Source of the DNA: Streptomyces sp. NBC_01750
GTDB lineage: Bacteria > Actinomycetota > Actinomycetes > Streptomycetales > Streptomycetaceae
Direction of reading: 5' to 3'
DNA: 64,000 bases
Assembly: GCF_035918095.1 (NCBI RefSeq)
Contig: NZ_CP109137.1
Span: 1,302,001-1,366,000 of the forward strand
The position numbers and the translations under genes were made by a program. This document shows positions 1-64,000 of this stretch, piece after piece. The notes below the pieces were generated by a model. It had not been told where the DNA came from. It did no database searches and was given only the letters and a program-made list of their open reading frames with translations. How positions within the stretch are numbered: position 1 is the stretch's first letter; each line of letters begins with the position of its first letter.

Positions 1-1
1 G

Positions 2-262
2 TACCGGCCCAAGGGCCTGTTCAGCGCGCCGCTGCGCGCCTGGATGAGCCGGGATCTGGCACCGCTGGTGCGCGAGGTGGTGAACGACGGCGTGCTCGTC
101 AACTCCGGGTTCCTGCGCCGCGACGCGCTGGCGCGCATGGTCGCCGAGGACGCTGCCGGGCAGCGGGACTTCTCCAAGCATCTGTGGCATGTGCTGACCC
201 TCGAGTACTGGTACCGCGACGCGACCTCCGGGTCCGGGCGGAGTGCTCGCTCGGCGGCGTAG
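2..262 (+). CDS. Asparagine synthase-like protein, C-terminal end (partial)
   Basis: The reading frame is open from base 2 to the stop at 260-262; the start lies outside the window. The 86 visible residues match the extreme C-terminus of glutamine-hydrolysing asparagine synthetases: a KGLFSAPLRAWM segment (family pattern K-G-F-x-P-L-x-x-W), then a helical stretch ending in HLWHVLTLEYWYR, equivalent to the usual LW-x-L-x-LE-x-W-x-R tail. Such AsnB paralogues are common in exopolysaccharide loci, where they probably amidate a sugar acid or act on another non-asparagine substrate (inference). The next gene starts 27 bp downstream on the same strand, so this is probably an upstream member of the glycan operon. 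Substrate cannot be inferred from this fragment. Confidence 0.8.
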   Translation, partial: YRPKGLFSAPLRAWMSRDLAPLVREVVNDGVLVNSGFLRRDALARMVAEDAAGQRDFSKHLWHVLTLEYWYRDATSGSGRSARSAA

Positions 263-289
263 AAGACGGCGTAGAAACAAGGGGACTTT

Positions 290-2494
290 GTGAAGCAGGT
301 TGTGCAGAACTACAAGAGCGGCGAGCTGGCGGTGCTCGACGTGCCGGTGCCGGGGTGCAAGCCGGGCGGTGTGCTGGTCCGCACCGCCTACTCGCTGATA
401 TCCACCGGGACCGAGCTCATGAAGGTGTCCGAGGCCGGCATGTCGATGCTGGGCAAGGCCCGCTCCCGTCCCGATCAGGTGGCCAAGGTCATGCAGAGCG
501 TAGCCACCAACGGGGTGCCCGCCACCTACCGCAAGGTGATGGGCAAGCTGGACTCCTACACGCCGCTGGGCTACTCGCTGTGCGGGGTGGTCGAGCAGGT
601 CGGCGCCGGGATCGACGATGTGAAGGTCGGCGACCTCGTGGCCTGCGCCGGCAACGAGCACGCGTTGCACGCCGAGCTGAACTGGGTGCCGAAGAACCTC
701 TACGCCCCGGTGCCGGACGGCCTCGCGCCGCGGCACGCGGCCTTCGGCACCGTCGGGTCGATCGCGATGCAGGGCGTGCGCCGAGCCGAGCCGCAACTCG
801 GCGACGTGGCGCTGGTCATCGGCCTCGGGCTGATCGGGCAGCTGGTGGTGCAGCTCCTCGCCGCTTCGGGGGTCCGCGTCGTCGGGGTCGACCCCGACCC
901 GGTGCGCTGCGAGCTCGCCGAGGGCCTGGGCGCCGCGGCCTGCGGCGATCCCGCGTCCGCGGCCGTGGAAGCCGCTGTCGCCGAACTCACCTGCGGTCAC
1001 GGCGTGGACCAGGTGTACCTGGCCGCCGGCGGCGGCAGCAACCAGCCCGTCGAGCTGGCCGCCCGGTTGTGCCGGGACCGTGGCCGGGTCGTCGACATCG
1101 GCAAGTGCCGCCTGGACCTGCCGTGGAACGCGTACTACGAGAAAGAGCTCGACGTCCGGTTCTCGCGCAGTTACGGCCCCGGGCGCTACGACCCGGAGTA
1201 CGAGCTCGAGGGGCGGGACTACCCGATCGGCTACGTGCGCTGGACCGAGCGCCGCAACCTGGCGTGCTTCCTCGATCTCCTCGCCCGCGGCAGCGTCGAC
1301 GTGGAGCCCCTGGTCTCCCACATCGCCGACTTCGACGACGCCGTCGAGACGTACCAGAGCCTGAAGGACGGCGACCTGAAGGCCGTGGCCGTGCTGTTCC
1401 GGTACCCCGAACAGAAGGAGGAAGCGGGGGAAGCGGAGGCCCCGGCGGTCGCAGTGCCCGCGGTGCGACGCAGCGGCAGAGCGTCCACCCCGGCCCGGCC
1501 CGCCGAGGCACCGGTGCGGCTGGCGTTCGTCGGCGCGGGAAACTACGCGACGTCGATGCTGCTGCCGCACCTGGCACAGCGCGACGGCGTCGAGTTGTCC
1601 ACGGTCGTCACCACGACGGCGCTGTCCGCGGCCAACGCCAAGCGGAAGTTCGGCTTCGCCGAGGCGACCACCGATCTCGACGCCGTACTCGGCGACCAGT
1701 CCATCGACGCGGTGTTCGTGGTCACCCGCCACAGCTCGCACGCCGAACTGACCCGAAGGGCGCTCCTGGCCGGCAAGGCGGTGTTCGTGGAGAAGCCCCT
1801 GGCGCTCACCGAGGACGACCTGGCCGGTGTGCTCGCGGCGGTGGAGGAGTCCGGCAACGACCGGCTGCAGGTGGGCTTCAACCGCCGGTTCGCGCCGCTG
1901 TTGCAGGAGGCCAGGAAACGGTTCGGCGCCCGGACCGGTCCGGCGAGCCTGCGCTATCTGGTCAACGCGGGCCGGCTGCAGCACGGCAGCTGGTACCTCC
2001 AACAGGGCACCGAGGGCTCGCGCTTCGCCGGCGAGGGCGGACACTTCATCGACACGGCGAGCTGGCTGCTCGAGGCCGACCCGGTCTCGGTGTACGCGAC
2101 CGCCCCGGCCGGCAACGAGGGCGGCAGTGACATTCAGATTGTGCTGCGATACCCGGACGGGTCCACCGCCACCATCAGCTACGTCACCACCGGCGCGCCC
2201 AGCTTCCCCAAGGAGACGCTGGACCTCGTCGCGGACGGCAAGGTGCTGCGGCTCGACGACTTCGTCCGTGCCGCTGTTTACGATGACCGCCGCAAGCGGT
2301 GGGTCAGTTCGCGGCTGCCCAAGGCCCGGGACAAGGGCCAGTCCGCCGAGCTGGCCGCGTTCGTCAAGGCCGTGCGGACCGGCGGGCCGATGCCGGTGCC
2401 GCTGGAGTCGCTGGTCGCCACCACCGCGGCCACCCTCGCCGTACAGGCAGGCCTGGCCGGCGGCGCGCCGGTGACGCTGGCGAGGGCACGATGA
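290..2494 (+). CDS. Bi-domain oxidoreductase: zinc-type alcohol dehydrogenase fused to Gfo/Idh/MocA
   Basis: 734 aa from a GTG start preceded by an AAGGGGA ribosome site. Residues ~1-360 are a medium-chain alcohol dehydrogenase module with a Rossmann nucleotide site (VIGLGLIGQLVVQLL). An Ala/Pro/Glu-rich linker (~365-405) leads to a Gfo/Idh/MocA module, with VGAGNYATS for NAD(P) binding and the VEKPLAL signature near residue 500. This fusion is a recognised family in bacterial exopolysaccharide loci, usually beside a heparinase II/III-like gene and an AsnB homologue, exactly as here. It probably oxidises or epimerises a nucleotide-linked or polymer sugar; the reaction is not established. Its stop overlaps the next ATG (ATGA at 2491-2494), so the two genes should be translationally coupled. 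Confidence 0.88.
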   Translation: MKQVVQNYKSGELAVLDVPVPGCKPGGVLVRTAYSLISTGTELMKVSEAGMSMLGKARSRPDQVAKVMQSVATNGVPATYRKVMGKLDSYTPLGYSLCGVVEQVGAGIDDVKVGDLVACAGNEHALHAELNWVPKNLYAPVPDGLAPRHAAFGTVGSIAMQGVRRAEPQLGDVALVIGLGLIGQLVVQLLAASGVRVVGVDPDPVRCELAEGLGAAACGDPASAAVEAAVAELTCGHGVDQVYLAAGGGSNQPVELAARLCRDRGRVVDIGKCRLDLPWNAYYEKELDVRFSRSYGPGRYDPEYELEGRDYPIGYVRWTERRNLACFLDLLARGSVDVEPLVSHIADFDDAVETYQSLKDGDLKAVAVLFRYPEQKEEAGEAEAPAVAVPAVRRSGRASTPARPAEAPVRLAFVGAGNYATSMLLPHLAQRDGVELSTVVTTTALSAANAKRKFGFAEATTDLDAVLGDQSIDAVFVVTRHSSHAELTRRALLAGKAVFVEKPLALTEDDLAGVLAAVEESGNDRLQVGFNRRFAPLLQEARKRFGARTGPASLRYLVNAGRLQHGSWYLQQGTEGSRFAGEGGHFIDTASWLLEADPVSVYATAPAGNEGGSDIQIVLRYPDGSTATISYVTTGAPSFPKETLDLVADGKVLRLDDFVRAAVYDDRRKRWVSSRLPKARDKGQSAELAAFVKAVRTGGPMPVPLESLVATTAATLAVQAGLAGGAPVTLARAR

Positions 2495-4476
2495 CTGTGA
2501 GCTCGGGGAGTCCGGGCTGGTACCTGCGGCGGTTGTCCCGGATGGGACCGCGGGAGGTCGGCGGCCGGGTGGGCGACGCGGTGCGCAGGCGGCGGTGGCG
2601 GTCGGCGCCGCCGGAATGCCCGAGCGTGAACGGCGCCCGGTTCACCGCGGTACTGCCCGCCGGGACGATCGCCGCAGTGCCGCCGGACGCAGCGAAACGT
2701 CTCATCGCCGAGGCGGACCGACTGATGGCCGGGCACGCCGAGTACTTCGGGGTGGACCGCGACGACATGGTCAACCCCGACTGGTGGTACGACCCGAAGA
2801 CCGGGCGCCGGGCGCCGTGGGGGTACGCCTTCGACGTGCCGTACCGGAACGAGGACGCGGTCGGGGACATCAAGCAGATCTGGGAGCCGTCCCGGCATCA
2901 GTACCTCACCGTGCTCGCCGCCGCCTACGCGATCTCCGGGAACGAGCAGTACGCCGAGCGGGTGGCCGAGCACCTGCGGTTGTGGTGGGCGGCCAACGCG
3001 CCGCTGCGCGGAGTGCACTGGGTCAGCGGCATCGAGCTGGGCATCCGGCTGCTGTCCTGGGTATGGATCCGCCGGCTGCTCGACGGCTGGCCGGGCGTGG
3101 CCGGTCTGTTCGAGGGCAACCCGGCGGCGCTGAACCAGATCTGGCACCACCAGCGCTGGCTGGCCGCCTTCCCCAGCCGGGGGTCTTCGGCGAACAACCA
3201 CGTCATCGCCGAGACCGCCGGGCAGTTCGCAGCGGCCTGCGCGTTCGGCTGGTTCCCCTCCTCGGCGCGTTGGCGAGCCGGCGCGCTGCGATCGCTGGAG
3301 CGGCAGCTGCGCGGCAACACCTTCCACTCGGGCCTCAACCGCGAGTTGGCCACCGAGTATCACGGACTCGTGCTGGAGCTCGGCCTGGCCGCGGTGGCCG
3401 AGGCGGATGCCGCCGACGTGCCGGTCCCCGCGTCGCTCCGGCTGGTGCTGCTGCGGATGACCGACGCGCTCGCGGCCGTCGTGGACAGCCGGTTACGGCC
3501 GCCGCGCCAGGGGGACGCGGACGACGGGCACGGTCTGATCGTGGACGGCGCGGGCACCGACCGCTGGGGCTCGCTGCTGGCCACCGGGGACGCCGTGTTC
3601 GGCCGGCTCGACTGGTGGCCGGCGGTGATTGGCACCGATGTGCGCACCCCGCTGCTTGCCGCGCTCATCCGGCCGTACTCGAAAAATGGAACTGCACCGG
3701 CCGTGACACGCCCGGCAAGCCGACCGGCCCATTTCGCCGACGCGGGCATGACCATCCTGCGCGGTCCGGCAGAGATCTGGTGCCGCTGCGACGGTGGCCC
3801 GCACGGATTCCTGTCCATCGCCGCGCATGCCCACGCGGACGCGCTGTCCATAGAGGTCCGGCACGACGGGGTCGACGTGCTCGCCGACCCGGGGACGTAC
3901 TGCTACCACGGGCAGCCCGAGTGGCGTGAGTACTTCCGGTCCACCCTCGGCCACAACACCCTGCAGCTGGACGGCGGTGACCAGTCCGCCTCCGGCGGCC
4001 CGTTCCTGTGGACCCGCCATGCCCGCAGCCGCGTCCTGGTCGCGGACACATCCGGCACCTCCGACGGGGGGACGGCCCGCTGGTGCGCCGAACACGACGG
4101 CTACCAGGACTCCGTGCACCGCCGCCGGGTGGAACTGACCGCCGCGAGCCAGGAGTTGCGGGTGGTCGACGAGGTGCGCGGCCCGCGCCGGGAGATGCGC
4201 CTCGCGTTCCACCTCGGCCCGGCGATCACCGCGGACCTGGCGGAGAACCGGGCCGTGCTCACCTGGACCCGGGACGGCGAGGACCGCTCCGCAGTGCTCG
4301 ACCTGCCCGGGCAGCTGCGCTGGCGCGCGCATCGCGGCGAGATTGACCCGCCGCTGGGCTGGTACTCCGCCGGATTCGGACGCAAGGAACCCTCCACCAC
4401 GCTGGTCGGCACCGGTTTCGCCGACGGCGCTGTGCTGTTGGGGGAGTTCACCACCGTGCTCAGGTTTCGCGGCTAG
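2491..4476 (+). CDS. Heparinase II/III family protein (alginate-lyase-like), contains a TTA codon
   Basis: 661 aa; the ATG at 2491 overlaps the upstream stop. The N-terminal half is an alpha-helical toroid (IKQIWEPSRHQYLTVLA region, then SSANNHVIAE near residue 230, the usual active-site Asn-His segment). The C-terminal beta-sandwich carries HAHADALS near residue 445 followed by DPGTYCYHG, typical of heparinase II/III lyases. No signal peptide is visible, so it probably acts inside the cell. In glycan loci such proteins may be lyases or uronosyl epimerases; this one is undetermined. The codon at 3493-3495 is TTA (Leu), the only in-frame TTA I found in the window. In Streptomyces that codon needs the bldA tRNA, implying developmental control. 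Confidence 0.85.
   Translation: MTVSSGSPGWYLRRLSRMGPREVGGRVGDAVRRRRWRSAPPECPSVNGARFTAVLPAGTIAAVPPDAAKRLIAEADRLMAGHAEYFGVDRDDMVNPDWWYDPKTGRRAPWGYAFDVPYRNEDAVGDIKQIWEPSRHQYLTVLAAAYAISGNEQYAERVAEHLRLWWAANAPLRGVHWVSGIELGIRLLSWVWIRRLLDGWPGVAGLFEGNPAALNQIWHHQRWLAAFPSRGSSANNHVIAETAGQFAAACAFGWFPSSARWRAGALRSLERQLRGNTFHSGLNRELATEYHGLVLELGLAAVAEADAADVPVPASLRLVLLRMTDALAAVVDSRLRPPRQGDADDGHGLIVDGAGTDRWGSLLATGDAVFGRLDWWPAVIGTDVRTPLLAALIRPYSKNGTAPAVTRPASRPAHFADAGMTILRGPAEIWCRCDGGPHGFLSIAAHAHADALSIEVRHDGVDVLADPGTYCYHGQPEWREYFRSTLGHNTLQLDGGDQSASGGPFLWTRHARSRVLVADTSGTSDGGTARWCAEHDGYQDSVHRRRVELTAASQELRVVDEVRGPRREMRLAFHLGPAITADLAENRAVLTWTRDGEDRSAVLDLPGQLRWRAHRGEIDPPLGWYSAGFGRKEPSTTLVGTGFADGAVLLGEFTTVLRFRG
3493..3495 (+). 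promoter_or_regulatory. Single TTA leucine codon (bldA-dependent translation point)
   Basis: In the frame set by the ATG at 2491 the codons around here read AGC CGG TTA CGG CCG. TTA is the rarest Streptomyces codon and is read by the developmentally expressed bldA tRNA-Leu (established). I looked for TTA in frame through the other genes and found none. Because the cluster is translationally coupled, a stall here could also reduce the genes downstream (inference). Confidence 0.75.
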
Positions 4477-4485
4477 GGAGGACGC

Positions 4486-6018
4486 GTGGTGATCAAGAAG
4501 CGGCACTGGGCGTTGCCGACGGCACCGCTGGTGCTGGTCCTGCTGGCGGCGACCGGCTGCGTGAGCACACCGAGCGCCCCGGCGGAGCCGACCGTTGCGC
4601 CATCCACGTCCGCACCCCGACCCGTGGCCCGGGTGTGCGCCAAGCCCGCGGCCGGGCCGGCGAAGGCACCCGCGGGTGCGGTGACGGTCGACCCCGCGGT
4701 GGTCGGTGACCTGGCTGCGAAGACCAAGAAAAGCCCGCCCAACACCACGTTCTGGCTGCGGCCGGGGAAGCACAGGCTCGAATCGGACCGTTACGCCCAG
4801 ATAATCCCCAAGAAGGGGAACACCTACCTCGGCGCGCCGGGCGCGGTGTTCGACGGCCGGAAGACCAACCAGTACGCGTTCGGCGGTGCCGCCCGCGACG
4901 TCACCATCCGCCACCTGACCGTGCAGGGTTTCGTCGCGCCGCAGAACGAGGGCGTGGTCAACCACGACTCGGCCGACGGGTGGGTGATCGAGCACGCGAC
5001 GATCCAGAACAACTCCGGCGCCGGGCTGATGGCCGGTGCCCGCCAGCAGGTCCGCGCCAGCTGCCTGCGCGGCAACGGACAGTACGGAATGAACGCGTAC
5101 AAGGCCGGCGACCCCCTCAGTGACCTGGTGCTCGAGGGCAACGAGATCGTGGGCAACAACAAGGACGACTGGGAGCGGCGGCGGCCGGGTTGCGGCTGCA
5201 GTGGAGGCGTCAAGTTCTGGGCCGTCAACGGCGTCGACATCCGCGGCAACTGGGTGCACGCCAACCACGGAGCCGGGTTGTGGGCGGACACCAACAACAA
5301 CGACTTCCGCATCGAGGACAACGTCATCGAGGCCAACGACGGTGCCGCGCTGATCTACGAGACCAGCTACAACGCGGTCATCCGGAAGAACACGATCCGG
5401 CGGAACAACTGGGTCGAGGGCCGCAAGTACGCCGACCGCGGCGACAACTTCCCGTTCGCGACCATCTACCTGTCCGAGTCCGGCGGCGAACCACGCATCC
5501 GGGCCCGCACGGACAAGATCGAGATCTACCGGAACGTACTGGAGAACAACTGGTCCGGGATCACCCTGTGGGAGAACGCCGACCGGTTCTGCAACAGCCC
5601 GGCCAACACCTCGTCCGGTGACTGCACGCTGCTGGTGAAGAAGACAGAGCGCTGCGCACAGCCGGGGATCGCCACCGCACCGCTCTACGCCGACTGCCGG
5701 TGGAAGACCCAGCGGGTGGACATCCACAAGAACCGCTTCGTGCTGGACACTTCCGTCGTCGGCTGCACCGTGAAGTGCGGCCGCATGGCGGTCCTTGCCA
5801 ACTACGGCACCTATCCGGACTGGTCGCCGTACCCGGGCGAAGGGGTGGCCGAGGCGATCACCCAAAAGCAGCACAACCGCTGGCACGACAACGAGTACCG
5901 CGGACCATGGAGCTTCATCGCCCACGACCCGAGCCGGGAGCTCGACGTCGGGCAGTGGCAGGGCGCGCCGTACCAGCAGGACGCGGGCAGCACCTTCCGC
6001 GCACGGGACGGTGGTTGA
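4486..6018 (+). CDS. Secreted right-handed parallel beta-helix lipoprotein
   Basis: 510 aa. The start is one of two adjacent GTG codons (4486 or 4489) behind a GGGAGG site. The N-terminus KKRHWALP followed by a hydrophobic stretch ending LLAATGC is a lipoprotein signal with Cys25 as the lipidated residue. A Thr/Ala/Pro-rich spacer follows. The body (~residues 110-470) has repeated Asn-ladder turns (IRGNWVHANHGAG, IEDNVIEANDGAA, IRKNTIRRNNW, IYRNVLENNW) diagnostic of a pectate-lyase/right-handed beta-helix fold, with several Cys pairs. It probably binds, cleaves or epimerises the glycan outside the membrane. The start is 9 bp after the heparinase stop and 1 bp separates its stop from the next ATG. 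Confidence 0.85.
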   Translation: MVIKKRHWALPTAPLVLVLLAATGCVSTPSAPAEPTVAPSTSAPRPVARVCAKPAAGPAKAPAGAVTVDPAVVGDLAAKTKKSPPNTTFWLRPGKHRLESDRYAQIIPKKGNTYLGAPGAVFDGRKTNQYAFGGAARDVTIRHLTVQGFVAPQNEGVVNHDSADGWVIEHATIQNNSGAGLMAGARQQVRASCLRGNGQYGMNAYKAGDPLSDLVLEGNEIVGNNKDDWERRRPGCGCSGGVKFWAVNGVDIRGNWVHANHGAGLWADTNNNDFRIEDNVIEANDGAALIYETSYNAVIRKNTIRRNNWVEGRKYADRGDNFPFATIYLSESGGEPRIRARTDKIEIYRNVLENNWSGITLWENADRFCNSPANTSSGDCTLLVKKTERCAQPGIATAPLYADCRWKTQRVDIHKNRFVLDTSVVGCTVKCGRMAVLANYGTYPDWSPYPGEGVAEAITQKQHNRWHDNEYRGPWSFIAHDPSRELDVGQWQGAPYQQDAGSTFRARDGG

Positions 6019-6019
6019 G

Positions 6020-7252
6020 ATGGCCGCGGACCACACATCGAAGATCGTCGGGACGGCCTGGGGGCTGCTGATCCTCAACACGCTCGGCTCCGCCGGCGCG
6101 AAGACCATCATTCCGCTGCCCCGCTCCCTCATCCAGATGGCCACCATGGGCGCGCTGGTCGCCGCGTTCGCGCTGGCACTCGCCGTCAATCTCCGGCTGC
6201 GCATCCGGGCCAGCGCCTTCGTGTTCCTGCTCACCCTGCTGCTCGTGCCGAGCGTGATCTCCAGCGCGAACCTGGAGTCCGGATTCGGCGCGCTGTTCCG
6301 CTGCACCCGGCTGGCTCTCTTCGTCGGCACGCTGTGGCTGCTCAGCCGCTGGTGGGACGGCAGCCTGACGTTCGTCCGGCATCACATCCGGATGTACTTC
6401 GCGGTCCTCGGGTCGGTGGCCGCCGGCCTGGTCATCTCACCGGGCGCCGCCATGCCCGAGCTCTACGGCGGGCGCCTGGTCGGCGCGTTGTGGCCGCTCA
6501 CCCCGCCGCAGATCGGACAGTACGCCGCAGTGATCATCGGGCTCACCGTGCTGCTCCTCCTGGGCCGCCGGACCGACAGGGGCAGCGCGGCGGCGGTCAT
6601 CGTGCCGGCACTCGTCCTGCTCGCGCTGACCCATACCCGGACGGCCACGCTCGGCCTGCTCATCGGGCTGGTGCTGGCGATCGGCTCGCTCATCCTGACC
6701 AGCGCCGCCGCCCGCCGGTTCTTCGCCTGGGCGGTGCTGTGCGCCGCCGTGGCCGCGGTGGCGTTCAGCACCGCGCTGCAGGCGTGGTTCCTGCGCGGAC
6801 AGAGCAAAGAGAACCTCTCCAGCCTCACCGGTCGGGCCAAGGTCTGGGACGCCCTGCTGGCAGCCCCCCGGACGGCCTCGGAGTACCTGTTCGGCGCGGG
6901 CCTGGGCGACAAGTCGTTCGGCGGGCTGCCGATCGACAACAGCTGGCTGGCCGTTTACCACGAGCAGGGTCTGACCGGCACCGCCATCGTGGCGGCGATC
7001 ATCATCGTGCTGGGCGGCGTCGCGTTGCTGCGGCCACCGTCGCTGTCGAGGGCCTGCGCGATCTTCCTGATCAGCTACTGCGCGATCGCGTCGTACACCG
7101 AGGCCGGTCTGGGCGACGCCTCGCCGTATCTGCTGCATCTGACCGTGGCCGCCTCGCTGCTTGCGGCACCTGCCGCGGCCACTCCCCTCGCGACGACCGA
7201 AGTCCCTCGACGGCGCACACCGCAATGGGCCCGTCGATCGGAGGTGACCTGA
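6020..7252 (+). CDS. O-antigen ligase/Wzy-type polysaccharide polymerase
   Basis: 410 aa from the ATG at 6020 (an in-frame GTG at 6011 is possible). Around ten hydrophobic segments span the protein. Near residues 270-320 lies a long periplasm-type loop (LTGRAKVWDALL ... LFGAGLGDKSFGG ... DNSWLAVYHEQGLTG), the typical Wzy_C / O-antigen ligase signature with the conserved Arg and the D-N-x-x-L element. It should polymerise lipid-linked repeat units, or ligate them, on the outer face of the cell membrane. Its place beside a flippase and glycosyltransferases supports a Wzx/Wzy-style pathway (inference). Confidence 0.85.
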   Translation: MAADHTSKIVGTAWGLLILNTLGSAGAKTIIPLPRSLIQMATMGALVAAFALALAVNLRLRIRASAFVFLLTLLLVPSVISSANLESGFGALFRCTRLALFVGTLWLLSRWWDGSLTFVRHHIRMYFAVLGSVAAGLVISPGAAMPELYGGRLVGALWPLTPPQIGQYAAVIIGLTVLLLLGRRTDRGSAAAVIVPALVLLALTHTRTATLGLLIGLVLAIGSLILTSAAARRFFAWAVLCAAVAAVAFSTALQAWFLRGQSKENLSSLTGRAKVWDALLAAPRTASEYLFGAGLGDKSFGGLPIDNSWLAVYHEQGLTGTAIVAAIIIVLGGVALLRPPSLSRACAIFLISYCAIASYTEAGLGDASPYLLHLTVAASLLAAPAAATPLATTEVPRRRTPQWARRSEVT

Positions 7253-7254
7253 GC

Positions 7255-8529
7255 ATGCACATCCTCGTAGTCCACAACCGCTACGCCTCGGCGCAGCCGA
7301 GCGGGGAGAACAACGTCGTCGACCAGGAGGTGGCGCTGCTGCGCGAGGCCGGCCACCGGGTCGGGGTGTTCGAGCGGCGCAGCGACGACATCGCCGCCCG
7401 GTCTCTGCTTTCCAAGGCCGCGGTGCCGCTCCTCGTGCCGTGGAACCCGGCGGTCCGCACGGAGCTCGCCGGCCGGCTTCGCACCGAGCGGCCTGACGTC
7501 GTGCACGTGCACAACGTCTTCCCGCTCCTGTCCCCCGCGGTCCTTGCCGCCTGCGCCGACGCCGGCGTGCCCGCCGTCGCCACACTGCACAACTACACGC
7601 AGGTCTGCCCGCCCGGCACGCTGCAGCGGGACGGCCGGCCGTGCACCGAGTGCGTCGGGTCGGCGCCGCTGCCCGCCGTCCGGCACGGCTGCTACCGGAA
7701 CTCCCGGCTGGCGACGGTGCCGCTCGCGGTCAGCCTGTCGGTCAACCGGCGGCGGTGGTGGTCCGGCGTGGAGCGGTTCTTCTGCATCTCCGCGGCGCAG
7801 CGCGACGTGCTGGTGCGGTCCGGCATGCCGGCCGAGCGGCTGGCGGTGAAGCACAACTTCGTGCCCGACCCTGGCACTTGCCGAGCGGGCGCCGGCGAGC
7901 ATGTGCTCTTTCTCGGCCGGCTCGCGGAGGCCAAGGGCGTACGGCTGCTCATGGCCGCGTGGGACGAGATCGCAGCGAGCGGCGGTGTGGGCGTGCCGCT
8001 CGTGATCGCCGGCGCGGGGCCCCTGGAGCCGGAGGTGACCGCCTGGGCGGCGGGCCGGGACGACGTGCGGTACGTCGGCCTGTACGACCCCGCCCACTGT
8101 CGGCAGGCCATCGCGCGCTCGGTCGCCGTGGTGGCTCCCTCGACGTGGCTGGAGGCGTTCGGCCTGGTGGTCGTGGAGGCGATGGCGGCGGGGGTCCCGG
8201 CCGTCGCCGCCGGTCACGGCGCCTTCGTCGAACTCGTCGAGGACGGGGTGACCGGGCTGTTGCACCAGCCGGGCGACCCCGCCTCGCTCGCGTCCTGCGT
8301 GCGCCGGATCGCGAACGATCCGCACCGCAACCAGGAGATGGGCCAGGCGGCCCGGCGCCGGTACGAGCAGGGCTTCAGCCCGGCCGTCGGCCTCGAACGC
8401 CTGGTGGAGGGGTACCGCACCGCGATCGCGGGTCGGTCCGGCGGCGGGGACACCGTGCCGTCGGCAGGTAATGGAAACACTGGCTCGCGGCGGGGCACCC
8501 GCGCGAGCAGGGATGGGGGCAGTAAATGA
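7255..8529 (+). CDS. Glycosyltransferase family 4
   Basis: 424 aa, ATG at 7255 behind GGAGGTGAC. The GT-B fold is visible. The N-terminal donor-independent half has HNRYASAQPSGENNVVD and VVHVHNVFPLLSP. A Cys-rich loop (CPPGTLQRDGRPCTEC plus HGCYRNS) is typical of one GT4 subgroup. The C-terminal half has FLGRLAEAKGV and an E-x7-E retaining motif in WLEAFGLVVVEAMAAGVP. It should transfer a sugar from an NDP donor to a lipid-linked acceptor at the cytoplasmic membrane face. Its stop overlaps the next ATG (8526-8529). Donor and acceptor are unknown. Confidence 0.88.
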   Translation: MHILVVHNRYASAQPSGENNVVDQEVALLREAGHRVGVFERRSDDIAARSLLSKAAVPLLVPWNPAVRTELAGRLRTERPDVVHVHNVFPLLSPAVLAACADAGVPAVATLHNYTQVCPPGTLQRDGRPCTECVGSAPLPAVRHGCYRNSRLATVPLAVSLSVNRRRWWSGVERFFCISAAQRDVLVRSGMPAERLAVKHNFVPDPGTCRAGAGEHVLFLGRLAEAKGVRLLMAAWDEIAASGGVGVPLVIAGAGPLEPEVTAWAAGRDDVRYVGLYDPAHCRQAIARSVAVVAPSTWLEAFGLVVVEAMAAGVPAVAAGHGAFVELVEDGVTGLLHQPGDPASLASCVRRIANDPHRNQEMGQAARRRYEQGFSPAVGLERLVEGYRTAIAGRSGGGDTVPSAGNGNTGSRRGTRASRDGGSK

Positions 8530-9827
8530 CACGATGCCGACTCTGCGGCTCGACGGCGTTGGGGAGCGTCGTCGATCTGGGGGCGACCCCGCCGTGTGAG
8601 AGCTTTCTCGCCGCGGACCAACTGGACCAGCCGGAACCGGCGTACCCGCTGCACCTGCGGGTCTGCACCGATTGCTGGCTCGCGCAGATCCCCCCGCTGA
8701 TCACGCCGGAGGAGACGTTCACGCAGTACGCGTACTTCTCCTCCTACTCGACCTCCTGGGTGGAGCACGCGCGCACGTTCGTCGCCGACACCGCAGCGCG
8801 CCTTGCTCTCGGCCCCGACGCCTTCGTGGTCGAGGTCGCGAGCAATGACGGGTACCTGCTCCGGCACATCGTCGACCGGGGAATCCGTTGCCTCGGCATC
8901 GAGCCGTCGGTGAACGTCGGCGCCGCGGCACGGGACGCGGGCGTGCCCACGCTCACGGCGTTCCTGGACCCGGACACCGGCTCGGCCGTCCGCGCCGAGC
9001 ACGGCCCTGCGAACCTGGTCGTGGCCAACAACGTGTACGCGCACATCCCCGACGTGGTCGGGTTCACCAAGGGGCTGCGCGCCCTGGTCGCCGACGACGG
9101 CTGGGTCTCCATCGAGGTGCAGCACCTGCTGACCCTGATCGAGGAGAACCAGTACGACACGATCTACCACGAGCACTTCCAGTACTACACGGTCGCGTCC
9201 GCGATCCGGGCGCTGGCGAGCGGCGGACTCACGCTCGTGGACGTCGAGCTGCTGCCCACGCACGGCGGCTCCATCCGGCTGTGGGCCCGGCCGGCCGAGG
9301 TGGCCGGCGAGCCGACGGATGGGGTATCCCCTGCTCTGGGGGCCCCTCCCGGCCGAAGGCTGGGGGAGGAGCCGAGAGCTTGGGGAAGGGTGGCCGACGT
9401 GCTCGCCCGGGAGAAGGCCGCCGGGCTGCAGGAGCTGTCCGGATACACCGAGTTCTCCGCCCGGGTGGCCAAGGTCCGCCGCGATCTGCTGCGGTTCCTG
9501 ATCGAGGCGGCCGAGCGCGGCGAGACGGTCGTCGGCTACGGCGCCCCGGGCAAGGGCAACACCCTGCTCAACCACTGCGGCATCCGGCCCGACCTGCTCC
9601 CGTACACGGTCGACCGCAACCCCTACAAGCACGGCAGGTACACCCCGGGCACCCGCATCCCCATCCTGCCGCCCGAGCAGATAGCCGCCGACAAGCCGGA
9701 CTACGTCCTCGTCCTCCCGTGGAACCTGCGGGCCGAGCTGGTCGAGCAGCTGTCCTTCGTGCACGACTGGGGCGGCCGGCTTGTCTTTCCCATCCCGGAA
9801 CTGAGCATTGTCGAGGTCAAGTCATGA
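8526..9827 (+). CDS. Nucleotide-sugar C-methyltransferase with in-frame repeat insert
   Basis: 433 aa. Order of parts: an N-terminal zinc site (CRLCG ... CTDCW, residues ~4-60), a SAM-binding domain (VVEVASNDGYLLRHI ~100), and a C-terminal domain with GYGAPGKGNTLLNHCGI (~335-350). This is the architecture of NDP-hexose C-methyltransferases (NovU/TylC3 type), which methylate C-3 of a 4-keto sugar. Residues ~265-289, between SAM and C-terminal domains, are encoded by a 73-bp palindromic repeat using codons rare in this genome (GTA, CCT, AGG, AGA, CGA). Without it the length would be near the usual ~410 aa. Overlaps the flanking genes by 4 bp on both sides. Confidence 0.87.
   Translation: MTRCRLCGSTALGSVVDLGATPPCESFLAADQLDQPEPAYPLHLRVCTDCWLAQIPPLITPEETFTQYAYFSSYSTSWVEHARTFVADTAARLALGPDAFVVEVASNDGYLLRHIVDRGIRCLGIEPSVNVGAAARDAGVPTLTAFLDPDTGSAVRAEHGPANLVVANNVYAHIPDVVGFTKGLRALVADDGWVSIEVQHLLTLIEENQYDTIYHEHFQYYTVASAIRALASGGLTLVDVELLPTHGGSIRLWARPAEVAGEPTDGVSPALGAPPGRRLGEEPRAWGRVADVLAREKAAGLQELSGYTEFSARVAKVRRDLLRFLIEAAERGETVVGYGAPGKGNTLLNHCGIRPDLLPYTVDRNPYKHGRYTPGTRIPILPPEQIAADKPDYVLVLPWNLRAELVEQLSFVHDWGGRLVFPIPELSIVEVKS
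9319..9391 (+). repeat. Palindromic repeat element, copy 1, translated in frame
   Basis: This 73-bp stretch is identical to 13027-13099 and an inverted variant lies at 16549-16618. Its centre folds as CCTCCCGGCC-GAA-GGCTGGGGGAGG, a ~10-12-bp stem with a wobble pair and small bulge. In the host gene it encodes about 24 extra residues containing GAPPGRRLGEEPRAWGR. Codon choice differs sharply from the flanks. Similar short palindromes occur between genes in Streptomyces genomes (general knowledge); here it is inside a coding region. Confidence 0.88.
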
Positions 9828-10654
9828 AGGTCGTTCTGTTCTGCGGCGGTTACGGGCTGCGGATGCGCAGCGGAGCCTCCGACGACATGCCCAAGCCGAT
9901 GGCGATGGTCGGCCCGCGGCCGCTGATCTGGCACGTCATGCGCTACTACGCGTACTTCGGGCACACGGAGTTCATCCTGTGTCTCGGGTACGGGGCGCAC
10001 CACATCAAGAACTTCTTCCTCAACTACGAGGAGACGACGTCCAACGACTTCGTGCTGCGGGGCGGGCAGACCGAGCTGCTGTCCACCGACATCGCCTCCT
10101 GGACGATCACCTTCGTACAGACCGGCATCGAGTCGCCGATCGGGGAGCGGCTGCGCCGAGTGCGGCACCACCTGGACGGCGACGAGATGTTCCTCGCCAA
10201 CTACGCCGACGTGCTCACCGACGCCCCGCTGCCGGAGATGATCGACCGGTTCGCCCGGCGCGACGCCGGTGCGTCGATGATGGTGGTGCCGCCGCAGTCC
10301 TCGTTCCACTGTGTGGACCTGGGCGAGGACGGCCTGGTGGGGGGCATCACCGCGGTGAGCGACATGCCGCTGTGGGAGAACGGCGGCTACTTCGTGCTCC
10401 GCCAGGAGATCTTCGACCACATCCCGGAGAACGGCGACCTGGTCGCCGACGGATGCGCCCAACTGGCCAAGCACGGTCGGCTGGTGGCGCACCAGCACCG
10501 CGGCTTCTGGAAGCCGACCGACACCGTGAAGGAGCGGGCCGCGCTCGACGACGCCTACGCCCGGGGCGACCGCCCGTGGGCCGTGTGGGAACGGGACGGC
10601 GCGGGGGCGAGCGCGACCGGCAGCAGGGACGGCGCCGGGGCGAGGACCGCGTGA
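9824..10654 (+). CDS. Sugar-1-phosphate nucleotidyltransferase (glucose-1-phosphate cytidylyltransferase-like)
   Basis: 276 aa, ATGA overlap with the gene before. The N-terminus has the nucleotidyltransferase fold signature VVLFCGGYGLRMR ... MPKPMAMVGPRPLIWHVM. The YEETTSNDF and HHLDGDEMFLANYADVL segments resemble RfbF-type CDP-glucose pyrophosphorylases rather than RmlA. It should activate a hexose-1-phosphate as an NDP-sugar, probably CDP-linked (inference from family resemblance). Together with the neighbouring C-methyltransferase, epimerases and aminotransferase it suggests a branched or amino-deoxy sugar pathway. The C-terminal ~20 residues are low-complexity Gly/Ala/Arg. Confidence 0.82.
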   Translation: MKVVLFCGGYGLRMRSGASDDMPKPMAMVGPRPLIWHVMRYYAYFGHTEFILCLGYGAHHIKNFFLNYEETTSNDFVLRGGQTELLSTDIASWTITFVQTGIESPIGERLRRVRHHLDGDEMFLANYADVLTDAPLPEMIDRFARRDAGASMMVVPPQSSFHCVDLGEDGLVGGITAVSDMPLWENGGYFVLRQEIFDHIPENGDLVADGCAQLAKHGRLVAHQHRGFWKPTDTVKERAALDDAYARGDRPWAVWERDGAGASATGSRDGAGARTA

Positions 10655-11298
10655 TCCGGCTCGGGGCCGGGCGCCTGGACCGGATCGTCGCGGTAGGGGC
10701 GCACTGCGACGACATCGCCATCGGCGCCGGCGGCACGCTGCTGACGATGTGCCTCGCGCGGCCGGGTATCCGTATCGACGCGCTGGTGCTCTCCGGCGGT
10801 GGCAGCGAGCGGGAGAAGGAGGAGAAGGCCGCGCTCGCCGCCTTCTGCCCGGGCGCCGAACTGCGGCTGACCGTGCTCAAGTTGCCGGACGGCCGACTGC
10901 CCGCGCACTGGGAGGAGGCCAAAGCCGCGGTCGAGGAACTGCGCCTGCAGAGCGAACCGGATCTGGTGCTGGCGCCGCGTACCGATGACGCGCACCAGGA
11001 TCACCGCGGCCTGGCGAAGCTGATGACCACCGCATTCCGCGACCACCTCGTGCTCCGCTACGAGATCGTCAAGTGGGACGGCGATCTCGGCCGTCCGTCG
11101 GCGTACCAGCCGCTGTCGCCGGAGATCGCCGAACAGAAAGTGCGGCTGTTGCAGGAGCACTACCCCTCGCAACGGCACCGGCCCTGGTACGACCGGGAGG
11201 CCTTCCTCGGTCTTGCGCGGATCCGCGGCATCGAATGCCATGCGCGCTACGCCGAGGCGTTCGCCGTCACCAAACTCACTCTCAATCTGGGGGAATGA
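10651..11298 (+). CDS. PIG-L family zinc-dependent deacetylase
   Basis: 215 aa from a GTG overlapping the upstream stop (GTGA at 10651-10654). The metal/catalytic motif appears as AHCDDIAIGAGGTL near residue 17. The family consensus is AHPDDE, so His and both Asp residues are kept while Pro and Glu are replaced. A second ligand motif DDAHQDH lies near residue 113. The family removes acetyl groups from GlcNAc-type sugars or GlcNAc conjugates (MshB, PIG-L). Here it probably deacetylates a precursor or lipid-linked amino sugar of the glycan. It ends 3 bp before the next gene. Confidence 0.85.
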   Translation: MIRLGAGRLDRIVAVGAHCDDIAIGAGGTLLTMCLARPGIRIDALVLSGGGSEREKEEKAALAAFCPGAELRLTVLKLPDGRLPAHWEEAKAAVEELRLQSEPDLVLAPRTDDAHQDHRGLAKLMTTAFRDHLVLRYEIVKWDGDLGRPSAYQPLSPEIAEQKVRLLQEHYPSQRHRPWYDREAFLGLARIRGIECHARYAEAFAVTKLTLNLGE

Positions 11299-11301
11299 AC
11301 A

Positions 11302-12336
11302 ATGCGCGTACTGCTGACCGGACACCAGGGCTACCTGGGCACCGTGATGGCCCCGGTCCTCGCGGCCGCCGGGCACGAGGTCGTCGGTCTTGACGCCGGC
11401 CTCTTCGCGGACTGCGTGCTGGGCCCGCCGCCCGCGGACCCGCCGGGGCAGCGGGTGGATCTGCGCGACGTCACGGCCGACCACGTGGCCGGGGTCGACG
11501 CCGTGATCCACCTGGCCGCGCTCTCCAACGACCCGCTGGGATCGCTGGCGCCGGACCTCACCTACGACATCAACCACCACGCCTCCGTACGGCTGGCCCG
11601 GCTGGCCCGCGACGCCGGAGTGCGGCGCTTCCTGTACGCGTCGACCTGCTCGGTCTACGGCGCCGCCGGCGGCAGTGACTCGGCGAACTTGGTGACCGAG
11701 GACGCCCCGCTGCGCCCGGTGACGCCGTACGCGGAGTCCAAGGTGCGCGTGGAGGACGACCTGCACGCGCTCTCCGACGGCGACTTCAGCCCGGTGTTCA
11801 TGCGCAACGCCACCGCCTTCGGCTACTCACCCCGGCTGCGCGCCGACATCGTGCTGAACAACCTGGTGGGCCACGCGCTCCTGTCCGGCGAGGTGCTGGT
11901 GCTCTCCGACGGCACCCCCTGGCGCCCGCTGGTGCACGCCGCCGACATCGCACGGGCCTTCACGGCCGCGCTGACCGCGCCGCGGGAATCGGTGCACGAC
12001 CGGGCGTTCAACATCGGCAGCGAGATCAACAACGTCACGGTCGCCGAGATCGCCGAACAGGTCGCCGAGGCGATATCCGGCTCACGGGTGGTGATCACCG
12101 GGGAGACCGGTGCCGATCCGCGGTCGTACCGGGTGGATTTCTCCCGGTTCCGCGCCGCGGTGCCCGGCTTCGACTGCGAGTGGACGGTGAAGCAGGGCGC
12201 GCTCGAACTGGCCGACGCCTACCGGAAACACGGGCTGACACGGGAGGACTTCGAGCGACGCTTCACCCGGCTGGCCGTGCTGCGCGCGGCGTCCGACGCC
12301 GGCACCGTCGACGACACCCTGCGGTGGCGCCGATGA
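11302..12336 (+). CDS. NAD-dependent epimerase/dehydratase (extended SDR)
   Basis: 344 aa. The Rossmann glycine motif is LLTGHQGYLG at the N-terminus; the catalytic residues are in YASTCSVYG (Ser) and PYAESKV (Tyr-x3-Lys). The C-terminal half (RPLVHAADIARAF, NIGSEINNVTVAEIA) is the usual sugar-nucleotide-binding part. Because no other 4,6-dehydratase is visible in the window, this gene is the best local candidate for the dehydratase or reductase step of the methylated sugar. Sequence alone cannot separate epimerase, dehydratase and reductase. Its stop overlaps the next ATG. Confidence 0.85.
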   Translation: MRVLLTGHQGYLGTVMAPVLAAAGHEVVGLDAGLFADCVLGPPPADPPGQRVDLRDVTADHVAGVDAVIHLAALSNDPLGSLAPDLTYDINHHASVRLARLARDAGVRRFLYASTCSVYGAAGGSDSANLVTEDAPLRPVTPYAESKVRVEDDLHALSDGDFSPVFMRNATAFGYSPRLRADIVLNNLVGHALLSGEVLVLSDGTPWRPLVHAADIARAFTAALTAPRESVHDRAFNIGSEINNVTVAEIAEQVAEAISGSRVVITGETGADPRSYRVDFSRFRAAVPGFDCEWTVKQGALELADAYRKHGLTREDFERRFTRLAVLRAASDAGTVDDTLRWRR

Positions 12337-13673
12337 CCGCGGCCGGCGAGGAGATGTACGCGCTGGTGGAGCGGTTGTACCCGCTGTGCCGGAGCATCAC
12401 CGGCGACGGTGTGCGCGCCACCCTGGAGATCGTCGGCGAGTACGTCCCGCTGCAGGTGCACGAGGTGCCGACGGGGACTCAGGTGCTCGACTGGACGGTG
12501 CCGCAGGAGTGGAACATCCGGGACGCGTACGTCGCCGACTCCGCCGGCAGGCGGGTCGTCGACTTCGCCGCGTCCAGCCTGCACGTGCTCGGCTACAGCG
12601 TGCCGGTGTCGGCGACCATGCCTCTGGCCGAGCTCCGCGCGCACCTGCACACCCTGCCGGACCACCCGGCCTGGGTGCCGTACCGCACCAGCTACTACAA
12701 GCCGGAGTGGGGGTTCTGCCTGGCCCAGGAGACCTTGGACGCGCTGCCGGACGGCGACTACGAGGTGTGCGTCGACTCCACGCTCACCGATGGCCATCTC
12801 ACCTACGCCGAGCACGTGGTGCCCGGGCAGGTCGCCGACGAGGTGATCGTCTCCTGCCACGTCTGCCACCCGTCACTGGCCAACGACAACCTGGCCGGCA
12901 TCGCGGTGGCGACGTTCCTGGCCCGGGCGCTGGCGGAGGAGCAGCCGTACTTCACCTACCGGTTCCTGTTCGCGCCCGGCACCATCGGGGCGATCACCTG
13001 GCTGGCCCGCAACGCGGAGCGGGTGAATGGGGTATCCCCTGCTCTGGGGGCCCCTCCCGGCCGAAGGCTGGGGGAGGAGCCGAGAGCTTGGGGAAGGGTC
13101 AAGCACGGGCTGGTGCTGGCCTGCGCCGGCGACCCGGGCCGGCTGACGTACAAGCAGAGCAGGCGCGGCGACGCGGAGATCGACCGGGTGATGCGGCATG
13201 TGCTGGACGCCTCCGAACGCCCGCACCACATCGCCGAGTTCACTCCGTACGGCTACGACGAGCGGCAGTTCTGCTCGCCCGGGTTCGACCTCGGCGTGGG
13301 TTCGCTCAGCCGGACCCCGTACGCCGGCTACCCCGAATATCACACCTCGGCGGACAACCTGGACTTCGTCACCCCCGAGGCGATGGCGGACACTCTCGCC
13401 GTCTGCCGCGAGGCATTCGCCGTCCTTGACCGCAACCGGCGGTACGTCAACCTCAGCCCCTACGGCGAACCACAGCTGGGGCGGCGTGGGTTGTACGACT
13501 CGCTCGGTGGCCGCAGCGACGCGAAGCAGGCCCAGATGGCCATGCTCTGGGTGCTCAGCCTCTCCGACGGCGAGCACAGTCTGCTGGACGTCGCCGAGCG
13601 GTCCGGTCTGCCGTTCGACACCGTCGCCGCCGCGGCCGACGCCCTGTGCGGCGCCGAACTGATCAAGGCATGA
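12333..13673 (+). CDS. DUF4910/aminopeptidase-like protein with in-frame repeat insert
   Basis: 446 aa. Metal-peptidase-like elements are visible: VSCHVCHPSLANDNLAG near residue 170-185 (M28-like His/Asp ligands) and SPGFDLGVGSLSRTPYAGYPEYHTSADNLDFV around residue 310-345. A winged-helix-like tail (LLDVAERSGLPFDTVAAAADAL) closes the protein. This combination defines the DUF4910/DUF2172 family found in polysaccharide loci, whose function is unknown. Residues ~232-256 come from a 73-bp repeat identical to that in the C-methyltransferase and interrupt the protein just after ITWLARNAERV. ATGA overlaps occur at both ends. It may hydrolyse an amide on the glycan (speculative). Confidence 0.8.
   Translation: MTAAGEEMYALVERLYPLCRSITGDGVRATLEIVGEYVPLQVHEVPTGTQVLDWTVPQEWNIRDAYVADSAGRRVVDFAASSLHVLGYSVPVSATMPLAELRAHLHTLPDHPAWVPYRTSYYKPEWGFCLAQETLDALPDGDYEVCVDSTLTDGHLTYAEHVVPGQVADEVIVSCHVCHPSLANDNLAGIAVATFLARALAEEQPYFTYRFLFAPGTIGAITWLARNAERVNGVSPALGAPPGRRLGEEPRAWGRVKHGLVLACAGDPGRLTYKQSRRGDAEIDRVMRHVLDASERPHHIAEFTPYGYDERQFCSPGFDLGVGSLSRTPYAGYPEYHTSADNLDFVTPEAMADTLAVCREAFAVLDRNRRYVNLSPYGEPQLGRRGLYDSLGGRSDAKQAQMAMLWVLSLSDGEHSLLDVAERSGLPFDTVAAAADALCGAELIKA
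13027..13099 (+). repeat. Palindromic repeat element, copy 2, translated in frame
   Basis: Base-for-base identical to 9319-9391 and read in the same frame and orientation, giving the same 24-residue insert containing GAPPGRRLGEEPRAWGR. The flanking bases differ from copy 1, so the boundary of identity is sharp. The host frame resumes correctly after it (KHGLVLACAGDPG), so the insertion length is a multiple of three. Confidence 0.88.
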
Positions 13674-14989
13674 CGGCGATGACCACCGAGGGGGAGAAGA
13701 CGACGGCATCGGTGGACCCGGCCGGACACGCCCGGCAAACCGCCAAGCGGGCCCTCGTCGGCCGGCTGTCCTGGGGACTGGCCGACCAGGCGGCCTCCAG
13801 CGTGAGCAACTTCGTGGTGGGCATCTACGTGGCCCGCTCGCTGGGGCTGACCGCGTTCGGTGTGTTCAGCCTCGCCTGGGTGACGTACGGCGTGGTGCTC
13901 AACGTCTCCCGCGGGCTGGCCACCGATCCGCTCGTGGTGCGCTTCAGCGGCGTGCCGGAAGCGTCCTGGCGCGGGGCGGTGGCCCGGTCGACGGGTACCG
14001 CACTCGGCGTCGGTACGGCCATCGGCGCGGCCTGTCTGGTGGCCGGGCTCGGCCTCGGCGGCCGCGTGGGGCCCGCGTTCGCCGCCCTCGGTGTCATGTT
14101 GCCGGGGCTGCTGCTCCAGGACGCCTGGCGGTTCTCGTTCTTCGCCGCCGGCACCGGGCGCAAGGCGTTCGTCAACGACGTCGTGTGGGGTGTCGCACTC
14201 GTCCCGGCCATGGTGGTGGCGGCTCGTGCGGGCAGCGTGGCCGCTTTCGTGCTCGCCTGGGGCGCGTCCGCCACGGTGGCGGCGGGGTACGGCTACATCC
14301 AGTCCGGCATCCTGCCCCGGATGACCGAGGCGCGCGGGTGGCTTCGCGAGCAGCGCGATCTCGGCTACCGGTACCTGGCCGAGAACGTCAGCCTCAGTGG
14401 CGCGAGCCAGTTGCGGGCGTACGGGCTCGGCGCGATCGTCGGGGTCGGCGCGGTGGGTGCGGTGCGGGGCGCCGAACTCCTGCTCGGCCCGTTCCTGGCG
14501 GTGCTCATGGGGCTTTCGCTGGTCACCGTCCCGGAGGCGGCACGGGTGCTGCGGCAGGCCCCGCGCCGGCTCGGCACGTTCTGCCTCCTGCTGGGCGGGG
14601 GGCAGGCCGCCGGCGCGCTGCTCTGGGGCGCGGCGCTGCTGCTGATGCCTGGCCGGCTCGGCGAGCTGGTGCTCGGCGGCGTCTGGCATTCCGCCTCGGA
14701 GCTCATCGTGCCGGTCACCCTCGGCGTCGCGGGCGCGGGCCTCGGCACCGGCGCGGCGGCCGGGCTGCGCGCGCTCGGCGCGGCCCGGCGCAGCCTGCGC
14801 TGCCAGCTGTTCGCCTCCGCCTGCTATGTCGGCGGCGGGCTCGGCGGGGCGGCCGCCGCCGGCACGGTCGGCTCGGCCTGGGGCGTCGCCGCCGCAACCA
14901 TCAGCGGCTCGGCCGTGTGGTGGCTGCAACTGCGGTCCGCCCTGCGCGAGCGCCACCGCAATCCCATCCCCGAAGTGAGGACCTCATGA
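13670..14989 (+). CDS. Polysaccharide flippase (Wzx/MATE-like membrane protein)
   Basis: 439 aa from the ATG at 13670, overlapping the upstream stop; a second in-frame ATG is at 13679. After a ~30-residue cytoplasmic head there are about 12 hydrophobic helices rich in Gly/Ala/Val. The start of helix 1 (GRLSWGLADQAASSVSNFVVGIYVARSLG) is the typical N-terminus of the oligosaccharide flippase/PST family. It should move lipid-linked repeat units across the membrane to the polymerase encoded at 6020-7252. Overlaps the following glycosyltransferase by 4 bp. Confidence 0.85.
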   Translation: MTAMTTEGEKTTASVDPAGHARQTAKRALVGRLSWGLADQAASSVSNFVVGIYVARSLGLTAFGVFSLAWVTYGVVLNVSRGLATDPLVVRFSGVPEASWRGAVARSTGTALGVGTAIGAACLVAGLGLGGRVGPAFAALGVMLPGLLLQDAWRFSFFAAGTGRKAFVNDVVWGVALVPAMVVAARAGSVAAFVLAWGASATVAAGYGYIQSGILPRMTEARGWLREQRDLGYRYLAENVSLSGASQLRAYGLGAIVGVGAVGAVRGAELLLGPFLAVLMGLSLVTVPEAARVLRQAPRRLGTFCLLLGGGQAAGALLWGAALLLMPGRLGELVLGGVWHSASELIVPVTLGVAGAGLGTGAAAGLRALGAARRSLRCQLFASACYVGGGLGGAAAAGTVGSAWGVAAATISGSAVWWLQLRSALRERHRNPIPEVRTS

Positions 14990-15933
14990 CCGACCGACCC
15001 AGGCTGAGCATCGGCCTGCCCGTGTACAACGGCGAGGAGTACCTGGCCGAGTCGCTCGACGCCCTGCTCGGCCAGACCTACGAGGACTTCGAGCTGGTCA
15101 TCTCCGACAACGCCTCGACCGACGGGACCCAGGAGATCTGCCGCAAGTACGCCGCGCGCGACTCGCGTATCCGGTACCTCCGGCTGCCCCGGAACATCGG
15201 CGCCACGCCGAACCACAACCATGTGTTCGCCGAGTCCCGCGGCCAGCTGTTCAAGTGGGCCTCGCACGACGACCTGTACGGCCGGGACCTGCTGCGGCGC
15301 TGCGTGGATGCGCTGGACGAGCGGCCGGACATGATCCTCGCGCACACCGGCCAGGCGGTCATCGACGGCGACGGCCAGGTGAAGGTCCCGTACGAGTACG
15401 GGCTCGCCACCGACTCTCCGCACGCGCCGGAGCGCTTCCGCAGTCTGCTGTTCGAACCGGGTGGCGACGACTTCTACGGGGTGATGCGGGCCGACATGCT
15501 GCGCCGGGTGCGGCCGATGGACAGTTACCACCACGCGGACCGTACGTTCGTCGCCGAGATCGCCCTGCACGGGTCCTTCCACCAGGTGCCGGAGCTGCTG
15601 TACTTCCGCCGCGACCACCCCACCCGCGCCGAGCGGGCGAACCCCGGCAAGCGCGCCCGGTGCGTCAACCTGGACCCGCGCCGGGCAGGCCCGCTGCACC
15701 CGACACCCCGGCTGCTCGCCGAGTACGTCTGGGGCTTCGTCTCGGCGATCCGGCGGGCGCCGTTGTCCCAAGCCGACCGGCGCGCGTGCTACCGCCACCT
15801 GGCCGCGTGGATGACCAGCCGGGTCGGGCCGGGCGCCGGCGAGCGGGTCGAGGATCGCGACCCGGTCGATCCGGGTCTGCTCACGGTCTCCGTCGACGCC
15901 CTCGTCGCCGGCCGTGAGGGGAGGCAGGCATGA
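14986..15933 (+). CDS. Glycosyltransferase family 2
   Basis: 315 aa. The GT-A fold shows LSIGLPVYNGEEYLAESLDALLGQTYEDFELVISDNASTDGT at residues 6-48 and a metal-binding HDDLYG in place of the usual DxD near residue 90. The C-terminal part contains ADRTFVAEIALHG, the expected acceptor/catalytic-base region of inverting GT2 enzymes. No membrane helix is obvious. It should add one sugar of the repeat unit; donor unknown. ATGA overlaps on both sides place it firmly in the operon. Confidence 0.87.
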   Translation: MTDRPRLSIGLPVYNGEEYLAESLDALLGQTYEDFELVISDNASTDGTQEICRKYAARDSRIRYLRLPRNIGATPNHNHVFAESRGQLFKWASHDDLYGRDLLRRCVDALDERPDMILAHTGQAVIDGDGQVKVPYEYGLATDSPHAPERFRSLLFEPGGDDFYGVMRADMLRRVRPMDSYHHADRTFVAEIALHGSFHQVPELLYFRRDHPTRAERANPGKRARCVNLDPRRAGPLHPTPRLLAEYVWGFVSAIRRAPLSQADRRACYRHLAAWMTSRVGPGAGERVEDRDPVDPGLLTVSVDALVAGREGRQA

Positions 15934-17237
15934 CACCCGCGAACGGGACTCCGGTGCGCGTGGGGGTGTTCGGGCTGCTCGGCTCCGGCAACCTCGGCAA
16001 CGACGGATCGCTCGAAGCCGTGCTCGGGTACCTCCGCGCCGAACACCCGGAGGCGGACGTGGACGCGCTGTGCGGCGGACCCGAGGCCGTGACGACCCGG
16101 TTCGGGATCCCCGCGACGCGGCTGCACTGGTACGGCGGGGAGTACCGGACGGCGTCGCGTGCGGGCGCGATCGCGGCGAAGGGTCTGGGCAAACTTGTCG
16201 ACGTCTTCCGCACCGCTGCCTGGGTGCGCCGGCACGACGTGGTGATCGTGCCGGGCATGGGCGTCCTGGAGGCGACACTGCCCCTGCGGCCGTGGGGCTT
16301 CCCGTACTCGCTGTTCCTGCTCTGCGCGAGTGGCCGGCTGCTGCGCACCCGGGTGGGGCTGGTCAGCGTCGGCGCCGCGACGATCGGCAACCGGCCGACC
16401 CGCGCCCTGGTGCGCTGGTCGGCGCGGCTGGCCGCATACCGGTCGTACCGGGACGCGCAGTCGCGCGACGCGATGCGGGCGATGGGCGTAGACACCGCGC
16501 GCGACGAGGTCTACCCGGACCTCGCGTTCGCCCTGCCGACGCCGCGGTCCCCCGAGCTCTCGGCTTCTCCCCCAGCCTTCGGCCGGGAGGGGCCCCCAGA
16601 GCAGGGAGGTACCCCCAGCGCGCCCTCGGACCCGTCGGCCCCGCCGGGCCCGGTCTGCGTCGGCGTCATGGACTTCCACGGCGGCAACGACGATCGCGCC
16701 CGGGCCGATGAGATATACCGGCGCTACCTCGACGGGACGGTCCGGTTCGTCCGCGCGCTGGTCGAGGAGGGCAGGGCTGTCCGGCTGCTCACCGGTGACG
16801 AGTGCGACGCGTCGGTGGTCGCCGCGATCCTCGAAGCGGTGGACTCGCCGCTGGTCACCGCTGCCGAGCCGTCCTCACTGGCCGACCTGATGAAGGAGAT
16901 GGCGGCTGCCGACACCGTGGTGGCGATCCGGTACCACAACCTGATCTGCGCGCTGAAGACCGGTACGCCGGTGCTCGCTCTCTGCTATGCGGCGAAGAGC
17001 GACGCGCTCATGGCGGAGATGGGCCTCGGCGCGTACTGCCACCCGGCGCGCGAGGTCGACGCGGACCGACTGCTCGAGCAGTTCCGTGCGCTGGAAAAGC
17101 ATTCGGCCGAGCTGCGGCAGACCCTCACCGAGCGGAACCTGGCCGCCGCCCGGCGACTCGAGCACCAGTTCAACTCCTTGACCGCGGCCCTGTTCCCGGC
17201 GACCGACCACGCCCACACCTTGCGGAAGGCTCCATGA
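15930..17237 (+). CDS. Polysaccharide pyruvyl transferase family protein with inverted repeat insert
   Basis: 435 aa. Begins VGVFGLLGSGNLGNDGSLEAVL, the family's N-terminal Gly-Asn motif. The C-terminal nucleotide/PEP region contains VVAIRYHNLICALKTGTPVLALCYAAKSDALM with the conserved R-x-H. The enzyme normally puts a pyruvate ketal on a sugar from phosphoenolpyruvate, giving the polymer negative charge. Residues ~207-230 (ELSASPPAFGREGPPEQGG) are the translation of the repeat element in reverse orientation, lying in the linker between the two lobes. A Pro/Ala/Ser-rich tail follows the insert. ATGA overlaps occur at both ends. Confidence 0.85.
   Translation: MTPANGTPVRVGVFGLLGSGNLGNDGSLEAVLGYLRAEHPEADVDALCGGPEAVTTRFGIPATRLHWYGGEYRTASRAGAIAAKGLGKLVDVFRTAAWVRRHDVVIVPGMGVLEATLPLRPWGFPYSLFLLCASGRLLRTRVGLVSVGAATIGNRPTRALVRWSARLAAYRSYRDAQSRDAMRAMGVDTARDEVYPDLAFALPTPRSPELSASPPAFGREGPPEQGGTPSAPSDPSAPPGPVCVGVMDFHGGNDDRARADEIYRRYLDGTVRFVRALVEEGRAVRLLTGDECDASVVAAILEAVDSPLVTAAEPSSLADLMKEMAAADTVVAIRYHNLICALKTGTPVLALCYAAKSDALMAEMGLGAYCHPAREVDADRLLEQFRALEKHSAELRQTLTERNLAAARRLEHQFNSLTAALFPATDHAHTLRKAP
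16549..16618 (-). repeat. Palindromic repeat element, copy 3, inverted and diverged
   Basis: Roughly 70 bp matching the reverse complement of copies 1 and 2, with a few substitutions and a small indel near the 3' end (GGGAGGTACC where the others would read GGGGATACC). Because it is read from the other strand, the host protein gains a different peptide, SPPAFGREGPPEQGG, yet the frame stays open. The hairpin core CCCAGCCTTCGGCCGGGAGG is unchanged. Confidence 0.83.
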
Positions 17238-17785
17238 AGGCGACCGAAGTACCGGAGATCACCGGCGCGTACCTCTTCGAGCCGACGCCGTACGCCGACG
17301 AACGCGGCTTCTTCTGCCGGACCTTCGACGCCGACGTGGTCCGCTCGGCGGGCCTCGATCCGGACGTCTTCATCCAGGACAGCGTGTCCCGCTCGGTCCG
17401 GGGCGTGCTGCGCGGCCTGCACCTGCGCTCCGGCGCAGGCGAGGCCAAGCTGGTGCGGTGCTCGTACGGGAGGATCTTCGACGTCGTCGTGGACCTGCGG
17501 CCCGACTCGCCGACCTACCGCAACCGGGCCTTCTTCGAGCTGTCCGGCGAGACGCAGGTGACCCTGTACATCCCGGCGGGGTGCGCGCACGGCTTCCAGG
17601 CGCTGACCGAGACCGCCGACACCTCGTACCGGATCGACCGCCCGCACGATCCGGCCGAGGACGTGACGATCGCCTTTGACGACCCGGAGCTCGCCATTCC
17701 CTGGCCGCTGCCGGTCACATCGATGTCCCAGCGGGACCGGGAGGCGCCGAGCCTCGCCGAGGCCCTGCAGCAAAAAGAGAGTTGA
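17234..17785 (+). CDS. dTDP-4-dehydrorhamnose 3,5-epimerase-like protein (RmlC family)
   Basis: 183 aa. The cupin RmlC family signature RGVLRGLHLRSG holds the catalytic His, followed by KLVRCSYGRIFDVVVDLRPDSPTY and YIPAGCAHGFQALTE, all in family order. Length equals the family norm (~180 aa). It should epimerise C-3 and/or C-5 of a 4-keto-6-deoxy NDP-sugar. With the cytidylyltransferase, C-methyltransferase and SDR enzyme it completes most of a branched deoxysugar pathway. ATGA overlap with the pyruvyl transferase; the aminotransferase starts 7 bp later. Confidence 0.86.
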   Translation: MKATEVPEITGAYLFEPTPYADERGFFCRTFDADVVRSAGLDPDVFIQDSVSRSVRGVLRGLHLRSGAGEAKLVRCSYGRIFDVVVDLRPDSPTYRNRAFFELSGETQVTLYIPAGCAHGFQALTETADTSYRIDRPHDPAEDVTIAFDDPELAIPWPLPVTSMSQRDREAPSLAEALQQKES

Positions 17786-17792
17786 GGTTGGC

Positions 17793-19127
17793 GTGGACAC
17801 CGAAGGCACCGAAGAGCTCCTCATGCCCCGGTCGCGGATGGCGAACGAGCGGCTGCACGCCATGATCCCGGGAGGCGCGCACACGTACGCCAAGGGCGAC
17901 GACCAGTACCCCGAGAACCTGGCCCCGGTCATCAGCCACGGCCGCGGTGCCCATGTGTGGGACATCGACGGCAACCGCTACATCGAGTACGGCTCCGGCC
18001 TGCGGTCGGTCAGCCTCGGCCACGCCCACCCACGCGTGATCGAGGCGGTGCGGCGGGAACTCGACCGCGGCAGCAACTTCGTCCGGCCGTCGATCGTGGA
18101 GGTCGAGGCCGCGGAACGCTTCCTTGCCACCGTGCCGACCGCCGAGATGGTGAAGTTCGCGAAGAACGGCTCCGACGTCACCACCGCCGCGGTGCGCCTC
18201 GCCCGCGCCGTCACCGGGCGCCCGCGGGTGGCCATCTGCGGCGACCATCCGTTCTTCTCCGTCGACGACTGGTTCATCGGCACCACGCCGATGTCGGCCG
18301 GTGTTCCGGCGGCGACCACCGAGCTCACCGTGTCCTTCCCTTACGGGGACCTGGCCGCCACACAGGAACTGCTCACCCGGTACCAGGACGAGGTCGCCTG
18401 CCTGATCCTCGAACCTGCCGGCCACACCGAGCCGCCGCCCGGGTACCTCGCCGGCCTGCGCGAGCTGGCCGACCGGCACGGCTGCGTACTGATCTTCGAT
18501 GAGATGATCACCGGCTTGCGCTGGTCCGAGGCGGGCGCCCAGGGCCTGTACGGCGTCGTCCCCGACCTCTCCACGTTCGGCAAGGCGCTGGGCAACGGGT
18601 TCGCCGTCTCCGCGCTGGCCGGGCGCCGCGAACTGATGGAGCGGGGCGGGCTGCGTCACTCCCGCGACCGGGTGTTCCTGCTGTCCACCACGCACGGTGC
18701 GGAAACGCACTCCCTGGCAGCCGCGATGGCCGTGCAGACCACCTACGTCGAGGAGGGCGTCACCGCGCGGCTGCACGCCCTCGGCGAGCGGTTGGCCGCC
18801 GGTGTGCGCGACGCCGCGGCCGGCATGGGCGTCGGCGACCACATCGTCGTCCGGGGCCGGGCCAGCAACCTGGTCTTCGCCACCCTCGACGAGAACCGGC
18901 AGCCGTCGCAGCAGTACCGCACCCTGTTCCTGCGCCGGCTCCTCGCGGGCGGGGTGCTGGCCCCGTCGTTCGTGGTGAGCAGCGCGCTCGGCGACGCCGA
19001 CATCGATCGCACCGTCGACGTGGTGGCCCAGGCATGTGCGGTGTACCGGAAGGCACTGGACGCCGCCGACCCCACCCCCTGGCTGGCCGGGCGACCGGTG
19101 AAGCCCGTATTCCGCCGCTTGGCGTGA
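17793..19127 (+). CDS. Class III aminotransferase / glutamate-1-semialdehyde aminomutase-like
   Basis: 444 aa from GTG 17793; an ATG at 17824 is a possible alternative. Family features: IPGGAHTYAKGDDQYPENLAPVI at the N-terminus, FAKNGSDVTTAAVRLAR, the PLP-anchoring LIFDEMITGLRW, and the Schiff-base lysine in STFGKALGNGFAVSALAG. It resembles HemL-type enzymes that occur in sugar loci rather than the haem gene itself. It probably transfers an amino group to, or moves it within, a nucleotide sugar (inference). Last gene of the operon; the next gene converges 7 bp away on the other strand. Confidence 0.84.
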   Translation: MDTEGTEELLMPRSRMANERLHAMIPGGAHTYAKGDDQYPENLAPVISHGRGAHVWDIDGNRYIEYGSGLRSVSLGHAHPRVIEAVRRELDRGSNFVRPSIVEVEAAERFLATVPTAEMVKFAKNGSDVTTAAVRLARAVTGRPRVAICGDHPFFSVDDWFIGTTPMSAGVPAATTELTVSFPYGDLAATQELLTRYQDEVACLILEPAGHTEPPPGYLAGLRELADRHGCVLIFDEMITGLRWSEAGAQGLYGVVPDLSTFGKALGNGFAVSALAGRRELMERGGLRHSRDRVFLLSTTHGAETHSLAAAMAVQTTYVEEGVTARLHALGERLAAGVRDAAAGMGVGDHIVVRGRASNLVFATLDENRQPSQQYRTLFLRRLLAGGVLAPSFVVSSALGDADIDRTVDVVAQACAVYRKALDAADPTPWLAGRPVKPVFRRLA

Positions 19128-19134
19128 CGTGACG

Positions 19135-19821
19135 TCAGCGACGCTCCCGCCGACCGGCGTCGGCCATCCGATCGACCGGCCGGTCGGCTGTCCGGTCGAC
19201 CAGCCACGCAGTCGCCGGTGTCACCGCCAGCGCGGTGCACCAGCCGCCGAGGACGTCGGTCGGGTAGTGCGCGCCCAGGGCGACCTGCGCCCAGCCCATG
19301 GCGGCGCCGCCAACCAGCGCCGCGGCGAGCACGACTGACGTGCCGGCCGTCCTGCCGAGGCCGAGCCGGCCGGCCGCGAGCAGCGCCACCACGAGGGCGA
19401 GCGCGGTGAGGAAGGCGGCGTGCCCGCTCGGATAGGACAGGTTGCCGTCGCCGTGGATGGTGCGTCCCACCAGCGACTTGAGCAGTGTCGCCGTCCCGAC
19501 TGTCATGCCGACGCCGGCAACGACGAGCACCGCCGCGCGAGGACGCCGCAGCAGCAGGCAGCCCGTCACGGCGGCCACGACCAGCACCGCCGCTCCGGCG
19601 GGCTCTCCCAAGAAGTCGATGGCCAGAGCGACGCGCCGCCACGGCGGCCGCACACTGTCCGCCGTCGGCTGGATGATCCACCTGTCCACCCTGCCGGGCT
19701 CGCTGTGACCGGCGTACAGGAGTCCGAGCACGACGACCACCAGCGCGGCGAGGGCCGCGATCAGCCCGAGCCACGCGCGCAGCGATGGGGGCAGCACCGC
19801 GGGCGCCGGCCGGCCGGTCAC
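19135..19821 (-). CDS. Phosphatase PAP2 family membrane protein
   Basis: 228 aa from GTG 19821 with GGTGGG upstream; a longer frame to 19941 has poor, His/Pro-rich sequence and was not chosen. Five to six hydrophobic helices. The three lipid-phosphatase motifs are recognisable: KSLVGRT (degenerate motif 1), YPSGHAAF (motif 2) and GAHYPTDVLGG (motif 3, lacking the usual leading SR). It may remove phosphate from undecaprenyl-pyrophosphate or another lipid carrier, which would fit recycling after glycan export. It is convergent with the glycan operon, so its link to that operon is only positional. Confidence 0.8.
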   Translation of the reverse strand: MTGRPAPAVLPPSLRAWLGLIAALAALVVVVLGLLYAGHSEPGRVDRWIIQPTADSVRPPWRRVALAIDFLGEPAGAAVLVVAAVTGCLLLRRPRAAVLVVAGVGMTVGTATLLKSLVGRTIHGDGNLSYPSGHAAFLTALALVVALLAAGRLGLGRTAGTSVVLAAALVGGAAMGWAQVALGAHYPTDVLGGWCTALAVTPATAWLVDRTADRPVDRMADAGRRERR

Positions 19822-20394
19822 ACGCCCACCGCGTCCGGTTGACCTGCGGTGGTTTGCCGTGATCGGTGGATGGTGTTCCGGGTCTTGACTTCTTGAGGCA
19901 GGGTGAGGGTGCGGCCCTTCATCGGACCGGTGGGCAGCCATGAATCAGCGCCTTCCTGTTTCCGACCGCGCCCCACGACGGGGAGCGTTGTTCCCGGACG
20001 ACTCCGGTGACCGTAAGTCCGGGCACGCCACGGCCTATGTGTCCCGTCAGTATCCCGGCTCCCGCGGGCAGGTCCGAAACGGCATGGTCGCGGCCACCAC
20101 CGCGCGGGCCGATGAGCGCGTGCACTACCCGCCGCACACCGTCGCAGACCATCCGACAGATGCGATGCGCCTCCCCCCGTCGGGGCCTACGCCATGTCGC
20201 CCCCGCCGCTACCGCGATGCCGCGCCCACGAGAACTCCCGCTGCCGCCCGCCGACATGGCCGGGACGTCAGATGTACGGGCTGCGCGCGGCAACACTGCC
20301 CAAAAATGCGGTCGCGGCAAACCACCGTCGGATAGTCCGCGGGTCAACCCTCCGCGAACTCCGTGGACCGCGAGAAACCAGCAGGACAACGCGG
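19822..20394 (+). other. Intergenic stretch without a supportable gene
   Basis: Several open frames run through here on both strands but none shows coherent protein sequence, a clear ribosome site or recognisable motifs. Composition is less G/C-biased at third positions than the neighbours. This is the left edge of the gene-poor accessory region. Nothing else was seen. Confidence 0.5.
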
Positions 20395-20721
20395 ATGCTG
20401 TACTACCTGGATGTCGCGGCCGGCACGTCACTCAGCGGCCCGACGAAGGACTCCGTACCGATCGGCAGCGGACACACAGGTTGGGTGGGCCCGAGGCAGG
20501 GGGAGGTCCAACTCCCCACGTCGTGCGGCAAGCAGATCTACAACGATGCCCGGCACGTCATCGTGACTCTGAAGGTCGGTCCGAACGTGGCCGCCCACGC
20601 CGAGTCCTCGGCCGCGTCCCTGGTCCCCAAGCTGCGCACCATCCTCCTGGAGAGCGCCGCCAACCTCTCCAAGATCTACGGATGCGCCGATCCGAAGTCC
20701 ACGGTCCCGGCCGACCGCTGA
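20395..20721 (+). CDS. Hypothetical protein, possibly the C-terminal remnant of a longer gene
   Basis: 108 aa from ATG 20395. Not recognised. The sequence looks genuinely coding: two Cys in LPTSCGKQIYN and IYGCADP, and an amphipathic helix SAASLVPKLRTILLESAANLSKIYGC. This reads like the end of a small exported or membrane-anchored actinobacterial protein, whose front half would be expected upstream, yet the frame before the ATG looks non-coding and no strong ribosome site is visible. A strong hairpin 15 bp after the stop supports a real 3' end. Truncated gene versus intact small gene cannot be settled here. Confidence 0.45.
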   Translation: MLYYLDVAAGTSLSGPTKDSVPIGSGHTGWVGPRQGEVQLPTSCGKQIYNDARHVIVTLKVGPNVAAHAESSAASLVPKLRTILLESAANLSKIYGCADPKSTVPADR

Positions 20722-20735
20722 GCACCGTCCACAGG

Positions 20736-20763
20736 CTCCTCCCCGGCGGTACCCGCCGAGGAG
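20736..20763 (+). terminator. Hairpin terminator after the 108-aa gene
   Basis: CTCCTC (20736-20741) pairs with GAGGAG (20758-20763) and GGCGG (20745-20749) with CCGCC (20753-20757), with a CCC bulge and a 3-nt loop. No U-tract follows, as is common in Streptomyces. Confidence 0.55.
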
Positions 20764-21094
20764 GATCACGACCTGATTCCTCCCCGGCCGATGACGGAGC
20801 GCTCCCGTCGGCCAAACTGTCCGCAGTCGAGGACGTGGCCCTGGGCGGACACGCTCCCGGGCCCGGAGCCGGTGGCCAAGGTCAAGGCCCCGGCCAAGCC
20901 TGGCCGTTCGCTGGAGCACATTCGGGCGGCAGTGGCACACTGGAGGCGGACGGCCAGGACGTCAACGGCACGACGTACACGGAGCTGGTGGGCGTGTCCG
21001 CCCGGAAGGCCGCCGGGACCTGGCCGCCTGATCCCGGACACAACACCGGCCCTCCCAGCTCACCCGGGAGGGGACGTGGCGCGAGGATGGACGT
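20764..21094 (+). other. Gene-free stretch before yjbQ
   Basis: Open frames exist in two plus-strand frames but neither has recognisable domains, and the frames shift relative to one another. It may be decayed coding DNA. The last ~40 bp should hold the promoter and ribosome site (GGGAGGGGAC) of the following gene. Confidence 0.4.
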
Positions 21095-21517
21095 ATGGCT
21101 GACACCTTCAGTACACGAACCATCGACGTGACGACCGGCTCAAGTGAAACCGTGCACGACTTGACCGACGCATGTACGTCGTTCCTCCGGGAAGTGGCCC
21201 GGGGCCGGGACGGACTGCTCAACGTCTTCACGCCGCACGCAACTGCCGGACTGGCCCTTATCGAGACAGGGGCGGGGAGTGACGCGGACCTCCTGGCGGC
21301 CCTCCACCAGCTCCTCCCGGCGGACAACCGTTGGCAGCATCGGCACGGTTCACCGGGACACGGCCGGGACCATGTCCTCCCCGCCATCGTCCCGCCCCAC
21401 GCGACACTCCCTGTCATCGGCGGAGCGCTGCAGCTGGGGACCTGGCAATCCGTGGTCCTGGTGGACACGAACAGGGACAACACCCAACGTCAGGTCCGGC
21501 TCTCCTTCCTGGGGTGA
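21095..21517 (+). CDS. yjbQ: YjbQ/UPF0047 family protein (secondary thiamine-phosphate synthase-like)
   Basis: 140 aa, the family's usual length. Hallmarks: NVFTPHATAGLALIETG (His in the active pocket), HRHGSPGHGRDHVLPAIVPPHATLPV, and the C-terminal GTWQSVVLVDTNRDN. YjbQ proteins are single-domain, often trimeric, and show weak thiamin-phosphate synthase activity in vitro; their true role is uncertain. A hairpin at 21542-21566 follows its stop. A minus-strand open frame (21350-21916) overlaps its 3' half antisense. Confidence 0.88.
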   Translation: MADTFSTRTIDVTTGSSETVHDLTDACTSFLREVARGRDGLLNVFTPHATAGLALIETGAGSDADLLAALHQLLPADNRWQHRHGSPGHGRDHVLPAIVPPHATLPVIGGALQLGTWQSVVLVDTNRDNTQRQVRLSFLG

Positions 21518-21916
21518 CCACCCTCCGCCGGACACGACAAAGGGCCCCGATCTCCAGGTGGGGCCCAGGTGTCCGTCCGGGGCCAGGTAGTCCCCCTTGG
21601 GCTTGGCCTCCCTGTGCTTCCCCTTGGCGTGCCTGGCCGGGGAGCCAGCCGTGGCCGTCGGTGTGGCCGCCTCCGCGTGCGGAGTGTCACGGGCGACTGA
21701 ACTCTCCCTCTCCGCCTTGGCGTTGGGTTTGGCCACGGGCTTGGTTTCCGGCGTGCCACGCCCGGGGGTGGCCTCTCCTGCCTCCAGCTCTCCGTCCGGC
21801 TGAGTGGCCGGGACCGGCTGGGCGATGTTCTCCCCCGTCCATGGCAACGACGCCCAGGCCAAAACGGCGGCCACGGCGGACGCCGAGGCGGAGGGGGTTA
21901 CGGACTTTGCACTCAC
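21350..21916 (-). CDS. Hypothetical Ala/Lys/Pro-rich protein; 3' part doubtful
   Basis: 188 aa from a GTG at 21916. Not recognised. Residues ~10-25 (SASAVAAVLAWASLPW) could be a signal or membrane segment. Residues ~35-105 are a low-complexity charged linker (ETKPVAKPNAKAERESS, RHAKGKHREAKPK). The last ~60 residues run antisense across yjbQ and through its terminator hairpin, so the original 3' end may have been lost and the frame now reads into neighbouring DNA. It lies downstream of the GntR-headed gene on the same strand. No strong ribosome site was seen. Confidence 0.4.
   Translation of the reverse strand: MSAKSVTPSASASAVAAVLAWASLPWTGENIAQPVPATQPDGELEAGEATPGRGTPETKPVAKPNAKAERESSVARDTPHAEAATPTATAGSPARHAKGKHREAKPKGDYLAPDGHLGPTWRSGPFVVSGGGWSPQEGEPDLTLGVVPVRVHQDHGLPGPQLQRSADDRECRVGRDDGGEDMVPAVSR
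21542..21566 (+). terminator. Hairpin terminator downstream of yjbQ
   Basis: GGGCCCC (21542-21548) and GGGGCCC (21560-21566) form a perfect 7-bp G/C stem with an 11-nt loop, 24 bp beyond the yjbQ stop. Confidence 0.5.
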
Positions 21917-21961
21917 GATGCAACCCGGACTGATGTTGCACTTTCAACGACTCATTTGCGC

Positions 21962-21987
21962 CTTTGCGACGAGTTGCCAACGCAAAG
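21962..21987 (-). promoter_or_regulatory. Inverted repeat, operator-like
   Basis: CTTTGCG (21962-21968) and CGCAAAG (21981-21987) are perfect inverted arms 12 nt apart, in a locally AT-richer stretch ~50 bp upstream of the GTG at 21916. Another small pair, GTTG/CAAC, lies at about 21935-21948. The position fits a regulator-binding site for the minus-strand gene. Confidence 0.4.
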
Positions 21988-22087
21988 AAACCCGCATCCA
22001 TGTCCCGGGGGAGAGACACGTGAGCAGGCCGCAGAATAGGAAGGGAGGGACCCAGTGCACTTTCCTTGCCCCCGGACACGCGAAACG

Positions 22088-22114
22088 GCCCGGCTCCGTG
22101 ATGGGAACGGGGCC
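22088..22114 (-). terminator. Possible terminator of the GntR-headed gene
   Basis: Just beyond its stop, reading the minus strand, GGCCC and GGGCC arms bracket CGT/ACG and a short loop. The pairing is imperfect with a bulge, so the call is tentative. Confidence 0.3.
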
Positions 22115-22140
22115 CGAGAGTGAGAGCGGGTCTCCTGGCG

Positions 22141-23145
22141 TCAGTCGTCCAGGGAGTCCAACTCCTGGAGAGCCGCCTCCGCCTGGTCCCGGGTCGCTTG
22201 CATCTGCTCCCGGAACGTTTTCCGCTGGGCCGGGGACATGACCCGGAGGGACGCCGTGGAGAACACGGCCACGCCGTGCTCGATCTGCGTTGCGAGCGTC
22301 ACCAGCTGGGCCCCGGTGGCTTTGCCCTTGCGGGCCTCCACGGCCGTGGCCTTGGCCATGTCGGAGACTTCCGTCAGAGCCTTGGCCGCTTTCTTCTCCA
22401 GGCCCGCGCGTTCGCCACGCGTCAACGGCTCCACGCCGAACTTGTCCCACTTGGCCGGAGGGATGATCTCCCGCTTGCGGTCCTCGACGTGGTGGAGGAT
22501 GGCCCGCTGGGCCGACTTGTCCGCGCCCAGGTCCTGGTACAGGAGGGCCGCCAGGGCCTGGTACTCCGATGACTGGCCGTTGTAGTCCGGATCTCCCCGG
22601 TACGTGAACATCTGGCGCAGCTCCATCAGCTTGGCGGACATGGCCCGCTTGGCCTCCGTCGCGCGGCCCTCCGCGTCCAGCCACTGACGGCCCAGGGTCT
22701 TGGTCTCCTGGTACGCCTGGGCCACGCCCGCCCGCTTCAGTGCCCGCTCCGCATTGGGGTCCACGTGCTCCGTGACCACGCGGGTGCCCTTCAGGACCTG
22801 GGGCGTGTGGACGACCAGCTCCGCCGCTTTCGCCTGGGCCTTGGCCGCCGTGCGGGCCGCCGGCTCCTCCGCGGATTCCGTGACGACCGGGGCCGGCGGT
22901 TCCGCAGCGTCACGGCCGGCTGAACCCTCCATGTCCGCCGGGATTACGTTCCACACGTCCCCGTCGGCCACCGCCAGGCCGTCATCCCCCAGGAGAGCAA
23001 GGGCCCGGGACACCGTGGCCTGGGTAGTGCCGTACTTCGCCACCAACTCCGCCACGTCCAGGCCCACGCCCCCCGCGTAGGTCCCCGCCTGGATCTCCTG
23101 ACGGATGCCCTCCGCCACGGTTTCGTACTTGGCTGCCTTTGCCAT
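22141..23145 (-). CDS. GntR-type winged-helix protein with long helical C-terminal region
   Basis: 334 aa from ATG 23145 with GGGGAG just upstream. Residues 1-70 form a GntR-type winged helix: YETVAEGIRQEIQAGTYAGG, then LVAKYGTTQATVSRALALLGDDGLA. The rest is Ala/Lys/Glu-rich and mostly helical (~95-330), including an unusual segment RGDPDYNGQSSEYQALAALL and a final coil QRKTFREQMQATRDQAEAALQELD. It is not a standard metabolic GntR effector domain. GntR heads of this sort occur in regulators of Streptomyces plasmids and integrated elements, so a plasmid-like origin is plausible but unproved. The gene stands alone in gene-poor DNA. Confidence 0.7.
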   Translation of the reverse strand: MAKAAKYETVAEGIRQEIQAGTYAGGVGLDVAELVAKYGTTQATVSRALALLGDDGLAVADGDVWNVIPADMEGSAGRDAAEPPAPVVTESAEEPAARTAAKAQAKAAELVVHTPQVLKGTRVVTEHVDPNAERALKRAGVAQAYQETKTLGRQWLDAEGRATEAKRAMSAKLMELRQMFTYRGDPDYNGQSSEYQALAALLYQDLGADKSAQRAILHHVEDRKREIIPPAKWDKFGVEPLTRGERAGLEKKAAKALTEVSDMAKATAVEARKGKATGAQLVTLATQIEHGVAVFSTASLRVMSPAQRKTFREQMQATRDQAEAALQELDSLDD

Positions 23146-23495
23146 CGTGCTCTCCCCTTGTCTCGATGGAGCGGGGCCACCGTACCGCCGGAGACCCCGC
23201 CGTCTCCTGCGTTTCGACGTCCCAGCCGATCCGAAAGGGGGTACACCCCAGGCCAATTCGAAGATCCAGGACGCGACGGACGCTGTCCCGATTGCCACTC
23301 AGGGACAAGCCGGCGAACTGCACAGAGTCACGCGATGCGTTACGCTAGGTCGCCAGGGCGACGACCGCTTGGCCGCCTCCGGGGCGCCCGTCGCCCACGG
23401 CCGCCGCACCCTCAGCAATGGACTTCCGTGCGTGATGCCAGGCGTCCGGCGCACATGTACGCGTCCCGCTTCAGGACCTGAGCTCTCAGGGAACG

Positions 23496-23564
23496 CCGAC
23501 CTCGGGGGAGCCTGAAGCGTCTGTCACTGCCGTGCCACGCCACTGCCGACTCCCCCGAGGTCGG
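23496..23564. repeat. 15-bp perfect inverted repeat with 39-bp spacer
   Basis: CCGACCTCGGGGGAG (23496-23510) and CTCCCCCGAGGTCGG (23550-23564) are exact reverse complements. The right arm is followed by the palindrome GAACATGTTC. It could be the ends of a small element, a recombination site or a long hairpin. Confidence 0.75.
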
Positions 23565-24010
23565 AACATGTTCTGAGACTCAACCTCGCACACCATGCGA
23601 AGAGATCCGGACGAAGGGTCCGCAAGTCACCAGCGGACCTTGGAGGATCATGGTTCGTCACCAAAGGCAGTGAACACGAATTGAGTGGTGTGCGTAGCGC
23701 TCCGACCCGCCCCGTGACGCATCGCTGAACATGGTTTCACCGAGTGAGTCGAATCGCGGTTTCTCATCGACCTGCGTTCGCGGACTTCCGCACCATGGCG
23801 AATGGTGGCGAATACCGCCGCCCCAGGTTACGGCCCCCGCCTGTAGCCCCACCGCAAGCCGTTCGCCACCCCAGGCATGCGTGGGCGCACGCGTGCACGA
23901 CGGGAGCACAGCCACCCGCAACTCTTTCGGAGTACGGGTCCTGAGCAACCACTGGCCGGGCGGTCGGCCGGTTCCGATAACCCTGGATTCACACGCACCA
24001 ACGCCGAGGT

Positions 24011-24034
24011 GCGTACGCAACTGCGTACGCAACT
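24011..24034. repeat. 12-bp tandem repeat containing a palindrome
   Basis: GCGTACGCAACT is repeated twice exactly and followed by GCGAGT. Each unit with its preceding T contains the palindrome TGCGTACGCA, so two identical dyads sit 12 bp apart, ~50 bp before the GH15 remnant. Confidence 0.75.
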
Positions 24035-24084
24035 GCGAGTGAGGAACTGCTCGATCTCCCCGGGGAACTCATGGAGACAATGAG

Positions 24085-24204
24085 ATGCACGCGGCCTGGC
24101 GCATCGAGGATTACGCACTCATCGGAGACATGCAGACCGCAGCGCCGGCCTGCCGGGACGGGACAGCGGACTGGCTGTGCCCGCCCCCCGCCTCCGCACT
24201 TCCC
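24085..24204 (+). pseudogene. Remnant of a glycoside hydrolase family 15 gene (N-terminus only)
   Basis: From ATG 24085 the translation begins MHAAWRIEDYALIGDMQTAA and continues CRDGTADWLC. This is the conserved start of GH15 glucoamylase/trehalase-like proteins (RIEDYALIGDMQTAA...RDG..DWLC). After about 34 residues the match is lost: the expected LPRFDS-type continuation is replaced by Pro-rich sequence and no catalytic domain follows (intact family members are ~600 aa). The start ATG and a GGAGA ribosome site remain. The fragment therefore marks a deletion or recombination endpoint close to 24190-24210. Confidence 0.75.
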
Positions 24205-24308
24205 GGGGAGCTCACACCCAGGACCCGTTCTCCACGGCCGGCAGCCCCCAACTCCTTCGAGTTGCGGAGTGCGCCAGGGGCCATGAACGACGCGCACCGC
24301 CAAATAGG

Positions 24309-24447
24309 CCGCCGAGAGCGGTCGATTTGCAGGCCGATCCGCCCCACCAGCCCTCGACAACTGTCGAATTGGCCGACGGCTCACTCTGCCCCTCTCCGAC
24401 AGCCGCCGAATTGAAAGCCGATCCGCTCCATTCCCCGCGAGAGTCTT
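24309..24447. repeat. Three degenerate ~42-bp direct repeats (iteron-like)
   Basis: The units start near 24322, 24364 and 24406. The first and third match at 18 of 22 positions (GATTTGCAGGCCGATCCG and GAATTGAAAGCCGATCCG, each then C-x-CC), 84 bp apart. The middle unit shares TCGAATTG and the preceding CTC-CGACA block. Related shorter TTTGAA(A)GATCC motifs recur at about 24451 and 24480. The spacing suggests protein-binding iterons or a decayed tandem array. Confidence 0.5.
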
Positions 24448-24502
24448 GAGTTTGAAAGATCCACCCCGCGGGTCGCAGATTTGAAGATCCCCCACCCCGG
24501 CA

Positions 24503-24532
24503 TGACAGATTCTCAGTACTGCGAATCTGTCA
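24503..24532. promoter_or_regulatory. 30-bp near-perfect palindrome (operator or recombination site candidate)
   Basis: TGACAGATTC (24503-24512) mirrors GAATCTGTCA (24523-24532), and the centre CAGTACTG (24514-24521) is itself palindromic. Only one base pair of the 15 is mismatched. It is AT-richer than the surroundings and lies 166 bp upstream of the small gene at 24698. Confidence 0.7.
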
Positions 24533-24697
24533 CCCGTTGACTGGCTCCAGGGCAACCAACTCCCCAACCAGCGGGTAATCAAAGGCAGGTGAACCAGTTC
24601 ACGCGCCTGACCAGCGCGGCTAGTCAACCCACATGAAACGTGCTGAAGTTGAACCCGCGCGCACCGTTCCCGCGATGATGCGAAAGAAAGGCATGTC

Positions 24698-24841
24698 GTG
24701 AACCCGGAAACACCTTCGCCGTACTTTGTGCTGGTGGTGGGCACCTTTCGCGTGACCGCCGACCGGCTCCCGGTCCGGATCATCACGGCCATGGCGGGGG
24801 CAGCAACTTCCGCCCTCGGTACGTGGTTGTTCATGCGGTAA
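24698..24841 (+). CDS. 47-aa putative membrane protein
   Basis: GTG start preceded at good spacing by AAGAAAGG. The product starts MNPETPSPYFVLVVGTFRV and ends in a short hydrophobic segment (IITAMAGAATSALGTWLF). Not recognised. Small membrane proteins of this size are common in the spread/transfer regions of Streptomyces plasmids and integrative elements, which would suit the repeat-rich surroundings, but no homology can be claimed. The stop is TAA, unusual in this window. Confidence 0.5.
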   Translation: MNPETPSPYFVLVVGTFRVTADRLPVRIITAMAGAATSALGTWLFMR

Positions 24842-25550
24842 GTCGAGTGATTGGCTCAACACCCCGCTCTACCCGGAGGAGAGTACGGGGAGCCGGGGGG
24901 CGGAGCTGGGCCGAGCCGCTGCCGCCTCCACGTCAGACGCGGGAGCGTGAGCCGGTGACCCGCCTTCATATGCACTGACCGGTAACCGTGACACGTGGTC
25001 AGGCACGTTCACACCGCCAGGAGTTGGGCTCTCCGGCCAGGGGCAAGAAAAGAGCCTATGGCCCTTCTTCTCTGCACACACGTATGGAGAAGAAGGGTCC
25101 CAGGGCGCTTCTTGTGACCTGGACCCCCGGTTCGTCACTGCCAGCTCAGCCGGCCATCGCAGAAGGCGAGTGAGGTCCGGCCCCTTGGCTGGGCCAACCC
25201 TCTCAGTTCGCAAAACAAGCGTGGTGCCATGCGACGTCCTGGGCCTCCTCCCGCGCGCTCCGCCAGGACAGCGAAGATGATTCGCCGGCCGGGGACACTG
25301 GGGTTCAGGCCCTCCTTCACTGCCCGGAGGCAGTCCCTCCGCTTATCCGGTTCGTCCAGCTGGAACCGACAGTCCCCATGCCCCGACGGTCGAACAGGTC
25401 CAGCTTGCGGACATACCGCGTCTTGGAATGGCCCTGAAGCTGGCCCAGGTCCACGCCCGCCACCTGGGGCGTTCCCGGTTCGGCCACGGAGGTTCGCCAC
25501 CGAGGTCCGACACCCGGGCACCGGACGCGTGACCGGGTAGCCACATGGCG
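24842..25550 (+). other. Gene-poor stretch between the small gene and the LysR gene
   Basis: No open frame has convincing protein features. Minus-strand translation gives disconnected, plausible-looking pieces (for example DLGQLQGHSKTRYVRKLDLF near 25420 and QLDEPDKRRDCLRAVKEGL near 25330) in different frames, compatible with a frameshifted, decayed gene that I cannot identify. A strong hairpin is listed separately. Confidence 0.4.
25060..25099. repeat. Strong 13-bp hairpin
   Basis: CCCTTCTTCTC (25062-25072) and GAGAAGAAGGG (25087-25097) are exact inverted arms with a 14-nt loop. One wobble and one further pair extend the stem to 13 bp. Purine/pyrimidine strand asymmetry in the arms is striking. 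It could be a terminator or an element end. Confidence 0.65.
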
Positions 25551-26456
25551 TCACGGCTCCGCCCTCGCCGCCCCTCGCAGTGCCTCGATGAGCACCTCCA
25601 CCGACGGCCGCCCCCGCGAGGCGGCGCGTACGGCCACCACGACATGGCGTTCGACCAGGTCGTCCAGCGGCACCGAGGCGATGCCCTCCGAGCGCAGCCT
25701 CAGCATCAGCCCGGTCAGCGGCGCCACGCCGAGCCCCGCCCCGACCATGGCGAGGGAAGTGGCGGTGTCGGTGACCTCGTGCGCGACGCGCGGTTCGAAT
25801 CCGGCCCGGCGGCAGGCCGTACGTACGGCACGTCCGTAGTACGTGCGGCGCGCGGGCAGGATCCAGTCCCGGTCGGCCAGCTCGGTCAGCCGCCAGGACG
25901 TCGCGGCGGGCGGCGCCTGATCGGCCGGCACAGCCACAGTGAAGCGCTCCGAGTGGAGTCGTACCAGATCGGAGACGTCGTCCCGGGCCAGCGGCGCGTC
26001 CGGATAGTCGAGTCCGAGCGCCAGGTCCACCCGACCGGCTGACACCTCCGCGTGCGCCTGGTCGACGTCTACTTCCTGGCTCACCACCTCGACGCCGGGG
26101 TGGTGTTCGGCGAGCCGGCGCAGGGCGGGCGGCAGGAAGGCCGCAGCCGCTGTGCCGAACACGCCGAGCCGCAGCCGCGCCGAGATCTCCGTGCGGGTGC
26201 GCTCGATGGCGGCCGCCGCCTCGGCCTGAGCCCGCAGGATGTGGCCGGCGTGGATGACCAGCGTGTGCCCGGCGTCCGTGAGCTCGACCCGGCGCCCGGC
26301 TCTGCGTATCAGCTGCGTGCCCGCGGTCCGCTCCAGCTGGGCGATCTGCTGGGAGATCGCGCCGGGGGTGTAGCCGAGCGCCGCGGCAGCCGCCGTCATG
26401 GTGCCGTGGCGGGCGAGTTCGGCCAGTGCGCGCAGGTGTACTCCGCCCAGTTCCAT
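25551..26456 (-). CDS. LysR family transcriptional regulator
   Basis: 301 aa, standard LysR length. N-terminal helix-turn-helix: LRALAELARHGTMTAAAAALGYTPGAISQQIAQLE. The C-terminal effector domain is typical (LRLGVFGTAAAAFLPPAL, TDTATSLAMVGAGLGVAPL). It is transcribed divergently from the FAD oxidoreductase/HglS/ALDH7 operon across a ~140-bp gap, so it probably controls that operon and itself in response to lysine, pipecolate or a pathway intermediate (inference). The palindrome GATCTAAAAGATC starts 8 bp outside its start codon. Confidence 0.9.
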   Translation of the reverse strand: MELGGVHLRALAELARHGTMTAAAAALGYTPGAISQQIAQLERTAGTQLIRRAGRRVELTDAGHTLVIHAGHILRAQAEAAAAIERTRTEISARLRLGVFGTAAAAFLPPALRRLAEHHPGVEVVSQEVDVDQAHAEVSAGRVDLALGLDYPDAPLARDDVSDLVRLHSERFTVAVPADQAPPAATSWRLTELADRDWILPARRTYYGRAVRTACRRAGFEPRVAHEVTDTATSLAMVGAGLGVAPLTGLMLRLRSEGIASVPLDDLVERHVVVAVRAASRGRPSVEVLIEALRGAARAEP

Positions 26457-26463
26457 AGAGAAG

Positions 26464-26476
26464 ATCTAAAAGATCG
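26464..26476. promoter_or_regulatory. Candidate LysR operator
   Basis: GATCT-AAA-AGATC is a perfect 5-bp inverted repeat in the divergent promoter region, adjacent to the LysR start. LysR regulators commonly bind T-N11-A dyads in this position. Confidence 0.5.
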
Positions 26477-26596
26477 ACTGCTGTAACTGTCAATGGACGC
26501 GAAGAGTCGGTGACGTCCACCATGGCTTCACCGCACTGGGTTCCGCCTCATGCCGCGATGTACCGCGATGTGTCGAGCAGAGGGGACGGCTCTTTC

Positions 26597-27757
26597 ATGG
26601 TTCACAGCGCTGAGGTCGTCATCGTCGGCGGTGGCGTCGTCGGAGCGAGCGTCGCCTTCCATCTGGCCGAGGCCGGGGTGCGGGACGTCCTGGTTCTGGA
26701 GCGCGACGAACCGGCGTCGGGTTCGTCGGGCAAGCCGATCGGCGGGATTCGCGCCCAGTTCTCGGATCCGCTCAACATCAGGCTGGGGCAGCGCAGTCTG
26801 GAGGCCTGGCGGGCGTTCACCACCCGCCCCGGGGCCGACATCGGCATCGGCATCGAGAGCGTCGGGTACCTCTTCCTCCTCGGCAGCGAGGAGGAGGTGG
26901 AGACATTCCAGCAGGCCGTCGACGTGCAGAACGAGCTCGGCGTCCGCAGCGGGATCATCACGCCCCGCGAGGCGCACGAGCTGTGCCCCTACGTGGATCC
27001 GCGCTCCGTCGTCGCCGCCGCGTACTCCCCCGACGACGGCTATGCGCTGCCGAAGGCGGCCGTGCACGGCTATCTGCGTGCCGCACGGCGCCTCGGCGCA
27101 ACCCTCCGTACGCACTGCACGGTCACCGGCATCGATGTCGACGGCGGGCGGGTGCGGGCGGTGCGTACGACGTCGGGGACCGTACGCACAACGGCGGTGG
27201 TCTGCGCCGCGGGTCCCTGGTCCGCCGCCGTCGGCGCGATGGCCGGGGTCGAGCTGCCGGTCACCCCGCTGCGCCGGCAGATCGGACTGACCGGGCCACT
27301 GAGTCCCGTGCCGCCCCGGGTCCCCTTCACCCTCGACTTCGACTCCACGCTCTACTTCCACAACGACGGAGCGGGCGGGCTGGTCCTCGGCCTGTCCGAC
27401 CCACGCCAGGAGCCTGGATTCGGGCGCGAGTTCAGCCAGGAGTGGCTGGAGCCGTTCCGTGAGGCGGCGGCCCGGCGGGCACCCGCACTGGCCGGTCTCG
27501 AGGCCCGGAGCGGCTGGGCGGGCCTGTACGAGATGACTCCGGACCGCAATGCGCTGATCGGCCGGGCGGGCGAGGTGAGCGGCTTTCTGTACGCCACCGG
27601 ATTCTCCGGACACGGATTTCTGCAGGCGCCCGCGGTCGGCGAGATCATGCGTGACCTCTACCTCGACAGGACGCCGTTCATCGATGTCGGGCCGCTCTCC
27701 GCGGCCCGCTTCGGGGGACACGCCGCGGGCGTCCGCCCCGAGGCCCACATCATCTGA
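26597..27757 (+). CDS. FAD-dependent oxidoreductase (DAO/sarcosine-oxidase-like; candidate pipecolate oxidase)
   Basis: 386 aa. The ATG at 26597 was chosen because the FAD-binding GxGxxG motif (EVVIVGGGVVGASVAFHLAE) begins within 10 residues, as is normal; the frame is open back to 26510. Further features: SSGKPIGGIRAQFSD (flavin region), TPDRNALIG and LYATGFSGHGFLQAPAVGE near the C-terminus, characteristic of D-amino-acid/sarcosine/glycine oxidase-type enzymes. Given the next two genes it may oxidise L-pipecolate (AmaA-like) or another cyclic or secondary amine feeding 2-aminoadipate semialdehyde (inference). Confidence 0.83.
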   Translation: MVHSAEVVIVGGGVVGASVAFHLAEAGVRDVLVLERDEPASGSSGKPIGGIRAQFSDPLNIRLGQRSLEAWRAFTTRPGADIGIGIESVGYLFLLGSEEEVETFQQAVDVQNELGVRSGIITPREAHELCPYVDPRSVVAAAYSPDDGYALPKAAVHGYLRAARRLGATLRTHCTVTGIDVDGGRVRAVRTTSGTVRTTAVVCAAGPWSAAVGAMAGVELPVTPLRRQIGLTGPLSPVPPRVPFTLDFDSTLYFHNDGAGGLVLGLSDPRQEPGFGREFSQEWLEPFREAAARRAPALAGLEARSGWAGLYEMTPDRNALIGRAGEVSGFLYATGFSGHGFLQAPAVGEIMRDLYLDRTPFIDVGPLSAARFGGHAAGVRPEAHII

Positions 27758-27790
27758 TCCCGCAGTACACAGGAAGGGAAGGAGGAACGC

Positions 27791-29131
27791 ATGATTCCCA
27801 CATGGCGGCTGCGCGCCGCGTTCGCCCGCCGTCTCTCCGACATGTACGGCACGGAAGTCCCCGCGTACACCACGCTTCTGGAGGTGTCGGCGCAGGTCAA
27901 CGACGAGGTGATCAGCAAGGACGGCGACGCGGGACGGCTGGGCGGCATCGAGAGGGTCACCGCGGAGCGGCACGGTGCCATCCGCGTCGGTACCGCGCGC
28001 GAGATGCGCCAGGCCGCCCAGGTCTTTGCCGCGCTGGGCATGGAGCCCGTGGGCTTCTACGATCTGCGCGAGGCCGCGGCCAGCGCCGTCCCGGTCGTCT
28101 CCACCGCCTTCAGGCCCATCAAGGCCGTGGAGCTGGAGCGCAACCCCTTCCGGGTCTTCACCTCCATGCTCACCACGGCCGACCGGCGTTTCTTCGACGC
28201 CGGGCTCGAGGCCCGGCTGGAGTCCTTCCTCGCCCGCCGCGAGCTGTTCCCGCCGGAGCTCCTCGGCCTTGCCGCGCGGGCCGAGCGGGAGGAGGGCCTC
28301 GACGAGGCCCCGGCGATGCGCTTCCTGACTCTGGCGGTCGCCGCCTTCGAGCTGTCACCCGAGCCCGTGGACCGTGCCTGGTACACGGAACTGGAGCGGA
28401 TCTCCGCCGTCGCCGCCGACATCGGCGGCGTCACCAGCACTCACATCAACCACCTCACCCCCCGCGTACTCGACATCGACGAGCTCTACCGCCGGATGGC
28501 GGAGCGCGGCATCACGATGATCGACCGGATCCAGGGCCCGCCGCGCTGGGAAGGCCCGGATGTGCTGCTTCGCCAGACGTCGTTCCGGGCGCTGGCCGAG
28601 CCCCGCCGGTTCCGCGAACCGGACGGCAGTGTCGCGGCCGGTTCCCTGCGGGTCCGTTTCGGCGAGGTCGAGGCACGCGGCATCGCGCTCACCCGGTCGG
28701 GACGCGCCCTCTACGACGAGCTGATCGGCGAACCGGCCGAAGTCTGGACCGGCCGCTTCCCGCGTACCGAGCACCAACTGGCCGTCCAGGAAAAGGCGTT
28801 CTTCGGCTACGAGCCGGAAGAGAGCCGCCCCGGCGACGGCCGCCGCCCGCCGGAGGATCTCGCGGGCCTCCTCGACGGAGGCTGGGTGAGCGCCCACCCC
28901 ATCGTCTACGAGGACTTCCTGCCCGCGTCCGCCGCCGGGATCTTCCAGTCGAACCTCACCGACGAGGGCACCCGGGACACCACCGTCACCGGCGCCCACT
29001 ACGACCAGCAGCGGCTCGCCTGCGTACTGGAGCGCACCGTCCACGACCCCTTCGACCTCTACGCCGCTCAGCAGGACAGCTCACTTCGGCAGGCCCGCCG
29101 GGCCCTCGGACTCTCCAAGGACACGTCTTGA
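27791..29131 (+). CDS. hglS: 2-oxoadipate dioxygenase/decarboxylase (DUF1338, HglS-like)
   Basis: 446 aa. Family landmarks: VTAERHGAIRVGT (His61, a metal ligand), ELERNPFRVFTSML, THINHLTPR (His221) and FGEVEARGIALT (Glu in the 292-294 region, third ligand). The P. putida homologue HglS is an Fe(II) enzyme converting 2-oxoadipate to D-2-hydroxyglutarate in lysine breakdown (established). Its stop overlaps the TTG start of the aminoadipate-semialdehyde dehydrogenase gene (TTGA, 29128-29131), which strongly supports a lysine/pipecolate pathway here. GGAAGGAGGA gives a strong ribosome site. Confidence 0.88.
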   Translation: MIPTWRLRAAFARRLSDMYGTEVPAYTTLLEVSAQVNDEVISKDGDAGRLGGIERVTAERHGAIRVGTAREMRQAAQVFAALGMEPVGFYDLREAAASAVPVVSTAFRPIKAVELERNPFRVFTSMLTTADRRFFDAGLEARLESFLARRELFPPELLGLAARAEREEGLDEAPAMRFLTLAVAAFELSPEPVDRAWYTELERISAVAADIGGVTSTHINHLTPRVLDIDELYRRMAERGITMIDRIQGPPRWEGPDVLLRQTSFRALAEPRRFREPDGSVAAGSLRVRFGEVEARGIALTRSGRALYDELIGEPAEVWTGRFPRTEHQLAVQEKAFFGYEPEESRPGDGRRPPEDLAGLLDGGWVSAHPIVYEDFLPASAAGIFQSNLTDEGTRDTTVTGAHYDQQRLACVLERTVHDPFDLYAAQQDSSLRQARRALGLSKDTS

Positions 29132-30666
29132 CGACCAACGCGATCACGCTCCCCGACACCGACTCCCTGCGCACGCGGGCGAAGGAGAGTCTGCTCCACT
29201 GCGGTGCGCAACTGCCCGCGGACGGTGGCGATCTCATCGCCCGCACACCGCTGACCGGCGAGGCTCTCTTCACGCTGCCCGCCACGCCACCCGAGCAGGC
29301 CGACGCGGCGATCGGCGCTGCCGAGGAGGCGTTCAGGCAGTGGCGTACCGTTCCCGCGCCGCAGCGTGGCGCGCTGGTCAAGCGGCTCGGCGAGCTGTTG
29401 ACCGAGCACAAGGAGCACCTGGCCGACCTCGTCACCATCGAGGCCGGCAAGATCCGTTCCGAGGCGCTCGGCGAAGTACAGGAAATGATCGACATCTGTG
29501 AGTTCGCCGTCGGACTCTCGCGTCAGCTGTACGGGCGGACCATGGCCTCCGAGCGGCCGGGCCACCGGCTCTCGGAGAACTGGCACCCGCTGGGTGTCGT
29601 CGGTGTGATCTCCGCCTTCAACTTCCCGGTCGCCGTCTGGTCGTGGAACACCGCGCTCGCACTGGTCTGCGGTGACACGGTCGTCTGGAAGCCCTCGGAA
29701 TTGACCCCGCTGACCGCTCTCGCCTGCGACGCCCTGCTCGCCCGCGCCGCCGTCGACACCGGTGGGCCCGCGGGTGTGCACCGGCTGCTGCTCGGCGGGC
29801 GCGAGGCGGGTGAGCGGTTGGTCGACGACGCGCGCGTGGCCCTGGTGAGCGCGACGGGATCGGTCCGTATGGGACGCGAGGTCGCCCCGCGTGTGGCCGG
29901 CCGCTTCGGCCGCTGTCTGCTCGAGCTGGGCGGGAACAACGCGGCGATCGTCACTCCCTCCGCCGATCTCGACCTCGCCGTCCGCGGGATCGTCTTCTCC
30001 GCCGCGGGCACGGCGGGCCAGCGCTGTACCAGCCTGCGCCGGCTGATCGTCCACGAGGACATCGCGGACCAGCTGGTGGAGAAGATCGTCCATGCCTACG
30101 GCCAGCTGCCGGTCGGCGACCCGTTCCAGGAGACCACCCTGGTGGGCCCGCTGATCTCCGGCACGGCGCACCGGGCCATGACCGACGCACTGGCGGCGGC
30201 CGAGGCCGACGGCGGGAAGGTCCTGACCGGCGGCGACCGGCAGCTGGAGGAGCAGGCGCCGGAGGCGGCGTATGTACGGCCCGCGGTCGTGCGGATGCCC
30301 TGGCAGACCGCCGTCGTGCGCCGCGAGACCTTCGCCCCGATCCTGTACGTGCTCAGCTATCGGACCCTGGCGGAGGCCGTCGCGCTGCAGAACGGGGTCC
30401 CGCAGGGCCTGTCCTCCAGCATCTTCACGCAGGACCAGCGGGAGGCGGAGCGCTTCCTGGCCGCCGACGGCTCCGACTGCGGTATCGCCAATGTCAACAT
30501 CGGCACGTCGGGCGCGGAGATCGGCGGCGCGTTCGGCGGGGAGAAGGAGACCGGCGGCGGCCGCGAGTCGGGGTCGGACGCCTGGAAGGCGTACATGCGC
30601 CGGGCCACGAACACGGTGAACTACTCGGACAGCCTGCCGCTGGCCCAGGGGGTCAACTTCCTCTGA
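29128..30666 (+). CDS. amaB: ALDH7-type L-aminoadipate-semialdehyde dehydrogenase
   Basis: 512 aa from a TTG that overlaps the upstream stop; no ATG or GTG is available nearby in frame. ALDH7 (antiquitin) features: NWHPLGVVGVISAFNFPVAVWSWN, VVWKPSELTPLTALACDALL, the glutamate motif LLELGGNNAAIV and the catalytic cysteine in AGTAGQRCTSLRRLIVHED. It should oxidise 2-aminoadipate 6-semialdehyde to 2-aminoadipate with NAD(P). With the FAD oxidoreductase upstream and HglS it covers most steps from pipecolate to D-2-hydroxyglutarate; only an aminoadipate transaminase is missing locally. Confidence 0.87.
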   Translation: MTTNAITLPDTDSLRTRAKESLLHCGAQLPADGGDLIARTPLTGEALFTLPATPPEQADAAIGAAEEAFRQWRTVPAPQRGALVKRLGELLTEHKEHLADLVTIEAGKIRSEALGEVQEMIDICEFAVGLSRQLYGRTMASERPGHRLSENWHPLGVVGVISAFNFPVAVWSWNTALALVCGDTVVWKPSELTPLTALACDALLARAAVDTGGPAGVHRLLLGGREAGERLVDDARVALVSATGSVRMGREVAPRVAGRFGRCLLELGGNNAAIVTPSADLDLAVRGIVFSAAGTAGQRCTSLRRLIVHEDIADQLVEKIVHAYGQLPVGDPFQETTLVGPLISGTAHRAMTDALAAAEADGGKVLTGGDRQLEEQAPEAAYVRPAVVRMPWQTAVVRRETFAPILYVLSYRTLAEAVALQNGVPQGLSSSIFTQDQREAERFLAADGSDCGIANVNIGTSGAEIGGAFGGEKETGGGRESGSDAWKAYMRRATNTVNYSDSLPLAQGVNFL

Positions 30667-30771
30667 CCTCTTCGAACTCTCCGTCCCCCTGGTCCGTCCG
30701 AATCCTCCGGTCCTTCCGAACCCTCGGAGCGGAGCGGGAAGGTCCATGCCCCTGACGCAGTTAGTAGAAGC

Positions 30772-31866
30772 GTGAACAACTTCGGGGTGCGCGACGTGGC
30801 TGTCATCGTTATCGGCGCCGGACAGGCGGGGCTGTCCGGCGCCTACCATCTGCGACGCGCCGGACTGGACCCGGACCGCGACTTCGTGGTGCTCGACCAT
30901 GCACCGCGGGCCGGCGGCGCCTGGCAGTTCCGCTGGCCCTCGCTGACGTACGGCAAGGTCCACGGCATGCATGCGCTGCCTGGCATGCAGCTGACCGGAG
31001 CCGATGAAGGGCGGCCCTCCTCCGAGGTGATCGGCGAGTACTTCACGGCGTACGAGGAGCGCTTCGGCCTGAAGGTCCACCGGCCCGTCGATGTCACGGC
31101 GGTGCGCGAGGGCGCGGGTGGGCGGCTGCTCGTCGCGACCTCGGAGGGGACGTGGTCGGCGCGGGCGCTGATCAATGCGACGGGCACCTGGGACCGTCCG
31201 TTCTGGCCACGCTATCCCGGCCAGGAGACCTTCCGGGGGCGGCAGTTGCACACCGTGAACTACCCGGGGCCCGAGGAGTTCACCGGCCAGCGGGTGATCG
31301 TGGTGGGCGGCGGCGCCTCAGGGACGCAGCATCTGATGGAGATCGCCGAGGTGGCCGCGGACACGACCTGGGTGACGCGCCGGCCCCCCGTTTTCCGCGA
31401 GGGGCCGTTCGACGAAGATGCCGGCCGGGCGGCGGTGGCCATGGTGGAGGAGCGGGTCCGGCTCGGACTGCCGCCGATGAGCGTGGTCTCCGTCACCGGG
31501 CTGCCGGTCAACGACGCCGTACGCCGCGCCCGCGCGAAGGGGGTTCTCGACCGGCTGCCGGTGTTCGACCGGATCACTCCGACCGGGGTCGCCTCGGACG
31601 ACGGGCGGACGGTGGAGGCGGATGTGATCCTCTGGGCGACCGGTTTCCGCGCGGCGATCGACCATCTCGCACCGCTGCGGCTGCGCGAGCCGGGCGGCGG
31701 CATCCAGCTGGAAGGCACCCGCGCCGTCCGGGACGCCCGCATCCATCTGGTCGGATACGGGCCGTCGGCCTCGACGATCGGCGCCAACCGGGCGGGCCGG
31801 GCGGCGGTCCGTGAGATCAAGCGGTCGCTGGAGGGCGAACGTGAGATCGAACCGGCTCTTGGCTGA
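30772..31866 (+). CDS. FAD/NAD(P)-dependent monooxygenase-like oxidoreductase
   Basis: 364 aa from GTG 30772. Two dinucleotide motifs are visible: AVIVIGAGQAGLSGAYHLRRAG (FAD) and QRVIVVGGGASGTQHLMEIAE (NADPH), plus ATGFRAAIDHL, the usual ATG-type motif of flavin monooxygenases and related thioredoxin-reductase-fold proteins. It lies 105 bp after the lysine-type operon on the same strand and may or may not be co-transcribed. The substrate is unknown; length is at the short end for class B monooxygenases. Confidence 0.8.
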   Translation: MNNFGVRDVAVIVIGAGQAGLSGAYHLRRAGLDPDRDFVVLDHAPRAGGAWQFRWPSLTYGKVHGMHALPGMQLTGADEGRPSSEVIGEYFTAYEERFGLKVHRPVDVTAVREGAGGRLLVATSEGTWSARALINATGTWDRPFWPRYPGQETFRGRQLHTVNYPGPEEFTGQRVIVVGGGASGTQHLMEIAEVAADTTWVTRRPPVFREGPFDEDAGRAAVAMVEERVRLGLPPMSVVSVTGLPVNDAVRRARAKGVLDRLPVFDRITPTGVASDDGRTVEADVILWATGFRAAIDHLAPLRLREPGGGIQLEGTRAVRDARIHLVGYGPSASTIGANRAGRAAVREIKRSLEGEREIEPALG

Positions 31867-31872
31867 CGGTCG

Positions 31873-32736
31873 TCAGCCGCTGCTGCTCGCGCTCCCCCGC
31901 TTGGCGTTGAAATCCTCGACGTTGCGCTGGTGCTCTTTGTAGCTGGACGTGAACCGGGTGTCCCCGGGCGCCACGGTGACGAAGTACAGCCATGTCCCGG
32001 ACGCAGGATTGACCGCCGCGTTCATCGCCTCCTCCCCCGGGTTGTCGATCGGGGTGGGCGGCAGCCCCTGGCGGTCATAGCTGTTGTACGGACTGTCGAT
32101 CTTGATGTCGCTCGCCGTGGTGTCCAGGGTGCTGCGGTTCAGCGCGTAGTTCAGCGTCGAGTCCATCTGCAGCGGCATCCCCTGGGCGAGCCGGTTGTAG
32201 ATGACCCGCGCCACCTTCCCCATGTCCTGGGGCGTATCGGCCTCCGCCTGCACGATGCTGGCGATGTTCACGGTCTGGTAATCCGTCACTCCGCTGTGCT
32301 GGGCGCCGTTGCTGATGTGCTTGGCCCCGAACCGCTCTCTGGCCGTGTTGACCATGTAGCCGAGCAGGGTCGTGGGCGTGGTCTTGGAATCGACCGGATA
32401 TGTGGCCGGGAAGAGATAACCCTCGGGATTGCCCTTGGCGTCGGCGGGCAGCTTGAGTTTCGCCGCACCTGCCGCCTTCCGGGTGGTGCCCGGTGCCGCG
32501 TCGAGGGCCTTGTCGACCGCCGCGTACACCTGCGAGGCGCGCCAGCCCTCGGGCACGACCAGTGTCACCTTCTTCTCCTTCTTCTCCTTCTTCTCCGCGG
32601 TCTCCTTCAGCAGCGGCGGCACCAGCACCGCGGCAGCCGCGACGAGACCCGCACTCAGCACGATCAGGACCAGTCGGCCACGGCGGGTCAGGCGGAACCT
32701 GCGCCCGGGCTGTGCCGACGAGGGTTCGTTCTTCAT
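31873..32736 (-). CDS. Endolytic transglycosylase MltG-like protein, short paralogue
   Basis: 287 aa. A cytoplasmic Arg-rich head (RRFRLTRRGR) is followed by one membrane helix (LVLIVLSAGLVAAAAVLVPP), a Lys/Glu-rich spacer and a YceG domain. The catalytic segment is YQTVNIASIVQAEAD with the expected Glu, and VARVIYNRLAQGMPLQMDSTLNYAL follows. MltG cleaves nascent glycan strands next to the membrane. Streptomyces main MltG proteins are about twice this length with a long N-terminal region, so this is probably an accessory copy rather than the division-cluster gene. Confidence 0.85.
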   Translation of the reverse strand: MKNEPSSAQPGRRFRLTRRGRLVLIVLSAGLVAAAAVLVPPLLKETAEKKEKKEKKVTLVVPEGWRASQVYAAVDKALDAAPGTTRKAAGAAKLKLPADAKGNPEGYLFPATYPVDSKTTPTTLLGYMVNTARERFGAKHISNGAQHSGVTDYQTVNIASIVQAEADTPQDMGKVARVIYNRLAQGMPLQMDSTLNYALNRSTLDTTASDIKIDSPYNSYDRQGLPPTPIDNPGEEAMNAAVNPASGTWLYFVTVAPGDTRFTSSYKEHQRNVEDFNAKRGSASSSG

Positions 32737-32807
32737 ATGGGCACGCTAACCCGGAGCCTGTGCCGATCCCGGCACCCGGCGCGGCGACGCGAGCGGGGCG
32801 CCGGGAA

Positions 32808-32859
32808 CCGTACGGCGGGAGGCCCACCGCGCGCCGTACGGCGGGAGGCCTACCGCGCA
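32808..32859. repeat. 26-bp tandem repeat, two copies
   Basis: CCGTACGGCGGGAGGCC followed by (C/T)ACCGCGC repeats with a period of 26 bp in the intergenic gap between the two minus-strand genes; a partial third copy (GTCTACCGCAC) follows. Confidence 0.6.
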
Positions 32860-32862
32860 GGT

Positions 32863-33456
32863 CTACCGCACGAAGGGCGGCAGTGCCGCGAACTCCGGTA
32901 CCACCTGCACGGCCTCGGCGAGGGTGTCGAGGGTGCGCCTGACCCTGGTCAGCGGGTGGTCGGGGAACTGCGCGTCCCACTGGACATGGTCGGCGGCGTG
33001 GAAGGGCAGACCGCCCTGGACCTCCGGAGCGTACGGGTGCGGTCTGAAGTACTTGTCCGTGCCGACCTGGGCCATCACCATGGCCTCCCGCATTCCCGTC
33101 ATGCCGCGCTCGGGCGCCTGAATCTTCACCACAGTGCTGCATGTCGCGCGCGGCACGGTGAAACTGCCGATGAACGCCTGGCCGGCGGGCTGTCCCGGCA
33201 GCGGCAGCTTGAGTATCTGCCTCACTGCGGGCAGTTGTCCGAGCCGTTTCACCGAGGCCTCGATAAGACCGCCGCCCGCGTCGGCCGTGAGGCGGGTGAG
33301 TGCGGCACGCAGCGCGGGACCGTCGTCGAGCGAGGCGGGCAGGTCCGGCGTCAGCCCGAAGAAGTGCAGCGACAGCACATCGCCCTGGTCGTTCGCCCAT
33401 ACGTCGTTGTCTACGGGCCGGTATCCGGGCAGTTCCACCCCAAGAAGAGCTCTCAT
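32863..33456 (-). CDS. Hypothetical protein, 197 aa
   Basis: Not recognised. Soluble, with no signal peptide or membrane helix. It begins MRALLGVELPGYRPVDNDVW and contains SLHFFGLTPDLPASLDD and a Lys/Arg-Met-rich centre (KIQAPERGMTGMREAMVMAQ). Composition and codon use match core genes. It lies between a short mltG paralogue and an ABC exporter gene on the same strand. Confidence 0.75.
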   Translation of the reverse strand: MRALLGVELPGYRPVDNDVWANDQGDVLSLHFFGLTPDLPASLDDGPALRAALTRLTADAGGGLIEASVKRLGQLPAVRQILKLPLPGQPAGQAFIGSFTVPRATCSTVVKIQAPERGMTGMREAMVMAQVGTDKYFRPHPYAPEVQGGLPFHAADHVQWDAQFPDHPLTRVRRTLDTLAEAVQVVPEFAALPPFVR

Positions 33457-33496
33457 GGGCGGTGATCATGCCGTAGGGCACGGGGCCCCGCCCGTG

Positions 33497-35305
33497 TCAG
33501 GGTGCGACGGGGGCCAACTGTGCGTCCCTGCGCACCAGAGCGGCGTAGCGGCCGTCCCTGTCGAGCAGCTCCTCATGGCTGCCGCGCTCGGCTATGCGCC
33601 CGGCGTCGAGAACGACGATCTGGTCGGCGTCCCGGACCGTGGAGAGCCGGTGGGCGATGGTGATGGTCGTACGGCCTGCGGAGAGCGCGTCGATGGCCTG
33701 CTGCACGGCGTGCTCCGTGCGGGTGTCGAGGGCGCTGGTCGCCTCGTCGAGGATGAGGACGGGCGGATCGCGCAGGATGGTGCGGGCGATGGCGAGCCGC
33801 TGCTTCTCACCGCCGGAGAAGCGGTAGCCGCGCTCACCGACCAGGGTGTCGTAGCCGTCGGGCAGGGACGCGATGTGGTCGTGGATCTGCGCGGCGCGGG
33901 CGGCCGCCTCTATCTCCGCCTCGGTGGCGTCCGGTTTGGCGAAGCGCAGATTGTCGGCGACGGAGGCATGGAAGAGGTACGTCTCCTGGGAGACGACGCC
34001 GACGGCCCGGGCGAGACTGTCGAAGTCGAGGTCGCGCACGTCGACGCCGTCGACTGTGACCCGGCCGCCGGTGACGTCGTACAACCGGGGCACGAGATAG
34101 CTGAGCGTGGACTTTCCGGAGCCGGTGGGACCGACGACGGCGAGGCTGCCACCGGCCGGCACCGTGAGGTCTATCCCGTCGAGGGTCGGCCGCGCCTGCT
34201 TCGCCTCGTAGGCAAAGTCGACGTCTTCGAAGCGCACTTCGCCGCGGACCTTTTCGAGGCGGACCGGTTCGGCAGGCTCGGTGATGTCCACCGGCAGGTC
34301 CAGATACTCGAAGATCCGCTGGAAGAGAGCGAGCGAGGTCTGCATCTGCACTCCGGTGGAGAGCAGGCTCACGGCGGGCCGGAACAAGCCCTGCTGGAGC
34401 GAGACAAAGGCGACGAGCGTGCCGATGGATATCGTGGGCCCGCCGGACTGGAGCGCCAGGCCCGCGGCCCAGTAGATGAGGGCAGGCATGGCGGCCATCA
34501 CGATGCCTATGGTCGACATCCGCCACCGGCCGGCCATGCTGGAGCGCACTTCGAGGTCGACGAGGCGCTCGGACTCCTCGGCGAAGGACTTGGTGAGCGA
34601 GTCGGCCCGGCCCATCGTGCGGCCGAGGAGGATGCCGCTGACGGAGAGCGACTCGGTGACGGTGGCGGCCATGGCGGCCATCTGCTTCTGCCGCTGCGTG
34701 GTGATCTTCTTGCGCTCGCGGCCGACCCGGCGGCTGATCCAGACGAACAGCGGCAGCAGGAGCAGCGAGACGGCGGTGAGCCGCCAGTCCAGCGCGAGCA
34801 TCGCGACGACGGTGGCGACCACGGCGGTGAGGTTGGAGACCAGGGAGGTCGCGGTGGAGGTCACCGTCGCCTGCATCCCGCCGATGTCATTGGCGATGCG
34901 CGACTGGACCTCTCCGGTGCGGGTCCTGGTGAAGAAGGCGAGCGGCATGCGCTGCAGCTGGGCGTAGACGGCGGTGCGCAGGTCGTGCATGACCCGCTGG
35001 CCGACAGTGGTGGAGATCAGCGTCTGGAGCACACCGAAGACGCTGTTCATCACCGCGGTGAGGATCATGCCGAGGGCGAGCAGACTGAGCAGCCCGGTTC
35101 GGCCCTGCGGGATGGCGGTGTCGAGGATCTCGCGCAGCAGGAACGGCGAGGCGACCGAGACGATCGACGCCGCGCCGACGAGCAGCCCGACGATCGCGAG
35201 CCGGCCGCGGTAGGGACGGAAGAGCCGGAGGATGCGCCGCACCTCGGCGGGCGGCTGCTCCGAGTCCTTGGGCGGGGGTGTCCAGGTGACGGGTTCGGGG
35301 TGCAT
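33497..35305 (-). CDS. ABC exporter, fused permease and ATPase
   Basis: 602 aa from ATG 35305, preceded by AAGGAG at ideal spacing; an upstream extension to 35356 is unlikely. Six membrane helices lie in residues ~30-310 (LAIVGLLVGAASIVSVASPFLL onward). The ATPase domain has Walker A GPTGSGKST, signature FSGGEKQR and Walker B VLILDEATSALD, all intact, so it can work as a homodimer. Divergent from a MarR-family regulator across a 118-bp gap with an inverted repeat; the pair is a typical drug- or metabolite-responsive efflux unit. Confidence 0.9.
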   Translation of the reverse strand: MHPEPVTWTPPPKDSEQPPAEVRRILRLFRPYRGRLAIVGLLVGAASIVSVASPFLLREILDTAIPQGRTGLLSLLALGMILTAVMNSVFGVLQTLISTTVGQRVMHDLRTAVYAQLQRMPLAFFTRTRTGEVQSRIANDIGGMQATVTSTATSLVSNLTAVVATVVAMLALDWRLTAVSLLLLPLFVWISRRVGRERKKITTQRQKQMAAMAATVTESLSVSGILLGRTMGRADSLTKSFAEESERLVDLEVRSSMAGRWRMSTIGIVMAAMPALIYWAAGLALQSGGPTISIGTLVAFVSLQQGLFRPAVSLLSTGVQMQTSLALFQRIFEYLDLPVDITEPAEPVRLEKVRGEVRFEDVDFAYEAKQARPTLDGIDLTVPAGGSLAVVGPTGSGKSTLSYLVPRLYDVTGGRVTVDGVDVRDLDFDSLARAVGVVSQETYLFHASVADNLRFAKPDATEAEIEAAARAAQIHDHIASLPDGYDTLVGERGYRFSGGEKQRLAIARTILRDPPVLILDEATSALDTRTEHAVQQAIDALSAGRTTITIAHRLSTVRDADQIVVLDAGRIAERGSHEELLDRDGRYAALVRRDAQLAPVAP

Positions 35306-35372
35306 GGGCTCCTTCGACAGGGGCTGAGGCGGGGTGGGGCAGGGGCAGTTCAGCAAAGATTTGGAGAGCTTA

Positions 35373-35401
35373 GCTCACTGTTACCTATATTCACAATGAG
35401 C
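35373..35401. promoter_or_regulatory. Candidate MarR operator
   Basis: GCTCACTGT (35373-35381) and ACAATGAGC (35393-35401) form a 9-bp inverted repeat with one mismatch around an AT-rich core containing TATATT, in the divergent ABC/marR promoter. Confidence 0.6.
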
Positions 35402-35423
35402 CTGCTCCTGATATTGTTCCGGC

Positions 35424-35885
35424 ATGCTGTACTCATCTTCCGGGGCATCCGACGCCGACGGCCTGCTGGCGGAGCAACTGCTGCGGCTGACGCGACGACT
35501 CCACCGCAGCCAGAAGCGGCAGCTGGAGTCGGCCGACATCGCGATCACGCCCGCGCAGTCCCGGCTGCTGCGCACCGTCGCGCATTACGATGAGCCGCCG
35601 CGCATGGCCGATCTCGCCGCGTGTCTGGAAGTGGTGCCCCGCGCCGTGACCAGCCTGGTCGACGGCCTGGAGACGAGCGGATGCGTCCGCCGCGTCCCCG
35701 ATCCGAGCAATCGCAGGGTGACCCGGATCGAGCTCACCGACACCGGCCGCGCCACGCTCAGAGCGCTGCGCAGCGCGCGCCGCGCGGCCGCGGAGGACAT
35801 CCTGGCTCCCCTGACCGCCGAACAGCGCGAGGTGTTCGGCGGTCTGCTGTCCGCCCTGGTCGACGGACCGGGGCCCCGCTGCTGA
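35424..35885 (+). CDS. MarR family transcriptional regulator
   Basis: 153 aa. The winged helix is visible: ITPAQSRLLRTVAHYDEPPRMADLAACLEVVPRAVTSLVDGLETSGCVRRVPDPSNRRVTRIELTDTGRATL, of which the DPSNRR turn is the wing. N- and C-terminal helices give the dimer interface. It is divergent from the ABC exporter and probably represses it, with derepression by an exported compound (inference). Confidence 0.9.
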   Translation: MLYSSSGASDADGLLAEQLLRLTRRLHRSQKRQLESADIAITPAQSRLLRTVAHYDEPPRMADLAACLEVVPRAVTSLVDGLETSGCVRRVPDPSNRRVTRIELTDTGRATLRALRSARRAAAEDILAPLTAEQREVFGGLLSALVDGPGPRC

Positions 35886-35968
35886 AGCAGGCGATGGCAC
35901 CGCGCCGTGCGCTGCTGGGCCGATGCCGGAGACTCTGCGTCCCGGTGCGGAGCGGACGCCGTCACCCG

Positions 35969-36034
35969 ACAGGGTTCCGCGACCGGCAGGCTCCGCTCCG
36001 CACAGGGTTCCGCGACCGGCAGGCTCCGCTCCGC
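35969..36034. repeat. 33-bp perfect tandem duplication
   Basis: A 33-bp unit beginning ACAGGGTTCCGCGACC and ending GCTCCGCTCCGC is repeated twice without change in the convergent gap between the marR gene and the PNGase-like gene. Confidence 0.8.
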
Positions 36035-36069
36035 GCGGTCGACGCACTGCCTGTGAAGCCGTGCCCGCT

Positions 36070-37671
36070 TCAGCAGCGCAGCCGGTCCTCGGTCACCGTC
36101 CCCTGAACGGTCCGCAGGCTGCGGTCGTAGCAGCCGCCGGAGCCGTACAGCCGGTAGCGCTCAGCCGTCGCCCCGACCGCGTGCCGCTGGTCGCGCGGGA
36201 CATTGGCGGTGTAGGTCGCATCGCCGCTGTACGTGTCGTCGAGCCGCGACCAGGCCGACCGCTTCCCGCGTTGTGCGACGACGGTGTCGGCCTTGTCCCC
36301 GAGAGTGAGGACAGTACGCAGCCGGTCGCCCGCGCCCAGCGTGGTGACTCCGTCCATCGTGTACGTCCGATGTGTGGCCGTGATCCGGAGTCCGCTGGTC
36401 ACCGTCTCGTCGTCCGTCCAGGTGCCCGCCAGCGCGTCCAGGTTCTCGCCCTCGGTCCAGCGGTGTACGGAGGCGTTGCCCAGCACACGGGTCACGGTCG
36501 TCGCGACGCGACCGTGCGAGGTGTTGAGGTGACCGGCCACGGTGAGCCGGTGACCGCCCTCGGTGTCGAGCCGGTGCTCGGAACCGGGCGTGTACGTCAC
36601 CGAGTTGGCGGGCGCGCCCTCCTCGTGACGGGTCAGCGCGCCGGTGACGACGTCACTCCCGTTGTCCTGCCACACCAGCACATTGGTGGGCGTGCTCCAG
36701 CCGGTCCGGCCGGCCGGGACTCCGGCGACGGACACCTCGACGCGGTGCGGCCGGCCGTCGTTGAGCTGCGCGGCGAAGGGCGTGAGGTCGTACTGGATCG
36801 GCTTGATGTCGAAGGCGCGCGGCCCCGGAATCACGTACCAGAGGAAGGGGTTGGACCAGCCGCCCGTCCAGACCGTCGGAAACGGCGCCGCGATTCCCGC
36901 GAGTTGTCCGTCGACGCTGATCTGCACCTCGCGGTACGGACCGCTCTCGGCCTTGCACGAGTACGGGGCGGCGTCCGGGACGGTCAGATACCAGTACTCC
37001 TCGCAGCCGCCACCGGACCCGGTGGCGTACACCTCGGCAAGGATCCGCCGGGAGTTGCGCGGAGTGGTGAGCGAAGTACCGTCCAGAGCGAGCACCCTGT
37101 CCGGCACCTCGTCGGCCGGCGCCGCCGGCTGCGCTGCGAGCCCGGCCGCGTAGAAGGACAGTGTGACCTTGACGTCGAAGACGCCGGTGTAGGTCTCATT
37201 GACGACATTGCCGATGAGCATTTCGACCGGCTGAGTGCGGCGCAGTGTGTCGCTGTAGCGCGTGACGTCCTTCTCGACCGACCAGGCGATGCCGTCCGGC
37301 GAGGGCTGCGGCGTTGAGGTGCGCAGGATCTCCACGCCGCCGACACTGAGATGACCGAGCCGGTCGTACTGCCGTCCTTTGACGCTCCCGTCGAGCCGCA
37401 GCACCACCTTGCTCCAGCGGTCGCCGCATCCCTTGGGCGGTGCGTAACTCCCTCTGTACGGCGTGAAATCGCGGAACTGCGCCTCGGCGAGGGTCACTTG
37501 GCAGGACTTCGCCCGGGGGCGGGCGACGGGCGGCACGGCGGTGACCGGGTCGTGCCAGTCGGTGCCGAACTCCGCGGGCGGCGTATCGGCCGCGGCGGCG
37601 GGTCCGGCGCCGAGCAGCGATCCTGCCGCCAGCACCAGTCCCGCGATCATGGACATGATCTGTTTCTTCAT
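36070..37671 (-). CDS. Secreted peptide-N4-asparagine amidase A-like protein
   Basis: 533 aa. N-terminal signal peptide (MKKQIMSMIAGLVLAAGSLLGAGPAAAA, cleavage near residue 28). The mature protein matches the PNGase A domain: CQVTLAEAQFRDFTPYRGSYAPPKGCGDRWSKVVLRLDGSVKGRQYDRLGH, IGNVVNETYTGVFDVKVTLSFY, GCEEYWYL, then a C-terminal part with conserved Cys pairs. The family removes intact N-glycans from glycoproteins or glycopeptides. A secreted enzyme would let the bacterium harvest fungal or plant glycans (inference). It is divergent from the ABC heterodimer. Confidence 0.83.
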   Translation of the reverse strand: MKKQIMSMIAGLVLAAGSLLGAGPAAAADTPPAEFGTDWHDPVTAVPPVARPRAKSCQVTLAEAQFRDFTPYRGSYAPPKGCGDRWSKVVLRLDGSVKGRQYDRLGHLSVGGVEILRTSTPQPSPDGIAWSVEKDVTRYSDTLRRTQPVEMLIGNVVNETYTGVFDVKVTLSFYAAGLAAQPAAPADEVPDRVLALDGTSLTTPRNSRRILAEVYATGSGGGCEEYWYLTVPDAAPYSCKAESGPYREVQISVDGQLAGIAAPFPTVWTGGWSNPFLWYVIPGPRAFDIKPIQYDLTPFAAQLNDGRPHRVEVSVAGVPAGRTGWSTPTNVLVWQDNGSDVVTGALTRHEEGAPANSVTYTPGSEHRLDTEGGHRLTVAGHLNTSHGRVATTVTRVLGNASVHRWTEGENLDALAGTWTDDETVTSGLRITATHRTYTMDGVTTLGAGDRLRTVLTLGDKADTVVAQRGKRSAWSRLDDTYSGDATYTANVPRDQRHAVGATAERYRLYGSGGCYDRSLRTVQGTVTEDRLRC

Positions 37672-37829
37672 GCGTCAGGAGTGAAGCGTGCGGCAGGTCA
37701 GGTGCGCCAGAGCGAGGTGCTGGATCTTGGCGCGTTCTGTGTCCCCCTACGCAATATTCGATTGCCTCGGAGGGCTCCGAAAGGCGAACCTTGCACGGTT
37801 TGAGCCACACTTTCGAGCACTGGGACGTC

Positions 37830-39644
37830 ATGCAGATTCGCGATCTTCCGTATCCCGATCCAGGCGATCCCGACGTCCGGTCCGGCACCCATTTTCTGCT
37901 GTGGCTCGGTCGGAATCAGCTGGGCGGTCAGCTCAAGGCCCTGCTCTGGGGGTTGATGCACCAGCTCGGCATCGCCGGGCTGCCGCTCGGGGTGGGCCTG
38001 GCCGTCCAGGCCGTGGTGGACCGCTCCGGCGAGCGGCTGGCGTACGCGGGCGGGCTGATCGCACTGCTCGGCGCGGCCATCTCGCTGGGCGACACGATGC
38101 TGCACCGCACCGCCGTCACCAACTGGATCACCGCGGCCGCCCGTGTCCAGCAGCTGCTGGCGCGCAGGACCGCGGAGCTCGGCGCGGTGCTGACCCGCCG
38201 GGTCGCCGCGGGCGAGGTCGTCGCGGTCTCGACCGGTGACGTGGAGAAGATCGGCTGGTTCGTCGAAGCACTGTCGCGGTTCGCGGCGGCCGCCACCACG
38301 CTGATCGTGGTCTGCGTCGGTCTCGTGATCTACCAGCCCGCCCTCGGCTTCATGGTCGCGATCGGCGTACCGGTACTGGCCCTGGCCGTACTGCCGTTGC
38401 TGCCCATCGCCACCCGGCGCGCGGACATCCAGCGCGAGAAGGCGGGCAAGGCCACCGAGCTGGCGTCCGACACGGTCGCCGGCCTGCGGGTGCTGCGCGG
38501 TATCGGCGGAGAGGAACTGTTCCTCGGCCGCTACCGCCGGGCGTCGCAGGAGGTGCGCAGGGCCGCCGTCCGCAGCGCCCGTATGTGGGCGCTGATCTCC
38601 GCGATCCAGGTGCTGCTGCCCGGTGTGCTGATGACCGCGGTGGTCGGGTACGGCGCACAGCTCACGCTCGACGGCCGCATCGAGGTGGGCCAGCTGGTCA
38701 CCGTCTACAGCGCGGTGCTGCTGACGCACTACCCGCTGCGGAACTTCGAGGAGATCGCCATGGCCTTCTCCTTCTCCCGGCCCTCCGCGAAGCGGGCGGC
38801 CCGGGTGCTGGCACTGCGCCGCACGACGGAGCCGTCCGGGGTCGAGTACGGCCGCCCCAGCGGTGATCTGTACGACCCGGTCACCGGTGTTCTCGCTCCG
38901 GCCGGCAGGTTCACCGCCGTGGTGTGCGGTGACCCGGACGCCGCCGGGGTGCTGGCCGAACGCCTCGGCGGGCACCCGGCCACCGAGGCGGACCACGTCA
39001 CGTCCGTACTGCTCGGCGGCGTGCCGCTGGACGAGCTGGCGCTGGAGGAGTCCCGTGCCGCCGTCCTCGTACAGGACAAGGATCCGGTGCTGCTCTCCGG
39101 CACTCTGCGGGAGCTGCTCGATGTCCCCTCCTCCGGCCAGGTGTCCGCCGAGGACGCGCTCGACGCGGCGCAGTGCGGCGATGTGCTGGATGCTCTCGCC
39201 CAGGCGTCGGTGGACGCCGACGGCGACCCGATGGGCACGCGGATCACCGAGCGCGGCCGGTCCCTGTCGGGTGGCCAGCGGCAGCGACTCGCGCTGGCCC
39301 GTTCGCTGGTCACCGACCCCGAGGTGCTGGTCCTGGACGAGCCGACATCGGCCGTCGACTCACACACGGAGGCGAGGGTGGCGGCGGGCGTCAAGCGCCT
39401 GCGCGCGGACCGTACGACCGTGGTCTTCGCCTCGTCTCCGCTGCTGCTGGACCTCGCGGACCGGGTGGTGCTGGTGGACAACGCCGAGGTGGTGGCCGTC
39501 GGCCTGCACCGCGAGCTGCTGCGCACCGAGCCGCGGTACCGGGCCGTCGTCACCCGTGAGACGGACGACGAGGCCGAGGAGCGTATGAAGGCGCCCGAAG
39601 CGGCCGGACTGGAAGCATTCGCGGAGATCGAGGGGTCGGCATGA
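37830..39644 (+). CDS. ABC exporter half-transporter A; Walker A lost, signature intact
   Basis: 604 aa from ATG 37830 (MQIRDLPYPDPGDPDVRSG); a TTG at 37791 is an alternative. Six membrane helices, then an ATPase domain in which the Walker A position reads FTAVVCGDPDAAGVLAERLGG, without the GxxGxGKS/T lysine. The signature (RSLSGGQRQRLALARSL) and Walker B (VLVLDEPTSAVD) are intact. Its partner, the next gene, has the opposite defect, so the pair should form a heterodimer with one working ATP site. Overlaps the partner by 4 bp (ATGA). Substrate unknown. Confidence 0.87.
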   Translation: MQIRDLPYPDPGDPDVRSGTHFLLWLGRNQLGGQLKALLWGLMHQLGIAGLPLGVGLAVQAVVDRSGERLAYAGGLIALLGAAISLGDTMLHRTAVTNWITAAARVQQLLARRTAELGAVLTRRVAAGEVVAVSTGDVEKIGWFVEALSRFAAAATTLIVVCVGLVIYQPALGFMVAIGVPVLALAVLPLLPIATRRADIQREKAGKATELASDTVAGLRVLRGIGGEELFLGRYRRASQEVRRAAVRSARMWALISAIQVLLPGVLMTAVVGYGAQLTLDGRIEVGQLVTVYSAVLLTHYPLRNFEEIAMAFSFSRPSAKRAARVLALRRTTEPSGVEYGRPSGDLYDPVTGVLAPAGRFTAVVCGDPDAAGVLAERLGGHPATEADHVTSVLLGGVPLDELALEESRAAVLVQDKDPVLLSGTLRELLDVPSSGQVSAEDALDAAQCGDVLDALAQASVDADGDPMGTRITERGRSLSGGQRQRLALARSLVTDPEVLVLDEPTSAVDSHTEARVAAGVKRLRADRTTVVFASSPLLLDLADRVVLVDNAEVVAVGLHRELLRTEPRYRAVVTRETDDEAEERMKAPEAAGLEAFAEIEGSA

Positions 39645-41422
39645 TCGGAATCGCACCGCCGGAGTACGACCCGGCTGCACCGGAGTCGGCGACGACGCTG
39701 CCCGTCGGCAGTACCGCGACCGTACGGTCCTATGTGCGCGAGCTGCTGCACCGGCACCGGCGCGCCTTCGTCGCGCTGATCACCGTCAACGCGATCGCGG
39801 TGATCGCCTCCATGACGGGCCCGTATCTGCTCGGCTCGGTGGTGGAGCGGCTGACGGACGGGGCGCGCGAGCTCCATCTGGAGCGCACCATCGCGGTGTT
39901 CACGCTCGCGCTCGTCGTCCAGACCGTGTTTGTACGGCTGGTACGGCTGCGCGGCGCGATGCTCGGCGAGGAGATGCTGGCCGATCTGCGCGAGGACTTC
40001 CTCGTGCGGTCGGTCGGCCTGCCGCCGGGCGTGCTGGAGCGGGCCGGTACCGGCGATCTGCTCTCCCGTATCACCACCGACATCGACCGGCTGGCCAACG
40101 CCATGCGCGAGGCCGTGCCGCAGCTCGCCATCGGCGTGGTGTGGGCGGCGCTGCTGCTGGGCGGTCTCGCGGTGACTGCGCCGCCGCTGGCACTTGCGGT
40201 GCTGGTGGCCGCGCCGCTGCTGGTGGCGGGCTGCCGCTGGTACTTCAGGCGGGCGCCTTCCGCGTACCGCTCTGAGGCGGCCGGTTACGCGGCGGTCGCC
40301 GGCGTACTCGCCGAGACGGTCGACGCGGGCCGGACCGTCGAGGCGCACCGCCTCGGCGCTCGCCGCGTCGCGCTCTCCGACCAGCGGGTCAAGGAGTGGA
40401 CGTCGTGGGAGCGCTACACGCTCTATCTGCGCTCGGTCCTCTTCCCCGTCATCAACATCACGCATGTCACGGTGCTCGGGTCGGTGCTGATGATCGGCGG
40501 CTGGTTCGTCCTGCGGGGCTGGATCGACGTCGGTCAGCTGACCACGGGCGCGCTGCTGGCCCAGATGCTCGTCGACCCGGTCGGGATCATCCTGCGCTGG
40601 TACGACGAGCTGCAGGTGGCCCAGGTGTCGCTGGCCAGGCTGGTGGGCGTCCGGGAGATCGAGCCGGACGCGGGCGACGGCGGGGCCAGTCCGGACGGAC
40701 GCGACGTGCGCGCGGACGAGGTGCACTTCGGCTACCGCGAGGGCGTGGACGTGCTGCACCAGGTGTCCCTGACCGTGGCGCCGGGCACCCGGCTGGCCCT
40801 GGTCGGTCCGTCCGGCGCGGGCAAGTCGACGCTGGGCCGACTGCTCGCGGGTATCTACGCGCCGCGGGCGGGACAGGTCACCCTCGGCAAGGCCGAGCTG
40901 TCCCGGATGCCCGCGGAGCGGGTCCGTGAACATGTCGCGCTCGTCAACCAGGAGCACCACGTCTTCGTGGGCTCGCTGCGCGACAACCTGCTGCTGGCTC
41001 GTACCGGCGCGTCCGACGCGGAGCTCTGGGCGGCGCTCGGCGCGGTCGACGCGGCCTCCTGGTCACGGAGTCTCGTCGACGGCCTGGACACCGAGGTCGG
41101 CTCGGGCGGCCTCGCCCTGACCCCGGCCCAGGCCCAGCAGATCGCACTGGCCCGCCTGGTCCTCGCGGACCCGCACACGCTGGTCCTGGACGAGGCGACC
41201 TCGCTCCTGGACCCGCGTGCCGCACGGCATCTGGAGCGCTCGCTGTCCCGGGTCCTGGACGGCCGCACGGTGGTGGCGATCGCTCACCGCCTGCACACCG
41301 CGCACGACGCGGATGTGATCGCGGTGGTGGAGGAGGGCCGGATCAGCGAGCTGGGCAGCCACGACGAACTGGTGGCGGCCGACGGCGCGTACGCGGCACT
41401 GTGGCGTTCCTGGCACGGGTGA
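39641..41422 (+). CDS. ABC exporter half-transporter B; Walker A intact, signature lost
   Basis: 593 aa. Six membrane helices in residues ~35-310. The ATPase domain has a normal Walker A (VGPSGAGKSTLGRLL) and Walker B (TLVLDEATSLLD), but the position of LSGGQ reads ALTPAQAQQIALARL. In a head-to-tail dimer, Walker A of this subunit faces the intact signature of subunit A, giving one competent site and one dead site. This asymmetry is known for heterodimeric exporters, though loss of the whole P-loop in one partner is an extreme form. Confidence 0.88.
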   Translation: MIGIAPPEYDPAAPESATTLPVGSTATVRSYVRELLHRHRRAFVALITVNAIAVIASMTGPYLLGSVVERLTDGARELHLERTIAVFTLALVVQTVFVRLVRLRGAMLGEEMLADLREDFLVRSVGLPPGVLERAGTGDLLSRITTDIDRLANAMREAVPQLAIGVVWAALLLGGLAVTAPPLALAVLVAAPLLVAGCRWYFRRAPSAYRSEAAGYAAVAGVLAETVDAGRTVEAHRLGARRVALSDQRVKEWTSWERYTLYLRSVLFPVINITHVTVLGSVLMIGGWFVLRGWIDVGQLTTGALLAQMLVDPVGIILRWYDELQVAQVSLARLVGVREIEPDAGDGGASPDGRDVRADEVHFGYREGVDVLHQVSLTVAPGTRLALVGPSGAGKSTLGRLLAGIYAPRAGQVTLGKAELSRMPAERVREHVALVNQEHHVFVGSLRDNLLLARTGASDAELWAALGAVDAASWSRSLVDGLDTEVGSGGLALTPAQAQQIALARLVLADPHTLVLDEATSLLDPRAARHLERSLSRVLDGRTVVAIAHRLHTAHDADVIAVVEEGRISELGSHDELVAADGAYAALWRSWHG

Positions 41423-41435
41423 GCACCGCGGAACG

Positions 41436-42227
41436 CTAGATGTAGCCCATCGCCGCCGCGCCGCCCACTCCCCCGAGCAGCATGAACACCGGCATCAGCA
41501 CCTTCAGTTCCACCCAGCTGCCCGCCCTGAACCGCATCGCCTTCGGCGGGCCGATCGGGTACCAGCGCTTGCGGCCCACCGGGATCGGCCACAGGATCGG
41601 GCAGCCCGAGATGGTCAGCGCATCGCCGATGTCATGCACCAGGGCGCCCAGCACTATCGGCAGGCCCAGCCACAGGTACTCCTGACCCGGGGCCGTGAAC
41701 AGCCAGTCCGCGCCGTTGCCCGGCTTGTCCAGCACTCCCGCCAGGATCCACGCGCTGGTGGCGCCCAGCAGCCACACCAGTACATCGCTGGAGACCCGGG
41801 CGGCCCGCCACAGCAGGCCCTCCACCGCGAGCACCAGGTGGACGAAGAGGATCGCGAGAACCGCCCACCGGCCCCCCGTGATCGCCAGCGCCGAGGTGCC
41901 GGCGCCGATCAGTACCGCCCACAGCCAGGTGTGGGTGAGCGTGCGGTGGCCGCCGGTCCTGCGCTTGTCGCCGGGCTTCTTCGTCGCCTTGTAGACGGCG
42001 TACGACAGCTTGTCCACGACCTCGCACAGTCCGCGCGAGACGGGCCCGAAGGCCCGCGAGATCGTCGCCGCCTTGTGGTCGAGGTCGGGCGCGAGTGCCG
42101 CGCCCGCGCAGATCAGCGCTCCGACGACGAGGACAGGCCACGGCATCGGGTGGCCGGCGGCGGCGGTCGCCGCGCCCACCCCCAGCCAGGCAGCCGCCCC
42201 GGACAGAGAGTGCGCCGGTCCCATCAT
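41436..42227 (-). CDS. YdjM-like metal-dependent membrane hydrolase
   Basis: 263 aa from ATG 42227 (MMGPAHSLSGAAAWLG). Family features are APDLDHKAATISRAFGPVSR and HRTLTHTWLWAVL, the paired Asp/His motifs of the LexA-binding/YdjM (DUF457) family, interspersed with several hydrophobic helices and a GALVHDIGDALT motif near the C-terminus. Biochemical role unknown. The frame stays open far upstream on this strand, but that extension is antisense to the helicase and thioesterase genes and is not coding. Convergent with the ABC pair. Confidence 0.83.
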   Translation of the reverse strand: MMGPAHSLSGAAAWLGVGAATAAAGHPMPWPVLVVGALICAGAALAPDLDHKAATISRAFGPVSRGLCEVVDKLSYAVYKATKKPGDKRRTGGHRTLTHTWLWAVLIGAGTSALAITGGRWAVLAILFVHLVLAVEGLLWRAARVSSDVLVWLLGATSAWILAGVLDKPGNGADWLFTAPGQEYLWLGLPIVLGALVHDIGDALTISGCPILWPIPVGRKRWYPIGPPKAMRFRAGSWVELKVLMPVFMLLGGVGGAAAMGYI

Positions 42228-42347
42228 GTGCGTTCCCGCCCCATTGCTCTTGTGGTGAAGCCCAGTTGACAGCGCAGCGTATCGCCCATGATCTTGTCGC
42301 CGTCGCCCGGTTCCCTGATCCGGGCGGAAGGCAGGCAAGATGGGTGC

Positions 42348-44861
42348 GTGACCCTTATTGATCAGCTGCCGCCGGATGCCGACCCCGATGCCCTCTTCGA
42401 AGCCTTCTCCTCGTGGGCCGAAGGCCAGGGCATCACGCTCTACCCGGCTCAGGAGGAGGCGCTGATCGAGGTGGTATCCGGGGCCAATGTGATCCTTTCC
42501 ACTCCCACCGGCTCGGGAAAGAGCCTGGTCGCGGCGGGTGCGCACTTCACGGCGCTGGCTCAGGACAAGGTCACCTTCTACACGGCGCCGATCAAGGCGC
42601 TGGTCTCCGAGAAGTTCTTCGACCTCTGCAAGCTCTTCGGCACGGAGAACGTCGGGATGCTGACGGGCGACGCGTCCGTCAACGCCGATGCCCCGGTGAT
42701 CTGCTGCACCGCCGAGGTGCTGGCCTCCATCGCGCTGCGTGACGGCAAGGACGCCGATATCGGCCAGGTCGTGATGGACGAGTTCCACTTCTACGCCGAG
42801 CCGGACCGCGGCTGGGCCTGGCAGATCCCGCTTCTCGAACTGCCGCAGGCGCAGTTCATCCTGATGTCGGCGACGCTCGGCGACGTCTCCCGGTTCGAGG
42901 GCGACCTGACCCGACGCACCGGCCGTCCCACCTCGGTCGTGCGCTCCGCAAGCCGCCCGGTCCCGCTCTCCTACGAGTACCGGCGGACGCCGATCACGGA
43001 GACGCTGACCGAACTCCTGGAGACCAAGCAGGCGCCGGTCTACATCGTGCACTTCACGCAGGCGGCGGCCGTGGAGCGCGCCCAGTCGCTCATGAGCATC
43101 AACATGTGTTCGCGTGAGGAGAAGGACCAGATCGCCGAGTTGCTCGGCAGCTTCCGGTTCACCACCAAGTTCGGCCGCAATCTCTCCCGTTATGTAAGGC
43201 ACGGCATCGGCGTCCACCACGCCGGCATGCTTCCCAAGTACCGGCGGCTGGTCGAAAAGCTTGCCCAGGCGGGCCTGTTGAAGGTCATCTGCGGCACGGA
43301 CACCCTCGGGGTCGGCGTCAACGTCCCCATCCGTACGGTGCTGTTCACGGCACTGACCAAGTACGACGGCACGCGTGTACGCACCCTGCGTGCCCGTGAG
43401 TTCCACCAGATCGCGGGCCGCGCGGGCCGCGCCGGCTTCGACACGGCCGGCCTGGTCGCCGCCCAGGCGCCCGAGCACGTCATCGAGAACGACAAGGCGC
43501 TCGCGAAGGCCGGAGACGATCCGAAGAAGCGCCGCAAGGTCGTCCGTAAGAAGGCGCCCGAGGGCTTTGTCGCCTGGTCGGACACCACCTTCGAGAAGCT
43601 CATCGCCTCCGACCCGGAGCCGCTGACCTCCCGTTTCCGGGTCACGCACACAATGCTGCTGTCGATCATCGCCCGGCCGGGAAACGCCTTCGACGCGATG
43701 CGCCGTCTCCTCGAGGACAACCACGAGCCGCGCAAGAACCAGCTCCGCCACATTCGCCGCGCGATCGCCATCTACCGCTCGCTTCTCGACGGCGGCGTGG
43801 TCGAGCGGCTCGACACACCCGACCCCGAGGGCCGCATCGTCCGCCTCACCGTCGATCTCCAGCACGACTTCGCGCTCAACCAGCCGCTGTCCACCTTCGC
43901 GCTGGCCTCCTACGAGCTGCTGGACCCCGAATCGCCTTCGTACGCCCTGGACATGGTCTCGGTGGTCGAGTCCACGCTGGACGATCCGCGCCAGATCCTC
44001 GCCGCCCAGCAGAACAAGGCACGCGGCGAGGCGGTCGCGCTGATGAAGGCGGACGGCGTCGAGTACGAGGAGCGGATGGAGCGGCTGCAGGACGTCTCGT
44101 ACCCCAAACCGCTGGAAGAGCTGCTGTGGCACGCGTACAACGTCTACCGCAAGAGCCACCCGTGGGTCGGCGACCATCCCGTCTCGCCGAAGTCCGTCAT
44201 CCGTGACATGTACGAACGGGCCCTGTCCTTCACGGAGTTCACCTCCTTCTACGAGCTGGCCCGCACCGAGGGCATCGTGCTGCGCTACCTCGCGGGCGCG
44301 TACAAGGCGCTGGAGCACACCATCCCGGACGATCTGAAGTCCGAGGACCTCGAGGACCTGACCGCCTGGCTCGGCGAGATGGTGCGCCAGGTCGACTCCA
44401 GCCTGCTGGACGAGTGGGAGCAGCTCGCCAACCCGGAGATCGAGACCGCCGAGCAGGCCCAGGAGAAGGCCGACCAGGTCAAGCCGGTCACCGCCAACGC
44501 CCGCGCCTTCCGGGTCCTGGTGCGCAACGCCATGTTCCGGCGGGTCGAGCTCGCCGCGCTGGACAAGGTCGGCGAACTCGGCGAGCTGGACGCCGAGTCG
44601 GGCTGGGACGCGGACGCCTGGGGCGAGGCGATGGACGCGTACTGGGACGAGTACGAGGAGCTGGGCACCGGTCCCGACGCCCGCGGGCCGAAGCTGCTGC
44701 TGATCGAGGAGGACGCGGAGCACGGCCTGTGGCGCGTCCGGCAGATCTTCGCCGATCCGAACGGCGACCATGACTGGGGAATCAGTGCGGAGGTCGATCT
44801 CGCTGCCTCCGACGAGGAAGGCCTCGCGGTCGTACGCGTCACCGCCGTCGGCCAGCTCTGA
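42348..44861 (+). CDS. DEAD/DEAH-box RNA helicase (Ski2-like, DUF3516 family)
   Basis: 837 aa from GTG 42348. Helicase motifs in order: TLYPAQEEAL (Q-like), STPTGSGKS (I), TAPIKALVSEKF (Ia), VMDEFHFYAE (II, DEFH), LMSATLGD (III), GIGVHHAGMLPKYRRLVE and QIAGRAGRAGFD (VI). The C-terminal ~350 residues are the DUF3516 region with conserved helical segments (AYNVYRKSHPWVGDHPVSPKSVIRDMYERALSF). It should unwind RNA or RNP using ATP; in actinobacteria such genes are core but little studied. Followed 31 bp later by tesB. Confidence 0.87.
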   Translation: MTLIDQLPPDADPDALFEAFSSWAEGQGITLYPAQEEALIEVVSGANVILSTPTGSGKSLVAAGAHFTALAQDKVTFYTAPIKALVSEKFFDLCKLFGTENVGMLTGDASVNADAPVICCTAEVLASIALRDGKDADIGQVVMDEFHFYAEPDRGWAWQIPLLELPQAQFILMSATLGDVSRFEGDLTRRTGRPTSVVRSASRPVPLSYEYRRTPITETLTELLETKQAPVYIVHFTQAAAVERAQSLMSINMCSREEKDQIAELLGSFRFTTKFGRNLSRYVRHGIGVHHAGMLPKYRRLVEKLAQAGLLKVICGTDTLGVGVNVPIRTVLFTALTKYDGTRVRTLRAREFHQIAGRAGRAGFDTAGLVAAQAPEHVIENDKALAKAGDDPKKRRKVVRKKAPEGFVAWSDTTFEKLIASDPEPLTSRFRVTHTMLLSIIARPGNAFDAMRRLLEDNHEPRKNQLRHIRRAIAIYRSLLDGGVVERLDTPDPEGRIVRLTVDLQHDFALNQPLSTFALASYELLDPESPSYALDMVSVVESTLDDPRQILAAQQNKARGEAVALMKADGVEYEERMERLQDVSYPKPLEELLWHAYNVYRKSHPWVGDHPVSPKSVIRDMYERALSFTEFTSFYELARTEGIVLRYLAGAYKALEHTIPDDLKSEDLEDLTAWLGEMVRQVDSSLLDEWEQLANPEIETAEQAQEKADQVKPVTANARAFRVLVRNAMFRRVELAALDKVGELGELDAESGWDADAWGEAMDAYWDEYEELGTGPDARGPKLLLIEEDAEHGLWRVRQIFADPNGDHDWGISAEVDLAASDEEGLAVVRVTAVGQL

Positions 44862-44892
44862 CCCGGCCGGCCTGAACATGGGAGAACACCTG

Positions 44893-45765
44893 ATGACGAA
44901 CCCGGCCGAGCGCCTGGTCGATCTGCTCGACCTGGAACAGATCGAGGTCAATATCTTCCGCGGGCGCAGCCCCGAGGAGTCCCTGCAACGGGTCTTCGGC
45001 GGGCAGGTGGCGGGCCAGGCCCTGGTCGCCGCCGGGCGTACGACGGACGGCGAGCGGCCTGTGCACTCGCTGCACGCATATTTCCTGCGGCCGGGAATCC
45101 CCGGCGTGCCCATCGTCTACCAGGTCGAACGGGTCAGGGACGGCCGGTCGTTCACCACCCGCCGGGTCACCGCCGTGCAGCAGGGCAAGACCATCTTCAA
45201 TCTGACCGCCTCCTTCCACCGGCCGGAGGAAGGCAGCATCGAGCATCAGCTGCCGCCGCGCCTCGAATTCCCGGACCCCGAGTCCCTGCCCTCGGTCACC
45301 ACCGAGATCCGTGAGCATCTCGGCGCCCTCCCCGAGGCCCTGGAGCGGATGGAGCGCCGCCAGCCCTTCGACATCCGATATGTCGACCGGCTGCGCTGGA
45401 CCCCGGAGGAGATCAAGGAGGCGGACCCGCGCAGCGCGGTGTGGATGCGCGCGGTGGGCCCGCTGGGCGACGACCCGCTGGTGCACACCTGCGCCCTGAC
45501 GTATGCGAGCGACATGACTCTCCTGGACGCGGTCCGTATCCCGGTGGAGCCGCTCTGGGGTCCGCGCGGCTTCGACATGGCATCGCTGGACCATGCGATG
45601 TGGTTCCACCGGCCGTTCCGCGCGGACGAGTGGTTCCTGTACGACCAGGAGTCCCCGATCTCGACCGGCGGCCGGGGACTGGCTCGTGGCCGTATTTACG
45701 ACCGCGAGGGCAGGCTGCTGGTGTCGGTGGTGCAGGAGGGGCTCTTCAGACCGCTCGGCGGCTGA
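44893..45765 (+). CDS. tesB: Acyl-CoA thioesterase II
   Basis: 290 aa. ATG 44893 was chosen over ATG 44878 because GGGAGA sits at good spacing before it. Two hot-dog halves are visible: FGGQVAGQALVAAGRT and HSLHAYFLRPGIPGVPIVYQVERVRDGRSFTTRRVTAVQQGK in the first; ASLDHAMWFHRPFRADEWFLYDQESP and ARGRIYDREGRLLVSVVQEGLFR in the second, with the catalytic Asp in SLDHAM. Hydrolyses medium- and long-chain acyl-CoA to free acid and CoA in the cytoplasm. Confidence 0.92.
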   Translation: MTNPAERLVDLLDLEQIEVNIFRGRSPEESLQRVFGGQVAGQALVAAGRTTDGERPVHSLHAYFLRPGIPGVPIVYQVERVRDGRSFTTRRVTAVQQGKTIFNLTASFHRPEEGSIEHQLPPRLEFPDPESLPSVTTEIREHLGALPEALERMERRQPFDIRYVDRLRWTPEEIKEADPRSAVWMRAVGPLGDDPLVHTCALTYASDMTLLDAVRIPVEPLWGPRGFDMASLDHAMWFHRPFRADEWFLYDQESPISTGGRGLARGRIYDREGRLLVSVVQEGLFRPLGG

Positions 45766-45938
45766 AGCGGTCCATGGGCCCCAGGCCGGCGCCGGCGAGA
45801 AGCAGCGGAGCAACGGGTCCCCGGTCGCGGTCCACACCGACGTCACCCTCGGCCGGCTCCCCGGGGCGACCGGCTTCGTGGCACCGCGTCCCCGGGGTCC
45901 ACAATGAACATCGATTGCCCGCCACCGAGGAGAACCCG

Positions 45939-46427
45939 ATGACCCTGTACGACATCCCGCTGCGCACGCTGACCGGCGAGCCCACCTCCCTGGCCGACTA
46001 CCGCGGCCAGGCGGTCCTGCTGGTGAACGTCGCCTCCAAGTGCGGTCTGACCCCTCAGTACGCCGGCCTGGAGCAGCTGCAGAAGCAGTACGGCGAGCAG
46101 GGCTTCACAGTCCTGGGCGTGCCCTGCAACCAGTTCGCGGGCCAGGAGCCGGGAAGTGCGGAGGAGATCGAGTCCTTCTGCTCGGCGACATACGGTGTGA
46201 CCTTCCCCATGCTGGAGAAGACCGATGTGAACGGCGCGGACCGGCACCCGCTGTACGCGGAGCTGACGAAGGTCGCGGACAGCGAGGGCGAGTCCGGCGA
46301 CGTGCAGTGGAACTTCGAGAAGTTCCTGATCGGCAAGGACGGCGCGGTCGTGTCACGGATCCGCCCGCGCACCGAGCCCGAGGCCCCCGAGGTCGTCGCC
46401 GCGATCGAGGCGCTGCTCTCCGCCTGA
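45939..46427 (+). CDS. Glutathione peroxidase family protein (thioredoxin-type peroxidase)
   Basis: 162 aa with GAGGAGA before ATG 45939. The catalytic tetrad is visible: NVASKCGLTPQYAGLE (peroxidatic Cys36), PCNQFAGQEPGS (Gln, and a second Cys), WNFEKFLI (Trp, Asn). The conserved Cys in the FCSATYGVTFP segment could be the resolving cysteine, as in thioredoxin-dependent GPx. Actinobacteria lack glutathione, so the reductant is probably thioredoxin or mycothiol-linked (established for relatives, inferred here). Two hairpins follow the stop. Confidence 0.9.
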   Translation: MTLYDIPLRTLTGEPTSLADYRGQAVLLVNVASKCGLTPQYAGLEQLQKQYGEQGFTVLGVPCNQFAGQEPGSAEEIESFCSATYGVTFPMLEKTDVNGADRHPLYAELTKVADSEGESGDVQWNFEKFLIGKDGAVVSRIRPRTEPEAPEVVAAIEALLSA

Positions 46428-46453
46428 CGTCCTGCGTCCTCGATCGCAGGACG
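46428..46453 (+). terminator. Terminator of the peroxidase gene
   Basis: CGTCCTGCG (46428-46436) and CGCAGGACG (46445-46453) form a perfect 9-bp stem with an 8-nt loop, beginning one base after the stop; GGGTTT follows. Confidence 0.7.
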
Positions 46454-46474
46454 GGGTTTGCTGTGCTCTGTCCC

Positions 46475-46508
46475 CGGTCGGAGAAGGCTTGGTCAAGCCC
46501 TCTCCGAC
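46475..46508. terminator. Bidirectional terminator between peroxidase and acyl-CoA dehydrogenase genes
   Basis: GGTCGGAGA (46475-46483) pairs with TCTCCGACC (46500-46508), and the inner AGGCTTG/CAAGCCCT continues the stem around a GT loop with one bulge. It lies between convergent genes. Confidence 0.65.
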
Positions 46509-46527
46509 CAGGGAAGAACGGACCGCA

Positions 46528-47754
46528 CTAGCGGATCGGCATGCCCGAGAGGGTTCTGGCGATCACCAGGCGCTGGATCTCGCTCGTGCCCTCGAAGATC
46601 GTGTAGATCGCGGAGTCGCGGTGCATGCGCTCCACCGGGTACTCGCGGGTGAAGCCGTTGCCGCCCAGGATCTGGATGGCTTGCGCCGTTACCTTCTTGG
46701 CGGTCTCACTGGCGAACAGCTTGGACATGGAGCCCTCGGCGGAGTTGAAGGGCTTGCCCGTCACCGCCATCCAGGAGGCGCGCCACACCAGCAGCCGCGC
46801 CGCGTCGATCTGGGTGCGCATGTCGGCCAGCTGGAAGGCAATGCCCTGGTTGTCGATGATCGGGCGGCCGAACTGGGTGCGCGTCATGGCGTAGTCGAGT
46901 GCGAATTCGTACGCGGCGCGGGCGGTGCCCACCGCCATCGCGCCGACCGCGGGCCGGGACGCCTCGAAGGTGGCCATGGCCGCGTTCTTCACACGCTCGC
47001 CGCCGGACCTGGCGCGCTCACGCGCCCGGGCCAGGCGCTCGTCCAGCTTCTCCTTGCCGCCGAGCAGGCAGTGCCCGGGAAGGCGTACGTCCTCCAGCAC
47101 CACCTCGGCGGTGTGGGAGGCGCGGATGCCGTGCTTCTTGAACTTCTGGCCCTGCGAGAGACCGGGGGTGTTCGGTGGCACGATGAACGAGGCGTGGCCC
47201 TTGGAGCCGATCTCCGGGTCGACGACCGCGACCACGACATGGACGTTGGCGATACCGCCGTTGGTCGCCCAGGTCTTGGTGCCGTTGAGTACCCACTCGT
47301 CCTTGGCCTCGTCGTACACCGCCCGCGTACGCATCGCGCCGACGTCCGAGCCGGCGTCCGGCTCGGAGGAGCAGAAGGCCGCGACCTTCACATCGTGCAC
47401 GTCGCCGTACATCTGCGGAATCCAGGTGCCGATCTGCTCCTCGGTTCCGTTGGCGAGGACGCCGACGGCCGCAAGTCCCGTACCGACAATGGAAAGGCCG
47501 ATGCCGGCGTCGCCCCAGAAGAGCTCCTCCGTCGCCATCGGGATGCCGAGACCGGTCGGGTCGACGTACTGCTGGGCGTAGAAGTCGAGGGAGTAGATTC
47601 CCACCTTGGCCGCTTCCTGGATGACGGGCCAGGGGGTCTCCTCACGCTCGTCCCACTCGGCGGCGGCCGGGCGCATCACGTCCTTGGCGAAACCGTTCAG
47701 CCAATCGCGGACCTGCTTCTGGTCGTCGTTGAGTTCGAGCGTGAACTCGGCCAT
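46528..47754 (-). CDS. Acyl-CoA dehydrogenase
   Basis: 408 aa, family length. Landmarks: FCSSEPDAGSDVGAMRTRAV (flavin-binding signature 1), NGTKTWATNGGIANVHVVVAVV, DYAMTRTQFGRPIIDNQGIAFQLADM and QILGGNGFTREYPVERMHRDSAIYTIFEGTSEIQRLVIAR (signature 2, with the catalytic Glu in FEGTSE). It oxidises an acyl-CoA to the enoyl-CoA, passing electrons to ETF. Divergent from a TetR-family regulator with an inverted repeat in the shared promoter, which suggests control by acyl-CoA. Confidence 0.93.
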   Translation of the reverse strand: MAEFTLELNDDQKQVRDWLNGFAKDVMRPAAAEWDEREETPWPVIQEAAKVGIYSLDFYAQQYVDPTGLGIPMATEELFWGDAGIGLSIVGTGLAAVGVLANGTEEQIGTWIPQMYGDVHDVKVAAFCSSEPDAGSDVGAMRTRAVYDEAKDEWVLNGTKTWATNGGIANVHVVVAVVDPEIGSKGHASFIVPPNTPGLSQGQKFKKHGIRASHTAEVVLEDVRLPGHCLLGGKEKLDERLARARERARSGGERVKNAAMATFEASRPAVGAMAVGTARAAYEFALDYAMTRTQFGRPIIDNQGIAFQLADMRTQIDAARLLVWRASWMAVTGKPFNSAEGSMSKLFASETAKKVTAQAIQILGGNGFTREYPVERMHRDSAIYTIFEGTSEIQRLVIARTLSGMPIR

Positions 47755-47773
47755 GTTCGCCTCCAGCGCTGCA

Positions 47774-47790
47774 TGTTACTAACGGTAACA
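47774..47790. promoter_or_regulatory. Candidate TetR operator in the acyl-CoA dehydrogenase promoter
   Basis: TGTTAC (47774-47779) and GTAACA (47785-47790) are exact inverted arms 5 nt apart, 20 bp before the dehydrogenase start. A further half-site TGTTACC follows at about 47797. Confidence 0.65.
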
Positions 47791-47908
47791 TCAGTCTGTT
47801 ACCGGCGAGTAGCCCGTGTCAACCGGCAACTGCCCGATCCCCTGTACACGCGGGCATGGTGTTACGTTGCGCAGGCGTCACGCAATCGTTCGGGCGGGGA
47901 GAAACACT

Positions 47909-48556
47909 ATGGAGACCACACAGCACGCAGCTGGCCAGCAACGGTCGGCCGACCAGCGGCGCCGGGAGCTGCTCGAAGCCGCGGACCGGGTGGTGCTCCG
48001 GGACGGCCCGCATGCCTCCATGAACGCCATCGCCGCCGAGGCGGGCATCACCAAACCCATCCTGTACCGGCACTTCGGCGACAAGGGCGGCCTCTACCGT
48101 GCGCTCGCCAAGCGCCACACCGACGCCCTGCTGGACGCCCTGCGGGCAGCGGTGGACGCGCCCGCCGACCGCCGTGAGCGGGTCGAGGCAACTCTCGACA
48201 CCTACCTCGCCGCGATCGAGGCACGGCCGCAGGTCTACCGCTTCCTGATGCATCCGGCGGAGGACGCCCAGCCGTCGGAGGCCGGCTTCGACGTCGGCCG
48301 CCACTCGGCGCCACTGCTGCGCCGGCTCGGCGAGGAGCTGGCGAAAGTGATCTACGACCGGGTCGACCTGGGACCCGACAGCGAACAGCTGGCCCGGGTG
48401 TGGGGCCATGGCATCGTCGGCATGATGCACGCGGCCGGCGACTGGTGGCTCGGCGAACGCCCGTGCTCCCGCGCCGAGTTGGTGCGCAGCCTCGCCGATC
48501 TGCTCTGGGGCCGGCTGGCCGCGGCCGGCGACCGCGCCGGCGGTCCGGTCTTCTGA
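47909..48556 (+). CDS. TetR family transcriptional regulator
   Basis: 215 aa from ATG 47909 with GGGGAGA upstream; the longer frame to 47816 is not needed. The DNA-binding domain is RRELLEAADRVVLRDGPHASMNAIAAEAGITKPILYRHFGDKGGLYRALAKRH. The C-terminal ligand domain contains QVYRFLMHPAEDA and WGHGIVGMMHAAGDWWLGERPCSRAELVRSLADLLW, a form often seen in actinobacterial fatty-acid regulators. It probably represses the divergent acyl-CoA dehydrogenase gene (inference). Confidence 0.9.
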   Translation: METTQHAAGQQRSADQRRRELLEAADRVVLRDGPHASMNAIAAEAGITKPILYRHFGDKGGLYRALAKRHTDALLDALRAAVDAPADRRERVEATLDTYLAAIEARPQVYRFLMHPAEDAQPSEAGFDVGRHSAPLLRRLGEELAKVIYDRVDLGPDSEQLARVWGHGIVGMMHAAGDWWLGERPCSRAELVRSLADLLWGRLAAAGDRAGGPVF

Positions 48557-48572
48557 CGGGCCGAGCGGCATC

Positions 48573-48621
48573 GACGGCCGGTCGTCGAGGGCCGGTCGCC
48601 GAGAGCCGACTACCGGCCGTC
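48573..48621. terminator. Possible bidirectional terminator between tetR and def
   Basis: GACGGCCGGT (48573-48582) and ACCGGCCGTC (48612-48621) are exact inverted arms with 29 nt between, themselves G/C-rich; further CGGCCGGTC copies occur at about 48591 and 48631. Confidence 0.45.
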
Positions 48622-48637
48622 GGCCGTTGACGGCCGG

Positions 48638-49183
48638 TCAGGTGGTGCTTCGCCAGCCCGCCCGCCGGGCCGCGCGCAGCGCCCTGGCCCGGCGCCAGCC
48701 CCTGAGGCGGTCCGTGTAGACCATCCCCTCCAGGTGGTCGTACTCGTGCTGCAGGCACCGCGCGAAGAACCCGGTGCCCTCGACCCGTACCGGCGTCCCA
48801 TCCGCCGTCACACCCTCCACCACCACGTGGTCGAAACGCTCCGTACCGGCTTCGAGGCCCGGCAGCGACAGACAGCCCTCCGCGCCGCGCACCGTGACAC
48901 CGTCCGCCTCCACCAGACGCGGGTTGACGATGTGTCCGAGGTGGCGGACGTCCTCGTCGTCGGGGCAGTCGTAGATGAACACCCGCAGCGGTATCCCGAC
49001 CTGGTTCGCGGCGAGGCCCACTCCCTGGGCCGCGTACATCGTCGCGAACATGTCCTCGATGAGCCTCGACAGCGCGGGAGAGAAGTCGGTGACAGTCTCG
49101 CAGGGGGCGTGCAGCAGCGGATCTCCGAGCAGGCTCATGGCCCTCACGAGTCCGGAACTGCCGGGGATCGGCCGGTTTCGCAT
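48638..49183 (-). CDS. def: Peptide deformylase
   Basis: 181 aa from ATG 49183. All three metalloprotease motifs are intact: GVGLAANQVG (motif 1), EGCLSLPG (motif 2, Cys ligand) and QHEYDHLEG (motif 3, two His ligands and catalytic Glu). It removes the formyl group from nascent proteins. A short Arg-rich tail (RRARALRAARRAGW) follows the domain. Actinobacteria often have several def genes, so it may not be the only copy. Divergent from murT. Confidence 0.93.
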   Translation of the reverse strand: MRNRPIPGSSGLVRAMSLLGDPLLHAPCETVTDFSPALSRLIEDMFATMYAAQGVGLAANQVGIPLRVFIYDCPDDEDVRHLGHIVNPRLVEADGVTVRGAEGCLSLPGLEAGTERFDHVVVEGVTADGTPVRVEGTGFFARCLQHEYDHLEGMVYTDRLRGWRRARALRAARRAGWRSTT

Positions 49184-49298
49184 GGCCGTAAGCGTACGTT
49201 CCGCCTGGACCTCCACGTTTTCCGACGGTGCCGAGGTGCGGGCGGCAGACAGGACATCGATAGGCTGAGCCCGACCGATGCAAGGAGGATCAAGGACG

Positions 49299-50537
49299 AT
49301 GTCAGGCAACTCGGAGCCCCTGACGCCGCGCGCCAAGCTGGCCGTGACGGCAGGCAAGGCCGCAGCGGCGGTATCGCGCGCCGCCGGACGCGGCAGCGGA
49401 TCGGTGATCGGCGGCCGGGTCGCGCTCAAGCTCGACCCCGATCTGCTGGGGCGGCTGGCGCAGCACCTGGACGTCGTCCTCGTGTCGGCGACCAACGGCA
49501 AGACCACCACGACCCGGCTGATCGCCGAGGCGCTGCGGGCCAGCGGCCCGGTCGTCTCCAACGCGCTCGGCGCCAATATGCCCGCGGGCATCACCTCCGC
49601 ACTGGCCGGCGGCTCGGACGCCAAATTCGGTGTGATCGAGGTCGACGAGAAGTACCTCGCGGGCGTCGCCCGCGATGTGACGCCCAAGGCGATCGCGCTG
49701 CTCAACCTCTCGCGCGACCAGCTGGACCGCGCCGCCGAGACCCGCATGCTCGCCGAGAAGTGGCGCGAGGGCCTGTCCGGTACGAAGGCCATGGTCATCG
49801 CCAATGCCGACGACCCGCTGATCGTGTGGGCCGCGTCCTCCTCCCCCAACGTGGTGTGGGTGGCCGCCGGGCAGGAGTGGAAGGACGACGCCTGGTCCTG
49901 CCCGTCCTGCGGCGGTGTGATGCAGCGCCCCGGCGACGACTGGTTCTGCGGCGAGTGCGGCTTCCGCCGCCCCGCGCCGAGCTGGGTGCTCAGCGGCGAC
50001 CACGTCCTGGACCCGCACGGCTCCGCCTGGCCGATCCACCTCCAGCTGCCCGGCCGCGCCAACAAGGCGAACGCCGCCACTTCCGCCGCGGTCGCCGCCT
50101 GCTTCGGCGTGCCTCCGCAGGTCGCGCTGGAGCGCATGTACTCCGTGCAGGCCGTCGCCGGCCGCTACGACGTCGTCAACTTCCTGGGCCGCGATCTGCG
50201 ACTGCTGCTCGCGAAGAACCCGGCCGGCTGGCTGGAGACGTTCTCGCTGATCGACCCGCCTCCGACCCCGGTCATCCTCTCCGTGAACGCCCGCGGCGCC
50301 GACGGCACGGACACCTCCTGGCTCTGGGACGTCGACTACACCCGGCTCGCCGGGCATCCGATCTTCGTCATCGGCGACCGCAAGCTGGACCTCGCCGTGC
50401 GTCTGGAGGTGGCGGGCCTGGACTTCCGGGTGTGCGAGTCCGTCGACGAGGCGGTTCAGCTCGCCCCGCCCGGGCGGATCGAGGCGATCGCCAACTACAC
50501 CGCCTTCCAGGACCTGCGCCGCCGCGTCGGCAACTGA
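49299..50537 (+). CDS. murT: Lipid II isoglutaminyl synthase, MurT subunit
   Basis: 412 aa, ATG 49299 behind AAGGAGG. The Mur-ligase centre has SATNGKTTTTRLIAE (ATP P-loop) and ALLNLSRDQLDR. A zinc ribbon inserted in the middle (CPSCGG ... CGECGF, residues ~200-225) and the C-terminal DUF1727 part (WLWDVDYTRLAGHPIFVIGDRKLDLAVRL) are specific to MurT. With GatD, encoded 29 bp downstream, it amidates the D-glutamate of lipid II in peptidoglycan synthesis. Confidence 0.94.
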   Translation: MSGNSEPLTPRAKLAVTAGKAAAAVSRAAGRGSGSVIGGRVALKLDPDLLGRLAQHLDVVLVSATNGKTTTTRLIAEALRASGPVVSNALGANMPAGITSALAGGSDAKFGVIEVDEKYLAGVARDVTPKAIALLNLSRDQLDRAAETRMLAEKWREGLSGTKAMVIANADDPLIVWAASSSPNVVWVAAGQEWKDDAWSCPSCGGVMQRPGDDWFCGECGFRRPAPSWVLSGDHVLDPHGSAWPIHLQLPGRANKANAATSAAVAACFGVPPQVALERMYSVQAVAGRYDVVNFLGRDLRLLLAKNPAGWLETFSLIDPPPTPVILSVNARGADGTDTSWLWDVDYTRLAGHPIFVIGDRKLDLAVRLEVAGLDFRVCESVDEAVQLAPPGRIEAIANYTAFQDLRRRVGN

Positions 50538-50566
50538 CCCGCGGACCCCGAAAAGGACTTACGAGC

Positions 50567-51295
50567 ATGAGCGACAACAGCCTGCGTCTGGTCTGGGTCT
50601 ACCCGGACCTGCTGAGCACCTACGGCGACCAGGGCAACGCCCTCGTCGTGGAGCGCCGCGCCCGCCAGCGCCGCCTGGACGTGATGCGTATCGACGTACG
50701 CAGCGACCAGCCGATCCCGACGTCCGGAGACATCTATCTCATCGGCGGCGGCGAGGACCGGCCGCAGCGGCTCGCCGCCGAGCGGCTGCGCCGCGACGGC
50801 GGACTCAGCCGGGCCGCCGCCAACGGCGCGATCATCTTCTCGGTCTGCGCCGGCTATCAGATCCTCGGCCATGAGTTCATCAACGACCTCGGCGAGCGCG
50901 AGCCGGGGCTCGGCCTGATCGACGTGGTCTCCACCCGCGGCGACGGCGAGCGGTGCGTCGGCGACGTACTGGCGGACATCGACCCGCGACTGGGCCTGCC
51001 GCAGCTGACCGGCTTCGAGAACCACCAGGGCATCACCCACCTCGGCCCCTCGGCCCGGCCGTTCGCCCGGGTCCAGCTCGGCCGGGGCAACGGCACCGGC
51101 GACGGCACCGAGGGCGCGTACAACGACACCGTCTTCGGCACCTATATGCACGGCCCGGTCATGGCCCGCAATCCGCAGATCGCGGACCTGCTGCTGAAGC
51201 TGGCCCTCGATGTGAACGCGCTGCCGCCCACCGACGAGCGGTGGTACGAGGCGCTGCGCGCCGAGCGCATCGCGTCCGCGACGCAGCCCGCCTGA
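50567..51295 (+). CDS. gatD: Lipid II isoglutaminyl synthase, GatD glutamine amidotransferase subunit
   Basis: 242 aa from ATG 50567. A class-I-like glutaminase: nucleophile in IFSVCAGYQILG (Cys ~94), and the catalytic His in FGTYMHGPVMARNPQ. The N-terminus LRLVWVYPDLLSTYGDQGNALVVERRARQR is the CobB/CobQ-like GatD signature. It supplies ammonia to MurT for amidating lipid II D-glutamate. Gene order murT-gatD is the conserved arrangement. Confidence 0.94.
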   Translation: MSDNSLRLVWVYPDLLSTYGDQGNALVVERRARQRRLDVMRIDVRSDQPIPTSGDIYLIGGGEDRPQRLAAERLRRDGGLSRAAANGAIIFSVCAGYQILGHEFINDLGEREPGLGLIDVVSTRGDGERCVGDVLADIDPRLGLPQLTGFENHQGITHLGPSARPFARVQLGRGNGTGDGTEGAYNDTVFGTYMHGPVMARNPQIADLLLKLALDVNALPPTDERWYEALRAERIASATQPA

Positions 51296-51444
51296 CACCC
51301 GCCCGACACCCGCCGGACGGCAACCTGCCGTCCATCAGTCGGACGCCCGGTTCGGCCCCGCCACCTTGCGCCGGTAGGGTGGCGGGGATCCTGCCGGACG
51401 ACGTGGTCCGGGAACCGGCCCACGTTGCAAAGGTATTTCGGGCT

Positions 51445-52470
51445 ATGCGCATTGGTGTGCTCACCTCCGGTGGCGACTGCCCCGGTCTGAACGCCGTCAT
51501 CCGTTCCGTCGTACACCGAGCCGTCGTCGATCACGGCGACGAGGTCATCGGCTTCCACGACGGCTGGAAGGGCCTTCTGGAGTGCGACTACCGCAAGCTC
51601 GACCTTGACGCGGTGGGCGGCATCCTGGCCCGCGGCGGCACGATCCTCGGTTCTTCCCGGGTCCAGCCCGCGCATCTGCGCGACGGCGTGGAGCGGGCCA
51701 AGGGACATGTCGCCGAGCTCGGCCTCGACGCGATCATCCCGATTGGCGGCGAAGGCACTCTCAAGGCCGCCAACCTTCTCTCCGAGAGCGGGCTGCCGAT
51801 CGTCGGCGTGCCGAAGACCATCGACAACGACATCGCCTCGACCGACGTCACGTTCGGGTTCGACACCGCCGTCGGTGTGGCGACCGAGGCACTGGACCGG
51901 CTGAAGACCACCGCCGAGTCTCACCAGCGGGTGCTGATCGTCGAGGTCATGGGCCGGCACACCGGCTGGATCGCGCTGCACTCCGGTATGGCGGCGGGCG
52001 CGCACGCCATCGTCGTCCCGGAGCGGCCCTTCGACATCGGCGAGCTGACCGAGCGGGTGGGCGAGCGTTTCTCGGCCGGCAAGAAGTTCGCGATCGTCGT
52101 GGTCGCGGAGGGCGCCAAGCCGCGCGAGGGCTCGATGGAGTTCAACGAGGGCGGCAAGGACATCTACGGGCACGAGCGCTTCGCGGGCGTGGCCCAGCAG
52201 CTCTCCGTCGAGCTGGAGCAGCGGCTCGGCAAGGAGGCCCGCGCGGTGATCCTCGGGCATGTGCAGCGCGGCGGCACCCCGACCGCGTACGACCGTGTGC
52301 TCGCGACCCGCTTCGGCTGGCACGCCGTGGAGGCGGCGCACCGCGGTGAGTTCGGCATGATGACCGCGCTGCGCGGCACGGACATCACCATGGTGCCGCT
52401 GGCGCAGGCCGTGGAGACGCTGAAGACCGTCCCGTCCGAGCGGTACGCCGAGGCCGAGTGCGTGCTCTGA
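51445..52470 (+). CDS. pfkA: 6-phosphofructokinase
   Basis: 341 aa. Motifs: GVLTSGGDCPGLNAVIRSVV, IPIGGEGTLKAANLL, VPKTIDNDI, GFDTAVGVATEALDRL, VEVMGRHTGWIAL and VILGHVQRGGTPTAYDR. The GGEG glycine is the one associated with ATP use, while Lys in PKTIDND is typical of the PPi-type or mixed group-III enzymes found in actinomycetes, so phosphate donor choice should be tested rather than assumed. Phosphorylates fructose-6-phosphate in glycolysis. A strong terminator follows the stop. Confidence 0.93.
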   Translation: MRIGVLTSGGDCPGLNAVIRSVVHRAVVDHGDEVIGFHDGWKGLLECDYRKLDLDAVGGILARGGTILGSSRVQPAHLRDGVERAKGHVAELGLDAIIPIGGEGTLKAANLLSESGLPIVGVPKTIDNDIASTDVTFGFDTAVGVATEALDRLKTTAESHQRVLIVEVMGRHTGWIALHSGMAAGAHAIVVPERPFDIGELTERVGERFSAGKKFAIVVVAEGAKPREGSMEFNEGGKDIYGHERFAGVAQQLSVELEQRLGKEARAVILGHVQRGGTPTAYDRVLATRFGWHAVEAAHRGEFGMMTALRGTDITMVPLAQAVETLKTVPSERYAEAECVL

Positions 52471-52489
52471 TTTTGGTACATGTGTGAAT

Positions 52490-52527
52490 GAACTGCCCCC
52501 GGTCGCAGCCGCGGCCGGGGGCAGTTC
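52490..52527 (+). terminator. Terminator of pfkA
   Basis: GAACTGCCCCCGG (52490-52502) and CCGGGGGCAGTTC (52515-52527) form a perfect 13-bp stem with a 12-nt loop, 19 bp after the stop. Confidence 0.85.
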
Positions 52528-52599
52528 TACCCTGGTGCGGACAACCGGTACGAAACAGATCCGGTCGGCATCAAGGAACGTTCCGGCGGGAGTGCGCAG

Positions 52600-53550
52600 A
52601 TGGATCACAGCGGGCACGGCATGACGATGGATCTGCCGCCGTTCACGCTGGGGCGAGGGCTCGAGTACTCACCGGATCCGTTCTTCCTGGCCGGCTGTCT
52701 GCTGGGGCTGGCTCTTTACGGCTGGGGCGTGCTGCGGCTGCGCGCGCGCGGCGACAGGTGGCCGGTCAGCCGCACCGTCTTCTTCACCCTCGGCGTACTG
52801 AGCGTGGCGCTGGTGATGTGCACCAGGCTCAATGACTACGGCATGGTCATGTTCAGCGTGCACATGATGCAGCACATGGTGATCAGCATGCTCTCGCCGA
52901 TCGTGCTACTGCTCGGCGCGCCGGTGACGCTGGCGCTGCGCGCGCTGCCGGTCGCGGGCCGGGGCCGCAAAGGGCCGCGCGAGCTGCTGCTGGCCCTGCT
53001 GCACAGCCGTTACCTGCGCGTCGTCACGCACCCCGCCTTCACCATCCCGCTCTTCATCGCGAGCCTGTACGCGCTCTATTTCACCCCTCTCTTCGACTTC
53101 CTCATGGGGTCCAGGACGGGACACGCGTCGATGATGGTGCACTTCCTCGCCGTGGGCCTGGTCTTCTTCTGGCCGATCATGGGCGTGGACCCGGGGCCGC
53201 ACCGGCCCGGCTATGTGATGCGCATGCTGGAGCTCTTCGCCGGCATGCCGTTCCACGCCTTCTTCGGTATCGCGCTGATGATGGCGACCGAGCCGATGAT
53301 CAAGGCGTACGAGAATCCCCCGGCCTCGCTCGGTATCGACGCGCTCACCGACCAGAACGCGGCGGGCGGCATCGCCTGGGCGTTCAGCGAGATCCCCTCG
53401 GTACTGGTGCTGATCGCGCTGGTCTTCCAGTGGTACCGCTCCGAGCAGCGGCAGGCCAGGCGGTCGGACCGTGCCGCGGACCGCAACGGGGACAAGGAGC
53501 TCGAGGCGTACAACGCATATCTCGCCTCGCTCCAGGCGCGCGGGCAGTAG
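52600..53550 (+). CDS. ctaG: Cytochrome c oxidase assembly (CtaG/caa3-type) membrane protein
   Basis: 316 aa. His/Met-rich N-terminus (MDHSGHGMTMDLPP) that could bind copper, then seven hydrophobic helices. The family motif HMMQHMVISMLSPIVLLLGAPVTLALRAL lies near residue 90, HPAFTIPLFIASLYALYFTPLFDFLM near 150 and HFLAVGLVFFWPIMGVDPGPHR near 190. It belongs to the caa3_CtaG family implicated in copper delivery to cytochrome oxidase, or copper handling generally. The C-terminus is a charged cytoplasmic tail. Confidence 0.88.
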   Translation: MDHSGHGMTMDLPPFTLGRGLEYSPDPFFLAGCLLGLALYGWGVLRLRARGDRWPVSRTVFFTLGVLSVALVMCTRLNDYGMVMFSVHMMQHMVISMLSPIVLLLGAPVTLALRALPVAGRGRKGPRELLLALLHSRYLRVVTHPAFTIPLFIASLYALYFTPLFDFLMGSRTGHASMMVHFLAVGLVFFWPIMGVDPGPHRPGYVMRMLELFAGMPFHAFFGIALMMATEPMIKAYENPPASLGIDALTDQNAAGGIAWAFSEIPSVLVLIALVFQWYRSEQRQARRSDRAADRNGDKELEAYNAYLASLQARGQ

Positions 53551-53613
53551 CGCGGAGCCCTCCTCCCGGGTGACGATGATTCCGACGGCCGTGGCCGTCG
53601 GAGGAGGGCGCGC

Positions 53614-53772
53614 ATGTCCGGATCCACGAAGGCGATGGGAGTGCTCACCGTCGGGACCCTGGTGGTCGTGACGGCCTACACGGCAGCACTCGGAAGCAAT
53701 GGCTGGCTCTGGTTCGGCTGGGTTGTGCTCGGTCTGGTGACGATCGGGGTGGTCGCGTCGCGCACCGGCTGA
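53614..53772 (+). CDS. 52-aa two-helix membrane protein
   Basis: A perfect ribosome site (GGAGGAGG) precedes ATG 53614. The product has two hydrophobic segments, VLTVGTLVVVTAYTAALG and WLWFGWVVLGLVTIGVVAS, separated by SNG. No family recognised. It lies 63 bp after ctaG on the same strand, so it may be a small accessory subunit or partner of that membrane protein (inference). Confidence 0.75.
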   Translation: MSGSTKAMGVLTVGTLVVVTAYTAALGSNGWLWFGWVVLGLVTIGVVASRTG

Positions 53773-53782
53773 CGAGTGGGCC

Positions 53783-54190
53783 TCAGAAGCGGAAGACGAC
53801 TCCGGTCGCCACGTCGAGCGCGCACGCGTTCGGATAGGTCCTGTGCCAGGCAATGGGGAGGCCGCGCCAGGTGCCGGTGGCACTGACCGTGACCGGGTCG
53901 AATCTTCTGTCGCACGGTCGCGGATCGCCGGGCAGCGCGTCCAGGTCTCCGTCGGCCGCGGAGAGTGCCGTGCAGGCGGCACCGGCGTGCGGGTGCGGTC
54001 CGTCGGTCTGCGCCGGGCACTGCAGCACGACCCCGCGGATCCAGGTGTTCTCGGAACCCGACACGGTCAGGAGCAGGCCCTGGGCGGGCATGGGCACCTC
54101 GTCGGCGGTATGCGCGGGCGAGGCCGCTGCGGGGGCAGCGGCCGAGAGGGCGATGATGGCGGCTGCGGCGAACGTGGCAGTGCGGTGCAT
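53783..54190 (-). CDS. Subtilisin inhibitor-like protease inhibitor (SSI family), Arg at P1
   Basis: 135 aa with a signal peptide (ATFAAAAIIALSAAAPAAAS). The mature ~110 residues match Streptomyces subtilisin inhibitor: LLLTVSGSENTWIRGVVLQCP, HPHAGAACTALSAADGDLDAL, RPCDRRFDPVTVSATGTWRGLPIAWHRTYPNACALDV, with four Cys for the two disulfides. Aligning CDRRFDP with the classical reactive loop CPMVYDP puts Arg at P1 in place of Met, which predicts trypsin-like protease inhibition. Such inhibitors are secreted and often control the producer's own proteases. Confidence 0.92.
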   Translation of the reverse strand: MHRTATFAAAAIIALSAAAPAAASPAHTADEVPMPAQGLLLTVSGSENTWIRGVVLQCPAQTDGPHPHAGAACTALSAADGDLDALPGDPRPCDRRFDPVTVSATGTWRGLPIAWHRTYPNACALDVATGVVFRF

Positions 54191-54582
54191 CGAGTACTCC
54201 AGGGGCTCGGGCCCGACGCGCGGTCGGGTCGGGCACAGGGCCAGAGCACCTTTCTATGCCGGCGCAGGCAAGTGGCCGCGCCGCCGGGGTAGCGCGTACG
54301 GGCGCGGCGATTCGCCCGCCCGACAGATATGACGTGCCGTCACCAGGCCTGACCCGCCACGGAGCCCGGGTCCGCCCCGGTACGGGCACCAGCCCAAGGG
54401 CACCGGAAGATCTGACATAGCATCAGGAACTTCGGAGTTGAGCCCTCATTGAGTCAGTATCTGTCCGGTCCCAGACGCTTACACTCGGTGACGGCTGCAC
54501 CTAGACTGACCCTCCCCCGGCATACCTGATGACCTGGCACAACGCAGCCCTGGAGCCGGTTCCGCGGAGTGAGGAGCGCCCC
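54191..54582. other. Divergent intergenic region between SSI and acyltransferase genes
   Basis: It should hold the SSI promoter on the minus strand and the acyltransferase promoter on the plus strand. No gene was seen; the short frames here are shadows. Confidence 0.6.
54479..54507 (+). promoter_or_regulatory. Candidate vegetative promoter of the acyltransferase gene
   Basis: TTACAC (54479-54484), 17 bp, TAGACT (54502-54507): close to the HrdB-type consensus TTGACN-N17-TAGRRT, 75 bp upstream of the TTG start. Confidence 0.4.
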
Positions 54583-55290
54583 TTGTTCTATTACGTGCTC
54601 AAATACGTCATTCTGGGGCCGCTGTTGCGGTTGCTGTTCCGGCCCAGGATCGAGGGACTCGAGCACATCCCCGCGGAGGGCGCGGCGATCGTCGCGGGCA
54701 ACCATCTCTCGTTCTCGGACCACTTCCTGATGCCGGCCATCATCAAGCGGCGCATCACCTTCCTCGCGAAGGCCGAGTACTTCACGGGCCCGGGCCTGAA
54801 GGGCCGGCTGACCGCCGCGTTCTTCCGCAGCGCAGGGCAGATCCCGGTGGACCGCACCGGCAAGGAGGCCGGCAAGGCGGCCATCCGCGAGGGGCTGGGA
54901 GTTCTGAGCAAGGGCGAGCTGCTGGGGATCTACCCCGAGGGCACCCGCTCGCACGACGGCCGTCTCTACAAGGGCAAGGTCGGTGTCGCGGTGATGGCGC
55001 TCAAGGCGCAGGTGCCGGTGGTGCCGTGCGCGATGGTGGGGACGTTCGAGATCCAGCCGCCCGGACAGGTCATGCCGAAGATCAAACGGGTCACCGTCCG
55101 CTTCGGCGAGCCGATGGACTTCTCGCGGTACGCGGGCATGGAGGACGAGAAAGCGGCCATCCGCGCCGTGACCGACGAGATCATGTACGCGATCCTCGAG
55201 CTGTCCGGCCAGGAGTACGTGGACCGCTACGCCGCCGACGTGAAGGCGGAACTGGAGCAGCCGAAGAAGTTCCCGCGGCGAAGAGGCTGA
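54583..55290 (+). CDS. 1-acyl-sn-glycerol-3-phosphate acyltransferase (PlsC-like)
   Basis: 235 aa from TTG 54583 behind GAGGAGCG; the frame extends to 54529, but the protein conventionally starts at the hydrophobic FYYVLKYVILGPLLRLLFRP. The acyltransferase motifs are GNHLSFSDHF (H-x4-D, residues ~40-46), GQIPVDR (motif II), YPEGTRSHDG (motif III) and VVPCAMVGT (motif IV). It should esterify lysophosphatidic acid at the membrane in phospholipid synthesis. Confidence 0.9.
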   Translation: MFYYVLKYVILGPLLRLLFRPRIEGLEHIPAEGAAIVAGNHLSFSDHFLMPAIIKRRITFLAKAEYFTGPGLKGRLTAAFFRSAGQIPVDRTGKEAGKAAIREGLGVLSKGELLGIYPEGTRSHDGRLYKGKVGVAVMALKAQVPVVPCAMVGTFEIQPPGQVMPKIKRVTVRFGEPMDFSRYAGMEDEKAAIRAVTDEIMYAILELSGQEYVDRYAADVKAELEQPKKFPRRRG

Positions 55291-55354
55291 GAGCGAATCT
55301 GCGCTCGGCGAATCGGCCTGGCCCGGCGTCCACCGCGCACCTAGCGTGCCTTCC

Positions 55355-56392
55355 ATGACCAGAGGAAGCGTGTTCGTGCTCGGTGCGACAGGACAGGTGG
55401 GACGGGCCGCGGTGACCGCGCTCGCCGCGGACGGCTGGGAGGTACGGGCGGCCTCGCGCGGCGGCGGCCGGGACGAGCGGTGGCCCGATGACGTACAGGT
55501 GGTCCGGGTCGACCGGGCCGACGACGCGGCTCTGGCCGCCGCGCTCGGCGACGGCTGCGACGTGCTGGTGGACATGGTCGCCTACGGACAGGGCCACGCA
55601 CGGCAGTTGCGGGCGCTCTCCGACCGGATCGGCTCGGCGGTCGTGATCTCCAGCGGCGCGGTGTACGAGGACGACCGGGGCCGCAACTTCGACACCCAGG
55701 ACACGCCCGACGGCTTTCCGCGCTATCCGGTGCCGATTCCGGAGTCGCAGCGGGTCGTGACGCCCTCAGAGGCGACGTACAGCACCCGCAAGGTGGCACT
55801 GGAGCGGGAACTGCTGGCGGCGGGCGACGAGTTGCCGGTGACCCTGCTGCGCGCGGGCGCCATCCACGGAGTGCACTGCCGTGGTCCGCGCGAACTGTTC
55901 TTCGTGAAGCGAGCGCTGGACCGGCGGCCGGTGCGCGTCCTCGCGTACAACGGGCAGTCCCGCTTCCACCCCGTCCATGTCGGCAATCTGGCCGAGTTGA
56001 TCCGGCTGGCGGCGGCAATGCCCGGCGCAAGAGTGCTCAACGCCGGTGATCCGGACGTGCCGAGCGTCGCGGAGATCAGCGCGGGAGTGGACGCGGCGCT
56101 CGGCGTGAGAAGCGAGACCGTCCTCATCGACGGACCGGCGCCGGTGGGCACGGTCGGTCTCACTCCGTGGGGAGTGGACCATCCGATCGTGTACGACATG
56201 ACGGCGGCGGAGCGGGAGTTGGGGTACCGAGCCGTCACCGGCTACGCCGAATCGCTGCCGACGACCGTCGAGTGGCTCGCCCGGCAGCTCGACGGCCGCG
56301 ACTGGCGCGAGATCTTCAGCGGACTCGTGAAGTACGAGGACGACTGGTTCGACTACGCGGCGGAGGACTCCTGGCTGAAGCAAGCGCGGTGA
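55355..56392 (+). CDS. NAD-dependent epimerase/dehydratase family protein (atypical SDR)
   Basis: 345 aa from ATG 55355. Glycine motif VFVLGATGQVGRAAV at the N-terminus. The catalytic Ser is in VVISSGAVYED, but the Tyr-x3-Lys position reads TYSTRKVAL, a Y-S-T-R-K spacing. Distal parts FHPVHVGNLAELIRLA and VLNAGDPDVPSVAEI are typical of extended SDR proteins acting on nucleotide sugars or used as reductases. Not part of the glycan operon; substrate unknown. Confidence 0.82.
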   Translation: MTRGSVFVLGATGQVGRAAVTALAADGWEVRAASRGGGRDERWPDDVQVVRVDRADDAALAAALGDGCDVLVDMVAYGQGHARQLRALSDRIGSAVVISSGAVYEDDRGRNFDTQDTPDGFPRYPVPIPESQRVVTPSEATYSTRKVALERELLAAGDELPVTLLRAGAIHGVHCRGPRELFFVKRALDRRPVRVLAYNGQSRFHPVHVGNLAELIRLAAAMPGARVLNAGDPDVPSVAEISAGVDAALGVRSETVLIDGPAPVGTVGLTPWGVDHPIVYDMTAAERELGYRAVTGYAESLPTTVEWLARQLDGRDWREIFSGLVKYEDDWFDYAAEDSWLKQAR

Positions 56393-56537
56393 GCGACCGG
56401 AGACATTTGCCGAGTTGATCGCCCCGCTGGACCGGCGGGGCACGGCCGGACCGTGCGCCGGCGCTGCGTTGCGTACGGTCGGCCGCACGGCGGTCGCGGA
56501 ACGGCGGCCGGCGCCGGCTGAGGTCCGCAAGCGAAAA

Positions 56538-56567
56538 GGAGGGGCGGCCGTGACCGGCCGCCCCTCC
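56538..56567. terminator. Bidirectional terminator between convergent genes
   Basis: GGAGGGGCGGCCG (56538-56550) and CGGCCGCCCCTCC (56555-56567): a perfect 13-bp stem with a 4-nt loop, 15 bp from the stop of the S33 peptidase gene. Confidence 0.85.
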
Positions 56568-56581
56568 CGTAACACTGCGCC

Positions 56582-58159
56582 TTACGGCTTCGGCGTGGCG
56601 TGCGGAGTGCACGTCACATCGCTGCCGTCCAGCTTGCCGCTGAGCAGGTAGGCGTCCACCCGCCCGTTGATGCACGGGTTGACCAGGCCGGTCACACCGT
56701 GCGAGCCGGCGTCCTTCTCGATGATCAGACGCGAGCCCTTGAGCCGCTTGTGCAGCTCGACGGCGCCGTCGAAGGGAGTGGCGGCGTCACGCGTGGACTG
56801 CACGATCAGCACCTGCGGCAGGCCTTTGCCCGTCTTCACGTTGACCGGGGTCTGCTGCTTGGACGACCAGGTGGCGCACGGGAGGTTCATCCAGGCGTTG
56901 GCCCACGTCATGAAGGGGTAGTCCTTGTGGAGCCGGGTGTTGTCCCGGTCCCACTTCTTCCAGCTGGTCGGCCACTTGGAGTCCGCGCACTCGACAGCCG
57001 TGTAGACGGCGTTGCCGTTCTCCGAGGCGATGTTGCCCGCGGTGTCGGACAGGTCGGGCGCCGCGGCGTCGACCAGTGCCTGGGTGTCACCGGCGAGGTA
57101 CTTGCTCCAGGTCTGGGCGACGGGCGCCCAGGAGGAGTCGTAGTACGGCGCGCTCTGGAAGAAGCTGATGAGCTCCGCCGGTCCGACGACCCCGCCGAGC
57201 GGGCTCTTCTTGGCGGTGGCCCGCAGCTTCAGCCACTGCTGCTCGACCTTCTCGGGGGTGTCCCCGATGTGGAAGGTCGCGTCGTTCTTGGCGACCCAGG
57301 CCTTCCAGTCGTTCCAGCGCATCTGGAAGGCGACGTCCTGGTCGAGGTTGGCCTCGTACCAGATCTTCTCGCGCGAGGGGTTGACCACGCTGTCGACGAT
57401 CATCCGGCGCACATGGCCCGGGAACAGCGTCGCGTAGACCGCGCCGATGTACGTGCCGTAGGAGACGCCCAGGAAGTTGAGCTTCTTCTCGCCGAGGGCG
57501 GCCCGGATGACGTCCAGGTCGCGCACGGTATTCGGCGTCGTCATGTGCGACAGCATCCAGCCGCTGCGCTCGGCGCAACCGTCCGCGTACTCCGCGGCGA
57601 GCTTGCGCTGGGCGCGCTTGTCGGCCTCGCTGTCCGGCACCGGGTCGGCCTTCGGCGCCTTGACGAACTCCTGCGGGTCGACACAGGAGATGGGCGTCGA
57701 GTGGCCGACGCCCCGCGGGTCGAAGCCCACGAAGTCGTACGCCTTCGCGGTGTTGGCCCAGAGCGGGTTCTTGTTCGTGACCCGGGTCGGGAAGCGCATG
57801 CCCGAGCCGCCGGGGCCGCCGGGGTTGTAGACCAGGGCGCCCTGGCGCTCTGCCTTGGTACCGGTGTTGCCGATCCGGTCGACGGCTATCTTGATCTGCT
57901 TGCCGTTCGGCCGCGCGTAGTCGAGCGGCACGCTCACCCAGCCGCACTGGATGGGCTTGGCGAAACCCCAGTCCGCCGGGCAGTCCGCCCAGTCGATGCC
58001 CCGCTTGGCGGCCCGCGCCGCGGCCACCTGAGCGCCGCGGGCCTCGGACCAACCGCTCTGGCGGCTCTCGGCGTTGGCCGCCGGAGCCACGATCGCGCCC
58101 GTTATGAGGGTGCCCGCGATCAGAGTGCCGGCCGAGCCGAGCACTGCTGTGCGTCTCAC
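56582..58159 (-). CDS. Secreted S33 family alpha/beta hydrolase (tripeptidyl aminopeptidase-like)
   Basis: 525 aa from GTG 58159 with GGGGGA upstream. Signal peptide VRRTAVLGSAGTLIAGTLITGAIVAPAANA. Alpha/beta-hydrolase features: oxyanion region VYNPGGPGGSG, FDPRGVGHS, nucleophile elbow FLGVSYGTYIG (Ser), and the C-terminal TAP-like segment LIVQSTRDAATPFDGA (Asp) ... KDAGSHGV (His). This is the layout of Streptomyces Tap/SlpD/SlpE proteases that remove N-terminal tripeptides from secreted proteins or peptides. It lies convergent to the SDR gene. Confidence 0.9.
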   Translation of the reverse strand: MRRTAVLGSAGTLIAGTLITGAIVAPAANAESRQSGWSEARGAQVAAARAAKRGIDWADCPADWGFAKPIQCGWVSVPLDYARPNGKQIKIAVDRIGNTGTKAERQGALVYNPGGPGGSGMRFPTRVTNKNPLWANTAKAYDFVGFDPRGVGHSTPISCVDPQEFVKAPKADPVPDSEADKRAQRKLAAEYADGCAERSGWMLSHMTTPNTVRDLDVIRAALGEKKLNFLGVSYGTYIGAVYATLFPGHVRRMIVDSVVNPSREKIWYEANLDQDVAFQMRWNDWKAWVAKNDATFHIGDTPEKVEQQWLKLRATAKKSPLGGVVGPAELISFFQSAPYYDSSWAPVAQTWSKYLAGDTQALVDAAAPDLSDTAGNIASENGNAVYTAVECADSKWPTSWKKWDRDNTRLHKDYPFMTWANAWMNLPCATWSSKQQTPVNVKTGKGLPQVLIVQSTRDAATPFDGAVELHKRLKGSRLIIEKDAGSHGVTGLVNPCINGRVDAYLLSGKLDGSDVTCTPHATPKP

Positions 58160-58318
58160 GTAGAACTCCCCCTTCTGTAGTCGAGTTCTCCGGGGGGATC
58201 CTTTCGTCTCCGGGGCAGCCGGGAACAGATCGGACTGGTGTTTCTTTACCGAACCAATAACCGGTAAGTAGTGTCCCGCTGAGCGGTGCACCGAAATGAC
58301 CGGGATCTCCCGGTTCCC

Positions 58319-59055
58319 TCAATCGGACAGTTCCGCGTGCAGCACCTCGTCGATTACGCGGCGCAGTTGACGGGCGTCGGGCGCGACGGCATTGACCAGT
58401 ACGGCAGGACCGGCGAGCGGCGTAAGAGCCGCGTTCGGGCCCAGCAGCCTGGGCTCCGCGGGCTTCTCCTCGAACGCGGGGTCCACAATGAGGAGTTGAC
58501 CCACGGCCCGGTGGCCGCCCAGTACCGCCCCGCCGTCCCAGCCACCGGGCGCGCCGGGTCCGTAGCCGAGCTCCTGGTCCAGCAGAGGGCGTCCGGCGCG
58601 GTGGACGGTGAGACGGGTCGAGAGGGTGCCGGGCTGCTCGCCGTACCGGCCGAGGATCTGCTCCTCGCGGAGCACCAGCCGTGCGGTGGCGGCGAGTTCG
58701 ACGCGGGTACGCATCCGCAGATCGCTGCCGCGCGCGGAGATGAGCGGTTCCGGCAGCCAGCGCAGTTCGGCGTGGTCGCACACCTTCAACCGGACGTCGT
58801 AGCGGGCCTGTTCGGGGATGCGTCCGGGCAGTGCGATGGTCGCCGCGGCGGAGTCGACGGCGAGCCGGGTGCCGTCCTCCACCCGAACCTCGATGGCGAG
58901 CCGGTCACCGCCGAGCGGTGCGCTCATCGCGCCGACGACGGTGACCCGGGTGAAGGCACCGGTGGCTCTGGTGCGGCGCAGTGCGAGCGGCCCGTCGCTC
59001 TCCAGCACCGGCAGTCCGTCCCGGGTGGCGACGATACGGGCCGTGGCCTGGATGC

Positions 59056-59059
<4 letters not shown>
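58319..59059 (-). CDS. ureD: Urease accessory protein UreD
   Basis: 246 aa. Recognised by order and by UreD features: [53 protein letters not shown] and the beta-rich fold without signal or membrane segment. UreD binds apo-urease and, with UreF and UreG, loads nickel. It is the last gene of the operon, with its start overlapping the ureG stop by 4 bp. Confidence 0.9.
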
Positions 59060-59733
<674 letters not shown>

Positions 59734-59752
59734 GGTGCGGCTCCTGTCGGTC

Positions 59753-60427
59753 CTACGAGGCGAAGAGGCGTACGGGCCAGGCTGCGTGGGCCTCCGCGGT
59801 GAGGTCGAGCAGCGGGGCGGAGGCGGCGGGCAGCACGTCGAGCCCTTCGACGGCCGCCGCGGCCGCCGCGCGCGCCGCCTGTCCGGCGACGGCGTCGAGT
59901 TCGGGCGCCAGCCGGGCCAGCACCGCCGTCGCCTCGAACGGGTCGAGGCTGAGGAGACGTACGGCCGCGGTGGCCGGGCCGCTGACCGCCTCGTACACGA
60001 CGCAGTGCGCCGCGTCCTCGGGGCCGAGGGCCGCGGAGCGGGCGGCGAGCCCCAGTACGACCGGCTGGTGTGCGCCGCGCGGGCGGGCCGCGGCAAGCGC
60101 GTCGAGCTCCTGGCTCGGCCAGGTGGAACGGGCGGCCCGCATCATCTGCCGGCCGAGTTTGCGGGCGGTGGCCCGCAGGGCGGGCGAGGGGGTACGGGCG
60201 TCGGCGGCCTCGTCCAGCGCCAGCGGGTCGAGACCCAGGGCGGCCGCGGCGGCGAGCGCCGCCGCGGTGAGGCCGGTGGTGTGCAGTCGGCCCCGGCAGA
60301 ATTCGGCCAGGTCCCGGGCATCGCGTATGCGGCCCGCCTTGACGGCCGGCTCGGCACCGCCGGAGTGGGCGTGGCCCCCGGCGGGGAATCGGCCGTCGGC
60401 GAGGACGAGAAGTGCGGCGCGGCTCAT
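59753..60427 (-). CDS. ureF: Urease accessory protein UreF
   Basis: 224 aa from ATG 60427. The N-terminus [24 protein letters not shown] is the UreF signature (usually DSxFPxGxxxHSxGLE). The remainder is all-helical and Ala-rich. UreF bridges UreD and UreG in the activation complex. It lies between ureC (10 bp) and ureG (19 bp). Confidence 0.92.
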
Positions 60428-60437
60428 CGCGTACTCA

Positions 60438-62159
60438 TCAGAAGAGGAAGTAGCGCTGGGCCATGGGCAGTTCCACCGCAGGTGCGGGCTCGACCACATC
60501 GCCGTCGATGGTCACCGTGAAGGTGTCGGCGTCGACCTCGACACGGGGCAGCGCGTCGTTCTCCCGCATGTCCGCCTTGGTGATCCGCCGGGTGTTCTTG
60601 ATCACTGCGAACTGCTTGTCCAGGCCCAGGCGTTCGGGCAGTCCGTCCTCGATCGCCGCCTCGGCGACGAAGTTGAGCGAGCTCACCGACGCCGCCCTGC
60701 CCAGCGCGCCGAACATCGGCCGGGGCAGCACCGGCTGCGGAGTCGGAATGGAGGCGTTGGCGTCGCCCATCTGCGCGTACGCGATCTGGCCGCCCTTGAT
60801 GACGAGCTGCGGCTTGACGCCGAAGAAGGCCGGCTCCCAGAGCACCAGGTCGGCCAGTTTACCCGTCTCGACCGAGCCGATCTCGTGGTCGAGGCCTTGA
60901 GCGACCGCCGGGTTGATCGTGTATTTGGCGACATAGCGACGTGCCCGGTGGTTGTCGGCGCGACCGTCGCCGGGCAGTGCTCCGCGGCGCTTCTTCATGA
61001 CGTGCGCGGTCTGCCAGGTCCGCATCACCACCTCGCCGATGCGTCCCATGGCCTGCGAGTCGGAGGAGATTATCGAGATGGCGCCGAGATCGTGCAGGAA
61101 GTCCTCGGCCGCGATGGTGGAGGGCCGGATCCGGGACTCGGCGAAGGCGAGGTCCTCCGGGACGGCCGGATTGAGGTGGTGGCAAACCATCAGCATGTCG
61201 AGGTGTTCCTCGATGGTGTTGACGGTGTGCGGCCGGGTCGGGTTGGTGGAGCTGGGCAGGACGTACGGCTCGGAGACCACGGTGATGATGTCCGGTGCGT
61301 GCCCGCCGCCCGCGCCTTCGGTGTGGTACGCGTGGATGGTGCGTCCGGCGATGGCGGCGAGCGTGTCCCCGACGAAGCCCGCCTCGTTCAGCGTGTCCGT
61401 GTGGATGGCGAGCTGGGCGCCGCTCTCGTCACAGACGCTCAGACAGGCGTCGATGACGGCGGGGGTCGACCCCCAGTCCTCGTGGATCTTGAATCCGAGC
61501 GCTCCGCCGCGCAGTTGGGAGTGCATGGCCTCGCGGGACATCGTGTTGCCCTTGCCGAGCAGTCCGATGTTTACGGGGAGGGTGTCCAGTGCCTCGAACA
61601 TCCGGGCGAGGTGCCAGGGACCCGGGGTGACGGTGGTGGCCTTGGTGCCCTCGGCCGGGCCGGTGCCGCCGCCGACGAGGGTGGTGACACCGGTCGCCAG
61701 GGCCTGGTCGATGAGGGTCGGCGAGATGAAGTGGACGTGCGCGTCGATGGCGCCCGCGGTGACGATCTTCCCGTTGCCGGCGATGACTTCGGTCTCGGGA
61801 CCGATGACGAGATCGGCGTGAACGCCGTCCATTGTGTCGGGGTTGCCGGCCTTGCCGATGCCGGTGATCCGGCCGTCGCGGATGCCGATGTCGGCCTTGA
61901 CGATGCCCCAGTGGTCGATGATGACCACACCGGTGACGACCGTGTCGGGTGCGCCTTCGGCCCGTGTCGTACGGGACTGGCCCATCGACTCGCGGATCAC
62001 CTTGCCGCCGCCGAACACGGCCTCGTCCCCGGCGAGTCCGGGCCCCCCGGAACGGTCCTCCTCGATCTCGACGACCAGGTCGGTATCGGCGAGCCGGATG
62101 CGGTCACCGGTGGTGGGGCCGAAAAGATCGGTGTAGACAGCGCGGTTCAGCTCAGGCAT
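60438..62159 (-). CDS. ureC: Urease subunit alpha
   Basis: 573 aa, full family length. Nickel ligands and catalytic residues are present: [12 protein letters not shown] (two His), [12 protein letters not shown] (carbamylated Lys), [34 protein letters not shown], the mobile flap MVCHHLNP (Cys and His) and SSDSQAMGR. Hydrolyses urea to ammonia and carbamate in the cytoplasm. Its start overlaps the ureB stop by 8 bp, consistent with coupling. Confidence 0.97.
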
Positions 62160-62463
62160 CGAGGGGACCTCCGGTCTCGCCGCGCAGCCCCGGCACGACC
62201 CGTGCACCGGTGAACGGGACGAGTTCGACGTCGACGGGGATGCCGGGCTCGAAGCGCACGGCGGTGCCTGCGGCGATGTTCAGCCGCTTGCCGCGGGCGG
62301 CCGCGCGGTCGAAGTCCAGACCGGGGTTCGCCTCGGCGAAGTGATAGTGGGAGCCGACCTGGACGGGCCGGTCGGCGGCGTTGACGACAGCGAGTCGGGT
62401 GACCTCGCGGCCCGCGTTGAGGGCGATGGGGCCGTCGGCGAAAAGGATCTCTCCGGGAATCAT
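62152..62463 (-). CDS. ureB: Urease subunit beta
   Basis: 103 aa, a normal length. Contains [20 protein letters not shown], the conserved [28 protein letters not shown] and GTAVRFEPG. Forms the (alpha-beta-gamma)3 enzyme with UreA and UreC; 9 bp separate it from ureA. Confidence 0.96.
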
Positions 62464-62472
62464 CCGCGTACC

Positions 62473-62775
62473 TCAGACGATCGGGTCATGGACGGTGACG
62501 AGCTTGGTGCCGTCCGGGAAGGTCGCCTCGACCTGCACGTCGTGGATCATCTCGGGGATGCCCTCCATGACGTCGGCACGGGTGAGCACCTTGCGTCCCG
62601 AGGCCATGAGTTCGGCGACGGTACGGCCGTCCCTCGCGCCTTCGAGTATGTGAGCGGTGATCAGCGCGACGGACTCGGGATGGTTCAGCAGCACCCCCCG
62701 CGCGCGACGCTTCTCCGCCACGTCGGCAGCCACATGAATGAGCAGTCGTTCCTGCTCGTGCGGGGAGAGTTGCAT
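62473..62775 (-). CDS. ureA: Urease subunit gamma
   Basis: 100 aa. Conserved [55 protein letters not shown] and a C-terminal VTVHDPI. First gene of the operon ureA-B-C-F-G-D. No ureE or urea transporter gene is seen beside it. Confidence 0.96.
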
Positions 62776-62820
62776 GGGCCCACCTCACTGTCGTCCGGCC
62801 CCGCCTGGACGCAGCGGGAA

Positions 62821-62851
62821 CACAGCTCACTTCACACTCCGCTGAGCTGTG
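62821..62851 (-). terminator. Inverted repeat between tetR and ureA
   Basis: CACAGCTCA (62821-62829) and TGAGCTGTG (62843-62851) are exact 9-bp arms 13 nt apart. Since both flanking genes lie on the minus strand, it may end the tetR transcript or bind a regulator upstream of ureA. Confidence 0.55.
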
Positions 62852-62892
62852 CGCGGGAGTCTCCCGACCTGGGGGTGAACGGTAAGGCGCAA

Positions 62893-62911
62893 GTTTTTCC
62901 GGCGCGTTAAC
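62893..62911 (-). promoter_or_regulatory. Weak GlnR-box-like sequence upstream of ureA
   Basis: Minus strand reads GTTAAC-GCGCCG-GAAAAAC, close to one half of the GlnR pattern (gTnAC-n6-GaAAC). It overlaps the tetR stop, about 120 bp from the ureA start. The second half-site is poor. Confidence 0.3.
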
Positions 62912-63527
62912 TGATCTCGGGATCTCCCATGGACATCAGCGCCCGGAGTCCGTCCTCCAGGACCTCGACCTGCACATCACCGAAGAGCGCCTGCTGGGCG
63001 ATGAAGCCCTGGGCGGTGGCGATGAGGGTGCGGGCCACATGGTCGGCGGGTACATCTGCGGCCATCAGGCCGCTGTCGCGATAGGCGTCCACGAGCTTCG
63101 ACCAGGCCTGGCGCATGCCGACATACCCCTCGTCCAGCGTGGCGGCGAGCTGCTCGTTTCGCAGGGTCTCGGTCCACACCTGCACGATCAGCCGCGCAAA
63201 CGCCTGCCGGTCGCCGCCGGGCACCTGCTCCTCCAGCATGACGCGCAGCACACGGCCGAGAAGTACGTCGGGGGTGGGCGGCGGGGTGCTCCTGGCGGCC
63301 TCGTCGAAGGCCCCGCGGATCGCGCTGAACGCCTCATCGGCGATGGCCGCGATCAGCTCCTCCTTGCTGCGGAAGTACCGGTAGACCGCGCCGGCCGACA
63401 GGCCTGCCTCACGGAGGATGTCCTGCATCGACGTGGCGTGGAAGCCGTTGCGGGCGAAGCAGCGGGCGGCGCCGTCCAGGATCTGGCGGCGGCGGGCGTC
63501 GAGGTGTTCCTGGGATACGCGGGCCAT
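62907..63527 (-). CDS. TetR family transcriptional regulator
   Basis: 206 aa from ATG 63527. DNA-binding domain: ARRRQILDGAARCFARNGFHATSMQDILREAGLSAGAVYRYFRSKEELIAAIADEAF. The C-terminal domain is of the BetI/TetR_C type (VWTETLRNEQLAATLDEGYVGMRQAWSKLVDAY). It is divergent from a membrane protein gene, with a direct repeat in the shared promoter, and probably represses it. A link to urease is unlikely. Confidence 0.9.
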   Translation of the reverse strand: MARVSQEHLDARRRQILDGAARCFARNGFHATSMQDILREAGLSAGAVYRYFRSKEELIAAIADEAFSAIRGAFDEAARSTPPPTPDVLLGRVLRVMLEEQVPGGDRQAFARLIVQVWTETLRNEQLAATLDEGYVGMRQAWSKLVDAYRDSGLMAADVPADHVARTLIATAQGFIAQQALFGDVQVEVLEDGLRALMSMGDPEIS

Positions 63528-63539
63528 GCCGTCCAACCT

Positions 63540-63617
63540 AAAACGAACATTCCTTCTTGACAAGGAAGCGAGCCCGGCGCGACAGTCAGGGCAACAACAA
63601 AAACGAACGATCCTTCT
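63540..63617. promoter_or_regulatory. Paired direct repeats, candidate TetR operators
   Basis: AAAACGAACATTCCTTCT (63540-63557) and AAAACGAACGATCCTTCT (63600-63617) match at 16 of 18 positions exactly 60 bp apart. The first also starts the inverted repeat TTCCTT-N6-AAGGAA (63550-63567), which contains a TTGACA -35-like sequence. Confidence 0.7.
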
Positions 63618-63636
63618 CTTTGAATCGAGGGCCATC

Positions 63637-64000
63637 ATGTCCGCCACCTCCACCCGCCGAATGATCGCGGTGATGGTCCTTGTCCCAGCCCTGGTGGCGC
63701 TGGCCCTCTGGGCCTTCGCGTGGCCGGCCGCCCGAATCGCGCCCCGTGACGTACCCATCGGCATCGCCGGACCGGCGGCAGCGACCGCACAGCTGGAGCA
63801 GCGATTCGAACAGCGCGAGGGAGCCTTCGACGTACACCACTACGACGACGAAGCCGCCGCCCGCTCCGCGATCGAGGACCGGGTCGTATACGGAGCTGTG
63901 GTCGTCACCACCGAAGGACCACGACTGCTGACCGCATCGGCGGCCAGTCCGGTCGTCGCCCAGCTCCTCAAGGAGGCCGTCACCTCACAGGCTCCGGCCG
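63637..64000 (+). CDS. Membrane protein, N-terminal part (YhgE/Pip or ABC-2 permease-like, partial)
   Basis: The frame is open from ATG 63637 to the window end (121 residues seen). One membrane helix (MIAVMVLVPALVALALWAFAWPAARIAP) is followed by an extracytoplasmic region VPIGIAGPAAATAQLEQRFEQREGAFDVHHYDDEAAARSAIEDRVVYGAVVVTTEGPRLLTASAASPVVAQLL. This matches the N-terminal layout of ABC-2-type/DUF3533 export proteins, where a helix is followed by a soluble domain beginning V-P-I-x-I. The divergent TetR regulator supports an efflux role. Confidence 0.75.
   Translation, partial: MSATSTRRMIAVMVLVPALVALALWAFAWPAARIAPRDVPIGIAGPAAATAQLEQRFEQREGAFDVHHYDDEAAARSAIEDRVVYGAVVVTTEGPRLLTASAASPVVAQLLKEAVTSQAPA

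Follow-up and report, generated by a model that had tools for sequence, protein, structure and literature searches.

Short palindromic elements that are apparently non-autonomous and putatively mobile very probably form a widespread family in Streptomyces, and the copies found in frame within genes have probably been kept there by selection. The window, i.e. the whole stretch of 64,000 nucleotides from Streptomyces sp. NBC_01750 that we analysed, contains three copies in three enzyme genes of one polysaccharide-type gene row (Table 1). Copy A reads DGVSPALGAPPGRRLGEEPRAWGR. A sequence-only reading of the window had reported an identical 73-bp repeat in genes A and B, and we found that the maximal identity indeed spans exactly 9319-9391 and 13027-13099, on one strand and in frame. 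This identity is longer than the inserted unit of 70 bp, the excess being due to chance matches in the flanks. Each copy adds 70 bp and removes ∼4 bp, a net gain of 66 bp or 22 codons; the in-frame extra residues of the earlier reading are real, but not their number of 24. The two hosts had also been assigned to adjacent operons, whereas our gene calling places the genes of A, B and C in one tightly packed row on the same strand. Copy C, which is absent from the earlier reading, is 94% identical to A and B in the opposite orientation. The search of the whole genome with the 73-mer that this reading had proposed (E <= 0.001) returned three full copies, the third being C, and two partial matches that cover the inner hairpin only. 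The presence of just three full copies in the own genome is a counterpoint to the mobile family.

Table 1. Positions of the element copies and their host genes in the window.
Feature	Position	Strand	Remarks
Host gene A, sugar C-methyltransferase	8526..9827	+	PF08421, PF13489, PF08484
Copy A, long form, 70 bp	9318..9387	+	within the C-methyltransferase gene; core 9321-9385; ∼4 bp of the empty site replaced
Nested inner hairpin of copy A	9336..9369	+	query positions ∼18-51, matching alone elsewhere; fold predictions
Host gene B, DUF4910 / putative peptidase-like protein	12333..13673	+	PF09940, PF16221, PF16254 listed for homologues
Copy B, long form, 70 bp	13026..13095	+	within the DUF4910/aminopeptidase-like gene; element frame same as in A
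Host gene C, polysaccharide pyruvyl transferase family	15930..17237	+	PF04230 listed for the protein and homologues
Copy C, long form, 70 bp	16548..16617	-	keeps the reading frame of host gene C

Protein B is a homologue of PDB 3k9t. Two further genes of the same row, D and E, host the element in other loci; most host genes were called by our own gene-calling script. The rare codons that had been noticed in the repeat are evident from the coding statistics: in mean coding score, each insert ranks below all windows of the same length in its own gene (361, 374 and 363 windows), and the GC3 is 0.63, 0.63 and 0.75 for the inserts A, B and C compared to 0.91-0.97 in the flanks. The insert peptides are probably translated as part of the host proteins. 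In the structure model of protein A (mean pLDDT 55, with 227 of 433 residues below 50) the insert residues 262-282 have a pLDDT below 50 and no secondary structure, and the model of protein B is unusable (mean pLDDT 43). A location of the insert in a protein loop is only weakly supported because the mean pLDDT is low in both models.

The comparison with related loci revealed clean empty sites. At site C the window and locus L037 have near-identical flanks and differ by 4 nt (GCGA in L037) in place of 70 nt, and at sites A and B 4 nt of the empty site correspond to 43 or 70 nt in the filled loci. All eight genomes that we read for this purpose (G001, G004, G007, G011, G013, G015, G016 and G024) are empty at both A and B, yet G024 carries insert C. 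The aligned solved (PDB) homologues of A and of B have no insert either. The alignment with homologues thus bears out the suggestion of a small mobile palindrome inserted cleanly and in frame into unrelated proteins. Their occurrence in distant genera would have marked the extra residues as native protein sequence, but many relatives and the aligned PDB homologues lack them. If the extra residues were instead ancestral protein loops lost by many lineages, the palindromy would be coincidental. It is true that the insert site is occupied by residues in 52 of the 120 best homologues of A and in 43 of the 120 best homologues of B (40 of the latter with at least 8). Nevertheless we reject ancestral loops as a general account and consider them extremely improbable, since the same DNA occurs in unrelated proteins, in six frames, in both orientations and outside genes, its codon use is odd, the PDB homologues lack it and copies lie in opposite orientations at one position in C.

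The presence of the inserts is sporadic. Including the window, site A is filled in 10 of 81 loci, with one additional remnant, and site B in 12 of 81; site C is filled in 9 of 73 loci. Quick gene trees require at least 10, 11 and 9 changes for A, B and C, respectively. All carriers at A share the same boundaries, as do the carriers at B, while at C the compared loci include both orientations of the insert at one position. Identical boundaries and sporadic presence on the gene trees would also be expected if each gene had received one old insertion (two in the case of C) that was spread among Streptomyces by recombination and often lost, with no repeated insertion. We give this account somewhat less than an even chance; the opposite orientations at C demand at least two events or an inversion. 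Part of the recurrence at the same nucleotide may in any case be due to recombination between species and not to repeated insertion.

A related question is whether A and B are identical in the own genome owing to two recent insertions or to gene conversion between two older ones 3.7 kb apart. Near their end, the long-form B copies of L008, L009 and L119 have GCTGGGGG in the place of GCTTGGGG, which is shared by A and B of the window, and in L011 and L012, which are filled at both sites, A and B differ from each other. L010 is filled at both sites as well. These differences are in line with gene conversion, which we consider a plausible minority option; the eight relatives that are empty at A and B fit recent insertion.

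The basic, short form of the element is a palindrome of ∼42-44 bp. Across Streptomyces we observed cores of 38-39, 65-66 and 74-75 bp, and the whole element ranges from ∼43 to 79 bp. By eye, most aligned copies end in (A/G)AT-GGGG and (A/G)AGG. The arms are imperfect terminal inverted repeats with computed hairpin folds, and the element has no coding capacity of its own. The long form looks like the short (∼43-bp) palindrome with a further hairpin in its loop. This second hairpin sometimes resembles the short element itself (for example in L119, L132, L133 and L024), and the inner hairpin of copy A is a repeat that is found alone in many Streptomyces genomes.

We detected the short-form pattern in 150 of 295 Streptomyces genomes with a maximum of 42 copies per genome, and in none of the 15 sampled genomes from other genera of the order. 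The reversed pattern, used as a control, had 0 matches in all 295 genomes. The own genome has no match to the short-form pattern. The majority of the examined copies are extragenic: of 41 copies in stretches from six genomes, 9 are in called genes, and at least three more are in genes broken by the insertion (L171 twice and L175). These three were classed as outside genes by our gene caller, and so were the copy at site D of L024, which is in frame and was missed, and the frameshifted copy at site A of L024.

In-frame copies occur in unrelated genes and collectively use all six frames. We compared eight host sites with empty relatives. The genes of a small protein, of AtuA and of a hutF-type deiminase each show +39 relative to empty relatives, and the element is also in frame in a TnpB-like gene that a plasmid record lists as one CDS. 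Sites A and B, hutF and AtuA suggested that every insertion is frame-neutral, which is ruled out by frame-breaking insertions of +38 and +40 in G124 relative to G009 and of +97 at site A in L024; in the comparison with G009, L168, L172, L174 and L179 were too rearranged for a net length to be read and L167, L176, L177 and L178 had no partner among the stretches used. As these insertions occur and break genes, the retention of the frame looks like selection after insertion, which best explains the in-frame copies.

It had been proposed that the palindrome tolerates in-frame insertion or is selected for insertion without stop codons. Tolerance is supported, the host genes being open in many species. 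For selection we turned to dinucleotide shuffles: shuffling the short form left 1691 of 5000 sequences equally free of stop codons in six frames, and 1670 of 5000 for a variant that is one base longer, compared to only 92 of 5000 (1.8%) for the 73-mer of the window. Of the real 73-mers that a 785-kb sample of the related genome G009 contains, 17.6% are likewise open. An absence of stops is therefore nothing unusual in the short form; in the long form it is rare by the standard of the shuffles, but not by that of real 73-mers. Adaptation to be stop-free is not supported, with the short-form shuffles, the real 73-mers and the gene-breaking insertions speaking against it. The 73-mer does beat most of its shuffles, an observation that counts in favour of such adaptation. 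The earlier term exonised is unfit for the peptides as no splicing is involved.

We found no description of this palindrome family in the literature searched, which comprised papers outside subscription. Short hairpins, high copy number and a location chiefly outside genes are reminiscent of REP/REPIN elements, which would be moved by a Y1 (RAYT/TnpA-REP) transposase. REP/REPIN elements (PMC3733652) are hairpins of 20-40 bp in high copy, similar to the core of 38-39 bp and the up to 42 matches per genome seen here, although the own genome has just three full copies. Y1_Tnp matches are present in 99 of 295 genomes, including the own genome, with a mild excess in genomes with at least 10 copies (16 of 32 compared to 83 of 263 others). 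However, Y1_Tnp has no match (E <= 0.001) in the other 16 of these 32 genomes, so that a Y1 transposase is not supported as a necessary driver. Furthermore, aligned copies inspected by eye show no GTAG or CGTC tag at the stem, and a sizeable minority is in frame in genes, whereas REPs are extragenic. We consider this origin unlikely.

An origin as MITEs of a DDE insertion sequence bounded by terminal inverted repeats is equally improbable in our view. Bacterial MITEs are small, have inverted repeats and no coding capacity, and in-frame fusions are reported for some of them (review PMC10969869); the imperfect terminal inverted repeats and missing coding capacity of our element agree with this. 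In contrast, ∼4 bp are replaced at its clean sites and no target-site duplication was seen there. Inspection for a parent insertion sequence covered the copies in G095: what looked like an association was just a compound repeat of ∼200 bp that lies at the ends of several contigs, and by eye no called gene of L147 and L148 resembles a transposase.

The closest known kind are the Rickettsia palindromic elements (RPE; Ogata et al.), which are ∼150 bp long. Both come in several families of palindromic repeats whose insertion maintains the frame of unrelated protein genes and which are predicted to be translated. By description, the present element differs in its size of ∼43-79 bp and its high-GC actinobacterial genus, and it is sometimes nested and replaces ∼4 bp. 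Nematomorph mitochondria also have inverted repeats inside protein genes, but these coding palindromes are mitochondrial, perfect and up to 284 bp long (PMC6649704), a likeness by description.

Our favoured explanation remains the putatively mobile Streptomyces family. The element would insert into DNA and swap out ∼4 bp of the target, as observed wherever a close relative with an empty site allowed the comparison, and the long form would differ from the basic form of ∼42-44 bp by a second hairpin in its loop. Within genes, the copies retained would be those with a net length that is a multiple of three and surroundings that tolerate extra residues, the peptide then presumably being translated within the host protein; out-of-frame insertions would also happen and break genes. 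It is conceivable, though we would not bet on it, that these are genus-wide, self-nesting palindromes which use an undescribed ∼4-bp-swap route, revisit the same codon positions in either orientation and supply translated peptides to many proteins, and thus a large actinobacterial counterpart of the in-gene palindromes of Rickettsia. Frequent in-frame insertion of palindromes into proteins has been described for Rickettsia (PMC1590033 and PMC10969869). Streptomyces is free-living and genetically tractable, hundreds of its genomes are sequenced, and filled sites can be paired cleanly with empty ones; this makes the movement of the hairpins, the rate at which genes are hit and the uptake of foreign peptides by proteins testable. 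For annotation, such insertions account for some of the length differences between Streptomyces orthologues.

The sequence-only reading had claimed that the genes for the C-methyltransferase (site A) and the DUF4910 protein (site B) share a 73-bp stretch, and this identity holds with exact limits at 9319-9391 and 13027-13099. A search of the whole genome (8.98 Mb) with this 73-mer returned, besides these two copies, a third one in the polysaccharide pyruvyl transferase gene (site C, see table) and two partial matches that cover only the inner hairpin part. All three copies are carried by genes of a single same-strand row, one copy per gene. The odd codon use reported earlier was borne out as well: no same-length window of a host gene scores as low for coding as the insert in it. 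The folds are moderately better than those of shuffled sequences (z -1.84 for DNA, z -2.55 for RNA).

Judged by comparison with relatives, the element at these sites is an insertion and not native sequence. The clean insertion expected on the earlier reading is what the alignment of homologues gives: 4 nt in empty relatives compared to 43 or 70 nt in carriers, at site A for the loci L047 or L050 against L083 or the window, likewise at B, and at C for L037 (GCGA) against the window (70 nt). Among the 120 homologues listed for each protein the site was long, short, decayed or empty; residues were present at the insert site in 52 of the 120 homologues of A and in 43 of the 120 of B, 40 of these 43 having at least 8. 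The alignments with the PDB homologues 4rv9 (A) and 3k9t (B; aligned over query residues 7-236 and 258-448) show a gap at the insert.

We surveyed the states at 81 loci, namely the window and 80 named loci (the best 80 of 489 relatives). Site A was empty in 70, short in 6, long in 4 and a remnant in 1, with six loci of truncated reading found empty on second look. Site B was empty in 69, long in 7 and short in 5, and site C, readable in 73 of the 81, was empty in 64 and filled in plus orientation in 6 and minus orientation in 3. At least one of the three sites was filled in 23/81 loci and both A and B in 4/81. Quick ML trees built from the flanking sequences require at least 10 present/absent changes for A, 11 for B and 9 for C, and thus gain, loss or recombination is frequent. 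A 5.2-kb query against 30 other genomes gave long matches in seven, all of them empty at A and B; in genome G024 A and B are empty and C is filled.

Compared to the nearest empty loci the net lengths at A and B were +39, +66 or +75, with the exceptions of L072 (+15) and L024 (+97). At site A of L072 a 15-nt net remnant of the element encodes EPRAWG, which suggests a partial deletion with the frame kept. At the same site L024 (S. colonosanans, 6902-7003) shows a multiply nested hairpin array that puts the methyltransferase gene out of frame; this array may be an assembly error. The nets at C ranged from +9 to +66, every one a multiple of three, and the range is wide because the proline-rich linker there itself varies. 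In one strain (L033) this receiving linker is enlarged by a TP-rich tandem repeat, and short tandem changes in length are also seen at other places in homologues of A and C.

The short-form pattern (at most 3 mismatches) occurred in 150 of 295 genomes of the genus with a maximum of 42 copies, and the reversed-pattern control gave 0 matches in all 295 rows. In an order-wide draw 65/147 genomes matched, every one in the element's own genus, and the pattern was absent from the 15 genomes of other genera in this draw. All 23 plasmid records with the element are from Streptomyces; the phage records searched contained none. The 73-mer matched 193/295 genomes at E <= 0.001, with only 3 candidates scored in most genomes. 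Many of these matches span nothing but the inner hairpin (about positions 18-51), so that the inner hairpin is a repeat of its own. The loop of the L132 and L133 elements holds sequence resembling the short element, and L119 and L024 carry other kinds of inner hairpin. The element mostly ends with (G/A)AT ahead of GGGG and (A/G)AGG behind the last GGGG. A compound repeat of ~200 bp with the element was seen at L147 5859-6056, L148 5719-5916 and several contig ends of genome G095.

Genes were called with a codon-model caller trained on 53 named loci. In selected stretches of six genomes, picked from short-form pattern sites rather than covering whole genomes, the caller placed 31 of 41 full copies outside called genes, 9 inside and 1 at an edge; at least 3 of the 31 fall in genes that the insertion disrupts. 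In the complete set of loci, which is biased towards the cluster, 65/121 full copies lie in called genes. A hand count gave ~29 distinct host genes, which between them read the element in all six frames; they include GcvT, PMT mannosyltransferase, molybdopterin oxidoreductase, FUSC, sigma-70, acyl-CoA dehydrogenase, GGDEF-EAL, HutF, AtuA, Xaa-Pro dipeptidyl-peptidase, methylmalonyl-CoA mutase, dihydropteroate synthase and glycine C-acetyltransferase. For eight in-frame sites an empty relative served as the comparison (A, B, C and those tabulated below; D and E are further genes of the same row), and host genes beyond these eight are gene-caller inferences. The short element appears in frame in predicted dihydropteroate synthase genes of L092 and L116, labelled by a family match in L116 and by the same flanking residues in L092. 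Three plasmid matches were inspected: an annotated CDS reads through the element in two, and the third has no annotated genes there. One CDS, in L320 (NZ_CP109590.1, 2198-3409), is TnpB-like (OrfB_IS605, Cas12f1-like TNB) with the element in frame at 3001-3042 (GGHLPARAQPRAWG); the other is an MFS transporter with a weaker match (83%).

Third copy in the window and further in-frame sites compared with relatives
Feature	Window position	Strand	Comparison	Result
Third copy (site C)	16548-16617	opposite	73-mer	94% match
Site D	gene 11302-12336		L014 and L024	filled in L014 and L024, empty in window
Site E, aminotransferase	gene 17793-19127			empty in window
HutF site			7 relatives aligned (20 loci fetched)	7/7 empty
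AtuA site			6 relatives aligned (20 loci fetched)	6/6 empty
Small-protein site			L169 and L295, 96.9% identity over 5 kb	filled in L169, empty in L295

For the frame we compared genome G124 to its relative G009 (about 92-98% identical in the compared regions). In each clean case ~4 bp of target were replaced, with an alignment ambiguity of about one base. The net length was +39 in L169 and L173 and +38 in L170, the latter outside genes. In L171 a Nudix-type gene has two insertions, at 2282 (+40) and 2550 (+39), and in L175 a Ser/Thr protein kinase gene has one at 2478 (+38). For the first L171 copy and L175 no gene was called in G124, and the G009 counterparts are intact.

The element inserts cleanly with ~4 bp lost, occurs in both orientations, is nested and is sporadically distributed. 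It would be mobilised in trans by some enzyme or through a hairpin-driven replication error. A Y1 transposase match was found in 16 of the 32 genomes with at least 10 copies compared to 83 of the 263 others, a mild excess; as the remaining 16 of the 32 have no match, this transposase does not appear obligatory. One Y1 match (G253:C1:5914505-5914894) is 390 nt long, against ~360 for similar matches, and has the inner hairpin inside at 5914741-5914774.

The literature search, with subscription journals outside its coverage, returned no description of this Streptomyces family. Rickettsia palindromic elements, as described in PMC10969869, work in a similar way; the Streptomyces family is distinguished from them by its size, its host, its nesting and the replacement of target bases. 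In Streptomyces the insert would be translated and selection would act on its frame; the net length varies by a base, and the in-frame copies are plausibly those that selection retains.
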